From IMG/VR virus record IMGVR_UViG_3300020020_000078, positions 1-44,127 of that record: 44,127 nucleotides of DNA, one strand, 5' to 3'. The notes below the pieces were generated by a model. The model saw only the letters and a program-made list of their open reading frames with translations, did no database searches and had not been told where the DNA came from. This document shows positions 1-44,127 of the stretch, piece after piece (positions within the stretch are counted from its first letter, which is position 1; each line of letters opens with the position of its first letter). The translations under genes were made by a program, and so were the position numbers. Source of the stretch: a virus.

Positions 1-13
1 GAGGAGTTAGATA
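1..13. other. Chimeric contig end
   Basis: These 13 bases do not continue the circular sequence: the bases that should precede position 14 are those before 44002. Instead, bases 1-17 are the exact reverse complement of 43948-43964, in the capsid gene leader. The switch sits on a short AAAAT homology, so an amplification or assembly chimera is the simplest reading. Confidence 0.7.
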
Positions 14-139
14 AAAATATTATGCCCTTTGATGAGGCAACTTACTATTGCGTAGTTATTAGTAATTATCCTTGTGAATTAGCCTTTAGCTTCTCAGCGT
101 GGCTCAATGCATTAGGATGTATTTTTCTTCCTGTGTTAG
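14..139. repeat. Direct terminal overlap, copy 1 (circular contig)
   Basis: Identical over 126 bp to 44002-44127 at the other end of the window. Joining the copies restores the normal order scaffold-like gene, then major capsid gene, on the minus strand. The circular unit is therefore bases 14-44001 (43,988 bp). Whether the virion DNA is circularly permuted or has short terminal repeats cannot be told from sequence alone. Confidence 0.9.
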
Positions 140-902
140 TTTCGGCAACGTTATTTTGTTGCTGAGTATTTGGTTGTGTAAAGAACCCTTGAGTTTGTTG
201 TCCTCCTCCGTTATTCTTAGCAATCAATCCAAGCTCATTTGCTTTTAATTCAATTGCTTCGTCAAGTGAAAGGAAAGATCCTGCTTTGTTAGGGTTTTGA
301 ATTCTCTTACCTTCTTTATCCTTTACAATTGCATTTTCTTTATCATCAAACTCAACCATGAAAGAACCGAGAGACGCTTCAAATCCTAGCTTCTCAGCTG
401 GACTCATATCTTTTTTAAGTTTACTAGCAACCTTGCCTTTTGCGCTTTCGAAAAGGTTAGTTGTTTTGTAGCTTGTTAACTTACCCTCCCAATCACCTTT
501 ATCTTTTTCATAAGTAGATTGTAAAGACTCTTGTGCTGTTTTATAATCGTCTCTTTCTTTGGAAAGCTTCTCAATCTTTTTCTGAAAGTCTTTAATTACT
601 TCCTCGTTAGAGTTTCCTTGCTTACCTTCTAATTCTTCAACTTGCCCTTTGTATTTATTGATTGCCATTTCTGCAACCTCTTCCCATTTCTTACCGTCAA
701 TATCTTTGTTCTCAAAGCCGCCTAGTCTCTTGAATAAAGTTGTTGCGCTTCCTGAAAACTTGCCAGTGAACTCAGATAGTTTTTTATTTGCATCCTCTAA
801 ATCAGATTTAGGCGCAAACTTTGAAGTAAACTTTTCTTTAAACTCATCGATACTTTTGACATCTTCTATGTCAACATATCCTAATAAATCTTTTAGCTCC
901 AT
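66..902 (-). CDS. Putative capsid scaffolding protein
   Basis: A 278-residue, highly charged protein with a long predicted coiled coil (about residues 55-150, rich in K/E/Q) and a low-complexity Q/N/G-rich stretch near residues 230-255. It lies directly upstream of the major capsid gene once the circle is closed, the classical scaffold position. The composition resembles phage GP20-type scaffolds. No protease motif is visible, and no paralogue is present. The role comes mainly from position and composition. Confidence 0.65.
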   Translation of the reverse strand: MELKDLLGYVDIEDVKSIDEFKEKFTSKFAPKSDLEDANKKLSEFTGKFSGSATTLFKRLGGFENKDIDGKKWEEVAEMAINKYKGQVEELEGKQGNSNEEVIKDFQKKIEKLSKERDDYKTAQESLQSTYEKDKGDWEGKLTSYKTTNLFESAKGKVASKLKKDMSPAEKLGFEASLGSFMVEFDDKENAIVKDKEGKRIQNPNKAGSFLSLDEAIELKANELGLIAKNNGGGQQTQGFFTQPNTQQQNNVAETNTGRKIHPNALSHAEKLKANSQG

Positions 903-909
903 TGGTTAT

Positions 910-1266
910 TTAATTTTGTATAGTTTTATGCTCTTCTATTTCTTTAAGGATGTTCTCCAGTTTCTTATTACCTGCTTTCTTTCCGATCAATTGTAAATAT
1001 TCGTCTCTGGCTTTCTCCTCTTCTGATTTGTCTGGTAATACATCTCCAATCCATTCCATTGTTTCAGGAGGCGCAACATTATCCTTAATTTCCATTTCTG
1101 GCTTAGGGACAACAATCACCTTTAACTCTTTATTCTCTTCCTTTGGATGATCCTGCTTAATAAATCCGTATGATTTTATAAGCTTTGAATTGTTACCGAT
1201 GTGAGGTTCTACAAACTTCACCAATCCGGTTTTCGTGTTAATGATTCTTACTTTATTATGCTCCAT
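910..1266 (-). CDS. Conserved phage head-region protein, unknown function
   Basis: 118 residues from the chosen ATG at 1266; the frame is open to an upstream ATG at 1296. I prefer 1266 because the upstream ATG sits inside a promoter-like box (TATATTTT on the minus strand, 1287-1294). The N-terminal half (KVRIINTKTGLVKFV) looks like a small beta domain, and the C-terminal half is acidic and helical. It is the first gene of the scaffold/capsid group, so a head-assembly role is possible. No family recognised. Confidence 0.6.
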   Translation of the reverse strand: MEHNKVRIINTKTGLVKFVEPHIGNNSKLIKSYGFIKQDHPKEENKELKVIVVPKPEMEIKDNVAPPETMEWIGDVLPDKSEEEKARDEYLQLIGKKAGNKKLENILKEIEEHKTIQN

Positions 1267-1326
1267 AACTATACTTGTATACGTAAAAATATACATTACA
1301 TTCTTGTAAATAAAACCTTTACTTTG

Positions 1327-1358
1327 TTTGTTAAGTTTACTGGGTATTGGTATATTTG
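1327..1358 (+). promoter_or_regulatory. Bacteroidota-type promoter for plus-strand cassette 1
   Basis: TTTG at 1327-1330, 20 bp, then TATATTTG at 1351-1358. This matches the Bacteroidota -33 TTTG / -7 TAnnTTTG consensus exactly. It would start transcription near 1363, about 10-15 nt before the first ATG of the cassette. Confidence 0.7.
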
Positions 1359-1372
1359 TTAAACCAAACGAT

Positions 1373-1561
1373 ATGATTATGACAGAGTTAATTAATCAAA
1401 ACCCGGATCAGGAATATTATAAAACCTATGTTGTAAAGGGTAAGCATGATAGCCGATTGAATGATGTTGCATGGTGGGAAAGAAGAGAGAAAAAGGATGT
1501 TGTTCAGGAGGCTATGGATATGTATTTGGAATTTAAAAAGGATGTGCCATGCAAAAAATAA
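1373..1561 (+). CDS. Small hypothetical protein, first gene of plus-strand cassette 1
   Basis: 62 residues from ATG 1373 (an alternative ATG lies at 1379). The frame is open upstream, but the promoter at 1327-1358 excludes the earlier start. The protein is charged and aromatic (AWWERREKK near the middle) with no recognised domain. The next gene overlaps its end by 13 nt, implying translational coupling. Confidence 0.55.
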   Translation: MIMTELINQNPDQEYYKTYVVKGKHDSRLNDVAWWERREKKDVVQEAMDMYLEFKKDVPCKK

Positions 1562-1749
1562 AGAAGTTTTCTCATGGAGAAAGGCAGCAAAAATTTTGTA
1601 ATAAATGCGATTGCTTAACAGAACATAAGCATAGACTAGATCCAAAAACAGGATGGTCTAAAGGATGGCAGTGTTTGCCATGTGCTATTAAAAGTTTAAA
1701 CCCGCATGTAAAAACTATGGATGAGTGGGCTGAGAAATTTAAAACATAA
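1549..1749 (+). CDS. Zinc-ribbon protein
   Basis: 66 residues with two CxxC pairs (CNKC near residue 18 and CLPC near residue 45), a classic zinc-ribbon spacing, followed by a helical acidic tail. It overlaps the preceding gene by 13 nt and belongs to the plus-strand cassette. Small zinc ribbons are common in phages, where they often bind nucleic acid or RNA polymerase. The specific role is unknown. Confidence 0.65.
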   Translation: MQKIKKFSHGERQQKFCNKCDCLTEHKHRLDPKTGWSKGWQCLPCAIKSLNPHVKTMDEWAEKFKT

Positions 1750-1753
1750 ATAT

Positions 1754-2041
1754 ATGGACATAACATTTTCTATTGAATACGATAAAAACAAGCTAACAGA
1801 GCGCTTAGTAAAACATCTACCAAAGCATATCATGGCATATGATTGCCCAGCGTTGCCTAGAAATGGGGAATGTGTTTCTATTGTAAACCTAATTCATAAA
1901 CACTTCATAAATACAGGTGAACCGTATGATAGATTTTTTGATGATATAACACATCATATAGATGACCCTTATATTGTGAAAGGAATAGTCCACGATTATT
2001 ATGGAAAATATTACGTAAAAGTATTTCTAACCTATAAATAA
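1754..2041 (+). CDS. Hypothetical protein
   Basis: 95 residues from ATG 1754, chosen over an upstream alternative start at 1721 because that start lies inside the preceding gene. The protein is soluble-looking, rich in H/Y/D (DDITHHIDDPY), with a beta-rich C-terminus. The sequence resembles no family I recognise. Confidence 0.5.
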   Translation: MDITFSIEYDKNKLTERLVKHLPKHIMAYDCPALPRNGECVSIVNLIHKHFINTGEPYDRFFDDITHHIDDPYIVKGIVHDYYGKYYVKVFLTYK

Positions 2042-2087
2042 TATGAAAACATTAACTGTAAATCTTAGTAATAAATGATGCTGACTT

Positions 2088-2108
2088 TTGTAAAGTATAA
2101 TTTTACAA
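2088..2108. promoter_or_regulatory. Inverted repeat, probable operator
   Basis: Perfect 7-bp arms TTGTAAA / TTTACAA separated by 7 bp, in the 100-bp gap in front of the XRE regulator gene at 2145. A dyad just upstream of a repressor-like gene suggests autoregulation. It has no T-run, so it is not a terminator. Confidence 0.5.
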
Positions 2109-2144
2109 TTGTTAATATCGTTTTAATTACTAAAATTTACACTA

Positions 2145-2441
2145 ATGAAAGTTCATATAGGAAAACTAATACTTGAAAAACTCAAAGAAAAGAGGATTTC
2201 AAAAAGCGAATTTGCCCGTAGAATCAATAAATCAAGGCAAAACGTGCAGGATATATTTAAGCGTGAGAGCGTAGACGTTCACTTGCTTTATGAGATTGGA
2301 GAGGTTCTTGACTTTGATTTCTTTTCTTTGCTATCTAAGAAGGATGCAAAAATAACCGATCTTAACAATAAACTGAAACAAGCTCAACGGGAAATAGCCT
2401 ATTTAAAAAGGATCAATGACCTATTAACTAAAAAGAAATAA
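2145..2441 (+). CDS. XRE-family transcriptional regulator with coiled-coil tail
   Basis: 98 residues. The N-terminal part (about 5-65) has the helix-turn-helix pattern EKRISKSEFARRINKSRQNV, typical of Cro/CI-like XRE proteins. Residues 66-98 form a K/E-rich coiled coil, probably for dimerisation. It is preceded by the dyad at 2088-2108. It is one of four XRE-like proteins in the phage and the only one in this cassette. Confidence 0.75.
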   Translation: MKVHIGKLILEKLKEKRISKSEFARRINKSRQNVQDIFKRESVDVHLLYEIGEVLDFDFFSLLSKKDAKITDLNNKLKQAQREIAYLKRINDLLTKKK

Positions 2442-2456
2442 TTAGTATATTTGGTT

Positions 2457-2654
2457 ATGGGTTTAAAGGAAAAGGGAACGATAATAGAACTGGAGCACAA
2501 GGTAGCCCGTGAGATGGAGCTAATCCAGAAACTTACTCCTCAAGCCATGATTGATATTAAGATTAATATAATGTGTGATTCTCTTTATTATACCGATGAG
2601 AAGCACCGGGAAATGATAGATGAATTAAGGGCAGTTATAAGAAAATATATCTAG
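2457..2654 (+). CDS. Small hypothetical helical protein
   Basis: 65 residues from ATG 2457 (the frame also holds a TTG at 2451). A TAnnTTTG-like box (TATATTTG, 2446-2453) ends 3 nt before the ATG, so a leaderless transcript is possible, but no clear -33 box is seen. Mostly helical and charged. No family recognised. Confidence 0.5.
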   Translation: MGLKEKGTIIELEHKVAREMELIQKLTPQAMIDIKINIMCDSLYYTDEKHREMIDELRAVIRKYI

Positions 2655-2655
2655 T

Positions 2656-2985
2656 ATGAAAACAAAGGAAGAGCAAATTCAGGAGAAAGTTAACCACTTA
2701 CAAGGGATAGAGATCCGCTCTAATGTTATTCAAAAACGCCTATTAATATTAGCTGAAATTGCAAAGTGTAATTCTGATACAATGAGGTTTATTAGAATAG
2801 GTATACTAATGCATGCGCTTATGGCTTCATTGCGCCAACTGCAAATTAATGCCCATATAGTTAGATCTATGCCAATTTATACAAAAGAACTTCCTTTGGG
2901 AGGCGTTACTCATAGAGGAGTTAATTGGACAAAGGATAGATTGGCTCCTTATGCACCTATATGGAAATGGGATAATAAAGATTAA
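2656..2985 (+). CDS. Hypothetical protein, last gene of plus-strand cassette 1
   Basis: 109 residues: a helical N-terminal half and a Trp/Pro-rich C-terminus. It starts 1 nt after the preceding stop. Its stop codon overlaps the stop of the convergent Mu F-like gene by 4 nt (TTAA), with no terminator between. No domain recognised. Confidence 0.5.
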   Translation: MKTKEEQIQEKVNHLQGIEIRSNVIQKRLLILAEIAKCNSDTMRFIRIGILMHALMASLRQLQINAHIVRSMPIYTKELPLGGVTHRGVNWTKDRLAPYAPIWKWDNKD

Positions 2986-3881
2986 GCCTTAACATACCCT
3001 TTACTCTTCGCCCTATCAATAACATCTTTAGGAACTGATTTTTTACTTACGGGTAGTATCTGGTGTTTACAATTGTACCCTCCAGCGTAATAAAAGATTG
3101 TTGCTTTATCGGTGTTTTGGTTCATCCCTTGCCAAGGGAAACCGCAAGCCCCTACATTCTTTCCCTCTCCCCAGCCTTCGATCTCTTTTTTATGAAAGTA
3201 CTTACCCCTTCTTTCCTCACAAAAACACCTTGTTGTTTCAATCTCTCCTCCTGAGTACCTATAAAATTCAAGGCCTAAATCCTGTGAAATAACGTTCGTG
3301 TAAGAACGATCGGACACCGCAAAGGAATCATAAGCCACCCTTTTTACGTGTGCTAATAAAGCCCCGTCGACCTCCTCATCCCCTTCGATTATATACCTTA
3401 AATTATTAAGTGTATCAGTAAAAGAAACATTGTTTGTAATACTGGATTCTAAAGTTTGTTGAATAGGTTGTATTAGTTTCTGAGTGAAGGCATCCTCATT
3501 AAGTAGTGAAATAGTATTTTTCTGAGAGGATTTTAAAACAGATTCATACATCGGTTTTAATTCCAAGTCTTTATCTAATATAGCTTGAAAGTACTCATTG
3601 TTTAAACCTGCTTGTTTTTTAAACTCCCCCACAAATTTAGTAAGATCCTTTTCGTATTGCTCAGTAAAAACAATGTTCTTAATCCTTTGCTCTATATTCT
3701 GAATTAAAACCATATTCTTTTCAGAAGGAATAAGATTGCCGTCAACCATCTCAAGTTGAGAAACCAGGTCTTCAATATCCTTCATGATGACAGGCTCAAG
3801 CTTAGAAACGGAATTACTAAACGCCTTTGGGACGCTGTCCATTCGCTCGTTTTTATCGTCCAATATATCGTCTATAGGCAT
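2982..3881 (-). CDS. Phage head morphogenesis protein, Mu F-like (minor capsid)
   Basis: 299 residues. The C-terminal third has the Mu F-like signature: a Cys/Arg block (TTRCFCEERRGKYF) near residue 218, an EIxxW segment, and a terminal GGYNCKHQILPV motif. The N-terminal part is a long helical region. Mu F proteins are minor head proteins that sit near the portal. It follows the portal gene directly, sharing one base with it, the usual order in siphoviruses. Confidence 0.85.
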   Translation of the reverse strand: MPIDDILDDKNERMDSVPKAFSNSVSKLEPVIMKDIEDLVSQLEMVDGNLIPSEKNMVLIQNIEQRIKNIVFTEQYEKDLTKFVGEFKKQAGLNNEYFQAILDKDLELKPMYESVLKSSQKNTISLLNEDAFTQKLIQPIQQTLESSITNNVSFTDTLNNLRYIIEGDEEVDGALLAHVKRVAYDSFAVSDRSYTNVISQDLGLEFYRYSGGEIETTRCFCEERRGKYFHKKEIEGWGEGKNVGACGFPWQGMNQNTDKATIFYYAGGYNCKHQILPVSKKSVPKDVIDRAKSKGYVKA

Positions 3882-5704
3882 TAGATATTAGCTAGAATAT
3901 TATCAGGGTTTAACTTCTTTGGGTTAATCTCAGCGTCTTTAGCTTTGGCCTTTTCAACCAATATTAATTTCTGCTCATCGATAGCCTTTTCAAAGAACAC
4001 TGGATCTGTATTTACAGCCTCAGCGATAAATGAATACATTGAGGTATGTAAAATATCCTCATAGTTAGCTACTGCCCCGCTAAGTTTCTTTTGTGCAATC
4101 TCCTGAGTAGACAAACAAATTAATCTATCGGCATAGAAAGAAAGGTCAACCGCTTTCATAGTTTCCTCCTGAGTGTTAAACCTAGTTATCAGGTACTCCT
4201 CAAGAATCTTTCTTATAGCTATTTCAGGCATTCCCTTAGTCTTAGCATTGGAAAGCTCCTCAGTTAATTCAGCCTCATTTCTGATAGCGAAGTTTTTAGG
4301 ATAAGATATTACAGGAAGCTTAACCCCTTTGCCGTATCTCATTTCTAAAATAACCTTATGCGAGAAATCAAACAATTCAAAGTTTTGATTACTTATAGAC
4401 AATACAAAACTAAATGAATCCTCTCTATCTATTTGTTTCCCTAAAGCTGTCTCAGAGCCTTTAACGTCTGAATTAGAGAACAAATTAAGGATGCTTAATG
4501 CCTCTGATTTATTGCTCTCAATTTCCTTTCTCAGGAATTCCATAATTAGTGGATCTGGAGAAACCCAACCAAAAGGGGGAATAGTCATTGTTGAATCTGT
4601 CCCGGTTCCCCTTTGGTTTGGTGCTTGTACTTGATAAACACCTAATGGACTTGACGGCTTAGACTTCCCTGAACCGTGACATTGAGGGCATTCCTTTTGT
4701 TCACCATCATACATCACACTCCCATTAATACAATGTGATCCGTTAACATCGTAATCACACTCATCAACGTACTCCCATTTATGAGGGAACGCATGACCAG
4801 CTTTAATAGCTCTTAAATAAGAAGAGTCTAAAAGAATATCATCCATAGGCTCAACCGCTGCCATGAAATGAGATTGATAAAGTAACTCTCTCTCTTTATA
4901 GATCGGCTTGCCTTTTAACTTTTTGAATGGCACATATCCAAGATTATGATTCCAATAGGGGAATATATCAAACTTGTAATCTAACTTTCTTCCTGTCTGG
5001 ACTATTCTCCAAATGTTCTCATTATCGTAAAACTCAAATATCAATCCTACCTGCTGCTTGCTGCCTCCAAATTCTACAACTGATTTCTCATGGGTTTGCA
5101 CCATTGCATACTCACCATCTAAGAAAGCAACAACCTGAGAAGCATTATAAATACATGCTACTGGTTTTATTCTTTGCGCCTCATCGATTACAAGCTCGTT
5201 AGCTTCATTAACTTTAGCTGGGATATAATAAGGCTTATGAGTCAACAGAGCGTTAGCATCCTTTTCTTTAGTAGGTGTAACGATGTTTTTATAATACGCT
5301 TCTACTGATCCGAAAACTGGGTAATCGTTTTGGATATACTTTTCCGGGCTTTCCTCCTCAGAGATACTTACACTTTCCTCCTCAGGCCATGTTATACTCC
5401 AGTTCTGATCGTTCCAAATACGGTTTATAAAACCCATGAACCTTTCCCATATAGGAAAGGAAGTAGTTTTATAAGTGGCCTCTAAATACTCAAACTCCTC
5501 TTGTGTCTGATTGGGCGCACGTTTAGTAAAAAGCTTATAGGGGAATTTTCCTATTTCTGAGTGTATAGAAATACGCTCTGCATATTCAACAGAGTCTTTA
5601 TAAACTTCTGTGAACTCAGGAATAGATCCCTTTTTATTTTCCGCTTTTTTTAGAACCGCAATTTTTGATTCTAATATTTCCCGTATTTGGATTTCGTTTA
5701 GCAT
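3881..5704 (-). CDS. Portal protein
   Basis: 607 residues, of portal size, between the terminase side and the Mu F-like gene. An aromatic core (WERFMGFINRIWND near residue 87) and a late acidic helical region (residues 430-590) fit a portal clip/stem and crown. Near residues 310-345 there is an unusual insert with Cys pairs (CDYDVNGSHC and CPQCHGSGK), resembling a DnaJ-type zinc knuckle. The position and size make the portal call strong. The zinc insert is read from the sequence, but its role is unknown. Confidence 0.8.
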   Translation of the reverse strand: MLNEIQIREILESKIAVLKKAENKKGSIPEFTEVYKDSVEYAERISIHSEIGKFPYKLFTKRAPNQTQEEFEYLEATYKTTSFPIWERFMGFINRIWNDQNWSITWPEEESVSISEEESPEKYIQNDYPVFGSVEAYYKNIVTPTKEKDANALLTHKPYYIPAKVNEANELVIDEAQRIKPVACIYNASQVVAFLDGEYAMVQTHEKSVVEFGGSKQQVGLIFEFYDNENIWRIVQTGRKLDYKFDIFPYWNHNLGYVPFKKLKGKPIYKERELLYQSHFMAAVEPMDDILLDSSYLRAIKAGHAFPHKWEYVDECDYDVNGSHCINGSVMYDGEQKECPQCHGSGKSKPSSPLGVYQVQAPNQRGTGTDSTMTIPPFGWVSPDPLIMEFLRKEIESNKSEALSILNLFSNSDVKGSETALGKQIDREDSFSFVLSISNQNFELFDFSHKVILEMRYGKGVKLPVISYPKNFAIRNEAELTEELSNAKTKGMPEIAIRKILEEYLITRFNTQEETMKAVDLSFYADRLICLSTQEIAQKKLSGAVANYEDILHTSMYSFIAEAVNTDPVFFEKAIDEQKLILVEKAKAKDAEINPKKLNPDNILANI

Positions 5705-5710
5705 CGCTGT

Positions 5711-5770
5711 TTATTTAGGACGAGGTCTTGGTTTTTTGGGGCCGCAGCTCCCACATGCTTTCTTTTCCAT
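5711..5770 (-). CDS. Tiny Cys/Pro/Lys-rich peptide
   Basis: A 19-residue frame, MEKKACGSCGPKKPRPRPK, fits exactly between the methyltransferase stop (5777) and the portal start (5704). It has one CGSCG motif and a basic Pro-rich tail. Its placement within an otherwise gapless operon and its non-random composition support a real gene, but expression is unproven. Confidence 0.45.
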   Translation of the reverse strand: MEKKACGSCGPKKPRPRPK

Positions 5771-5776
5771 GATCGT

Positions 5777-6445
5777 TTATTTTGGGATACATAATAAATC
5801 CAATTGTTCTTCATAAAGAGTCTGCCCGTTATATATATTCCTATACCCGTAACCAAGCTCAGACAGGAAAATATATACATCATTGTTACTAGTTCCATTT
5901 CTTAATAAAGCGTGATTGTTAATTTCTATTACCATTATCGGCTTAAACTTTTTTATCGTTTCAATAGCCCCTTTTAAAATATTGTGTTCAAATCCCTCGG
6001 CATCTATCTTGATAAAGTTTAGTTTATTAAGTTTCAATGAGTCAATAGTAACACACTTAATACCCTTCTTTGCTTTCTCTGCATAGGTCATACCTGCATT
6101 TGTGGCAACGTCTGTAAGTTTAATATTCCCCTTAGTATCACTTACCCCCTCGTTTCTTAGTTCTACATTATCGAAATCAAACATATTGTGTTCTAAACAT
6201 TCGAAAGCAGTAGGGTTGGGCTCGAAAGCTATAACCTTTCCGAACCCTCCTACCTTCTTTGCATAAGCAAATGTCTGATCTCCAATGAAAGCTCCAATAT
6301 CAATTACAGTATCTCCCTCTTTAACATATGATAACATTATAGGAAGAGAATTAGGATCATGATCCAAGCGTCCTTCACTTTCAACCCATTTCGAAATACA
6401 CTCGTCTCCCTCTATTATTGCGATATTTTCTTTAGTTATTTTCAT
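5777..6445 (-). CDS. FkbM-family methyltransferase
   Basis: 222 residues with a SAM-binding motif I (VIDIGAFIGDQT, about residue 47), an acidic motif II (VIAFEPNP) and the FkbM-typical KIDAEGFE block near residue 147. FkbM enzymes methylate sugar hydroxyls or small molecules. It is the last gene of the five-gene glycan cassette, overlapping the upstream gene by 4 nt, so methylation of a virion- or host-surface glycan is the likely role. Confidence 0.85.
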   Translation of the reverse strand: MKITKENIAIIEGDECISKWVESEGRLDHDPNSLPIMLSYVKEGDTVIDIGAFIGDQTFAYAKKVGGFGKVIAFEPNPTAFECLEHNMFDFDNVELRNEGVSDTKGNIKLTDVATNAGMTYAEKAKKGIKCVTIDSLKLNKLNFIKIDAEGFEHNILKGAIETIKKFKPIMVIEINNHALLRNGTSNNDVYIFLSELGYGYRNIYNGQTLYEEQLDLLCIPK

Positions 6446-7149
6446 TTACAAATCTCCTCAATATGTTTTCTAATCTCAGGAGTTACCCCACCCCAGCTCC
6501 AATGCTGGATTAAGAAATTAGGCTCAATCCCAAATTCTGTATCGTGTATATGATAATCATCTTTACAAAATGATTCTGCATACGCTCCTAATACATTGAA
6601 TTCGCTATATGTCCTGTATTTTCGTGCTATTACATGATTCTCTAAAGTCCTATCGTGAATAAGCTCTAAGTAATCTCTTAGGTCTTTTATGGTTTCCGAT
6701 TTATAGATAATAGGCATTCTCCTCATATACTCCCACTCGATCCCCTTAATGTTTAACGATTTCTCAGTTACATCTTTCCAGCAAATAGCCTCCCCAACTT
6801 TAGAGTAATGTGTTTTATAAAGTATAGGCTTACCTTTGAAGAACATCCTTTTAGTTAAATCTACGGGCTCAGTAAACACACAATCAGAATCCACATATAC
6901 CACGTACTCAGAACCGCAATAAGTATCTGCCATTAATTTACTTACTTGCTGACCTAAATAATCATCCTCATAAACCGGACACGTAACAACATACTCTAGG
7001 TTAAAATCCTTTAGTAGGCGTACCTGATTCTCAGGTATACAAACAACGATTCTATTATACCCCGTAACATACTTATGAATTGATTTAAGGCAGTATTTCA
7101 ACCACTCCAAATCGTTCTTATAAGTCCTTATAAAAATCGATATATTCAT
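6442..7149 (-). CDS. Glycosyltransferase-like protein (GT-A fold)
   Basis: 235 residues opening with an FIRTYKNDLEWLKYCLKSI segment, typical of small GT-A family proteins. A D-x-D motif (VYVDSDCVF, about residue 90) can bind the nucleotide-sugar metal. The C-terminal WSWGG segment may form the acceptor site. It overlaps both neighbours by 4 nt in the glycan cassette. The sugar donor cannot be predicted. Confidence 0.7.
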   Translation of the reverse strand: MNISIFIRTYKNDLEWLKYCLKSIHKYVTGYNRIVVCIPENQVRLLKDFNLEYVVTCPVYEDDYLGQQVSKLMADTYCGSEYVVYVDSDCVFTEPVDLTKRMFFKGKPILYKTHYSKVGEAICWKDVTEKSLNIKGIEWEYMRRMPIIYKSETIKDLRDYLELIHDRTLENHVIARKYRTYSEFNVLGAYAESFCKDDYHIHDTEFGIEPNFLIQHWSWGGVTPEIRKHIEEICK

Positions 7150-7697
7150 ATTGGATAAATATAAATTATTCCCCTATTAGCACCGTTTGCCTCTTCATTG
7201 TAATGATAACCGAACCCATCTTTGTAAATTTCAAATAGTTGATCCTCTATCTCTTCAAACTTTAATTCGTAATCGTAAGCATCAAAACCAAAATCCTTTC
7301 CAGGAACTTTAAAATCATGTATTACAATACATACATTTCTATGGTTGTGATCTCTTATTATTTCCAGCTCATTCTTTAAAGGGCATCCACCAACATTACA
7401 TCCGTGAGCATCTAAATAATAAAGAACATTATCAGTATTAAACTCTGTTAATAACTCCTCTGATTTCCCATCCACAAAAGTTACATTATCAGAATCAACG
7501 TTGCTTTTTGCAATTTCCAAGTATTCACTATCTGCCTCGATTGTAATAACCCTTTCAAATATTTCAGCAAGTGCCTTTGTGGTTGCACCGTACTGAGTCC
7601 CGGTTTCAATACAGTTTTTTATCTTAAACTTATCTCTAAGTTTTTCAATCTCTGCCCTTATAAATGTATCTCCCTCAAAAGGTAATTGCCCGTTCAT
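7146..7697 (-). CDS. Class I SAM-dependent methyltransferase
   Basis: 183 residues. IETGTQYGATTKALAE (about residue 31) is a glycine-rich SAM motif and ITIEADSEY supplies the acidic ribose-binding residue. YYLDAHGC is the motif near the active site, and the pattern resembles sugar O-methyltransferases of the TylF/MycE type. It lies between two glycosyltransferase genes with start-stop overlaps, so a sugar substrate is inferred. Confidence 0.7.
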   Translation of the reverse strand: MNGQLPFEGDTFIRAEIEKLRDKFKIKNCIETGTQYGATTKALAEIFERVITIEADSEYLEIAKSNVDSDNVTFVDGKSEELLTEFNTDNVLYYLDAHGCNVGGCPLKNELEIIRDHNHRNVCIVIHDFKVPGKDFGFDAYDYELKFEEIEDQLFEIYKDGFGYHYNEEANGANRGIIYIYPI

Positions 7698-8389
7698 TAT
7701 ACTAAATGCTGTTTAATGTGTCTGTAAACCATTCCTGTTACCTGTCCCACGTTCTGAAACTTTAGCATTCCAATCTCTGCCCTGAATATTGTTGCCGTTC
7801 TAATCCAATTATCCTTTGAGTATTGAGCATTATGTTTTTTGTGAAATATATAAGGCTCCTTAGAACGAATAATCTTAACCCCGTTAACCGATGCTGTATA
7901 AGGGAGCCAGTAATCCCAATGACACTGCCCCAAACAAAGTAAAGTCTGAGGGAAAGAATCTAAATGCTTTTCATTAATAAAGAACCCGTCAAATCCCTCC
8001 TCATAAATCTTTGCCTTAGTTATATCCTCTTCATAATCCAATCGATTCATTATTATTACACCCTCCTCAGAAAGATCTTTTAGTCTTTGGGTATAATTAC
8101 CAACATCACTAATAATAATATCAGAGTTAATAATTAATGAGTGTTTACTCTTAATCTCTTTTAGATAGTCAATAATTGCACTTACAATCACGTATGGCTT
8201 ACCGAATATCTTTTTGTTATGTCTTTGAGTGCTTACAAACTTAACGCCTGTAAAGCCCTGTAATGATTCTATTTCCTCTGGAGCATTAAGAGAAACAACT
8301 TCATACCCTGCATTTTTCCAACTCTCTATTGCTATGAGTTGGTTTTCAAAGTTCTTATGCCCCGGAGCTATGCTAGTAATAGCTATCAT
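7697..8389 (-). CDS. Glycosyltransferase-like protein
   Basis: 230 residues. A Rossmann-like start (IAITSIAPGHKNFENQ) is followed by SLIINSDIII near residue 88, where N-S-D can serve as the metal-binding D-x-D equivalent. A CHWDYWLPY stretch near residue 157 is consistent with an acceptor loop. It overlaps the upstream gene by 4 nt and the downstream gene by 1 nt in the same cassette. The family is uncertain. Confidence 0.6.
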   Translation of the reverse strand: MIAITSIAPGHKNFENQLIAIESWKNAGYEVVSLNAPEEIESLQGFTGVKFVSTQRHNKKIFGKPYVIVSAIIDYLKEIKSKHSLIINSDIIISDVGNYTQRLKDLSEEGVIIMNRLDYEEDITKAKIYEEGFDGFFINEKHLDSFPQTLLCLGQCHWDYWLPYTASVNGVKIIRSKEPYIFHKKHNAQYSKDNWIRTATIFRAEIGMLKFQNVGQVTGMVYRHIKQHLV

Positions 8390-9228
8390 TTAATATTTAT
8401 GAATTTATTTTTATATAATTGATCCACTTTAAACCAGTGATTAATCCCTATTGGATTTAGAATACTGCTCATTATTCTATCGTATAATTTCAATGCGTAC
8501 GGCTTTACATTAGTGCCTCCATACATTGACAGTACATAGAAATCATTTAATATTTCCGTTACCGATGCCACTCTCTCAGGAAAGAATACAGGCCTTAATT
8601 CTAATAGCGTGATTCCTAGTTGTGCCATAGTAACCGAGTAATAAAGCTCGTCTGGATGCTGTTTACTCTTGCCCCACATCTCTTTATAATCTTTCGGCTC
8701 TAGTTTATTACTATAATTCGCTTTTAAACATCTAAAGAAATCTTTAGCTCCCTTAGTGAAATAAATAATTGACGTTTGACACGTAGTAAATAAATTACCT
8801 TCTGGTATCTGAAAATGATTATATAATAATTCATTCTTTGCCCACATATAATTTATACCATCGTCTCCCTTTTTACCTGTTCCCATTGGTTGAGTCCAGA
8901 ATTCAAAGTCCTCTAGTTTCTTAAATAGATCGTCCGGGCTTCTTAACATCACCCCGTCTACATCTAAATACAAAGTCTTATCGAAAGGGCTTCTTTCGAA
9001 TAGCTTTATCTTAGCAATACAATTATCAATCTTACCCTGATCGTTCTTTTCAAAGTCTATTATCTCATAAGATGAGAAACACGACATATCAATTCCTGAA
9101 ACACTTTCAGAGTCACAAATTAAATGGATAGGCAACTCACTATAATGACGTATTGAATGCGCCATATTAAACGCAAACTTCCCATAAGTCCGGGAATTAA
9201 AACACATCAACAGAATTCCTTTCTTCAT
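8386..9228 (-). CDS. Glycosyltransferase (GT8-like)
   Basis: 280 residues. The start (GILLMCFNSRTYGKFAFNMA) and a clear D-x-D motif (TLYLDVDGVM near residue 96) match GT-A retaining-type enzymes. HPDELYYSVTMAQLG (about residue 191) is the conserved late acidic region. It is the first gene of the glycan cassette, directly after the strong terminator at 9233-9264. A promoter for the cassette is not obvious, so it may depend on partial read-through. Confidence 0.75.
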   Translation of the reverse strand: MKKGILLMCFNSRTYGKFAFNMAHSIRHYSELPIHLICDSESVSGIDMSCFSSYEIIDFEKNDQGKIDNCIAKIKLFERSPFDKTLYLDVDGVMLRSPDDLFKKLEDFEFWTQPMGTGKKGDDGINYMWAKNELLYNHFQIPEGNLFTTCQTSIIYFTKGAKDFFRCLKANYSNKLEPKDYKEMWGKSKQHPDELYYSVTMAQLGITLLELRPVFFPERVASVTEILNDFYVLSMYGGTNVKPYALKLYDRIMSSILNPIGINHWFKVDQLYKNKFINIK

Positions 9229-9232
9229 ATAT

Positions 9233-9264
9233 AAAAAAGGAAGACTCCCTTTCGAGAATCTTCC
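9233..9264 (-). terminator. Strong Rho-independent terminator
   Basis: On the minus strand an 11-bp stem (GGAAGATTCTC / GGGAGTCTTCC, two G-U pairs) closes a GAAA tetraloop and is followed by six T. It lies 10 nt after the stop of the gene at 9274-9813 and just before the glycan cassette. It should insulate that gene as a separate, strongly expressed unit. Confidence 0.85.
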
Positions 9265-9273
9265 CCGGATAAA

Positions 9274-9813
9274 CTATACAAATATACCCTCTGGAGCTTC
9301 GTGTAGTACCGGAAATGAATCCGCTACTGACTGCGACCATTTGGCAGTTACTAAATAGTTTTGTTTTTCTTTATTGGATTTCGGAATAACCAAACGAGAA
9401 TTAAAGTTTACACCTGTTTCTACTACCCTTAACATCTCCTCTTCGCACATATAAAATATAAGTCCTGCGAATTGAGAGAGATTTAGTTTTCTATAAAACT
9501 CATCGTTAACAGCGTTGACGTTAAAGTCAGTTGTTTCGAGAGTATAGTCAAACCCGTCAACAATAGTTTCAGCACCACACGCCAAAGGGTTTTCGCCTTC
9601 AACTGGTGAAGGTTCAGGTAATTCAGCTTTAATGTTTTTGATTATTTTTAAAGTTCCTGCATCGATCGCAGCTTGTAACTGTGTGCCATTAGCGAAATCT
9701 GTAATGTCATGACCAGTTTTAAGAATACCTAGTGCGCCAATGCCTCCTTTTTGATAGTAACAATCATTCTTTTCGTGATCGTCAAGATCTTCGAAACTAC
9801 ATATCTGAGACAT
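9274..9813 (-). CDS. Probable abundant virion protein, unknown function
   Basis: 179 residues, acidic, soluble, no signal peptide, mixed alpha/beta. It forms its own transcription unit: a promoter-like box (9892-9899), the shared leader element (9818-9875) also found before the capsid gene, and a perfect terminator after it. This suggests high late expression. A tail-tube or decoration protein fits, because no other tail-tube gene was recognised, but sequence motifs do not prove it. Confidence 0.6.
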   Translation of the reverse strand: MSQICSFEDLDDHEKNDCYYQKGGIGALGILKTGHDITDFANGTQLQAAIDAGTLKIIKNIKAELPEPSPVEGENPLACGAETIVDGFDYTLETTDFNVNAVNDEFYRKLNLSQFAGLIFYMCEEEMLRVVETGVNFNSRLVIPKSNKEKQNYLVTAKWSQSVADSFPVLHEAPEGIFV

Positions 9814-9817
9814 GATT

Positions 9818-9875
9818 AAGTTGCGTTAATTTACGCTCTCACTTCTATACTGCCCGTGTTAGCATAAGGCAACTT
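9818..9875 (-). promoter_or_regulatory. Shared leader element, copy before 9274-9813
   Basis: On the minus strand: AAGTTGCC (9875-9868), 13 nt, GGCAGTATAGA (9854-9844), then an inverted partner GCAACTT (9824-9818) just before the ATG. TGCC and GGCA can pair as a 4-bp stem. The same arrangement occurs before the capsid gene and the gene at 18181-18534. Confidence 0.6.
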
Positions 9876-9891
9876 AATTCACTACGCACTC

Positions 9892-9899
9892 AAATATAA
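9892..9899 (-). promoter_or_regulatory. Candidate -7 box for gene 9274-9813
   Basis: TATATTTG on the minus strand matches the Bacteroidota -7 consensus TAnnTTTG. The -33 box is weak (a T-rich run about 19 bp upstream). If used, transcription starts near 9887 and the AAGTTGCC element lies within the mRNA leader. Confidence 0.45.
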
Positions 9900-9952
9900 G
9901 AAATTGTACGATAAAATCATACAATAGGTATAATTTAATTTTACTAAATTAC

Positions 9953-9983
9953 TTTGTTTATAATGTAACAATCGTTACATTTG
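9953..9983 (+). promoter_or_regulatory. Bacteroidota-type promoter overlapping a perfect palindrome
   Basis: TTTG (9953-9956), 19 bp, TACATTTG (9976-9983) is a textbook match. Inside it a perfect dyad AATGTAAC-AATC-GTTACATT (9962-9981) covers the spacer and most of the -7 box. A repressor bound there would block the promoter. The first ATG is at 9992, so the leader is very short. Confidence 0.8.
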
Positions 9984-9991
9984 AACGTTAT

Positions 9992-10165
9992 ATGACAGGA
10001 GAGCAATTAAAAGCGCTTAGATTAAAGGCAAAGTTGACTCAAGAAAAGTTGGCTTTAGACCTGGATATTAAAAGAGAAATGATTGCACGATGGGAAACCA
10101 CTGGCAGCATAAGTAAAGTATATCAAAAAATATTATCAGATTATTTTAACAAACTGGAGCTATGA
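9992..10165 (+). CDS. Short XRE-family regulator
   Basis: 57 residues, nearly only a helix-turn-helix: LKALRLKAKLTQEKLALDL, then IKREMIARWE as recognition helix. Its stop overlaps the start of the beta-barrel gene (ATGA), so the two are coupled. The palindrome across its own promoter (9962-9981) points to autorepression. No dimerisation or sensor domain is present, so it may act as a simple Cro-like repressor. Confidence 0.75.
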   Translation: MTGEQLKALRLKAKLTQEKLALDLDIKREMIARWETTGSISKVYQKILSDYFNKLEL

Positions 10166-10812
10166 AAACATTATTATTTATTATCCTTTTTATCCCTACG
10201 ATTGCATTTTCTCAAGAGAAGAAAGTTACTTTCGGGATTCAATTAGGTTATTCGAGTTCATGGAGTTCTGAAAAGAGTGAAATCGCTGGGCCTACAAATA
10301 AGCAAATGTCAGATGCCTCATCTATCCTTTTAGGTGGCATAGTTAATTACAAACTTTCTGAGTCTTTTAGCATTCAGACAGAATTGAACTATGTAAAGAA
10401 AGGCTTTAGAAGAGATTTGAGTTATGACGATATAACAACTAAATTTAAGCGTATTCAAGAGTATTCTTTTAATAGATTAGAGGTTCCTGTTCTTGTAAAA
10501 TTAAGTTTTACAAAATCCAAGATGTTATACTTTATGACAGGGGTTTCGCCGAGCTTTAACTTGGCATCTAAATACAATGCTGATATTAATGAAACAAAGC
10601 CAATACCATCTCAAAGTAATATTAGCTTAGATAAAATACCTAATTTGAATTCTTTTGATACTCCAATTGTATTCTCCCTTGGTTTTGAGAGGCCTGTTGG
10701 TAGCTCATTCTTAGGATTACAATTAAGATACAACCAATCCTTAATGAATTACTTTGATAACATTACCTCAAAGGTTTCATCCTTTAATATAATAGCTGGA
10801 ATTAGATTCTAA
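10162..10812 (+). CDS. Outer-membrane beta-barrel protein (PorT/porin-like family)
   Basis: 216 residues with a signal peptide (MKTLLFIILFIPTIAFS, cleavage probably before QEKK). Alternating amphipathic strands follow (VTFGIQLGYSSSW; FSIQTELNYVKKG; GLQLRYNQSLM), ending in Phe (IIAGIRF), the usual final residue of an outer-membrane barrel. About eight strands would fit. It is coupled to an XRE regulator on the strand opposite to the late genes, so it is probably a moron expressed in the lysogen. Alteration of phage receptor or host surface is inferred. Its stop overlaps the convergent tail gene by 4 nt (CTAA). Confidence 0.8.
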   Translation: MKTLLFIILFIPTIAFSQEKKVTFGIQLGYSSSWSSEKSEIAGPTNKQMSDASSILLGGIVNYKLSESFSIQTELNYVKKGFRRDLSYDDITTKFKRIQEYSFNRLEVPVLVKLSFTKSKMLYFMTGVSPSFNLASKYNADINETKPIPSQSNISLDKIPNLNSFDTPIVFSLGFERPVGSSFLGLQLRYNQSLMNYFDNITSKVSSFNIIAGIRF

Positions 10813-11693
10813 CAATTATTATTTCGTAAGAACTGATCTTTAACAACTGTTACCTCAACAGGGGAAAGCTGTGACGACTTCCTCCATTTAGGAGTGTACT
10901 CAGTTTCTTCATTAGTGTATTTCGCCCCGTCGATATAGAAATCATCATGCTCAACGCCTATAGCTAGAGCATCATGGATATATTCAGGGACTTCACCAAC
11001 TGTTAATAGTTCTTCCTTAGATGTTTCGCTCCTTAGTATCGTTCTGTTCCCTGCATTGTCTTTGAATACATTCTTTTCTTTAGAGTAAGACGGTTGCCAT
11101 AGTTTGGCCTTTACCCTTAATTGAGGAGTAAAGTTTAAGTCCTCATAATTAAATCCAAAAGCATTATCGTCATTAGTCCAGCTTAAAAGAAGCGTACATC
11201 CATGAGTTAATTTAAGCTCTATACAGTCAGAAACATAGTCTATCCCATGAGAGAAATAAATCTGATAACAGCCTTCTTCTATTTCTGACCAATCAATTTG
11301 ATATTGGATATTATTATTTGAGGCGGTTACCCCTGTATTGTCTACCTGTTGGTAAACTACATTTCCTGCTAAATCTTTAATGGTTATCAGTGGGATTAAT
11401 CTATAACTAACAGCATCAATACAACCGTCAAAGGTAGCACCCATAAAGAGATCACCTATAAAGTTTATATTACTCGCGGTTGCTATTCCTACGGCTGTGT
11501 ATTGCCCGTCTTCTGTGTATTCTGGTTTACTATCCAAACTATCAACAACAAGTTTCCCCTGAGTCATATTTGATATTGTAAACTCAATAGAAAATAAACT
11601 TCCTACTGTTAATCCAGTTTGGGAAATAACAAACCCTGGTACGCTTGTATTATAGCAAGCTGCCCCGTCAGATTGAATCCATTCGTTCGCCAT
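10809..11693 (-). CDS. Putative tail-associated structural protein
   Basis: 294 residues, beta-rich, with repeated Ser/Thr/Asn and Cys residues (EGCYQIYFSHG, LTHGCTLLLSWTNDD). It is the last gene of the tail operon, after the SprB-repeat protein, where receptor-binding or tail-tip proteins are usually found. No catalytic motif is visible. The structural role is inferred from position. Confidence 0.55.
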   Translation of the reverse strand: MANEWIQSDGAACYNTSVPGFVISQTGLTVGSLFSIEFTISNMTQGKLVVDSLDSKPEYTEDGQYTAVGIATASNINFIGDLFMGATFDGCIDAVSYRLIPLITIKDLAGNVVYQQVDNTGVTASNNNIQYQIDWSEIEEGCYQIYFSHGIDYVSDCIELKLTHGCTLLLSWTNDDNAFGFNYEDLNFTPQLRVKAKLWQPSYSKEKNVFKDNAGNRTILRSETSKEELLTVGEVPEYIHDALAIGVEHDDFYIDGAKYTNEETEYTPKWRKSSQLSPVEVTVVKDQFLRNNNC

Positions 11694-11694
11694 T

Positions 11695-12093
11695 TTATTC
11701 TACGTATCCAATTGTTACATAACCTCTATTATATGACGTTGAGTCGTACGTTGCAGCATCGAAAATACCACCTGTAACACGTCCTAAGTAAACACTTGTT
11801 GAGGTTATTGTATTAACCCCGCCTCCTGCTATTCCTGTCGGGCTTCCTACGTTGATATTGTTATAGGAAACATCTGAGTCATCTCTAATTATAGCCTCAA
11901 CGGTTCTTATTTTTTTATAATCCGCTATTCCGTGAGTTACAATTTTGAACTGATCTGCGTCCATATCCCAATCACCAATATTAACAACTGCATATTTCAT
12001 AAATCTGTTATTATTCAATTCATCAATAACAGCGTCGAGCTTTGCTTCTACTTGTAGGAAGTTATCTGTTGGATCTAAATTACTTAATGCCAT
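11695..12093 (-). CDS. Putative small tail/virion protein
   Basis: 132 residues from ATG 12093. The frame is open to an earlier start inside the upstream gene, but MALSNLDPT is the natural start. A helical N-terminus (VEAKLDAVIDELNN) precedes a Gly/Thr/Tyr-rich beta region (GGGVNTITSTSVYLG), typical of short tail-tip or fibre-attachment proteins. No family recognised. Confidence 0.5.
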   Translation of the reverse strand: MALSNLDPTDNFLQVEAKLDAVIDELNNNRFMKYAVVNIGDWDMDADQFKIVTHGIADYKKIRTVEAIIRDDSDVSYNNINVGSPTGIAGGGVNTITSTSVYLGRVTGGIFDAATYDSTSYNRGYVTIGYVE

Positions 12094-12104
12094 ATATTTT
12101 AAAT

Positions 12105-12638
12105 TTAAGGTTGTAAATCGTCTAAAGTACAATTGTATAATTCGCCTAGAGTTATCCCATCATCAATTAAGTCTTGAATAGTTGCGCCTGAATATAAACC
12201 GCAAGTAATATTTGTGAAAACGGTTATGCTTATTGATCCCTCGTTTCCTTCTGAGTCTTTAACTGTGATAATGTAAGTACCAGCGCATAAACCTGTGAAA
12301 GTAGCACTACCTCCAAAAGATCCCCCATCAATAGAATAAGTATATCCAGGTACACCTCCAGAAGCAAGTACTTCAATCTCTCCATCACAATCTCCCTCAG
12401 TGCTTTCATTAGTAACATCAACAATACTCACCTCAATAGCTTCGAATATATCCCATCCATCAAGATTACTTTCAAAGTTTCCATTCGTCGCCAAATCGGT
12501 TGAGTTAATCTGAAACTGAGTAGGGTCATTTTGATCTATTAACTGGCAAAAGTTTTGCCCTAGGCAGTCGCAGGAAGTATCAACTTGATTTACATCCTGG
12601 AATCGTATAGGTTGATTATTTATAGGTGTTACGCTCAT
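12105..12638 (-). CDS. Virion protein with a SprB-type repeat domain
   Basis: 177 residues. Residues about 80-142 match the SprB repeat pattern: GxIxVxASGGVPGYTYSIDGG, then FTGLCAGTYIITVKDSEGN. SprB repeats occur in the gliding adhesin SprB and other Bacteroidota surface proteins. Here the domain lies in the tail operon, overlapping the large tail gene by 4 nt, so it probably decorates the tail tip and may contact host surface. The N-terminus is Cys-rich (CDCLGQNFC). Confidence 0.7.
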   Translation of the reverse strand: MSVTPINNQPIRFQDVNQVDTSCDCLGQNFCQLIDQNDPTQFQINSTDLATNGNFESNLDGWDIFEAIEVSIVDVTNESTEGDCDGEIEVLASGGVPGYTYSIDGGSFGGSATFTGLCAGTYIITVKDSEGNEGSISITVFTNITCGLYSGATIQDLIDDGITLGELYNCTLDDLQP

Positions 12639-14854
12639 ACGTATGCTTTTAATAATTTAAATTGGCTTTTGTCTCCAGGCTTATATTTAAACTCTAGGAT
12701 AAATCCTTTTACATGATCCTCATCTGATTCACTCACGTTAAACACACCTTTAGGATTAGCCTCAATAGCTTTAAATTGACTAAATGTAACGGGATACTCA
12801 AATTCTAATATCTCAGGAACCCAGATAGGAGTTGAATCGGTATTGTTCGCGTCATCCCATTGAATATTCTGTCCCTCGGAAAGTTCTTCATTGTCCCAAT
12901 TTCCCGGACATGAATCATTATCAAATTCAGAGGTCATTTTATAATTTCCCTCTCCAGACATAAACTTAATCTCTCTCCCTATATTCTTTATTAATCCAGC
13001 ATCTAACACGGGACTCCATCTTAATAAATTCCTCGCTGGGCTTATCCTTAAATTATATGAAGTCTCAGGACTGATTACATTTTGAACATCTACATAGTTC
13101 TCATCCTTTTCAGCCGATAATAAATCCTCAGTAGTACATACAATAAAGTTTTCCTCGTCGAATTCTGAGTCCTCTGTAAATGTTTCTCCAAATTGTTTCC
13201 TCCTGGTAACCTCTAGCATATACCCAGACGCAACCAATTGAGAAATTAAATCAAGCTCATTATTTACGCTCTTAATGCCAGTGTCAAATTCTCTCTTAGA
13301 ATTAAATTCATCCAATCCGTTAGCATACTCTATTTGCCATTTATCATAACCTACTTTAACACGGTTGTAATAATATTCAGGGGCTTCTGATCTTCTTATA
13401 TGAGGTACATTATTAAGCGTTAGCATTACCGTGTTAACATCATAGAAATATTCCTTTTTGTCTACTACAATATAATAATCATCCCCGCTTTTCTCTATTC
13501 CCATTCCTAGATTATCAATAGGATTAAATCCTTTGAAGTAATCATTCATTGACATTCGTATAGTTCTGGCATCCTCTCCAGTAGTAGGAAAACCCCTAAT
13601 CATAAATCCATTTGTAAGGGCCACGTAAGACCCACAACCATTAGTTATATAAGGGAACGGCTCTGAATTAGTACGTCCAAAGTAATTGCTTCTAAACGAA
13701 TCTAATTGATTTGTAATAACCCTTGATATGTGCGCCCCTGCTTCAAACTTTGCAAACGCTTTACATTCCGTTTCAGGATATGTACTTTCCTCTGTTAGGG
13801 TAACCGTTGAATCAGGATCAAACTCAATCAGCATACTAGGAACAGGCCCGCTTGTGCTTGGAAATGTTATATTGAAATAAATATACATATAACTATCCAC
13901 TGGCATGTTAAAGGTATTCGTATAGGATAAATTATGTGATACGTTTTGCGGATTAATTTCATCTAAACCAAAGAATGCTAACTCAGAACTGGATATTGTT
14001 GACCCCCCTGAATCTTTAGTAATTATTAAAAGCTGAAACGCAACTGCAAACCATGTAGCATCAAATATTAAATTAAGATCAACATCTATAGCCCTTGAGC
14101 TTACACCTGAAGGATAAAAAGCCCCTGAATAAAGTATCGGATAATCTAATCCTGGCTCAAAGTCTACTGGTTCCCGTGTCTCGTCTAATTCATATTTAAC
14201 TGGAGCCGTTAAAGGATAAGCGAATTTATCACCAGTAGATAATCCCGGCCCTGGGTATCTATCTAATTCTAATCGTGAGGCATCCTGAATAAACTCCGTG
14301 TTAACTATTATTTTCTTTGAATGTAGTGTAAGATCATACGGCCCGTAAGTATAAGGACTTATTGCAGTGCCGTCCATTGTCTCAGTGGCAAACAAATCGA
14401 CCTTGGTGTCTAATCTATTTTTAACTGTCTCAAGTATTCCCCTCGGTTTAATATTAACCTTTGTGAATTCGTCCTGCGATTCCCAGGTTATCATTTCCAA
14501 CTCCCCTAAATAAAATTCTTGGAAATCCTCGTCGCAAGTTCCACCTATGAAAGATCCGTAATCATCTGAATAATCAATCGAATAGTCGGGAGATTCCTCT
14601 CCCTCTGCACATCCACAAAATGCCTCTATAGTGATTAATATTTGAGCGTCTACTCCTTGAGTCTCATGTATTGAATCAATAAACTCTTTCCCAGCTCCAT
14701 TACAATAAAACTCTAATTTAACATCTGTCTCAATAGTAAGGCCGTGATTCTCCCCCCGCTTAATTGTTGGGGAAATATCATCAATACCTTTAGGCATCTT
14801 TGTAAGTATCAAAGAACCTAAAACAGAATCAGTAAGAGTTACACGATACCTCAT
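12635..14854 (-). CDS. Large tail/baseplate protein (distal tail or tail-spike-like)
   Basis: 739 residues directly after the tape measure gene, overlapping it by 4 nt. It starts with a compact beta domain (YRVTLTDSVLGSLIL) and is beta-rich throughout, with an early Cys cluster (CGCAEGEESPDY near residue 95). Position and size fit a distal tail/tail-hub component that adsorbs to the host. No peptidase or glycosidase motif is seen. Confidence 0.6.
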   Translation of the reverse strand: MRYRVTLTDSVLGSLILTKMPKGIDDISPTIKRGENHGLTIETDVKLEFYCNGAGKEFIDSIHETQGVDAQILITIEAFCGCAEGEESPDYSIDYSDDYGSFIGGTCDEDFQEFYLGELEMITWESQDEFTKVNIKPRGILETVKNRLDTKVDLFATETMDGTAISPYTYGPYDLTLHSKKIIVNTEFIQDASRLELDRYPGPGLSTGDKFAYPLTAPVKYELDETREPVDFEPGLDYPILYSGAFYPSGVSSRAIDVDLNLIFDATWFAVAFQLLIITKDSGGSTISSSELAFFGLDEINPQNVSHNLSYTNTFNMPVDSYMYIYFNITFPSTSGPVPSMLIEFDPDSTVTLTEESTYPETECKAFAKFEAGAHISRVITNQLDSFRSNYFGRTNSEPFPYITNGCGSYVALTNGFMIRGFPTTGEDARTIRMSMNDYFKGFNPIDNLGMGIEKSGDDYYIVVDKKEYFYDVNTVMLTLNNVPHIRRSEAPEYYYNRVKVGYDKWQIEYANGLDEFNSKREFDTGIKSVNNELDLISQLVASGYMLEVTRRKQFGETFTEDSEFDEENFIVCTTEDLLSAEKDENYVDVQNVISPETSYNLRISPARNLLRWSPVLDAGLIKNIGREIKFMSGEGNYKMTSEFDNDSCPGNWDNEELSEGQNIQWDDANNTDSTPIWVPEILEFEYPVTFSQFKAIEANPKGVFNVSESDEDHVKGFILEFKYKPGDKSQFKLLKAYV

Positions 14855-17088
14855 ATCCCTCTACCCTGTTTAGATTTTATAACTCTTCCCAAAGCTTCTG
14901 CCAGTTCATTAGTGTTTTCCATCTTAACAGACTTGTTTTTCTTAGTCAATCTTTCAAGATGCGATGTATCAACCAAGCCATTAAGGGCAAGTGCTTTTAA
15001 CATTGCCTCTGACGCTGATTCTCTATTGTTCCTTGACGTTCTTTGTGCTTTCTCCTGACTTTTTACATAAGGAATTATGTGATTTCTATTAATATAATCG
15101 TCGAAGTTATCATTATTAATGGCTGTAAGTGCTGATTTATATTTGATAGATTGTTTAGCCTTAATTACTGATTCTCTATTTGATATTTGAACAGTATTAC
15201 TATCGCTTGTTTGCGTTCCCTTCCCTTTGAAGTCAATCACCCCGTCTTTAAATTGAGGAGTAGGCCGAGAGTTAATAAGTGCTATCTGTAAAGCTCCGTT
15301 AGCTGCTGCAAAGGCTGAGAAAGGCAATCCAAATGTAACCGGAGAAGCTGCAACAGCTTTTGCAATCGCAACGGCTGTCTCAATTAATACCCTATTAATG
15401 TTAGCTTTCTTTTCAGCCTCGTATTGCTTCCTTTTGAGAGCTGCTTCTTTCTTTGCTGATTGAACCGCTATTCTTTGTTTCTCAGTTTCAAATTGTCTTT
15501 CACTTAATAACCCTAACTCTTTACGCTTTTCAAGATTCTTTAATTGTTCATCTTCCTTTTTCTTATTAGCAGTTCTCTCCTGATCTATCGCAGCGGTTGT
15601 TCGGGCTAATTCCAGGTCATTTACACCATTAAGTAAATTAGATGATAATTCTATAGTCTCAGACAATGCTGCTGCTCTAATGGCTTTCCTTTTGTTTGAC
15701 TCCTCAAGATTTTTAGCAGTTATAGCCTCTTGATCTTTTACGTTTTGCGCCTTCTCTGCCTCTGACACTGCTTTGAAGTTTGCAAATGAATCATGTTTAA
15801 ATTTATCCCTTTTCTTTTGCTCTTCTTTACTTAGTTCGGTCTTACCTATTTCTGTTTTTGCCTCAAGATTTAAATTAGCTATATGCGCCTTGTGTCTCTT
15901 GTCCTCAGATGCTAAATTCTTATGTAAATATTGTTCCCTTAGGTTATTAAGTCTGGTTTCAATTAACTCAGTTTCTTTATTTGCTTCCTCTCGTTTTAAT
16001 AGTATTTCTGTTATCCCTTTAATATGTTCAGCTCTATTTTCCCCGTCAACTCTATTGGCTAATTCGGTAGCATTTATTTGACCATTAACAAAGGCATTGA
16101 AATTTACAAGGGCTTGCGCTTCATTAACTGATCGTTTTTGAAACTTTAATCTCTCGGCCTGTATCTCGTCACCTATTAATGATATGTTGTTTTTAAACCT
16201 AGCGTTATCCGCTACCTCAATCTTTTTAATTAAGTCAACATTCTCTTGATATGTGTTTGTGGTATTTTTAAGTGCCTTTAGAGTAGTTTCGATTTGTGTT
16301 TGAAGCTTAGAGTTAGCCAAAGCAATATCAAGTGTCTTTGTCTCAATCTTATCCTCAATATCTGCAATGTCCTGACCTAATTTAACCATTTGTTTAGCCC
16401 ATGCCTCAGACTCTTCACGCGCTTTCTTAATAGAGGCTGTTGCTCCATCAATCTTATTAGCTGCTGCATCAAAACCAATAGACCTCAATCCGCTTGCTAC
16501 ATTAGTCAACCCTGTTAAAAAGGTATCAACCATGAAGTCATAAAACTGAGTAACTTTTTCAAAGGCATACTCAAAAACATTAACAACTACACGCCCTAAT
16601 TCTGAAAACACCCCGGTTACCTTACTAACAACTGTACCGACAACAGACATTATCTTTGCCAGCTTATCTCCTCCCTCTTCTGATACTCTAAAGAATGTTG
16701 TCACTGCTGTAATCAATCCAATAATAGCCGTAACAATTAATCCTATAATACTCCTCTTAAATATTAAGTCTAATGCTGTCCAGGCTGTTCCCATCATTTG
16801 AACACCTGCAACCGCTCCCCCCATAGATCCCCCTAATTGAGTAACTTGTTGTATGGCCCCAGCGAAAGGCAGATTCCCGGATAAGTTTTGAAAAGCATCT
16901 CTAAGACCATGAGTTTGTTTAGTAACTTTCTGTACTCCAGTTGCAGCTTTATCGCTGCTTTTAGTAATAGTAGCAGACGTAGCAACGGCCCCTTTCGCCA
17001 AATGAGTTTGTGACTCCTCAGCTTTCTTGAGTTCCGCTTGCAGCTTATTGACGTTAGCTGTGTATTCAATTACTATCTGATCTGCCAT
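14851..17088 (-). CDS. Tail tape measure protein
   Basis: 745 residues with long helical coiled coils (residues 220-560, K/E/Q-rich) and a hydrophobic segment near residues 95-135 (SIIGLIVTAIIGLITAV), both typical of tape measures. It is preceded by the frameshifted tail chaperone genes. At about 1.5 angstrom per residue the family rule predicts a tail near 110 nm, assuming no processing. Its start overlaps the end of the chaperone frame by 23 nt. Confidence 0.9.
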   Translation of the reverse strand: MADQIVIEYTANVNKLQAELKKAEESQTHLAKGAVATSATITKSSDKAATGVQKVTKQTHGLRDAFQNLSGNLPFAGAIQQVTQLGGSMGGAVAGVQMMGTAWTALDLIFKRSIIGLIVTAIIGLITAVTTFFRVSEEGGDKLAKIMSVVGTVVSKVTGVFSELGRVVVNVFEYAFEKVTQFYDFMVDTFLTGLTNVASGLRSIGFDAAANKIDGATASIKKAREESEAWAKQMVKLGQDIADIEDKIETKTLDIALANSKLQTQIETTLKALKNTTNTYQENVDLIKKIEVADNARFKNNISLIGDEIQAERLKFQKRSVNEAQALVNFNAFVNGQINATELANRVDGENRAEHIKGITEILLKREEANKETELIETRLNNLREQYLHKNLASEDKRHKAHIANLNLEAKTEIGKTELSKEEQKKRDKFKHDSFANFKAVSEAEKAQNVKDQEAITAKNLEESNKRKAIRAAALSETIELSSNLLNGVNDLELARTTAAIDQERTANKKKEDEQLKNLEKRKELGLLSERQFETEKQRIAVQSAKKEAALKRKQYEAEKKANINRVLIETAVAIAKAVAASPVTFGLPFSAFAAANGALQIALINSRPTPQFKDGVIDFKGKGTQTSDSNTVQISNRESVIKAKQSIKYKSALTAINNDNFDDYINRNHIIPYVKSQEKAQRTSRNNRESASEAMLKALALNGLVDTSHLERLTKKNKSVKMENTNELAEALGRVIKSKQGRGI

Positions 17089-17368
17089 TGTCTGATTGGC
17101 TATGTTCTAAAGTATATTTTAATAGGTCTAAATATTGTCCAATCGTTAATCTTCTTATTCTATCCGCTTCTGTTGCTATGCCTTTGGCTAACCACATTAT
17201 TTCCTCATTGTCCTTTTCTATTTGGGCTGCAATGATTCCTCTGATAAATATTCGCTCAGGTGTTGATTCATTGCTGTTATCTTCACTTCTGACTCCATCA
17301 AGTATTCGCTCCACTCTGTTTCTAATTTTGTCAAGTAGGGAATGTATTGAGACAACCCCGCCCGATAA
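17066..17368 (-). CDS. Tail assembly chaperone, frameshift extension (gpT-like)
   Basis: This frame has no convincing independent start (the first near-start is a GTG at 17314). It stays open back through the T8 run at 17367-17374, where it is in the -1 frame of the upstream chaperone. A -1 slip would add about 100 residues, giving a fusion near 260 residues. It ends 23 nt inside the tape measure gene. The arrangement is that of lambda gpG-gpGT. Confidence 0.75.
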   Translation of the reverse strand, partial: LSGGVVSIHSLLDKIRNRVERILDGVRSEDNSNESTPERIFIRGIIAAQIEKDNEEIMWLAKGIATEADRIRRLTIGQYLDLLKYTLEHSQSDNGRSDSN

Positions 17369-17847
17369 AAAAAATCGTATAGCCCGTCCTTGCTATCTTT
17401 TTTAAACTGTTCAACCTTTTCAGCGTGAATACTCTTATCAATTACACTTGGATCTTCGTCCTCCCTTACATATCTATATGCCACTAAATCAAACATAACA
17501 TCCGGATGTAAAATCATTTCTTCCCTTCTTTCCCATTCAATAATCAAATGCCCGATCATAGCTATATCAGATTTCTTCCCTGAGTTAATAGCTTTCTTCA
17601 TTGCCTCTCTTATCTTGGCACTTTCCCCCTCACTTAACCCCGCTGCTATTTGTCTTACACACCTCTCAATTGCCTTTGTTCTTTCTAATGGTGTATCGAA
17701 ATCATTTTCTGGTATCCAATAGCTTTTAGTGTTTGAATCAAAAAACACTTTCTTCATTTTCTCAAAACCCTTATTTTTTGACTGCTCCAGAAAGTAATAT
17801 TTGAGAAATGGTTTTTTAAATATTTTGTATAATGTCCTACCTATCAT
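17218..17847 (-). CDS. Tail assembly chaperone (gpG-like)
   Basis: 209 residues directly upstream of the tape measure gene, mostly helical, with an acidic C-terminus. Codons 158-161 read GAT TTT TTT TAT and contain the slippery T8 at 17367-17374. Most ribosomes should read on to the stop at 17218; a fraction would shift to the -1 frame. The overlap with the second frame is about 150 nt. The function follows from the conserved siphovirus gene order. Confidence 0.75.
   Translation of the reverse strand: MIGRTLYKIFKKPFLKYYFLEQSKNKGFEKMKKVFFDSNTKSYWIPENDFDTPLERTKAIERCVRQIAAGLSEGESAKIREAMKKAINSGKKSDIAMIGHLIIEWERREEMILHPDVMFDLVAYRYVREDEDPSVIDKSIHAEKVEQFKKDSKDGLYDFFYRAGLSQYIPYLTKLETEWSEYLMESEVKITAMNQHLSEYLSEESLQPK
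17367..17374 (-). promoter_or_regulatory. Programmed -1 frameshift site (T8)
   Basis: Eight T on the minus strand, read GAT TTT TTT TAT in the chaperone frame. This fits the X XXY YYZ slippery pattern with T TTT TTT, so both tRNAs can re-pair after a -1 slip. The following sequence is unusually GC-rich (CGGGCGGGG), which could slow the ribosome. Confidence 0.75.
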
Positions 17848-18184
17848 AGATTCTATTGATTATTAAATTTGTACAGGCTGCTCCAATTATTGTAATAGGG
17901 TATATCCAAGAAATTGTAAAATTATTTAGTACAAAGTAGGCTAATGATCCAGGGATTGAAGCCATACAAGTAATACATCCGAATAAAGGGTTGTAAAAGA
18001 ACCTTAGTATTTTATCTATCCATCTGTAGCCGTTCCAAATAACCTCTCCGTCTGATCTTATACACCCTCCAATTGATTCCACATACCACTTATGGAAAAA
18101 GAAGAATACCATTCCATGCCCAGTGATTAGATACCAGCCATTGCAGAAAAGAGAAATAATTAATATATCAGTTAAGATTTTCAT
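17837..18184 (-). CDS. Small membrane protein in the tail operon
   Basis: 115 residues with three or four hydrophobic segments (residues 3-30, 60-85, 88-108) and a conserved-looking GCITCMAS motif. It overlaps the neighbouring genes by 11 nt downstream and 4 nt upstream. A small membrane protein just before the tail chaperones is unusual for a virion gene and might act in DNA entry or superinfection immunity. No family assigned. Confidence 0.6.
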   Translation of the reverse strand: MKILTDILIISLFCNGWYLITGHGMVFFFFHKWYVESIGGCIRSDGEVIWNGYRWIDKILRFFYNPLFGCITCMASIPGSLAYFVLNNFTISWIYPITIIGAACTNLIINRIYDR

Positions 18185-18534
18185 ATCTCCTCCTCCTCGA
18201 TTGTAGTACTTAATCTAAAAAAGGAAAGAGCTAAACATGTATCAGTTAAGCCGTAAGCATAAGTAATTTCTAACCTCTCATTGCTATCTCTGAGGGTTAC
18301 CCATACTTCATATGATGATTCCTGATTGTAAAATGTTGGGTCGGGTTGTGTTAGATCTAATTCAATATGGCCTAGTTCGTCACTTGTAACCTCTTCACGA
18401 TAGGTAAAACCTGTACTAGAATTTTTTACATAAATATAGTATTCCGTATCAGGGTCTATAGAACCTAATAATATACTATCAGTACATTCGGGGATTTGAT
18501 CTAATTGTGAGCAATTACAAGACATAGTTCGCAT
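18181..18534 (-). CDS. Hypothetical protein, possible virion protein
   Basis: 117 residues from ATG 18534. The frame is open to a TTG at 18570, but that TTG is part of the shared leader element. An N-terminal Cys cluster (MSCNCSQ) is followed by a beta-sandwich-like domain (YYIYVKNSSTGFTY, YEVWVTLRDSNE) and an acidic end. It is the first gene of the tail operon behind its own promoter and leader, so it is probably well expressed. Confidence 0.55.
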   Translation of the reverse strand: MRTMSCNCSQLDQIPECTDSILLGSIDPDTEYYIYVKNSSTGFTYREEVTSDELGHIELDLTQPDPTFYNQESSYEVWVTLRDSNERLEITYAYGLTDTCLALSFFRLSTTIEEEEI

Positions 18535-18565
18535 TTGTTTAGATCCCACTTTTGCCGGGGTATTT

Positions 18566-18604
18566 GGCAACTTGTGTTCTATAATGCCGAACTAAAGGCA
18601 ACTT
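18566..18604 (-). promoter_or_regulatory. Shared leader element, copy before 18181-18534
   Basis: Minus strand: AAGTTGCC (18604-18597), 8 nt, GGCATTATAGA (18588-18578), then a second AAGTTGCC (18573-18566). TGCC/GGCA can form a short stem. It is the most compact of three copies in the phage and carries AAGTTGCC twice in the same orientation. Confidence 0.65.
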
Positions 18605-18612
18605 GTAATATG

Positions 18613-18643
18613 TAAATATAATAAAAAAACTATGTAAAAGAAA
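18613..18643 (-). promoter_or_regulatory. Candidate promoter of the tail operon
   Basis: Minus strand TTTC (18643-18640), 19 bp, TATATTTA (18620-18613): one mismatch in each box to TTTG / TAnnTTTG. It lies between the large terminase stop and the tail operon. Transcription would start near 18608, placing AAGTTGCC at about +5 of the mRNA. Confidence 0.45.
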
Positions 18644-18646
18644 TAT

Positions 18647-19948
18647 TTACTTTTTAAATTTCATGTGCTGAGTAATCCAGGCCTTTAAAAAGGTATTAAT
18701 CCCGTATCTCTCCGTATCAAAAAAGTCAGCCCGTTGATTAATATCTTTACGGTCTTTCTTTAGGATTTCTCCAAAGGCGTCGCATTGAACATTCCTCCAA
18801 TCCCTGCAAGTATTTGGACAGGTCTTTGGGTTTATCTTATAATCCGGGAAATGACAAAATATATAGTTGGTGTCTGCTCTACTATTGTCATGTGTCGGGT
18901 TCGAAGGCAACCATAACTGAGACTGCTTAAGCCCTAATCCCCTTCTTAGCTGCTCCCAATTACTTGCGTTATCCCTTTGCCCTATATCTCCCCTTTTACC
19001 CATTGCGTCACCTGTTATTATGCAATTAGCTAACTGGTTACCATACTTTAATTTAATAAGCTCAACCATAGCAGGGATAGACCCTTGCGTAATACTTGCC
19101 TCATCAAATGTATGGAAATGCTCTATCGTATCTCTCCACATATGAGAGAAGGTAACTGCAAAGGGGTTTAGGTTAAAATCTATCTTGATTAATAGCTGTT
19201 TCTTTGAATCAAAAACAGCCTCTAAAGACTCATGTTTCTCGGGATTGTATTGATGTGCAAAAGGGTTGCTTCCTGAGAAATCTACAAATTCTCCGAGTAT
19301 TTCCTGCCGATATTCGTCGTCGGTCATTGATAAAATTATATTATCAATATCCTTTTTATTCAATAATGGGTTATCATAAGAGGTAAATTGTTTAAGCTCA
19401 TACCCTTCTTTGCCCTCCAGGCATGCCTCATACAATTCATAAAACTTATGTTTGTTCCCATCTTTAGTATATTTACCCTTTGGAACCCCGGCTGCGATAA
19501 GTTGAGAATCCGAGAAATCCAAAAGCATTGGGAGAATTGAATTTGAATATAGATAAGTGTCCTTTAAAATGATTCCTGCCTCGTTTAGAAAGATCTTTTT
19601 ATATCCGAACCCTTCTATACTCTCGGGTGCGTCTGCGCTCCTCATATCGAGTATAGAGCCATATACACGCAATTCCTTCTTTTGTCTATTGAATGTCCAA
19701 TCTTTTTGTGGAATCTGCTTTAGGATAGGGAGAAAGTACCTATCAAAGTACCGTTCAATATTACCGTTAATGGTATCAACCCATAACAAGGGAGTTATAC
19801 CGTCTATCATATATTCAATAAAAGCGTGAGAAGCCCCTCTTGTAATCCCTAACCGCCTCCCTTTGAGTATTACTGTGAATTTCTTATGGCTGTTAAAGAA
19901 TACCTCGTTTTGACATGGGAAATATGATAACTCAAGCTCCAGGGCCAT
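18647..19948 (-). CDS. Terminase large subunit
   Basis: 433 residues. The ATPase part has a Walker A-like stretch (ILKGRRLGITRGA, about residue 27) and Walker B (KKIFLNEAG, about residue 116). The RNase H-like nuclease part shows acidic residues in IKIDFN, ITGDAMGKRGD and RADFFDTERYGINTF. It cuts and packages DNA into proheads with the small subunit, whose gene overlaps its start by 17 nt. Full length for the family. Confidence 0.9.
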   Translation of the reverse strand: MALELELSYFPCQNEVFFNSHKKFTVILKGRRLGITRGASHAFIEYMIDGITPLLWVDTINGNIERYFDRYFLPILKQIPQKDWTFNRQKKELRVYGSILDMRSADAPESIEGFGYKKIFLNEAGIILKDTYLYSNSILPMLLDFSDSQLIAAGVPKGKYTKDGNKHKFYELYEACLEGKEGYELKQFTSYDNPLLNKKDIDNIILSMTDDEYRQEILGEFVDFSGSNPFAHQYNPEKHESLEAVFDSKKQLLIKIDFNLNPFAVTFSHMWRDTIEHFHTFDEASITQGSIPAMVELIKLKYGNQLANCIITGDAMGKRGDIGQRDNASNWEQLRRGLGLKQSQLWLPSNPTHDNSRADTNYIFCHFPDYKINPKTCPNTCRDWRNVQCDAFGEILKKDRKDINQRADFFDTERYGINTFLKAWITQHMKFKK

Positions 19949-20204
19949 TGATTATCTTTTTGGTAATATGTATTTCGTTGTCTGGTAATTCGTGAGCAAT
20001 GGTCTTTTTAGGTTGCCCGTAGAAATACTCAAATAGTAGTTTAATATGAGCAGGTGAGCCCTTCTTTGCCTTATCTGCTATAGTTGCCCAAATTTGGCCA
20101 AAATCATTATCAGAGACCGATTCTTTAATCGTCTCTATTAGTCTTAATTCGTCTGCCTTTGGCTTTCTCCCTGCCCCCGGCCTTGCTCCTCCGTTTTGTC
20201 CCAT
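19932..20204 (-). CDS. Terminase small subunit
   Basis: 90 residues starting with GGARPGAGRKPK, the basic N-terminus found in many small terminases, followed by helical segments (ELRLIETIKESV, IWATIADKAKKG). It binds DNA to select the packaging site. It precedes and overlaps the large subunit gene by 17 nt, the standard arrangement. Confidence 0.8.
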   Translation of the reverse strand: MGQNGGARPGAGRKPKADELRLIETIKESVSDNDFGQIWATIADKAKKGSPAHIKLLFEYFYGQPKKTIAHELPDNEIHITKKIINGPGA

Positions 20205-20253
20205 TTTGAAAAAAACTGTTTATTCAGTTTCCTAGTAAATGTACGATTATTTT

Positions 20254-20451
20254 TTACATTTTACAAACTCTCTTTAATTGCCTTAGTTTCCTCCTACGGT
20301 TTATTATCAAAGGTTTATACGCTTGGAAGAACTCTCTTTTACTATTTAGGACACATTGTTTGCACTGAGTATTATATCCTCCCTTACATTTAGAATTAGT
20401 ATAGAATTGGTATAAAGGCTTAGTTTCTTCGCATTTCGTACATTGTTTCAT
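20254..20451 (-). CDS. Small zinc-ribbon protein
   Basis: 65 residues with CTKC at residue 4 and CKQC near residue 30, spaced as in the zinc ribbons that precede HNH domains, then a strongly basic tail. It begins in an ATGA overlap with the upstream gene. It lies just before the small terminase, a common site for HNH-type packaging cofactors, but the HNH catalytic part is absent. Confidence 0.6.
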   Translation of the reverse strand: MKQCTKCEETKPLYQFYTNSKCKGGYNTQCKQCVLNSKREFFQAYKPLIINRRRKLRQLKRVCKM

Positions 20452-20618
20452 TTCGGTTTACAGCATTTACAGTTAGTTATCGGCGACGTTTCACAGAACC
20501 AGGTTATACCGCTTTTAACTCCCTTCTTTTCCGGTACGAATTCAAACTTAACCGTAGCTTCCTCTTTCTTTTTCTTTACTTCCTTTTCAGGTTTTATAAC
20601 GTTCTGTCTTTTAACCAT
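20448..20618 (-). CDS. Small Lys-rich, Cys-tailed protein
   Basis: 56 residues: a Lys/Glu-rich first half and a C-terminal CKCCKPK end. It is coupled to the next gene by a 4-nt ATGA overlap and overlaps the upstream membrane-protein gene by 25 nt. The fit into the operon supports it. No function recognised. Confidence 0.5.
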   Translation of the reverse strand: MVKRQNVIKPEKEVKKKKEEATVKFEFVPEKKGVKSGITWFCETSPITNCKCCKPK

Positions 20619-20815
20619 TTAGATCTCTTCTTGTCTTTATAATCTTTGTATATCCAGATTGATAATGCTATAATGTAATACCATCCAAATAAGATTGTTA
20701 TTGATACTACCACGCATATAAGTAAATCATCACCTGTTATTTCCTCAAAGCATATTCTCCAAAGAATTAAAAGAATAATAAGAGTTACTGCTTGTGTTAT
20801 TATCAATGCTATCAT
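20594..20815 (-). CDS. Small two-helix membrane protein
   Basis: 73 residues with two hydrophobic segments (about residues 3-20 and 30-55) and a basic C-terminus (KDKKRSKWLKD). No holin motif is recognised; lysis genes are elsewhere. It may be an early membrane protein, for example an exclusion factor. Confidence 0.5.
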   Translation of the reverse strand: MIALIITQAVTLIILLILWRICFEEITGDDLLICVVVSITILFGWYYIIALSIWIYKDYKDKKRSKWLKDRTL

Positions 20816-20816
20816 A

Positions 20817-20945
20817 TTACCTTGGGTTTACTTGTTCTTCATTAATAATTAACCAATAAGCAAAATTCCCTTTTTCATATAAGATTGCTATTGTTTTGCC
20901 ATTAGACCCAAATAGTGCAAATCCATATCCGTATCTTCTTGCCAT
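20817..20945 (-). CDS. Small hypothetical protein
   Basis: 42 residues (starts MARRYGYGFALFGSNGKT). Its ATG overlaps the preceding stop in a TAATG. The aromatic beta pattern may be a small folded domain. No family recognised. Confidence 0.45.
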   Translation of the reverse strand: MARRYGYGFALFGSNGKTIAILYEKGNFAYWLIINEEQVNPR

Positions 20946-21295
20946 TACTTCTTTGCTTTTAAAATCAATATCTTAGACTCAGAAATATTTACTTTCGATT
21001 CTATTAGTGCTATTAATAACCTTATACTAGGCAGTGATTCTAAATATTGATTTCTTAAATCCTCCCCTATTATCTCCCTAGCCTGCTCCTCAGTTATTTC
21101 CCCTAGTAGTCCGATTAGTTCACATTCACCAAATACTCTTACCCATATACCATCCCATTTACCTAGTTCAGTGAAAAATGATACATAATATTTTAATCCA
21201 ATACTAGAAGAAAGTAATTCTAGTTTTATGTGCTCCGCATCTTTCGGCAAGACAACAAAGTAAAAGTCTCCGGTTAAATTGTGTAGGTTATTCAT
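20945..21295 (-). CDS. Hypothetical protein
   Basis: 116 residues, soluble, with an alpha/beta N-terminus (FYFVVLPKDAEHIKLELL) and a helical C-terminus ending in Lys. It is coupled to the next gene by TAATG. Typical of accessory early phage proteins with unknown function. Confidence 0.5.
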   Translation of the reverse strand: MNNLHNLTGDFYFVVLPKDAEHIKLELLSSSIGLKYYVSFFTELGKWDGIWVRVFGECELIGLLGEITEEQAREIIGEDLRNQYLESLPSIRLLIALIESKVNISESKILILKAKK

Positions 21296-21298
21296 AGG

Positions 21299-21541
21299 TT
21301 ATATTCTTTCTTTTAGAAATAACCTGAATTTATATATAGCACTTGACGCGCTACATCCTTTAATTATATTTTCATCATACCAATCCCCCACCTCTTCATC
21401 TGTTGGTTGTAGGTCTTTAATTAAATTTTCTATCTCATACGCTATTGAGGCTGTAAGCTCTGGGTATAATAAGTGTTGATCTGACCCATTTTTACAGTTA
21501 TCTACTATTAATTTAGATAGTTTTGTAATTTTCTCTTCCAT
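21299..21541 (-). CDS. Hypothetical helical protein
   Basis: 80 residues, acidic and helical (LIVDNCKNGSDQHLLYPELT), 3 nt upstream of the next gene. No recognised domain. Confidence 0.45.
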   Translation of the reverse strand: MEEKITKLSKLIVDNCKNGSDQHLLYPELTASIAYEIENLIKDLQPTDEEVGDWYDENIIKGCSASSAIYKFRLFLKERI

Positions 21542-21547
21542 ATCTTA

Positions 21548-22168
21548 TTACTTTATAGGTTTTACAATATTTTCTTGACTCCATTGTTCCCATGATTCAG
21601 ATTTAGCCCTTATTTTATGGGATAACTTTAAATAAGCTACATCATACCCCCAATCATGCGCCTCTTTTAGTTTACCTTCGAGAAGGGAAATTTTATCCGT
21701 AGCTTCAAAATATAACCGAGTGGATTTTATAGCCGTATCCTCAGTTTCTTTTAAACTTTCTTTCAGATCGGTTATCTCTGACTCCTTTTCCTCCCATGCA
21801 GATAAAAACCTGTTATTCTCTTTTCTTAATTCGGTTATCTCTGACCCCTTTTGTAGGAGGAGTTCCAAAATCTCTTCTTCTGTATAAAAGTTACCTTTGT
21901 ATTTCATACCGTATCCTTTTACTTTGTTAATGTGAGAGTCTATAATTTCTAAAGCGTCATATATTCCTTTATTGTATCCTATAACTACCTCGCTCACAGG
22001 ATTACAAATTTTGACGTTTTCTAAATTTTCCCTCATCCACTTCAACCTTTCCTCAAACTCCTTCTCTTGGATCTTTAGGGCTTCGAGGGCAAATCCTTCC
22101 TTTACATGCCATTCACCCCAAGGCATTTCAAAACTATTATCTTTTATATACTCTTCTGCTTTTGTCAT
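21548..22168 (-). CDS. Coiled-coil protein, unknown function
   Basis: 206 residues. Residues about 95-175 form a strong heptad-type coiled coil (EITELRKENNRFL, EITDLKESLKETED), where EIT-[ED]L-[KR] recurs with two copies 30 residues apart, suggesting internal duplication. The N-terminus contains MPWGEWHVKEGF. Its partner and role are unknown. Confidence 0.5.
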   Translation of the reverse strand: MTKAEEYIKDNSFEMPWGEWHVKEGFALEALKIQEKEFEERLKWMRENLENVKICNPVSEVVIGYNKGIYDALEIIDSHINKVKGYGMKYKGNFYTEEEILELLLQKGSEITELRKENNRFLSAWEEKESEITDLKESLKETEDTAIKSTRLYFEATDKISLLEGKLKEAHDWGYDVAYLKLSHKIRAKSESWEQWSQENIVKPIK

Positions 22169-22173
22169 AAGGG

Positions 22174-22317
22174 TTAAACTTTAGTTGATGATGGATAAAC
22201 AGCCAGTAAACAAGCTACAACGATAACCCATCCCCAATAAGGTTTATCGAAGTGCATCATATATCCTGCTAATCCTATTAAACAAACTGGAATAATATTG
22301 TAACCTATAAATTTCAT
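22174..22317 (-). CDS. Small membrane protein
   Basis: 47 residues with two hydrophobic stretches (VCLIGLAGYMM and WVIVVACLLAVY). It fills the gap between two larger genes in the same direction. No function recognised. Confidence 0.45.
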   Translation of the reverse strand: MKFIGYNIIPVCLIGLAGYMMHFDKPYWGWVIVVACLLAVYPSSTKV

Positions 22318-22341
22318 AGTCTTTACCTTTAGTGGGAGGGG

Positions 22342-22494
22342 TTACTTTCTCTTTTTCTTTTTAGGTGTTAGGTGAGTGAATGGCTTCTTTCGATCCTTTT
22401 TCTTGCCTGATAACTCACGTATATGCATCAATTCAACTTCCCTTTTTTGTTCTTCGATGTCCCACGCTTTTTGTTTTTCTTCTTGATTATCCAT
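22342..22494 (-). CDS. Small basic helical protein
   Basis: 50 residues, charged N-terminal helix and very basic C-terminus ending PKKKKRK, which suggests nucleic-acid binding. It fits the operon gap exactly. No family recognised. Confidence 0.4.
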   Translation of the reverse strand: MDNQEEKQKAWDIEEQKREVELMHIRELSGKKKDRKKPFTHLTPKKKKRK

Positions 22495-22535
22495 ATTCTC
22501 TTTTGTTTTGATTAATTATAGTAAGGGGGAATTAT

Positions 22536-22865
22536 TTAAACTCCTGCAATTTTTAATCCTGTAAAAGTATTTACATCATTATCTTCAAGGTTGATAAATT
22601 CAAAAGGAACACGATTAAGGTATATAAACCAGTGGCTTCCTGTTTCTTCTGTATAAAACTCACTAATATTTTCCCTGCCTATAATATCTCTTTGCCAGTC
22701 AAACACTTGATCTAAATCCTTTTGTTCTTCTGTGGTTCCACTGATATACAATCCGGGCCTGATTATACACTCAATAAACGGACTGCCTTTTTTAGTTTTA
22801 CCTAGTGTAACTTTTGCTCTGCTTGGGAGAGCTTCTCTTATTCTATTTAAATCTATTATTTTCAT
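22536..22865 (-). CDS. Hypothetical protein
   Basis: 109 residues, alpha/beta, with basic segments (SRAKVTLGKTKKG) and an acidic C-terminus. No motif recognised. It belongs to the run of monocistron-like small genes between 22.3 and 24.7 kb, each with its own 20-40 nt leader. Confidence 0.45.
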   Translation of the reverse strand: MKIIDLNRIREALPSRAKVTLGKTKKGSPFIECIIRPGLYISGTTEEQKDLDQVFDWQRDIIGRENISEFYTEETGSHWFIYLNRVPFEFINLEDNDVNTFTGLKIAGV

Positions 22866-22889
22866 ACCCTTGTTTTATCTTTTATACCC

Positions 22890-23069
22890 TTAACCTAAAA
22901 ATTTCAAATCTCCTAACTTTGCACTGTGATAACTAACCTTATTGGTTCCGAAGTTTTGAGGGTAAGCTATTACAGCCCAATCCCCACGAATACCATCTAT
23001 TACTCCAATCGTTCCAGGATCAAGTGCCTTTAGCGTTCCCGTAAATATTACTTTGTCTCCCTTCTTCAT
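22890..23069 (-). CDS. Small hypothetical protein (SH3-like beta fold possible)
   Basis: 59 residues beginning KKGDKVIFTGTLKALDPGT with several short strands, a pattern resembling small beta-barrel (KOW/SH3-like) domains. The fold is inferred from the pattern only. Confidence 0.45.
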   Translation of the reverse strand: MKKGDKVIFTGTLKALDPGTIGVIDGIRGDWAVIAYPQNFGTNKVSYHSAKLGDLKFLG

Positions 23070-23093
23070 TGTCTCTTCCTTTAGTAGTGAGAA

Positions 23094-23474
23094 TTAAAAT
23101 TTCATCATATCATCATAAGTAGATCTAAATTGATCACACTCTTTAGGCATTGGTTCCTGGTCTGCAAATGTTTCTGGATATTCTTGTGGCAATCCTTTCT
23201 TTTCAGCCTTTAGTGGATAAAGTAGCTTATCTTTCTTTGTGCATCTAAAACCATTTGATTCCTTGTTTTCCTCAGTTTCATTATAATAGCCGTTAAAATA
23301 AAATCTAGTATATGCCACTTTCTCGCTTTTGAGGAAACTACAATCAGCGCATGCCTTTTTATTATCTGGATTATGAAAGCACCATTTCTCGTGGTTCTCC
23401 ATAGCGTGTTTCCTGAATAACTTCTTATTGCAGTGTTCACATTGAAAAACAGTTACATTGTCCTTTACCTTCAT
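23094..23474 (-). CDS. Zinc-finger protein
   Basis: 126 residues. CEHCNKKLFRKHAMENHEKWC (residues 12-32) is a C2H2/C2HC-like zinc finger and CADC near residue 42 adds a second Cys pair. The C-terminal half is acidic. The role is probably nucleic acid or protein binding, but no target can be named. Confidence 0.55.
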   Translation of the reverse strand: MKVKDNVTVFQCEHCNKKLFRKHAMENHEKWCFHNPDNKKACADCSFLKSEKVAYTRFYFNGYYNETEENKESNGFRCTKKDKLLYPLKAEKKGLPQEYPETFADQEPMPKECDQFRSTYDDMMKF

Positions 23475-23480
23475 CTTCCT

Positions 23481-23496
23481 ATAGTTTATCTTTGTT
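23481..23496. repeat. Repeated leader sequence, copy 1
   Basis: ATAGTTTATCTTTGTT occurs at 23481-23496 and again at 23758-23773, each just upstream of a minus-strand start codon; a diverged copy (ATAGTTTCTTTTGTTA) precedes the gene ending at 23800. On the minus strand it reads AACAAAGATAAACTAT. Confidence 0.6.
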
Positions 23497-23510
23497 GACC
23501 TGAAAATTAA

Positions 23511-23759
23511 TTAAGCACCCCAGTCTTCTGTATTGTAGTTTTTAGTAATAATCTTTATTACATGGCAAATGAAGTCAATCGCAGAAAGAAGAAATAAAAA
23601 AACTGTCATCCAATTAAACCAATAATGCCTAACACCCCAGTCGTTTCCTTTGTCTCCAAAAAACCACTGTAGTTTTTCTGGTAGGAAACTATAGGCCATT
23701 GCTATACTGAATAGTAATACTATCCTGAATGCTATCATTAAAAGTACTTTTGTTTTCAT
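23511..23759 (-). CDS. Small membrane protein
   Basis: 82 residues: a hydrophobic N-terminus (LLMIAFRIVLLFSIAMAYSFL) and a second membrane segment (WMTVFLFLLSAIDFICHVI). It ends with an acidic tail. No family recognised. Confidence 0.5.
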   Translation of the reverse strand: MKTKVLLMIAFRIVLLFSIAMAYSFLPEKLQWFFGDKGNDWGVRHYWFNWMTVFLFLLSAIDFICHVIKIITKNYNTEDWGA

Positions 23760-23773
23760 AGTTTATCTTTGTT
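23758..23773. repeat. Repeated leader sequence, copy 2
   Basis: Identical 16-mer to 23481-23496, 277 bp away. It overlaps the start codon of the membrane-protein gene (23759), so here it forms the ribosome-binding leader. Confidence 0.6.
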
Positions 23774-23799
23774 ACTTGTTTTTACCTTTGATTTAAAAA

Positions 23800-24219
23800 T
23801 TAATCTTCTTCAATAATTAAATCATCTAAATCATCTGTATTCCAATCTTCAATAATTCCCTTTTCGTTGATGTTCATAATGATATAATCACCATATCCAT
23901 TTTCTTCTGGACACATAATATGTGGAACATATCCCTGTTTACTAATTACTATATTATCTTCATTGTCCTTTAAAATATAGGTTCCATCATCACATACTTT
24001 GTAATGAATATTAGCTTTCTTACCAAGTTCCCAATTAATGATTCTGCCTGTCTCAATTTCAATTATGGGTTTCCAAACTTCACCGAATCGGCAAGGTATT
24101 AAATCCCCTCTTTCATCTTCTACTCCATTTACTGAGCTATCTTCCCAATACCTAACACCTGCATGAACTTCCAGTATTTTAATATCTACTTCCTTTTTTA
24201 CTGTGATTTCCTTTTTCAT
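23800..24219 (-). CDS. Hypothetical protein
   Basis: 139 residues, acidic and beta-rich (VRYWEDSSVNGVEDERGDLI), ending in a run of Asp/Glu. No recognised domain. Preceded by a leader similar to that of its neighbours. Confidence 0.45.
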   Translation of the reverse strand: MKKEITVKKEVDIKILEVHAGVRYWEDSSVNGVEDERGDLIPCRFGEVWKPIIEIETGRIINWELGKKANIHYKVCDDGTYILKDNEDNIVISKQGYVPHIMCPEENGYGDYIIMNINEKGIIEDWNTDDLDDLIIEED

Positions 24220-24253
24220 AGTTTCTTTTGTTATGTTCCTTTACTTTAAAAAA

Positions 24254-24517
24254 TTATTGCTTAAAATATTTTAATAGAAGGTTAATCTTTTCTTTGGTTA
24301 TCAATCCGTCATAATCGTAATTATGAAGGCATATCAAATCAGAAATAACTTTATCGTTCCCAGGGTCAACTTGACACAAGAAAACTATTTCATTCTCAGT
24401 GCCTAATCCTCCAATTGATATATGTCTATTCCTTCCAATATCATAAGTTAAGCTGTGCATTATTGTAAAATGAGGCAATTCCTTGAACCCTAGATTTCTT
24501 AATTCCTTCCTTTCCAT
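24254..24517 (-). CDS. Hypothetical protein
   Basis: 87 residues, alpha/beta, ending in a helix (KEKINLLLKYFKQ). Its start is preceded by AAAGGAAC, a real Shine-Dalgarno-like sequence, which is uncommon in Bacteroidota genes. No function recognised. Confidence 0.45.
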   Translation of the reverse strand: MERKELRNLGFKELPHFTIMHSLTYDIGRNRHISIGGLGTENEIVFLCQVDPGNDKVISDLICLHNYDYDGLITKEKINLLLKYFKQ

Positions 24518-24555
24518 ATTTGTTCCTTTACTTTAAATAGTCTTACAGTTGAGAA

Positions 24556-24735
24556 TTAACCTCCATGCTCTTCACATCCAGTTTGGAAAGCTGATGACAC
24601 CACTTCGAATGCTTCATCTTCTGGCACGCCTTTCTTCTTTAAGAAAATAATTAACTTAACAAGTGTTGTCTCTGTGTCGGATCTCCAAAACCCTTCTTCG
24701 CCTGCCAGTTCTTTAACCCTATCCTTAATAGTCAT
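24556..24735 (-). CDS. Small hypothetical helical protein
   Basis: 59 residues (MTIKDRVKELAGEEG...), acidic and helical. It overlaps the end of the NinG gene by ATGA coupling, supporting translation. No family recognised. Confidence 0.5.
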   Translation of the reverse strand: MTIKDRVKELAGEEGFWRSDTETTLVKLIIFLKKKGVPEDEAFEVVSSAFQTGCEEHGG

Positions 24736-25292
24736 AACTCTTTTAACTTTTGTTGATATTTTCTTTTTATCTCAATTAATTCATCTTTAGAGTAGGAGTA
24801 GGTTCTTAACCGATCTTTGTTTTCCTCTAGCCATTTAACCCTTTCCTCTCCTATCTTTTTTACAAGTCCGATTCTGTAATTCGCTTCATTTCCGTGAAGG
24901 TCTTTATTGCATGGTCTACTGCATTGTTTGTTACAATTATCTTCGTGGAAAATAAGCCCTGAAAACAATTCCGCTTTGAAGTAATGGCCACCGTCATACC
25001 TATCCGCGTATCTCCCACAGCTAATACATGGATCGGCAATATCTCGCATCCTAATCCACTTTTGAAACACTCGCCTTGCTTCTTCTTCATATTCGCCTAA
25101 TGTTTTTAACTTCTCTTTACCTTCCTTCTTTCGCTTCTGCGACTCCTTTTTTTCTATCTTCTCGCTCTGAGCCTTTACATAGCTATAGGCACATTCTCCC
25201 GAACAAACGTACTGAAGTGGTCTCTTAGGTTTAAACTTCTCCTTACACCCCTTGCAAGTCTTTTCCTTGAATTTTATCACCTTCATACACAA
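24732..25292 (-). CDS. NinG-like recombination protein (lambda NinG/Rap family)
   Basis: 186 residues. Cys pairs CKGC and CSGEC near the N-terminus, then CISCGRY, GGHYFKAELF and CNKQCSRPC...LHGN match the NinG family. NinG (Rap) acts as a structure-specific endonuclease on recombination junctions in lambda. It starts at ATG 25292 or 25286. It lies in the early operon with other recombination genes. Confidence 0.85.
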   Translation of the reverse strand: MCMKVIKFKEKTCKGCKEKFKPKRPLQYVCSGECAYSYVKAQSEKIEKKESQKRKKEGKEKLKTLGEYEEEARRVFQKWIRMRDIADPCISCGRYADRYDGGHYFKAELFSGLIFHEDNCNKQCSRPCNKDLHGNEANYRIGLVKKIGEERVKWLEENKDRLRTYSYSKDELIEIKRKYQQKLKEL

Positions 25293-25341
25293 TAAAAATA
25301 CAAATTAAAGCACTGATTATCAAATATTTATCTAAAAAAAT

Positions 25342-25485
25342 TTACCAAATACTTTCAGGCATTTTAGGCTTTTTTACCTTGAATTTTTTAACCCTGTGTT
25401 GTGTCATTCTTTCAGGCTTATTACAATTCCAGCTTGCTATTATCCATTGTCCTTCTGGATCTACTTCTTTACATTTACTTGCCAT
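25342..25485 (-). CDS. Small basic protein
   Basis: 47 residues with a KKFKVKKPKMPESIW tail, strongly basic. Its start lies inside the preceding small gene (25-nt overlap). Probably nucleic-acid interacting; no family recognised. Confidence 0.45.
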   Translation of the reverse strand: MASKCKEVDPEGQWIIASWNCNKPERMTQHRVKKFKVKKPKMPESIW

Positions 25486-25577
25486 AATCCCCACTTAGTC
25501 ATTTTTGTATTACCCATTCTATGCCGATGTTTATCATATAGAACTTGTCCTGGTTTTAATTTTGATATTTGCGCCAT
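25461..25577 (-). CDS. Small hypothetical protein
   Basis: 38 residues (KPGQVLYDKHRHRMGN... WGLWQVNVKK), a basic beta-type sequence. It overlaps the following gene by 25 nt in a different frame. Confidence 0.4.
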   Translation of the reverse strand: MAQISKLKPGQVLYDKHRHRMGNTKMTKWGLWQVNVKK

Positions 25578-25579
25578 AA

Positions 25580-25750
25580 TTATTTAAATATTTTCCTTTT
25601 AACAATCCCCCAACAACCATAAATAAACTCTAGTAATATCTTTAATCCTGTAAAAAATAAAGCAAGAATCAAGACGTATCCCAATACCAAGAAAACCCAT
25701 ATAGTCATGAATTTTTGTTGGTTGTTAATAAGTTCTTCCCAGGTATTCAT
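25580..25750 (-). CDS. Small single-pass membrane protein
   Basis: 56 residues with one strong hydrophobic segment (WVFLVLGYVLILALFF) and a basic C-terminus. Its start overlaps the stop of the DnaA-like gene by ATGA. Function unknown. Confidence 0.5.
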   Translation of the reverse strand: MNTWEELINNQQKFMTIWVFLVLGYVLILALFFTGLKILLEFIYGCWGIVKRKIFK

Positions 25751-26205
25751 ATCTCGTTTTGACTTGCTTTAAGTACTTCCCAGTTGTAAACTAATTCCTG
25801 TTTATATGGCCATTTCTTATTAATTGATTCTATTTTAGGTTTATTTTTAATTTCCCATTTGTAAGCTTTTCTATATTTATTGAAGAAGGTTTTATCATGA
25901 TCTGGTAGATCTGGTTTTTTAGGATCACATTTTAATTTCAAATAGTCATATGCATTTTTCATTTCCGGCATATACTTCAATGCATGAAAACTCCTCATTG
26001 CATTATAATATATAGCCCTATCTCTATTAACTACCTCCATTATCCTTTTAGGATTTAGCTTTGTAAATTCCGTAGTAAGTCCTATTACTAAAAATCTTGG
26101 AAATAAAAACTGTTCCTCTCTGCCTTCTTTTTTTATATCACTTATTGACATATTAAAATAATCTGCGACTTCCTTTAAAATATATTCAGCTTGATCTAGT
26201 CTCAT
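25747..26205 (-). CDS. DnaA domain IV-like DNA-binding protein
   Basis: 152 residues. Residues about 10-75 follow the pattern of the DnaA C-terminal domain: YFNMSISDIKKEGREEQFLFPRF, then VVNRDRAIYYNAMRSF, resembling the DnaA GRDHSTVxHAxxxI signature. It lacks the AAA+ part. In a phage this could bind an origin or hijack initiation; the neighbouring gene at 26894-27643 looks like a replication organiser. The family call is by motif only. Confidence 0.6.
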   Translation of the reverse strand: MRLDQAEYILKEVADYFNMSISDIKKEGREEQFLFPRFLVIGLTTEFTKLNPKRIMEVVNRDRAIYYNAMRSFHALKYMPEMKNAYDYLKLKCDPKKPDLPDHDKTFFNKYRKAYKWEIKNKPKIESINKKWPYKQELVYNWEVLKASQNEI

Positions 26206-26330
26206 TTCTTTTTCTTTTTAAGTTCCTTTTTAATCTTATACTGTTCTTCAACTCGCTTGCAACGTTCTAAGCGTTCAGCTTCATGCGCTGAAATGCCAGC
26301 CTTTTGCTCCGGTGATAATTCATTTAACAT
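26202..26330 (-). CDS. Small charged protein
   Basis: 42 residues, helical, ending in seven Lys within the last nine residues (KKELKKKKK). It overlaps the next gene by ATGA and the previous by 11 nt. Confidence 0.45.
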   Translation of the reverse strand: MLNELSPEQKAGISAHEAERLERCKRVEEQYKIKKELKKKKK

Positions 26331-26934
26331 TATCAATATTCTTGTTTATGAAATCTGCCAGCTTCTTGATTTCCTTTTTCTCGGATTCAATTGCTTTCAA
26401 TTGTTTGTTCTCGTTCGCCTGTTCAATCCTTTGCTGTCTCTTTTCCTCATTAGCTGCAATAGTTCCCATTTCAGTTCTAACACTCCCTTGATGAAAACTT
26501 TTCTTATCCAGTTCAATCTTTTCAAGGTATTTAGCCTTTTCCTCCATATACTCAGTTAGGATGTCAAATAAGACAGGCGTGGACACGGTGGAGTAGAAGT
26601 TCATCCCTTTTGTTTTGGCTTGTTTAAAGGCCATTACAATGTCTTTAATCGAATCGTGGGTGTACTTACCTGCTATCAGTTCCGCACATTCAAAAATGTC
26701 CACCGTGTCCATCGTGTTTTTAGCCTTAATTGAATCACAGAATGATTTGATAATCACGCAAAGAAGTTTTATCAAATTCTCTTCCCCTAGACTTTTCCTT
26801 ACCTGAAACATCTTTGGGGCTTGCAAAGCTTTCTGAATTGTTAATCCAGATGACATATCGTTGACAAGGAATCGAATTGTATGGTTGTTCTGTTCAAGCA
26901 GACTTATTGCCGTATTTTGCGTTAATAAGTTCAT
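26320..26934 (-). CDS. Hypothetical helical replication-region protein
   Basis: 204 residues from ATG 26934, which has a GGAAAAG ribosome-binding sequence 6 nt upstream. An earlier ATG at 26982 would overlap the upstream gene by 89 nt. The protein is helical with a charged C-terminal coiled coil. A block near residues 45-100 (GEENLIKLLCVIIKSFCDSI) resembles proteins often found beside replication genes in Bacteroidota phages. Function unknown. Confidence 0.5.
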   Translation of the reverse strand: MNLLTQNTAISLLEQNNHTIRFLVNDMSSGLTIQKALQAPKMFQVRKSLGEENLIKLLCVIIKSFCDSIKAKNTMDTVDIFECAELIAGKYTHDSIKDIVMAFKQAKTKGMNFYSTVSTPVLFDILTEYMEEKAKYLEKIELDKKSFHQGSVRTEMGTIAANEEKRQQRIEQANENKQLKAIESEKKEIKKLADFINKNIDNVK

Positions 26935-27643
26935 TAATTTCTTTTCCGAACCTTCCTTTGCCTGTTTGCTTATCTTGTCCATATTTCAAATATTCTGCTT
27001 TGGTATTATCAAAAACTAAACCTTGGTAACCTCCTGCTATGCTTCGTTCAATTAGATTTATTGAAAAGGTTTCATCAAATTCTGAAAGTTGTTTAAGGGC
27101 GGCCTGTTCACTTTTTTTAGATTTGTAAGGCTTCTTAATCTCTTTCCTGTATTCTAGCCACACCCTCCACCTTTGTAAAAAATCCTCAGAATTGAATGGA
27201 TAAAAAATTTCAACTTTCGCCCCTTTTTCTTTTTCTTCTTCTTTATCCTCTTCTTCTTCTTTATATTTATCTTCTTCTTTGTCTTCAAGGGTATGTATAC
27301 CCTTTGTATACCCTTTGTATAGGTCATATTTTTTAAGAATTTCAATAACCTTTAGATGAGGTTTGCATGCTTCTGAAAGTTTTCCGTATTGAAAATCTAT
27401 AAATTTTGGTAACCACCAATTGCCCCCTTGAATGATTTTAATGCGATTTCCGGCCGTTAACAAAAAATCCTCCCAATCTATCCTTATGCCTATCATTATG
27501 TCTGCAAGCCTTTTATTTGGCTTCCAAACACCTGCCTGATCACAGTTATCTTTTATGAACATATAGGCTAATTTATAATCAGGTGAAAGATCCATAAACC
27601 ATTCATCTTGCCATATTGCGGTATCGGTAAATCGTTTAGCCAT
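26894..27643 (-). CDS. Replication-initiation/replisome-organiser-like protein
   Basis: 249 residues. The N-terminal 100 residues are winged-helix-like (FTDTAIWQDEWFMDLSPDYK), a pattern seen in phage replisome organisers and DnaD-related proteins. The middle contains a Glu/Lys/Asp low-complexity linker (residues 119-140), and the C-terminal part is helical. It lies beside the SSB-like and DnaA-like genes. The replication role is probable, but the exact class is not certain. Confidence 0.6.
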   Translation of the reverse strand: MAKRFTDTAIWQDEWFMDLSPDYKLAYMFIKDNCDQAGVWKPNKRLADIMIGIRIDWEDFLLTAGNRIKIIQGGNWWLPKFIDFQYGKLSEACKPHLKVIEILKKYDLYKGYTKGIHTLEDKEEDKYKEEEEDKEEEKEKGAKVEIFYPFNSEDFLQRWRVWLEYRKEIKKPYKSKKSEQAALKQLSEFDETFSINLIERSIAGGYQGLVFDNTKAEYLKYGQDKQTGKGRFGKEINELINAKYGNKSA

Positions 27644-27645
27644 AG

Positions 27646-28164
27646 TCAGAATATTTGCTTTATAACCCAGATATATTTTTCGTGTAATTCCCTCGTATTT
27701 AACAGGGTTCCTTCTTTTGTCATATACTTCTTTTCATTAGGGTTATAAACTATATACCTATGAAGTTTATAATGAAGTTCTTCTGGTATCTGTATTACAT
27801 CCTTGTAATGGTCTTCATTGTATGACCAATGATGGTTGTTAAATCCCTCTACACATGGAATATGTTGTGAATGATTTTTAGCTTTTTCTTTCTCAGGATA
27901 CTTTTCATAAAAATTTTTATTACTAGATTTAGCTTGCTTATATTTATATTTATGATACTTTTCTCTTCCCCTTATTTTCTCTCTCTCATTAAAGTCAACA
28001 TCTGATACCTTCATAAAAAGTATTCTACCTGCCGAATCAGCTTTTGCGCACTCCTTGCATTTATTCAAATGACCATCAGACATTCGTTTATGCTTATAGA
28101 ATTGTTCTATAGGTTTCTCTAGAGTACACTTGAAACATGGTTTACTTATACATACTTCTTGCAT
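27646..28164 (-). CDS. HNH-like endonuclease with zinc ribbon
   Basis: 172 residues from ATG 28164 (a TTG at 28173 is also in frame). N-terminal Cys pairs CFKC and CKEC form a zinc ribbon. [28 protein letters not shown] near residue 110 gives a His-rich HNH-like core. Such proteins occur in phage early regions as putative homing or recombination nucleases. No evidence of intron or insertion is seen here. Confidence 0.6.
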
Positions 28165-28169
28165 AGGCC

Positions 28170-28493
28170 TCAAAATGGGAGATTTTCAGAATCCTCTTCA
28201 CTGTTTGTAGGGGCTTTGCTTTTTGAAACACCAACTACGCTCCAAAGACCTAATTCAGTACTCCATCTATTATTATATTCTTTTGATGAAGGGTTTACAT
28301 TTACAGTAATATCCTTACCTAAAGTAGTTGGAACCAAATCAACTTTGTCCCCCCAGGCTGTAATACATACCTCTTTTGGATAAGAGTCTTTAGTTTTAAT
28401 AATAAATTGTTGTTTCTGCCAGTACCCCCTTGCACTGGTTCCTGATTCCATTACTAGAATTTTGTGTACTATTCCTGTTATTTGCATATTCAT
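28170..28493 (-). CDS. SSB-like protein (DUF3127)
   Basis: 107 residues. The pattern [17 protein letters not shown], then [16 protein letters not shown] and [10 protein letters not shown] is the signature of DUF3127, an OB-fold-like family of Bacteroidota that is used as SSB. The C-terminus ends in an acidic tail with a final Phe (EEDSENLPF), as in true SSB proteins, which recruits partners. It would protect single-stranded DNA during replication. Confidence 0.8.
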
Positions 28494-28512
28494 ATAGTTA
28501 TAAGTTTAAATT

Positions 28513-28647
28513 TCAATCCTCATTCTCTTTTACCTCATTAAAAACCGCTCTACCTATTATTATGATCGCTGTAAAAGCAAGGAAGGCAAAGCATCCAAAG
28601 AAGAATTCATCAGGGTTTTTAATTGCGAATTGTTTAAGTTCTTCCAT
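28513..28647 (-). CDS. Small membrane protein
   Basis: 44 residues with a central hydrophobic helix (FFFGCFAFLAFTAIIIIG) and an acidic tail. It lies 2 nt after the upstream stop. Function unknown. Confidence 0.45.
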   Translation of the reverse strand: MEELKQFAIKNPDEFFFGCFAFLAFTAIIIIGRAVFNEVKENED

Positions 28648-28649
28648 AT

Positions 28650-28964
28650 TCAAAAAAGTTTTAGTTGTATATAATCTCTTCCATTTACTTCCTTTGTCTT
28701 TCCCATTGACTGAATGGTTTCACCTAGGTTTGTACCTAAGAAATGAACGTATGCCTTTTGTACTTTTTCATGAGGCATATTAAATTGACTCATCATTCTT
28801 TTTCTTATTTTAAGTAATAGTTCGAAGGTTGTTATACCTGGATTTGCTTCTACTACCTTAGGAATAAGAGCGTCTATTTCTTCGATGCATTTATCAGCGT
28901 CTTTTGCAGGGACTAAAAATGATTCAAAGTGCTTAAGGTCTTTGTCTTCTTCTTCGTTTGTCAT
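28650..28964 (-). CDS. Hypothetical protein
   Basis: 104 residues, acidic N-terminus, helical (IEEIDALIPKVVEANPGITT). No known domain. Part of the early operon. Confidence 0.45.
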   Translation of the reverse strand: MTNEEEDKDLKHFESFLVPAKDADKCIEEIDALIPKVVEANPGITTFELLLKIRKRMMSQFNMPHEKVQKAYVHFLGTNLGETIQSMGKTKEVNGRDYIQLKLF

Positions 28965-28999
28965 AGTAAAAAAGTTAAAAGTGGTTAATGGGTTAAACT

Positions 29000-29320
29000 T
29001 TATGATTCGTAATCTTCTTCCATTGTCTGATAAGTTGTTTTCTGTTTACCGCTTGCCAAATCTTTGATGTAAGCAATGCATCTTTGTTTTGGAGTGGCTT
29101 GTTGATATTCTGGATGCTTACCATCGTTTACAGGAAAAAACATATAGGTAGTTGCAAAACACTCTTCGAAAAGATCACATAGATAATTACCCCCTAAATC
29201 AAACAGATGCCCCAACAAACAATTTCTCCCATCCTTGGTTCTACATACATCCATGCACCATGATTCTTCTGTTGTGTTTTCCAGATAGGTTATTATTTCT
29301 TCTGATGTGTATTCTCTCAT
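29000..29320 (-). CDS. Hypothetical protein
   Basis: 106 residues with several Cys (SWCMDVCRTKDGRNCLLGH), no clear metal-binding spacing. It lies directly downstream of the tRNA. Unknown function. Confidence 0.45.
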   Translation of the reverse strand: MREYTSEEIITYLENTTEESWCMDVCRTKDGRNCLLGHLFDLGGNYLCDLFEECFATTYMFFPVNDGKHPEYQQATPKQRCIAYIKDLASGKQKTTYQTMEEDYES

Positions 29321-29348
29321 AGTTTTAAAAGTTAGTGTTAAAAATAAA

Positions 29349-29424
29349 GAGGAGAGATTGGGTTCGAACCAATGACCTATACAGTCGTTTACACTGAATC
29401 TCTCTACCGCTGAGCTACTCTCCT
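29349..29424 (-). tRNA. tRNA with extended anticodon stem (isotype uncertain)
   Basis: The minus-strand cloverleaf has a 7-bp acceptor (AGGAGAG / CTCTCCT, extended to 8 bp by an extra G-C), D-arm GCTC-AGCGGTA-GAGA and T-arm ATTGG-TTCGAAC-CCAAT with all pairs. The anticodon arm is odd: ATTCAGT pairs with ACTGTAT over 7 bp (one T-T mismatch) with loop GTAAACG, giving anticodon AAA. Canonical numbering instead gives GTA (Tyr) with weak pairing. No CCA is encoded. It is a real tRNA-like gene, but the specificity is open. Confidence 0.75.
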
Positions 29425-29452
29425 CTTATTCCCTTTATATTTTTAAATATTT

Positions 29453-29543
29453 GCAGGTCTTTCCCTGCTGTCACAGGTCATTTCCCTGTTGGTCATCGGT
29501 TCTATTATGTGAGTACCGAAAACTACCGTCCTGTCTTTCCAGG
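29453..29543. repeat. Three related short hairpins upstream of the tRNA
   Basis: Minus strand: GCAGG-GAAAGA-CCTGC (29468-29453), ACAGG-GAAATGA-CCTGT (29489-29473) and CCTG-GAAAGA-CAGG (29543-29530). All have a GAAA-type loop. The first two lie in the 98-bp gap between gene and tRNA; the third lies in the 3' end of the upstream gene. They may be part of a structured leader or small RNA. No T-runs follow, so they are not terminators. Confidence 0.5.
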
Positions 29544-29789
29544 TTGTCCGCCATTGCACCTGTGCCCGTCGACTAGCGTGTTGGACTTATCTTCTTTAAT
29601 ATTTTTATATTTCACATTGGAGTAATATTTAATCTTTTCTATTACTGTTAATTCTCGTACATGCTCTAGGAATGCATCATATTGAGTACCTAAAGCGGTT
29701 CCACGCCAATTAAGACCTACGTCATCAATATTCTTGATCTTAATTATTCGTCCTGAATGAATATGCTTTACTAGCTTTCCTGGTTTCAT
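29523..29789 (-). CDS. Hypothetical protein
   Basis: 88 residues. An SH3-like beta pattern at the start (GKLVKHIHSGRIIKIKNID) is followed by a helical part and a Gly/Arg-rich tail that coincides with the hairpin region. The start overlaps the upstream stop by 4 nt. Function unknown. Confidence 0.45.
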   Translation of the reverse strand: MKPGKLVKHIHSGRIIKIKNIDDVGLNWRGTALGTQYDAFLEHVRELTVIEKIKYYSNVKYKNIKEDKSNTLVDGHRCNGGQPGKTGR

Positions 29790-30031
29790 GGATTTTCTCT
29801 TTTAAGTTTAGCTTCATAAGATTGAATCATTCCATCAACAAAGCTCTTTATTCCTCCATTTGTAATGTGTCTGAGATAAAATGCCTTTGTAAGTGTTATA
29901 TTATTATAGTATACATCAATAAACGCCTCACTTATTTCTTTAGGATAATCATTATAACAGTCACAGTCTTTAAAACACTGGCATCCCTCATATTTTAAAA
30001 TCTTTATCTTATTGTATATCCTATAATTCAT
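29786..30031 (-). CDS. Hypothetical protein
   Basis: 81 residues with a Cys cluster (CQCFKDCDCYN), possibly metal-binding, and a helical C-terminus. It is coupled to the next gene (4-nt overlap). Unknown function. Confidence 0.45.
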   Translation of the reverse strand: MNYRIYNKIKILKYEGCQCFKDCDCYNDYPKEISEAFIDVYYNNITLTKAFYLRHITNGGIKSFVDGMIQSYEAKLKRENP

Positions 30032-30034
30032 AAC

Positions 30035-30100
30035 CTATAATTTACGGTTTACAAAAGTTCTCCTTGAAAATGGTTTTGTAATTCTAGCTGGTTGTTTCAT
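30035..30100 (-). CDS. Tiny basic peptide
   Basis: 21 residues, MKQPARITKPFSRRTFVNRKL, starting in an ATGA overlap with the preceding stop. The overlap and basic composition suggest it is translated, but the short length makes this weak. Confidence 0.35.
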   Translation of the reverse strand: MKQPARITKPFSRRTFVNRKL

Positions 30101-30453
30101 TCTAGTTTATTCTTAAAATGTGTTATTACTTTTTCCATTTTATACTTATAGTACTCTTTAAAATCTGTAAACCCTTCCTTCTCTCTTTCCCATCTTACAT
30201 ATAGTACGCCCCTTAATCTTTGACTTGGCGTTTTCGTTTCAATATCGCCATCTACAGAATCAATTATATTTTCATCATCCTTAGTAATCCCCGTATCTTT
30301 TAGAAGTACAAACACCGCTTGCTGATGCATCCTATCAATAATTACTTTTTGCTCTGCGTTTGGCTCATTCAGATTAAGAGTAATACTCCAGCTCTTATCT
30401 GTAAGAGGCCTGTATGTATTCAGGATAGCGGGGATTAATATTTTATTTTCCAT
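30097..30453 (-). CDS. Hypothetical protein next to the recombination gene
   Basis: 118 residues, alpha/beta (SWSITLNLNEPNAEQKVIID). Directly downstream of the possible annealing protein, so it may assist recombination or replication. No recognised family. Confidence 0.5.
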   Translation of the reverse strand: MENKILIPAILNTYRPLTDKSWSITLNLNEPNAEQKVIIDRMHQQAVFVLLKDTGITKDDENIIDSVDGDIETKTPSQRLRGVLYVRWEREKEGFTDFKEYYKYKMEKVITHFKNKLE

Positions 30454-30467
30454 CTACGTTTATTATA

Positions 30468-31163
30468 TCAGTTATCTTTGTCTAAAGCTCTATCCAATTG
30501 CTTATTTAAGTTATCTTGCTGATTCTCTTTTAAATAGTTTATACACTTTTCAGCTTTTGCCCTTGTGAACTCAAACATTTCATTCTCAATCTTTGCTTTC
30601 ATTTCATCCTCAATAGTTGAATTATGAATAAGATTGTCGATCATAGCTAATTGAGTATCTTTGATCTTGTCTTCCTCAACATCGTAAACCTGAGTATTAG
30701 GAATGGTTTCAATCTCTGATTCATCCAGCATACCAAGCCCGCATATAGAAAGCGTAACCCTTCTTTTAGCCTTTGTCTCTGCTTTCATTAAAGCATTAGC
30801 AAGCATATCTCCTTTTAATCCTTCAATAGTCACCGCGCCAGTTGCTGCGTCCGTTCTGCCGTTCTTATCTTGTGCCTTTGCTGTTACAATGTGTACACCG
30901 TTTAGAGTAACTGAGGTAAGATCTGATATTGATACACCGTAAATCTTTCTCAATTGCTCTGTGCAATCCTTAGTGGCGTAAAGCGTTTCCTTTCCGTTGA
31001 ACTTTATAATCTTAAAAGGTTGTGTCAAAGGATTAAGTCCAAGGGAATCACAAAACTGCTTATAGTAGTTTGTTCTTTGCTGCGCATTCATTTTAGATAT
31101 ATCCCCCTGTAAAACAAGGTTAGATATTATCTCAGGATCTATTTTTACTAATTGATTTTCCAT
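30468..31163 (-). CDS. Possible ssDNA-annealing/recombination protein
   Basis: 231 residues. A conserved-looking core (LGLNPLTQPFKIIKFNGKETLYA), then ALMKAETKAKRRVTLSICGLGMLDE and an acidic helical C-terminus. The KAETKAKRRxxLSxxGLG stretch resembles the corresponding part of Erf/Rad52-like annealing proteins, although the relation is not certain. It lies in the recombination part of the early operon with NinG and the SSB-like protein. Confidence 0.5.
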   Translation of the reverse strand: MENQLVKIDPEIISNLVLQGDISKMNAQQRTNYYKQFCDSLGLNPLTQPFKIIKFNGKETLYATKDCTEQLRKIYGVSISDLTSVTLNGVHIVTAKAQDKNGRTDAATGAVTIEGLKGDMLANALMKAETKAKRRVTLSICGLGMLDESEIETIPNTQVYDVEEDKIKDTQLAMIDNLIHNSTIEDEMKAKIENEMFEFTRAKAEKCINYLKENQQDNLNKQLDRALDKDN

Positions 31164-31288
31164 TATTTATTTTTATTTAATTCTTTATGCATTTTAATTT
31201 CATACTTACTAAATGAACTATCTCTTAACCAGTAGGACATTAAAAATGTAATTAAGGGTAGTACTATAAATATTATTATCGCTATCAT
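31163..31288 (-). CDS. Small single-pass membrane protein
   Basis: 41 residues with an N-terminal hydrophobic helix (IAIIIFIVLPLITFLMSYW), then a charged tail. Its stop overlaps the next start (TAATG). Confidence 0.5.
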   Translation of the reverse strand: MIAIIIFIVLPLITFLMSYWLRDSSFSKYEIKMHKELNKNK

Positions 31289-31295
31289 ATTTGTC

Positions 31296-31332
31296 TTTTA
31301 AAAAAGGGGCAGCGTACCAAAACCGCCCCTTT
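31296..31332 (-). terminator. Rho-independent terminator inside the early operon
   Basis: Minus strand AAAGGGGC ... GCCCCTTT with a 14-nt loop followed by six T. It lies between the gene ending at 31371 and the small membrane gene at 31288. It can reduce read-through from the promoter-proximal genes into the replication genes, or serve as an antitermination point. Confidence 0.75.
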
Positions 31333-31370
31333 CGTTAACCATAAACAATTCACTAAAAACTAAACCTTAC

Positions 31371-31544
31371 TTAATTATTTGAAACAAAATTTATATCTAC
31401 ATTATCACCGTAGAATAATCCGAGTGGTAGCATTTGCCATTTACCTGTTCGGTAAGTCTTTTCTTTCTCTTTTAATACCTGAAGATTTGCTAAAGCTTTT
31501 TCTAGTATTGTATCTATAGACTGCATTTCTTTAAATGTTCTCAT
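31371..31544 (-). CDS. Small hypothetical protein
   Basis: 57 residues: helical N-terminus (SIDTILEKALANLQVLKEKE), beta-type C-terminus. It is the last gene before the terminator at 31296-31332. No family recognised. Confidence 0.5.
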   Translation of the reverse strand: MRTFKEMQSIDTILEKALANLQVLKEKEKTYRTGKWQMLPLGLFYGDNVDINFVSNN

Positions 31545-31548
31545 AGGT

Positions 31549-31770
31549 TCACGGTTTCTTTTTTTTGAAATATTCTTTTGCTACTTCACTATCCAAATCT
31601 CTTACTGCTCCAATTGTCATTAATGCTTTCTCAAATTTTTCAAGATCAAACATGTATAGTCTGTAATGTGGCCTACTACATGGAATCAATCCTTCGTTTG
31701 CTCTTTCTCTTATCCATCTCTTATTTAGGTATGGATATTTTTCTATTACTTGATCGAGTGTTAAAGTCAT
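31549..31770 (-). CDS. Excisionase-like / helix-turn-helix protein
   Basis: 73 residues. TLDQVIEKYPYLNKRWIRERANEGLIPCSRPHYRLYMF is the winged-helix HTH_17/MerR-type pattern of excisionases (DNA binding, then an R-x-L hydrophobic wing). The tail is basic (KKKKP). Near the lysogeny genes it may be the excisionase for the integrase or an early regulator. Confidence 0.6.
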   Translation of the reverse strand: MTLTLDQVIEKYPYLNKRWIRERANEGLIPCSRPHYRLYMFDLEKFEKALMTIGAVRDLDSEVAKEYFKKKKP

Positions 31771-32000
31771 TTTTTCTTAGCGTATAGATTTGAACCAAAA
31801 TCAATAGTCTCATAATTTTCAGGATGCGCCTTTATTCTAGCTGATAGAGTTTGCTTTGTTAACCCTTCCATTTCCGCAAGCTTCACACACTTATAATATC
31901 CTGCCTCGTTCAACTTGTAATCAATAATCTTATGCATCCTTCTCACATCTAGATTTTGAATCAAATCGTTATAGGTAAATTTCAAATCTTGAATCTTCAT
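31767..32000 (-). CDS. Small HTH-like protein
   Basis: 77 residues with a possible helix-turn-helix (CVKLAEMEGLTKQTLSARIK) in the centre. It overlaps the excisionase-like gene by 4 nt. Probably a DNA-binding regulator of the early region; family unassigned. Confidence 0.5.
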   Translation of the reverse strand: MKIQDLKFTYNDLIQNLDVRRMHKIIDYKLNEAGYYKCVKLAEMEGLTKQTLSARIKAHPENYETIDFGSNLYAKKK

Positions 32001-32122
32001 TACTTTCCTTTTGGTTTTGGTCTATTAATTTCTATCCACACTTCTATTATTTTTTGCGATCTAGGGCCCCAACTTACTGGGGAACCTGTCACTGTCTCGG
32101 AATAATTAGCTGATTGTCCCAT
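32000..32122 (-). CDS. Small hypothetical protein
   Basis: 40 residues (MGQSANYSETVTGSPVSWGP...), ending basic (PKPKGK). Coupled to the next gene by TAATG. No domain recognised. Confidence 0.45.
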   Translation of the reverse strand: MGQSANYSETVTGSPVSWGPRSQKIIEVWIEINRPKPKGK

Positions 32123-32125
32123 ATC

Positions 32126-32356
32126 TCACCCGTACATATCAAATTCACATTGCGTATTACAGAAGGAACCGTAAGAAATCTCACGACCACAATTAATGCA
32201 GCAACATTGTGCTTCTTGGATTTCTCCTTCTTCTTCCGTATCTTGCCAGCCATCATGAGAATCATCTTCTTTTATTGAGTACAATTCTTTGAAGGCTACC
32301 ACTCGGTAGTCCAGGCTTTCTATTTGTTTTCCGGTTTTGTTTGTTTGCTCTGGCAT
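32126..32356 (-). CDS. Zinc-ribbon protein, first gene of the early operon
   Basis: 76 residues. CCCINCGREI and CNTQCEFD form a Cys4 metal site at the C-terminus, after an acidic N-terminal half. It is the first gene of the leftward early operon, just after the promoter at 32406-32434. Early zinc-ribbon proteins of phages can act on host RNA polymerase or repressors; that is only a possibility here. Confidence 0.6.
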   Translation of the reverse strand: MPEQTNKTGKQIESLDYRVVAFKELYSIKEDDSHDGWQDTEEEGEIQEAQCCCINCGREISYGSFCNTQCEFDMYG

Positions 32357-32405
32357 TGTTTCGATGTTTAAGAGTTTTTATTATTTTTGACTGATTGCTA
32401 ATACA

Positions 32406-32434
32406 ATTATACGAGTTTTAACGAGTTCTGTCAA
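32406..32434 (-). promoter_or_regulatory. Early leftward promoter, perfect sigma70-type
   Basis: Minus strand TTGACA (32434-32429), exactly 17 bp, TATAAT (32411-32406). It also satisfies a Bacteroidota-like reading (TTG, 20 bp, TATAATTG). It drives the early operon that begins at 32356 and lies in the divergent gap with the repressor gene. Confidence 0.8.
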
Positions 32435-32445
32435 GTTTTGTTGAG
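32413..32445. promoter_or_regulatory. Phased operator repeats
   Basis: GAGTT at 32413, GAGTT at 32423, AAGTT at 32433 and GAG at 32443 repeat with a 10-bp period, one DNA turn, on the plus strand. One more GAGTT lies at 32372, 41 bp away. The array covers the spacer and -35 box of the early promoter, so repressor binding would block it. Confidence 0.65.
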
Positions 32446-32471
32446 ATTATTTTTAAATTATTTTTACAGAT

Positions 32472-32837
32472 ATGTCTTTAGGTTTGAAAATCAGGGAGTT
32501 AAGAGAAAGGAAGGGTTTATCCCAGGAGCAACTTGCCGATGAAATAGGGGTAAAAAAGTCCTCAGTAAGCCTTTGGGAACTTGACAAAACTAGTCCAAGG
32601 CCAAAGCTGATAATTGAATTAGCTAAATATTTTGAGGTAGATGTAGATTATCTATATACTATAAACTCGCCAAAACTTGACGAAAGCCAGGAGATTAGGG
32701 GATTAAAAGAGGCATTGGGTGATATTTCCAGCAAGCTTTATAAAGAGCAGGAAAAGAATAAGGTATTAAGAAAGGAAATATTTAACCTTAAAAAGAAACT
32801 GGAGGATATGGGGGTAAAGTGGACAGGAACAGAATAA
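32472..32837 (+). CDS. XRE-family repressor (CI-like)
   Basis: 121 residues. LGLKIRELRERKGLSQEQLADEIGVKKSSVSLWE is a textbook XRE HTH (residues 3-36, recognition helix KSSVSLW). Residues 75-115 form a Leu/Lys coiled coil that could dimerise it. There is no peptidase domain, so induction would not be by LexA-type self-cleavage. It is divergent from the early operon and probably maintains lysogeny via the phased repeats. Confidence 0.8.
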   Translation: MSLGLKIRELRERKGLSQEQLADEIGVKKSSVSLWELDKTSPRPKLIIELAKYFEVDVDYLYTINSPKLDESQEIRGLKEALGDISSKLYKEQEKNKVLRKEIFNLKKKLEDMGVKWTGTE

Positions 32838-32858
32838 AAAAGGCTGTTAAACAGCCTT
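32835..32858 (-). terminator. Rho-independent terminator
   Basis: Minus strand AAGGCTGT-TTA-ACAGCCTT (8-bp stem, 3-nt loop) followed by T. It overlaps the last codons of the minus-strand gene at 32847 and, read on the plus strand, lies just after the repressor stop, so it can end both convergent transcripts. Confidence 0.75.
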
Positions 32859-33119
32859 CCTTAGATAATTAATATTTGAATCTTTTATAGTGAGCCTTTC
32901 AATCTCTTCATTTAATTCAATACATCTTCCTTTAAAATAAAGAGATTCATCAAGATATTTGTCTGCTTTCTCCCTGAGCTTCCTCTGCTCTAAATGCATT
33001 AATTGTATGGTTCTCATTAATTCTCCCTTAGACATAAAGGCTATGTTTCCTAAATCCCTATTCTGTTGGTAGGTACTATCCTGGATAGCAGAGGGTAACC
33101 CCAAGTCGGGCTTGGTCAT
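32847..33119 (-). CDS. Hypothetical coiled-coil protein
   Basis: 90 residues with a helical, charged centre (ELMRTIQLMHLEQRKLREKADKY cut short here) that forms a coiled coil. Its last codons lie in the terminator stem. It lies between the repressor and the second regulator; function unknown. Confidence 0.5.
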   Translation of the reverse strand: MTKPDLGLPSAIQDSTYQQNRDLGNIAFMSKGELMRTIQLMHLEQRKLREKADKYLDESLYFKGRCIELNEEIERLTIKDSNINYLRKAV

Positions 33120-33329
33120 TAATTAAAAGTGTTTCGTGATACAATATACGGGTTAATTTGAAAAAATGTCTAAAAATATTAGCAATTTTACTAACATTAT
33201 TAGCGCTATGAACTCCGTAATTATAACGATAAATAATGGGATTTATTCTACTAAATTAAAAAAATACCCCAAATTTGATACGTTAATAATGGGGTACCAA
33301 AAAAGGTGCATTGTACCCTTCTTTGGGGA
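33120..33329. other. Control region before the second XRE gene
   Basis: AT-rich. Holds TACCCC (33265-33270), GGGGTA (33291-33296), GGGTAC (33292-33297) and GTACCC (33313-33318): nested inverted repeats just before the ATG at 33330, a possible operator. No convincing TAnnTTTG box with a correctly spaced TTTG is seen. A weak plus-strand frame (33166-33360) runs through it. Confidence 0.4.
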
Positions 33330-33360
33330 ATGGATGAAGAGTTATTTTTTAAACTGGTAG
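33166..33360 (+). CDS. Doubtful small ORF
   Basis: 64 residues, rich in Ile/Asn/Ser/Lys as expected for random translation of AT-rich DNA. It ends inside the XRE gene and covers the putative operator. A box TTAATTTG lies before it. I consider it unlikely to be a gene. Confidence 0.2.
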   Translation: MSKNISNFTNIISAMNSVIITINNGIYSTKLKKYPKFDTLIMGYQKRCIVPFFGEWMKSYFLNW

Positions 33361-33551
33361 GGAAAAAATTACGGGAAATTCGAATTCAAAAGGGTTATCC
33401 TGCTTATGATACCTTTGCCTTTACTCACGATATTCCAAGGCACAATGTATTAAGAGCGGAACAAGGTAAACCTATTAGTATGAAAACGTTTATAAGAATC
33501 CTTAATGCATTAGAGGTGAGCCCTAAAGAATTCTTTAGTACGATCCATTAA
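33330..33551 (+). CDS. Second XRE-like regulator
   Basis: 73 residues from ATG 33330. LVGKKLREIRIQKGYPAYDTFAFTHDIPRHNVLRAEQGK is an XRE HTH with a divergent recognition helix, and EVSPKEFFSTIH ends it. It lies between repressor and integrase genes, on the plus strand, convergent with the integrase. It could be a Cro-like or lysogeny-control regulator. Confidence 0.65.
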   Translation: MDEELFFKLVGKKLREIRIQKGYPAYDTFAFTHDIPRHNVLRAEQGKPISMKTFIRILNALEVSPKEFFSTIH

Positions 33552-33624
33552 TCACCGCATATAGCCAGCTAATCACCGCAATTATAGCGGTCATTAATAA
33601 ATAAAACTTCCATTCTCTTCTCAT
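33535..33624 (-). CDS. Tiny membrane protein after the integrase
   Basis: 29 residues, one hydrophobic helix (FYLLMTAIIAVISWLYAVI). It starts in an ATGA overlap with the integrase stop, which supports coupling. It contains two 11-bp direct repeats (33549-33559 and 33570-33580), seen as [IY]AVI in the protein. Overlaps the end of the XRE gene antisense. Confidence 0.4.
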   Translation of the reverse strand: MRREWKFYLLMTAIIAVISWLYAVINGSY

Positions 33625-34763
33625 AATTGCGGGAGGTTAAAAACTATTTTTTGTTTCATCTGCTCTAGTATTCTAGCATAGTGCTTTTCAGTGGTGCTTA
33701 CATTAGAGTGCCCTAATAGTTGAGATATTTCATAAAGGTTAGCTCCATTTAATCCAAGGGTGATTGCGAATGTGTGCCTGAAGTCGTGCATGGTGAAATT
33801 CTCTTCAGGTGCGCCCCGTGGTGTTATTCCTGCATTTAGAAACCATATCACCATATTTTTATTAGTTATACCATTGTTTTTAAAGCCTTCAAATACCAAA
33901 TCATCAGGAAGACCCGGCTCTCCCAACATATCCATTATATCTTGTCTAAAGTGAATAGTGTATGGCTTCTCTGTTTTTTGTTGCTTTAGAACCACGCGAT
34001 ACATATCATCTACCGTCTGGATTTGCTTCCATTTAAAAGCCTTTAAATCCCCGGATCTCATTCCTGTTTGAGATGCAAATAGCCCCACTCGTTTTAATAT
34101 CGGACACGGACACTTTGCAGCCTTTAGCTTCTGAAGGTCTTCATGAAAAATATAATTAACAACCGTTCCATCCATTGAGATTGTTTCTACAGCATCACAT
34201 GGGTTACTATCCATATAATCATGCTTTACCGCTAATGTAAGAAAGGAAGTAAACCATTGATAGTAGACAGACGCTGTATTATGCCCATAGCCGGCTTCTA
34301 GCATCTTATTCCTAAAGTCCCTTACAAAGACCTTATCAATATCCCTTAACCTTACCTTATTCAAATCTACAACATTCTCACAGATTGATTTCATGGCATC
34401 CTCATAGGCTCTGATCGTAGTTAATCTTTTCGGTTTCCCGTTCTTTTTGGGTAACTTCTTAATAAAATGAAAGAAACTCATAAAGTCAACATTTGCAATC
34501 TTAGCCTGTATTTGGGTTTTATCGCTAAGTAATTCAGCATCTTTTAAACTTAGTTTCTTTTTTGCTTTTTTAATTATAATTTCGTTGTGTTGCTTCTCTT
34601 CCTGAGTTTTGGGTTTAGCATAAATTCGATCTGGTTGGAATTCAAAACCACGCTCTTTTCCAGAACCCCAATCCAGGTATAAAGTAATGTATTCGCCTGT
34701 TGTGTTGAATCGGCCCCTGAGAGTAGTTTTGGTGGCCTTTGTGATAACAAAAGTTTTTGACAT
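33621..34763 (-). CDS. Tyrosine recombinase / integrase
   Basis: 380 residues. An N-terminal arm-binding-like part (1-80), a SAM-like core-binding domain (about 90-185) and the catalytic domain: R in TGMRSGDLKAFKW, K in QKTEKPYTI, HDFRHTFAI (HxxR), GHSNVSTTEKHYA (H and nucleophile Y). It belongs to the Bacteroidota phage/transposon integrase type. It integrates the phage at an attB that cannot be identified from this window. Confidence 0.9.
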   Translation of the reverse strand: MSKTFVITKATKTTLRGRFNTTGEYITLYLDWGSGKERGFEFQPDRIYAKPKTQEEKQHNEIIIKKAKKKLSLKDAELLSDKTQIQAKIANVDFMSFFHFIKKLPKKNGKPKRLTTIRAYEDAMKSICENVVDLNKVRLRDIDKVFVRDFRNKMLEAGYGHNTASVYYQWFTSFLTLAVKHDYMDSNPCDAVETISMDGTVVNYIFHEDLQKLKAAKCPCPILKRVGLFASQTGMRSGDLKAFKWKQIQTVDDMYRVVLKQQKTEKPYTIHFRQDIMDMLGEPGLPDDLVFEGFKNNGITNKNMVIWFLNAGITPRGAPEENFTMHDFRHTFAITLGLNGANLYEISQLLGHSNVSTTEKHYARILEQMKQKIVFNLPQL

Positions 34764-34779
34764 TATGATAGATTGATTG

Positions 34780-34977
34780 CTGTAACTAAGTTACAGTGTT
34801 AGTTACAATTATCATAACTTTTCATTACTTTTCAATACCTGTCACTACATATCAATACACCTAAAAACCCTTAAATTTAAGGAATAGGGCAAATTGAAGA
34901 AAAAACAAATAGTTGAGATAATTTGTAACTATAATTTTTTAGCATTGATTATCATATAGTTACGACTGATTAGTTAC
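34780..34977. promoter_or_regulatory. Candidate attP region with arm-type sites
   Basis: Repeats of TAGTTAC/GTAACTA: a palindrome CTGTAAC-TAA-GTTACAG (34780-34796), then copies at 34800-34806, 34925-34931, 34957-34963 and 34971-34977. ACTTTTCA repeats (two in tandem near 34817-34833) and two TCAATAC motifs 20 bp apart lie between. The array next to the integrase start is what arm-binding sites of tyrosine integrases look like. The crossover core was not identified. Confidence 0.6.
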
Positions 34978-34988
34978 ATACTAGCAAC

Positions 34989-35020
34989 AAAAAAAGCCCT
35001 AAACTATTAATTCAGGGCTT
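34989..35020 (-). terminator. Rho-independent terminator
   Basis: Minus strand AAGCCCT, 13-nt loop, AGGGCTT, then seven T. It ends the candidate small RNA at 34989-35078 and separates it from attP. Confidence 0.8.
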
Positions 35021-35078
35021 CTGGCCAAGGGTAGCAATCAACCAAAAAACATCGAAATGTTGTGAGGGTGTCCCTTAG
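34989..35078 (-). ncRNA. Candidate small RNA in the integrase/attP region
   Basis: A promoter-like box TATATTTG (35091-35084) and a strong terminator (34994-35020) frame about 90 nt without an ORF. The RNA folds: CUAAGGG (35078-35072) pairs with CCCUUGG (35031-35025), a 7-bp closing stem with one U-G; inside, AACAU-UUCG-AUGUU (35061-35048) forms a hairpin with a UUCG tetraloop; the terminator is the third stem. No homology to a known RNA family was recognised. Confidence 0.6.
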
Positions 35079-35083
35079 TATTA

Positions 35084-35091
35084 CAAATATA
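35084..35091 (-). promoter_or_regulatory. -7 box of the small RNA promoter
   Basis: TATATTTG on the minus strand, exact TAnnTTTG. The -33 region is a T-run (TTTTTC) 18-19 bp upstream, a weak match to TTTG. Confidence 0.5.
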
Positions 35092-35240
35092 CTATGTTAT
35101 ACGCTGATAGAAAAATTAAACTGTTTCTTTAATTGGTAGAAAGCGATGAGGGGCTTTGACACTTCCTTTTTGTTTGTTTTTCAGCCCTTGAGTAGCGGGG
35201 CACAACCCTCACCTTTTAAAAACTTCCTATGTAAAGATAA

Positions 35241-35272
35241 TAAAAAAAGCCCTGAATTTCTCCAAGGCTTTA
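35241..35272 (-). terminator. Rho-independent terminator
   Basis: Minus strand AAAGCC ... GGGCTTT followed by seven T; ends the gene at 35304-35609. Between this and the small RNA (35092-35240) there is a 149-bp stretch without ORF, with GTGAGGGT (minus strand 35212-35205) complementary to the ACCCTCAC loop of the small RNA. Confidence 0.7.
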
Positions 35273-35303
35273 ACAAAATGAATTAAGGAAAATGAGTGTA
35301 ACC

Positions 35304-35609
35304 TTAATTTACCAATTCTCCTATTCTGGTAGGATGCATTACAAATACTTCCATTTTACTAAACGCCTTCCATTCGTCTTCTGTAAGCTCTCTATAGTTG
35401 AAAACTATACCATACATCTCTGCAAAGATTTCCCTTTTAGATGCATCATTAAGGGTTGCTGGAAAAACTTTAGTTAAGTCGAAGTTGTTCTCCTTCATTA
35501 AGGAAACAAATCCATTAAATTTTATAAGCTTATTAATTTGATCTTCCATATTAACGCCCCCTGATTGGATAGCATCAACGTCTAATTTTTGTGTTAGTTC
35601 TTTGCTCAT
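35304..35609 (-). CDS. Hypothetical protein
   Basis: 101 residues, helical, no recognised domain. It overlaps the zinc-ribbon gene upstream by 35 nt and ends before a terminator, so this is a two-gene unit in the lysogeny region. Confidence 0.5.
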   Translation of the reverse strand: MSKELTQKLDVDAIQSGGVNMEDQINKLIKFNGFVSLMKENNFDLTKVFPATLNDASKREIFAEMYGIVFNYRELTEDEWKAFSKMEVFVMHPTRIGELVN

Positions 35610-35748
35610 TTTTTTGTGGTTTTAAGTTGTACATATAAGGATCATCTATACATTCCTTGCAATAAAAGAAACTACTAAACCATGTTAAATTATCTATATG
35701 GGTTGGAGAGTTACAGTTATCACAAGACAGAATATTAACCTTTTTCAT
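35575..35748 (-). CDS. Zinc-ribbon protein behind a leaderless-type promoter
   Basis: 57 residues with CDNC and CKEC, a zinc ribbon, then a basic tail. The promoter at 35753-35784 ends 4 nt before the ATG, so the mRNA is probably leaderless. It shares a transcript with the gene at 35304. Confidence 0.6.
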   Translation of the reverse strand: MKKVNILSCDNCNSPTHIDNLTWFSSFFYCKECIDDPYMYNLKPQKNEQRTNTKIRR

Positions 35749-35752
35749 ATTA

Positions 35753-35784
35753 CAAATATATCACTTAACATGTTGATTATCAAA
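35753..35784 (-). promoter_or_regulatory. Bacteroidota-type promoter, leaderless
   Basis: Minus strand TTTG (35784-35781), exactly 20 bp, TATATTTG (35760-35753), with the ATG at 35748. A consensus match; the transcript would start at or next to the start codon. Confidence 0.75.
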
Positions 35785-35961
35785 TTTTTATCTTTTCTCT
35801 TACTTATGATTTACTTTCCTTTGTTTACTTTTTACCTTTAGGTATTATACTGGAGGGTATAAAAATTAATCCCCGTAAACCTTGCGTAGATTGGTAGTGA
35901 TATTCACCGCAAAGTTTTGGTTATGTTATTTTAATGTAACCAGAAAAGTAATGTTTTTGGG
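35785..35961. other. Intergenic region at the end of the late operon
   Basis: No ORF. CTTTGCG (minus, 35914-35908) pairs with CGCAAGG (35886-35880), enclosing a GTGA-ATA-TCAC hairpin, and is followed by a T-rich stretch. This might be a 3' structure that ends the late transcript, but it is not a classic terminator. Confidence 0.35.
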
Positions 35962-36189
35962 TTAGTTCTCTGGTACTTCTTTTTCATCTAATCCAAGGAA
36001 TATCTTATTGTTTCTTCTCCTACAAATCTCATGTTCGAAATGTTCTGTAATCTCAGTGCCACAAGCTAAATGAATATATTTACAAACTCCATAATCTGAA
36101 ATACCTATAATTAATCTCAGATGTTGTTCAGGATCACTTTTTAAATAAACATAATCATCTATTTTAAATTCCTTTTTGGGATTTGCCAT
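35962..36189 (-). CDS. Hypothetical protein
   Basis: 75 residues, SH3-like start (FKIDDYVYLKSDPEQHLRLIIGI), Cys in CGTEI. It overlaps the metallophosphoesterase gene by 1 nt. No recognised function; last gene of the late operon. Confidence 0.5.
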   Translation of the reverse strand: MANPKKEFKIDDYVYLKSDPEQHLRLIIGISDYGVCKYIHLACGTEITEHFEHEICRRRNNKIFLGLDEKEVPEN

Positions 36190-37178
36190 TATTTAACCTC
36201 CCCATTAATTATTTTTTTATTATGAACTGTAAAGTCTCCTGATTTGTCCGTTTCAACAAAAGCAAAACCAAGATTGTAGGAATTATTTGGATTATAGTCT
36301 GGATCCAAATCAGAGAGGCACCCAATTGACCATCCACCATTAATCTTTTTATTTATATTTGGCTCTGTATATTCTGAGGTTCTATGAACATGAGAAACCA
36401 GGATATTGTCTTTCGCCTTTAAGAAATAAGACCTCGCAGGAAACACGCCACCTGACCCATAAAACTCATGACCATGCCTAATATTTAATTTACCCGCTTT
36501 AGTACCCCTATTATTATCAATTAGAATAATTTGAAGTTCTGCAAGCCCAAAAATACTATACATAGAAAATTCTTCTATATCTAATAACTCAGGAGCCTTA
36601 GCCAGCATATACTTATCCCATCTATGACAGTGATTACCTTTATACCAAATTATTATCGCTTTGGGATATTTATACCTAATATATTTAAGTATCTGCTTTA
36701 CACAATCAATCTCAAATTTCGCACCTCGCTTTCTTGGATCCTTTTCAAACCTGGAAAGCTGATAGAAATCTATTAAATCACCGTTAATCAAAACCGTATT
36801 AGCTCCATGATCTACTCCATAATTTAAGGCTAATTCTAAGGCTTCGGGATCGTGATAAGGGGCGTGTATGTCTGAAATAATTAAAATCTTATTACACTGA
36901 GTTGGGAATATATAGGTTTCTTTGTTTTCTTTTTCTGATTTGGGGAGTGTTGGAGGGGCTGGCTTCTGATCGTAGAACTTTTTTTCTGTCATTTTATCCC
37001 TTGCATGCTTACCACATTTACCCCTATATGTTCTTATTACTGTTCTTACTGTTTCTATAGTAGAAAATACTTCCTTGTTCTCTAGGTATATCTTTCTAGC
37101 TAGTGTTAAGCTTGGAACTTTAGGGAACCGTTCTAAATATTCTTTTACAATGGTTCCACTCAGTTGAACTGATCCCAT
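36189..37178 (-). CDS. Calcineurin-like metallophosphoesterase
   Basis: 329 residues. Catalytic motifs in order: SDIHAPYHD (about 102), NGDLIDF (131), KGNHCHRWD (178), RHGHEF (237) and VSHVHRT (263) supply the bimetal site. Residues 1-60 look helical (HTH-like). Such enzymes act on phosphomono- or diesters, including nucleic acids and nucleotides. A role in host nucleic acid or nucleotide defence counter-measures cannot be excluded. It lies after the lysis genes. Confidence 0.8.
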   Translation of the reverse strand: MGSVQLSGTIVKEYLERFPKVPSLTLARKIYLENKEVFSTIETVRTVIRTYRGKCGKHARDKMTEKKFYDQKPAPPTLPKSEKENKETYIFPTQCNKILIISDIHAPYHDPEALELALNYGVDHGANTVLINGDLIDFYQLSRFEKDPRKRGAKFEIDCVKQILKYIRYKYPKAIIIWYKGNHCHRWDKYMLAKAPELLDIEEFSMYSIFGLAELQIILIDNNRGTKAGKLNIRHGHEFYGSGGVFPARSYFLKAKDNILVSHVHRTSEYTEPNINKKINGGWSIGCLSDLDPDYNPNNSYNLGFAFVETDKSGDFTVHNKKIINGEVK

Positions 37179-37181
37179 AAT

Positions 37182-37742
37182 CTAAAGTTTTAATCTTTTC
37201 TTAATTCCCACGCTATGAAAATTATTAAGCACATCGTAATTATATGAATAAGCATAACCTTTTTTGTCTATGTATTCTATCTCAGGTGCAAACCTTATCA
37301 TCCATATAGTAGGACACATCCCAGCCTCAGCACCAATAAAAAACCCTCTCTGAGGGGTAGGTACTTTAATTATATTTGTGATTGTAACTTTTACGCTATC
37401 TATTATTCGAAGGGGAACTTTTAACCGATAAGAAATTTGCTTTGATTCAATTGTACCGTCTACCGTATCAGTCACCACAATAGCCACCTCGTTATTTACT
37501 AAGCTATCTTTATACACCGTCCAGGTTCTTCCAGGCTTTAATAAATTAGGGTATCTTTTAATAGGTTTAGGTTTGATGGTTTTGGTAACGACTTTAAGAG
37601 TATCACCCCAAATAGTATCGCGCTTAGTTACTGTTACAGTATCGCTTTTTACTTCTGGGCATGGAGTATGTGTACACTCATTAAGAGCGAACCCTATAAT
37701 TATTCCTATACCTATCCAAAGTAGAATTTTAAGCCTCTCCAT
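37182..37742 (-). CDS. Putative spanin-like membrane-anchored protein
   Basis: 186 residues: a short N-terminal membrane helix (LKILLWIGIGIIIGFAL), then a Thr/Lys-rich stretch (residues 32-100) and a C-terminal beta domain resembling outer-membrane strands (GFFIGAEAGMCPTIWMIRF). After the endolysin it may connect inner and outer membrane, as spanins do. There is no clear lipobox. Family unassigned. Confidence 0.5.
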   Translation of the reverse strand: MERLKILLWIGIGIIIGFALNECTHTPCPEVKSDTVTVTKRDTIWGDTLKVVTKTIKPKPIKRYPNLLKPGRTWTVYKDSLVNNEVAIVVTDTVDGTIESKQISYRLKVPLRIIDSVKVTITNIIKVPTPQRGFFIGAEAGMCPTIWMIRFAPEIEYIDKKGYAYSYNYDVLNNFHSVGIKKRLKL

Positions 37743-37941
37743 CTTTTATAAAGGTCACATCAGTAAAATTATAATTGTAATTAAAGTCAGGATTATTTTC
37801 TACGTACCTTAATAGATATGCTTTAGCCTCTGAGGTAAACTGAAACATTCTAGGTACATTAATTACCTCTAAAGAAAGTATCTTCCCATCCAGTGAGAAT
37901 GTAGAATTAACGTTATCCTTCATTAGTGTTATTATGTACAT
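37729..37941 (-). CDS. Hypothetical protein of the lysis region
   Basis: 70 residues, alpha/beta, no signal peptide. The start overlaps the preceding stop in TAATG; a second ATG at 37923 is possible. Function unknown. Confidence 0.45.
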   Translation of the reverse strand: MYIITLMKDNVNSTFSLDGKILSLEVINVPRMFQFTSEAKAYLLRYVENNPDFNYNYNFTDVTFIKDGEA

Positions 37942-38117
37942 TATGCTGCTTTCTTAGTTACGATCGTGATATACTCGTTTGCAGCTGCTCCAATGCAGAG
38001 CGTTGCAATACCTACCCATTTGTGATCTGTAATTAAAGCACTCATTCCAATGGTTCCGGTAACACCTTTAACCCACATAGCAATCATTAGCAGGTTAACT
38101 TTTTTCTTTTCTGTCAT
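37941..38117 (-). CDS. Holin-like membrane protein
   Basis: 58 residues from ATG 38117 (ATGA overlap with the endolysin stop). Two hydrophobic helices (VNLLMIAMWVKGVTGTIGMSAL and WVGIATLCIGAAANEYITIV) with a basic N-terminus and C-terminal KKAA fit a small class II-type holin. It lies directly after the endolysin gene. There is a second candidate at 38657. Confidence 0.6.
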   Translation of the reverse strand: MTEKKKVNLLMIAMWVKGVTGTIGMSALITDHKWVGIATLCIGAAANEYITIVTKKAA

Positions 38118-38548
38118 ACAATTCTTATAAACCCTATACAACTTTTAATATCTCTTACTCTTCTGCAAACCTCGTATCCTTCTCGCGATCCGGTATCGTT
38201 TGTATTCCCCTCGATGGTAAATATCTTATCGCCTTGGACCTTCTCAACGATTCCTGTATGCCCTAATCCTTTGCCGTGATCCTGTATAAAAATATCACCT
38301 GCTAAAGGCTCTGAGTGCTTATAAATTTTATTAATCTTATTCCATTGCATCATACATCCTCCTGTTTTTACAAGTGGATTTGCCATTGCAGATTTTTTAA
38401 CACACCAATAAACAAAGGCCATACACCAGCTGGCCGGGAAGTTTATTCCTACTGACTTCAAATAACCCTCAACATCTGGCCCCCAATTAGATCCCCTTGG
38501 TATTTCCTGTTTATCTATCTGTGAAATTGCTACTTCGATATGTTTCAT
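38114..38548 (-). CDS. CHAP-domain endolysin
   Basis: 144 residues. SWCMAFVYWC (about residue 40) has the catalytic Cys, GHTGIVEKVQGDKIFTIEGN (about 95) has the His and the downstream acidic residue, the CHAP/NlpC-type amidase pattern. No signal peptide, so it needs a holin. It is a one-domain enzyme, short for endolysins. Confidence 0.8.
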   Translation of the reverse strand: MKHIEVAISQIDKQEIPRGSNWGPDVEGYLKSVGINFPASWCMAFVYWCVKKSAMANPLVKTGGCMMQWNKINKIYKHSEPLAGDIFIQDHGKGLGHTGIVEKVQGDKIFTIEGNTNDTGSREGYEVCRRVRDIKSCIGFIRIV

Positions 38549-38667
38549 AAGTCTAAAATATATTCATACTCAATATCAAATTCATAAACTACATGCTTAC
38601 CATCCTCAATGTATTTTACTACCAGCCACATTATGCCAAATTGATCGATATAGAAATCACTTAGCAC
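38545..38667 (-). CDS. Small hypothetical lysis-region protein
   Basis: 40 residues from GTG 38667 that lies inside the preceding gene (ATG alternatives are shorter). Stop and endolysin start overlap by ATGA. Function unknown. Confidence 0.4.
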   Translation of the reverse strand: MLSDFYIDQFGIMWLVVKYIEDGKHVVYEFDIEYEYILDL

Positions 38668-38842
38668 CTTTTTTAGGTTTCAAATATTCATTCCATAATC
38701 TAAAACATACATAGACAATAGAAAGACATGTGAAAATTGCACCCAATACCTTATCGTAATTAGCAAGAAAGTAAGCACCTGCATTTAAAAGAGTCCATTT
38801 TAATACTAAAAATGTGAACCCTGTTTTTTCTTCGTCACTCAT
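38657..38842 (-). CDS. Second small membrane protein (holin candidate)
   Basis: 61 residues, two hydrophobic segments (FTFLVLKWTLLNAGAYFLA and GAIFTCLSIVYVCFRLW) and basic C-terminus (LKPKKGAK). It lies upstream of the endolysin. Holin or antiholin role is an inference from topology and position. Confidence 0.55.
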   Translation of the reverse strand: MSDEEKTGFTFLVLKWTLLNAGAYFLANYDKVLGAIFTCLSIVYVCFRLWNEYLKPKKGAK

Positions 38843-39054
38843 GGCTTTGTAATGATTATATTATCAGACACTTTTTCAAGCAATTCTTTTATATGCAGGT
38901 AACTTGCTATAACCGCTTTTCTTTGTTGACCGGAAATAGTCAAAGTATCATGTTCAATTACGAAAGCTAGGTTTCCTAAATGCTGTTCTGTTGTTAACCC
39001 TTGTTCTGGTTGTACCTGGTTAGCTGGTTTCTTCTTTTCGTTTTTTAAGCTCAT
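38839..39054 (-). CDS. Hypothetical protein
   Basis: 71 residues, Lys/Gln-rich N-terminus then helix (GQQRKAVIASYLHIKELLEK). Coupled to the next gene by a 4-nt overlap. Unknown function. Confidence 0.45.
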   Translation of the reverse strand: MSLKNEKKKPANQVQPEQGLTTEQHLGNLAFVIEHDTLTISGQQRKAVIASYLHIKELLEKVSDNIIITKP

Positions 39055-39060
39055 AAAAAA

Positions 39061-39327
39061 TTAAACGTTTGGTAATTCACTCACTATTAAATTTTGCCCT
39101 GCTGTTAAAAATGCCGCTATTAAAGGCTCTGCAAATCTTGATGAAGGTATTACGATTATAGCTTGGTCATATTTAAATAACTCCACATTAGACGCATTCA
39201 AAGCCCAAATTTCATAATTGATATTTATAGTATCAGAATTTGAATCATAGTTCTGCCCTGTAAACTTGTACCTTTTTTTGTCTACTGTGATATTTGTTAT
39301 ATCAATATCCTTTTTAATGTTTGCCAT
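39061..39327 (-). CDS. Hypothetical virion-associated protein
   Basis: 88 residues, beta-rich (DININYEIWALNAS); no motif. It follows the tail-fibre-like gene and could be its chaperone or an accessory. Confidence 0.45.
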   Translation of the reverse strand: MANIKKDIDITNITVDKKRYKFTGQNYDSNSDTININYEIWALNASNVELFKYDQAIIVIPSSRFAEPLIAAFLTAGQNLIVSELPNV

Positions 39328-39331
39328 ATCT

Positions 39332-40750
39332 TTATGCTAGTTTTCCCATATTTCTTAATGCCTTAACTACCTGACCCATTGTGTAACCATCCCAAGTTGC
39401 GGTGTCGTTTAATATGCCTGAAGTGTTTGCTACAAATGTAGATGCTGCAATTGCGGTAGTAGGTTGTACAATTGGAGTAGCATTCCACCATCCTTGCTTC
39501 TGACTTGTTGCTGTTCCGTGTTTTGTTCCCGTTGTAGTATCAAATACAAAGTTTACTGCGTCCGTTAATGTAACTGCTGTAGATCCTACCTGAACAATAA
39601 TAGCATTAGCAACCGCAAGCCTTAAAGTCTGTCCGGTAATTCCGTTTAATGTTGTTACACCTGCATTGGATTGCTTTAGAGCATAAACCGTAGATCCTGA
39701 TTGATCGAAATGTGAAATATGCATCACATCAGAAGTAACACTGTGTATTCTAGTTCTTCCTAGAATAGTCGTAACATCCGTATCACTTGCAACTGTTAAA
39801 GTAGATCCTGCAGCAACCGTAACCGCTCCTGCATTCCATATACCAGCCGTAATAGTTCCTACCGTTGCAATGTCAGTACCTACTAACTTTGAGGCCGCAA
39901 TTGAACCAGCTAAATCAGCGTTAAGAATCGCACCCGTCAAAGAAAGCTTTGAATATGCTATACTCCCTGCCAACATAGCATTAGTAACCACACCATTGTC
40001 TATTGTCCAAACAGTACCTGAAGAAGAAACTGTAATATCTCCTTTGTCTCCGTCACTTAATCCCCCACCTGCTCCCCAGCTTAATCCACCTGATCCATCA
40101 TTAGTTAATACCCCTGATCCGTTCGCTAAAGAAGTTACTTGTTTCGAAGCATTAAGATAAACTACTGTTGAGGCTGTTAAAGAACTAAATGTAGTAGTGC
40201 CAGTTAAAGTCTCATTGTTTACACCTGCAATCGTAATATCTTTATCTGGGAATGTCGCTGTTCTTGTGGCGGTAAGCGAACCTGCATTCATTTGTGCGAA
40301 TTGCCCTGTAGAACCCGAAAACTTCAACCCTGTGTTTCTTGATAAAAAATCAATAATAACAAATCCATTTTCATCATATAATGCCCTGGTAGTTCCATTT
40401 AATAAAATATCGCCCGTACCATTAGATAAAGAGGCCATGCCCGTAATATTATTACCTCCTAAATTAAAGCCACTTGTCATTGCTCTCGATCCGTCTAATG
40501 GAAGGAGGAGTAAATCTTGGTCGTTAACATATTTTTTATGAGTAAAATGCTTGTTATCGCTAATTGCTAACTCAGAAGTATATCCGGTGGGTGCTTGAAT
40601 AACTAATCCACCATCTACGATATTCAGTGTGCTATCAATAATGTTAGTACGCAATGAGTTATCAAGAGGAGGCGTTATATCTCTATTCCCGTTAACAACT
40701 ATAACGGAGTTTGTTTCTGCTTTTAATTGAGTTACTGTTTTTATTGACAT
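39332..40750 (-). CDS. Tail-fibre-like structural protein
   Basis: 472 residues from ATG 40750 (the longer frame starts inside the upstream gene). It consists of Thr/Ser/Ala/Gly-rich repeats, e.g. DGDKGDITVSSSGTVW and LAGSIAYSKLSLTGAIL / LAGSIAASKL, typical of phage tail-fibre stalks. The C-terminus changes composition (GYTMGQVVKALRNMG), maybe the tip or a small attachment domain. No chaperone or peptidase domain was recognised. Confidence 0.65.
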   Translation of the reverse strand: MSIKTVTQLKAETNSVIVVNGNRDITPPLDNSLRTNIIDSTLNIVDGGLVIQAPTGYTSELAISDNKHFTHKKYVNDQDLLLLPLDGSRAMTSGFNLGGNNITGMASLSNGTGDILLNGTTRALYDENGFVIIDFLSRNTGLKFSGSTGQFAQMNAGSLTATRTATFPDKDITIAGVNNETLTGTTTFSSLTASTVVYLNASKQVTSLANGSGVLTNDGSGGLSWGAGGGLSDGDKGDITVSSSGTVWTIDNGVVTNAMLAGSIAYSKLSLTGAILNADLAGSIAASKLVGTDIATVGTITAGIWNAGAVTVAAGSTLTVASDTDVTTILGRTRIHSVTSDVMHISHFDQSGSTVYALKQSNAGVTTLNGITGQTLRLAVANAIIVQVGSTAVTLTDAVNFVFDTTTGTKHGTATSQKQGWWNATPIVQPTTAIAASTFVANTSGILNDTATWDGYTMGQVVKALRNMGKLA

Positions 40751-41313
40751 ATCAAATCGAAACAAGAAAAACTACCTGAAACAACAATACTATAATCTAT
40801 AGCGATATACATATATTCGTATCTAAAGAAGGGCTCCATTCCTTCGTACTCTTCATTGAATATTGTATCTCTATTGATGATTAAATTTTCTACTTCAAAA
40901 CTTACTGAGTCAACTCTTAAAGATTGTCTTAATGCCTTGTTATTGGTTTCTCCAATTACACTTAAGAAATCTTGAGCAACTTTAGACTCCAGGTAAGCAT
41001 CGTTATTAATGCCTATCAGATCCTTTTTAATTACCGCAACTGTTCTAATAGGAAAAGTTCTTTGATAAAAAGGATCACAACTTACAGTTTGCTCTTCGTC
41101 GGCTTCCTCGGTTGATATATTCCCGGTTAATCTATGGTAAACAGAACCTTTATACTTATCAAAATCGCTTACCTGTTTGTATTCATTCTTGCAATACTCA
41201 GCCGGAAACGTTTTCCCGTCTTTAGTAATTAACTCACATAATCCATAGGTCTTTTCAAATAATGAAAGTGTCCCTATCTTTGTGTTTATATGTGTGATAA
41301 TTGTATCCAGCAT
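40741..41313 (-). CDS. Putative head-tail/tail completion protein
   Basis: 190 residues, alpha/beta, in the position of tail terminators after the connector genes. It overlaps both neighbours (1 nt upstream, 10 nt downstream). No recognised motif; position only. Confidence 0.5.
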   Translation of the reverse strand: MLDTIITHINTKIGTLSLFEKTYGLCELITKDGKTFPAEYCKNEYKQVSDFDKYKGSVYHRLTGNISTEEADEEQTVSCDPFYQRTFPIRTVAVIKKDLIGINNDAYLESKVAQDFLSVIGETNNKALRQSLRVDSVSFEVENLIINRDTIFNEEYEGMEPFFRYEYMYIAIDYSIVVSGSFSCFDLICQ

Positions 41314-41840
41314 TATCTTAAAATTTCCAGTGCTTCAAAATGTGCTATATCGATAAAGTTTTCTCTCTCTGATTTATTCAATTGGAAATAAGTATTATTA
41401 GCTTCAATCTTTACCTTATTAGCTTCATTGGTTACTGTACTCACATATTTTAAATTGTCAAGCTTAACTACTCCCTTTGCAAAATCACTCTGTAAAATTC
41501 CAAATAAATTAAGGTTAACGAATCCCGTCTCCCTTCCTATACTTTGTCTGAAATCTTTATAAGAATCAAAGTATCCTGTTTTGTGATCCTTGCCGTTCTT
41601 AAACTTTGTTTTTCCGTCCTTCCCTTTCTTTGGAAAGTTCTTAGGTGAATTTTTAGGATTCACATAAAGCGGATCACTATCATTATATTTATGCTTACTT
41701 CCATTTGCTGCTTTCCCATCTTCGAAAATCCTTTCAACCATTTTAACATGAGTATCTTGAGCCGCAATTGCAATAGGTTTCCCAGTTGCTAATTGTGCTA
41801 ACTTTGCGTGCTGCTTTGCTATGTACTCCTCCGTTGTCAT
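41313..41840 (-). CDS. Putative neck/connector protein
   Basis: 175 residues with a Lys-rich basic loop near residues 60-95 and a helical C-terminus. It lies between the capsid-associated gene and the putative tail completion gene, where HK97 gp10-like neck proteins are found. Confidence 0.5.
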   Translation of the reverse strand: MTTEEYIAKQHAKLAQLATGKPIAIAAQDTHVKMVERIFEDGKAANGSKHKYNDSDPLYVNPKNSPKNFPKKGKDGKTKFKNGKDHKTGYFDSYKDFRQSIGRETGFVNLNLFGILQSDFAKGVVKLDNLKYVSTVTNEANKVKIEANNTYFQLNKSERENFIDIAHFEALEILR

Positions 41841-42838
41841 GGAATAGAAACTCCTTTTTTAATTCTTGAATTACATCTAAAACAAACATCATTCGGTAAA
41901 GACATATTATTTAAGATACCAGACATAGAAGCCAAGAACTCTGCCTCATACTCATCCCTCAGACTTTCGTTTGTGCCTCTATCTATATTGATTACTGAAT
42001 TGTGTCTACGTGAAGCAATAAGCTCTTTCATTATCTCAGAACCCGTCTTATAAAGCATAGGCCATGCAAGAATGCTTGCCATGTTACAAATGAAAGGTTC
42101 TACTGAGCAATTCAATGAATACTCAAAACTCAATCCGTTAGTGCCTGTATTGCTTTCGATATTAGAATCTATTATTTGCCCTGAATCTGAAATGGATACC
42201 CCGGAAAAGGAGATATATTTATTAGAGTAATTCCCGTTAGTACAAGAATAGCAGTTTGCTTTGTTTAGCTCGGTCTTATAAGTGTCTGCCTCACTTGCGT
42301 CTACTCCGATAAATAAATCTAATTTCTGTTTATTGGTTTGGTATCCTTTATTAACTGTAACCGCAATTGGAGTCTTTGCGACTGTTGTAATGTCGAACTC
42401 ATCCAACTTGGTATCGGTCATTAAATCATACACATAAATCTTTGTAGTAATAGCAGAAGCGTATTTCAGCCATAGCCTACTAATAAAGAACTCCATGTAT
42501 GGGTATTGAGTAATTTTAACTCTTATACCTTTTAACTTACCAGACTCAGCCGTAACTATCTCTAAGTTCTCTTTATAGTACCCTATAGAATCATTTTGGA
42601 TGACACTATTAGATCTTATCTTATCTGCTAATTGATTTCTTACATGAGACACGATTGCATTTTGTGCATGTGTCATTCTATTCTGGATCATAGTTAACCC
42701 TGAAATAGTTTCCTCATCTGTAGCAAAGTTTGCCACTGACAAAGTTATCCCAGGTAGATCCTGAATATATAAACCGCTTGTTGGAGTTTCCTCATTACAA
42801 GCTTTATGAATACCTATAAGATTATCGAAGCAGTCCAT
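41837..42838 (-). CDS. Capsid-associated structural protein
   Basis: 333 residues from ATG 42838, which follows the hairpin 42846-42874 (the frame starts earlier at 42856, within the hairpin). Beta-rich, with a Cys pair (CYSCTNG) and C-terminal CFRCNSR. It is the first gene after the capsid protein. Could be a minor head or adaptor protein; no family assigned. Confidence 0.5.
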   Translation of the reverse strand: MDCFDNLIGIHKACNEETPTSGLYIQDLPGITLSVANFATDEETISGLTMIQNRMTHAQNAIVSHVRNQLADKIRSNSVIQNDSIGYYKENLEIVTAESGKLKGIRVKITQYPYMEFFISRLWLKYASAITTKIYVYDLMTDTKLDEFDITTVAKTPIAVTVNKGYQTNKQKLDLFIGVDASEADTYKTELNKANCYSCTNGNYSNKYISFSGVSISDSGQIIDSNIESNTGTNGLSFEYSLNCSVEPFICNMASILAWPMLYKTGSEIMKELIASRRHNSVINIDRGTNESLRDEYEAEFLASMSGILNNMSLPNDVCFRCNSRIKKGVSIP

Positions 42839-42845
42839 ATAAATA

Positions 42846-42874
42846 AACCCTCTCACTTTTTACATGAGAGGGTT
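42846..42874 (-). terminator. Hairpin after the capsid gene (attenuator or processing site)
   Basis: Minus strand AACCCTCTCA / TGAGAGGGTT, a perfect 10-bp stem with a 9-nt loop, followed by only a mild T stretch. It lies between capsid gene stop and next start. It may stabilise the capsid mRNA end or lower downstream expression. Confidence 0.65.
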
Positions 42875-42883
42875 ATATCTGAT

Positions 42884-43936
42884 TTAAGCAGGGTTAGAAA
42901 TAGCAAACTCATTAACGAATGTTACGTTTTGATGTGAGTGTCCAACTGGATACATGTCAGTAGGCAAGCCAACTAATTTGTGAGCAAGTTTTATATTCAC
43001 AGAAATATTACCGCAATCGTTTTTCAACTGGAAGTCAAACTTTCTGCCAGTTTTAGGATTAACAATAACATCTTGTTTGTAAGCACCATCGTTAACAGTA
43101 TTCAAAGAACCTTCAAACTCTAAGTAAGTAAGCAATTGAACCGCGCCTGGAGCTAACATTAAGAAGTTCTCAGAACCTAAAGCAGTCTTAACTTTTTTAT
43201 CTGCAATGAAAACAGCATCATTAGAAGCTGCGAATTGACCGTAATCAATTCCCTCAGCTGCGATAGATCCAGCGTAAAGCTTCTTGAAGTATTTAAGAAT
43301 CTCACCGTACCCGAATACAAAAGGCTTGTTACCGTATCCTGCGTCCATTGCAGAGAAGATAATCTCTGATATTGCATCAATGTCGAAATCACCGCCAGCA
43401 GCAGCTGATTTTTTTGTTGAAATTGTTTTAACGTTAGCCGCAACATCATTGTCGCCATCTCCAAACGCACCAGTTAAAAGAGCTAGTTGAGTTGCGTTAT
43501 CTGTTCCGATTTTTTTCTCCATTGCGTCCATCATGGCTTGGATTCTTTGAGCAAACCAAACAGAGTTGTCTTTGCACATATATGCAAGTTCAGCAATAGT
43601 GAACTTTCTATTGATTGCAGATCCTACTGCTGGATCGATTTCATAAGTGTGAGAGATTTGACCATCTTCGTTAGAAGATACGCAAAGCTTTGTTGCGTCA
43701 TCGCTAACAGATGATTCTGCGATTGGAGGAGTGTAAACAAGTTGAACTTGTTTAAGTTTCCCGTTACCTCCTGCTACTTGGTTTTGAAGAAAACCGTTTG
43801 TGTTCATTCCTGAACTTACAAAGTCAGTGAACCCTTGAACGTCTTTTGCGCCAAGTGGATCGAACTGAACAAATTGAGTGTTCAAATCTTCTTGGATCTG
43901 AGGACACGCTATAATATCATTTACTGATTGTGACAT
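42884..43936 (-). CDS. Major capsid protein
   Basis: 350 residues, the size of the HK97-type group. GAKDVQGFTDF near the N-terminus, then a long alpha/beta body and a C-terminal domain that ends in NEFAISNPA. It follows the scaffold-like gene across the circle junction. The HK97-like fold is inferred from gene order and length. It has a long leader (about 100 nt) with the shared AAGTTGCC element, a sign of strong expression. Confidence 0.75.
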   Translation of the reverse strand: MSQSVNDIIACPQIQEDLNTQFVQFDPLGAKDVQGFTDFVSSGMNTNGFLQNQVAGGNGKLKQVQLVYTPPIAESSVSDDATKLCVSSNEDGQISHTYEIDPAVGSAINRKFTIAELAYMCKDNSVWFAQRIQAMMDAMEKKIGTDNATQLALLTGAFGDGDNDVAANVKTISTKKSAAAGGDFDIDAISEIIFSAMDAGYGNKPFVFGYGEILKYFKKLYAGSIAAEGIDYGQFAASNDAVFIADKKVKTALGSENFLMLAPGAVQLLTYLEFEGSLNTVNDGAYKQDVIVNPKTGRKFDFQLKNDCGNISVNIKLAHKLVGLPTDMYPVGHSHQNVTFVNEFAISNPA

Positions 43937-43986
43937 AATAAAATTGATTTTTATCTAACTCCTCGATTCAATGCCTCTTGGAATAA

Positions 43987-44031
43987 GCAACTTGTGTAAT
44001 CAAAATATTATGCCCTTTGATGAGGCAACTT
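43987..44031 (-). promoter_or_regulatory. Shared leader element, capsid gene copy
   Basis: Minus strand: AAGTTGCC (44031-44024), 9 nt, GGCATAATA (44014-44006), then AAGTTGC (43993-43987). It begins just after the stop of the scaffold-like gene and ends about 50 nt before the capsid ATG. No TAnnTTTG box precedes it, so here it may be within a longer transcript or be a phage-specific promoter. Confidence 0.6.
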
Positions 44032-44127
44032 ACTATTGCGTAGTTATTAGTAATTATCCTTGTGAATTAGCCTTTAGCTTCTCAGCGTGGCTCAATGCAT
44101 TAGGATGTATTTTTCTTCCTGTGTTAG
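44002..44127. repeat. Direct terminal overlap, copy 2
   Basis: Identical to 14-139; marks the closure point of the circular contig. Confidence 0.9.

Follow-up and report, generated by a model that had tools for sequence, protein, structure and literature searches.

A candidate outer-membrane conversion cassette, comprising an XRE gene and a beta-barrel gene, in the late region of a probable temperate siphovirus

The window analysed here, the 44,127-bp virus contig IMG/VR IMGVR_UViG_3300020020_000078 (positions 1-44,127), carries a small gene pair inserted among its tail genes. An XRE gene is followed by a gene for an outer-membrane beta-barrel protein, and a Bacteroidota-type promoter lies directly upstream. 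The features of the locus, together with two genes that bear on the lifestyle of the phage, are as follows.

9274-9813, minus strand: conserved late gene across the slot from gene 10809-11693; 60-66% identical in the related phages L035 and L036
9891-9898, minus strand: -7 box TATATTTG, probably from the promoter of the divergent gene 9274-9813
9903-9925, strandless: imperfect palindrome ATTGTACGAT-AAA-ATCATACAAT, with 10-nt arms that are 90% complementary, between two divergent promoters
9953-9983, plus strand: Bacteroidota-type promoter of the XRE-barrel operon, TTTG-N19-TACATTTG, by consensus match
9962-9981, strandless: perfect palindrome AATGTAAC-AATC-GTTACATT within the promoter, a presumed operator
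9992-10165, plus strand: 57-aa XRE/HTH_3 DNA-binding protein, a presumed autoregulator (HTH_3 and phrog_7950 matches)
10162-10812, plus strand: 216-aa outer-membrane beta-barrel protein of the OMP_b-brl_2 family (Pfam profile, signal peptide, C-terminal Phe)
10809-11693, minus strand: tail-module gene at the right edge of the cargo, its stop codon overlapping that of the convergent barrel gene; homologues in the related phages L034-L037
32472-32837: CI-like repressor
33621-34763: integrase

The initial annotation had described a Bacteroidota promoter overlapping a perfect palindrome, a 57-residue XRE gene whose stop overlaps the ATG of the next gene, a signal-peptide-bearing outer-membrane barrel, and a pair opposite in strand to the late genes. 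Each of these elements was recovered: promoter and palindrome overlap at 9953-9983 and 9962-9981, the XRE stop codon (TGA, 10163-10165) overlaps the barrel start codon (ATG, 10162-10164), and the genes on either side of the pair are on the minus strand, such that XRE and barrel face against the tail genes. We therefore hold the original observation to be real with very high confidence.

The contig possesses a direct terminal repeat (11-139 = 43999-44127, identical at 128 of 129 positions) and is thus probably a complete genome of about 44.0 kb, circularly assembled. At its ends (1-18/43947-43964), beside the direct repeat, the contig also has a perfect inverted repeat of 18 nt, probably an assembly artefact. 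Terminase, portal, tape-measure and tail proteins are encoded together with an endolysin. Since an integrase, a CI-like repressor and further HTH genes are present, the phage is probably a temperate siphovirus. A flavobacterial (Bacteroidota) host is suggested by the type of promoter and by matches to the tail protein encoded at 12635-14854, which resembles counterparts in Polaribacter, Cellulophaga, Tenacibaculum and Leeuwenhoekiella phages; further resemblances are to a Pseudanabaena phage and a Rhodobacteraceae phage. The genome additionally carries a tRNA-Phe gene (29348-29425, minus strand) with the anticodon AAA, which is unusual for tRNA-Phe.

The cassette promoter comprises TTTG at 9953-9956, a 19-bp spacer and the -7 box TACATTTG at 9976-9983, in agreement with the revised Flavobacterium johnsoniae -7 consensus TAHHTTTG. 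In F. johnsoniae, the -7 box occupies positions -12 to -5 and transcription starts 4-5 nt beyond it (PMC6847099). On this geometry, transcription is predicted to start at 9988 or 9989, leaving a leader of merely 3-4 nt ahead of the ATG at 9992 and placing the palindrome at about -26 to -7, a location at which bound protein would obstruct polymerase. Leaderless mRNAs are few in flavobacteria, amounting to 5.5% in F. psychrophilum (PMC9723704).

By itself, the palindrome is weak evidence of regulation. Palindromes of this kind are no commoner in the window than by chance (9 observed, 8.85 in shuffles), and 7% of shuffled versions of the 178-bp intergenic stretch contain one. About 0.3% of shuffles yield the promoter pattern, and only 3 of 20,000 the promoter with an overlapping palindrome; the combination, directly upstream of a gene, is thus not readily attributed to chance. 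The palindrome has no second copy in the window, even when 3 mismatches are allowed, and in IMG/VR the promoter-palindrome pattern was found at 18 loci, none of which had an XRE gene or barrel downstream. Gene 9274-9813 has a divergent promoter whose upstream part is overlapped by the imperfect palindrome at 9903-9925, so that both divergent promoters carry a palindrome; the imperfect one may represent a second regulatory site.

The XRE protein falls within the HTH_3 family (PF01381) by its profile match over residues 6 to 36 (29.7 bits against a cut-off of 23, 6.5e-7), and it also matches phrog_7950, a transcriptional repressor (1.7e-8). A predicted model of the protein consisted of one long helix and was left unused. 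Other loci retrieved by XRE matches (L002-L004) were ruled out as relatives, their contexts being unrelated. The architecture of the locus leans towards autorepression of the XRE gene through the palindrome at 9962-9981, by a modest balance of probability. XRE proteins are able to activate as well as repress.

A small XRE gene in first position, a promoter palindrome and an overlapping second gene is the layout of type II toxin-antitoxin and restriction-modification control operons, in which the XRE protein restrains a harmful second gene. The best NCBIfam match of the XRE protein is likewise the HTH of the MqsA antitoxin family, at a score far under the cut-off (24.5 of 61.8 bits). The second gene, however, encodes a barrel with a signal peptide in which no toxin or nuclease domain was found, and a control operon of either type is consequently very improbable here.

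The barrel protein aligned to positions 1 to 174 of the 175 in the OMP_b-brl_2 profile (PF13568), scoring 65.3 bits against a cut-off of 27 (9.5e-18). Its translation begins with a hydrophobic signal peptide, ends in Phe and contains no cysteine. The OMP_b-brl_2 family is broad, and its members serve a variety of roles in hosts. A single-sequence AlphaFold2 model had a pLDDT of 29, too low for a reliable fold. No strong match to the barrel was found in PHROGs, and tblastn detected no homologue among 50,697 phage records. Queries with the barrel, XRE, terminase, integrase and tail proteins returned nothing useful as close relatives from IMG/VR and/or GTDB, and PF13568 was absent from all six annotated phages that share the tail protein, four of them flavobacterial. 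The only plasmid match to the barrel, in a Chryseobacterium plasmid, was discounted as weak; three 'phage' scaffolds with OMP_b-brl_2-type barrels that were found through it resemble host fragments, and in none does a small XRE gene precede the barrel.

Four relatives were instead found, first with the portal protein and then with a portal alignment, their portal identities to the window phage being 47% (L035), 41% (L036), 36% (L037) and 35% (L034). The closest found, L035, is IMGVR_UViG_3300017736_001365, a 32-kb record. Gene order is conserved, running from the tape measure through a tail protein, small tail genes and the homologue of gene 10809-11693 to the slot occupied by the cassette, four genes after the tape-measure gene, and then to the homologues of genes 9274-9813 and 8386-9228. 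In L036 the slot is empty, with its flanking genes 108 bp apart. The L034 slot holds an unrelated 399-aa ORF on the same strand as its neighbours, and that of L037 holds four unrelated same-strand ORFs, some of which resemble glycosyl- or methyltransferases by sequence inspection only. The L035 slot is occupied by a 188-aa OMP_b-brl_2 protein that scores 34 bits (cut-off 27) and is encoded in the same direction as the window barrel, the 3' end of its gene similarly overlapping the tail gene; it differs in that no XRE gene accompanies it and in being very divergent. BLASTP between the two barrels gave 24% identity over a short stretch; alignment of the mature proteins gave z = 6.4, with 1 of 1000 shuffles equally good. 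The two are thus remote homologues, and the recurring content of the slot is a barrel rather than the XRE-barrel pairing.

A slot that is empty, differently filled or barrel-bearing in relatives lends good support to the designation of the pair as a moron in the initial annotation. The cassette has a promoter of its own by consensus match (9953-9983) and is missing from the same place in L036, L034 and L037; it is very probably an opposite-strand cargo of this kind. Sequence beside gene 9274-9813 is partly common to the window, L035 and L036, including the -7 box TATATTTG (9898-9891), which is present as an identical CAAATATA in L035 and as a degenerate GAATATAAG in L036, and the left boundary of the cargo is accordingly placed near 9900. 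The right boundary is placed at the stop of the tail gene, 10809.

Other stretches of the late region were also noted. A second opposite-strand cassette lies between head genes at 1327-2985, with a promoter match at 1327-1358 and a small HTH gene at 2145-2441; the corresponding place in L035 has no room for it. Five genes lie among the late genes at 5777-9228, comprising an FkbM-type methyltransferase (5777-6445), a DUF6492 protein (6442-7149), a second methyltransferase-like gene (7146-7697) and two glycosyltransferase-like genes, these last two assigned by inspection. Homologues of three of the five precede the terminase gene in L035.

The cassette might be a passenger, namely a captured host barrel and its regulator, scarcely expressed and of no consequence for the phage. 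The barrel gene has a GC content of 0.316, as against about 0.37-0.38 in most late genes, and no close homologue was found in the collections searched. Furthermore, the cassette is probably crossed by antisense late transcription, because a simple pattern scan, itself a weak method, found no terminator-like site on the plus strand between the barrel and the tail genes. Such a captured passenger is nevertheless unlikely, given that both genes are intact behind a consensus promoter and that in a second phage, L035, the slot is also occupied by a barrel facing the same way.

The records of the four relatives, all of them fragments, yielded no integrase. The L035 record does span the endolysin-to-replication stretch, where the window phage has its integrase. 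Because no integrase was found in this record, barrel activity may extend to every infected cell instead of being confined to lysogens; were L035 strictly lytic, its barrel would have to act during lytic infection, like T5 Llp. XRE control and lysogeny thus appear not to be general to the slot.

We propose that the locus is an outer-membrane conversion cassette in the late region, in which an XRE-repressed barrel changes adsorption, and assign this reading a probability of roughly 0.45. The XRE protein would bind the palindrome as a dimer and block RNA polymerase at its own promoter, such that operon output would stay low and steady. The barrel would be exported and inserted into the outer membrane, and in cells carrying the phage, whether lysogenic or infected, it would alter how this phage or its competitors adsorb. 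The location beside the tail-tip genes and the divergence of the two barrels fit a receptor-linked role. The presence of a very different barrel at this place in a related phage makes it probable that the slot serves to alter the surface of the cell the phage occupies. That the barrel affects phage adsorption in particular is a tentative proposal, with somewhat less than even prospects. Expression in the lysogen and superinfection exclusion, both envisaged in the initial annotation, are hypotheses likewise.

Several enterobacterial phage products offer precedents. Lambda Lom is likewise a phage outer-membrane barrel encoded right after tail-tip genes, lom lying between J and orf-401. It belongs to a different barrel family, as Ail/Lom was absent among the Pfam matches of the window barrel at E values up to 10; moreover, lambda lom is on the late-gene strand and has no XRE partner. 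T5 Llp and the Cor proteins of phi80 and N15, which serve superinfection exclusion, are small outer-membrane-associated phage products that act on adsorption. Cor inactivates FhuA (PMC11436027), while llp adjoins the receptor-binding gene pb5 and Llp acts during lytic infection (PMC9586334). Llp and T1-type Cor are lipoproteins, however, whereas the window product is a barrel that, having no cysteine, lacks the lipidated residue of their signal. Lysogens of phage PA-2 offer a further precedent, their receptor porin being replaced by a barrel of the phage's own, the Lc/NmpC protein; it differs in being a large trimeric porin of an E. coli phage, unrelated to OMP_b-brl_2. On the features compared, the cassette would therefore stand outside the Lom, Cor/Llp and toxin-antitoxin families and would be analogous to Lom, Cor and Llp in role or position.

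The lambda precedent also lends itself to lysogenic conversion in which adsorption is uninvolved and the barrel confers a surface trait such as adhesion, uptake or resistance to stress or predators, as proposed for Lom. The similar placement of lom after the tail-tip gene J is consistent with this, as are the integrase and repressors that suggest a temperate window phage. In Phi24B, the Lom orthologue reaches comparable expression levels in lysogens and upon induction, independently of the regulatory state of the phage (PMC3342100). A benefit to lysogens would, however, provide no obvious shared reason for the barrel of L035, in whose incomplete record no integrase was detectable, and we consider a surface trait of this kind rather doubtful. 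Taking together the position, the divergence of the barrels and the Llp, Cor and lom precedents, altered adsorption is our leading idea and a Lom-like host trait the next.

The active part of the cassette might alternatively be the XRE protein, its target in trans being either a host surface gene or the phage integrase region, with the barrel replacing or complementing the host protein. Just ahead of the integrase gene, at 34781-34795, there is another TGTAAC...GTTACA palindrome, and two such sites are present where 0.03 would be expected. Late-region moron regulators of host genes are also known: P22 pid resembles the cassette as a small late-region locus opposite to its neighbours that acts on the host, but its product is a single small protein, not a barrel, and relieves the repression of a host operon (PMC3573128). 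The half-sites beside the integrase gene are spaced by 3 nt instead of 4, though, and the L035 barrel has no XRE gene. The integrase-side palindrome, moreover, belongs to a cluster of TGTAAC/GTTACA sites (34781-34978) with TTAGTTACA repeats (34799-34807 and 34970-34978). This cluster looks like integrase arm sites at attP that have a half-site in common with the XRE operator. A link between the two palindromes was accordingly set aside, and a trans-acting XRE protein appears unlikely.

To return to altered adsorption, a broader and decidedly speculative possibility is that a group of uncultivated Bacteroidota siphoviruses keeps, next to the tail-tip genes, a dedicated opposite-strand slot for swappable barrels that change receptor access, in lytic and lysogenic members alike, with the XRE gene as an add-on in temperate ones. 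If true, such interchangeable barrels would constitute a barrel-based exclusion system separate from Lom, Cor and Llp. Cargo of this type could be found by position, on the opposite strand beside tail-tip genes, where sequence similarity fails. The phage outer-membrane and exclusion proteins compared here all come from phages of enterobacteria. A slot for barrels that related Bacteroidota phages have in common would, if borne out, offer a concrete handle on how such phages remodel the surface of their hosts and keep competitors out.
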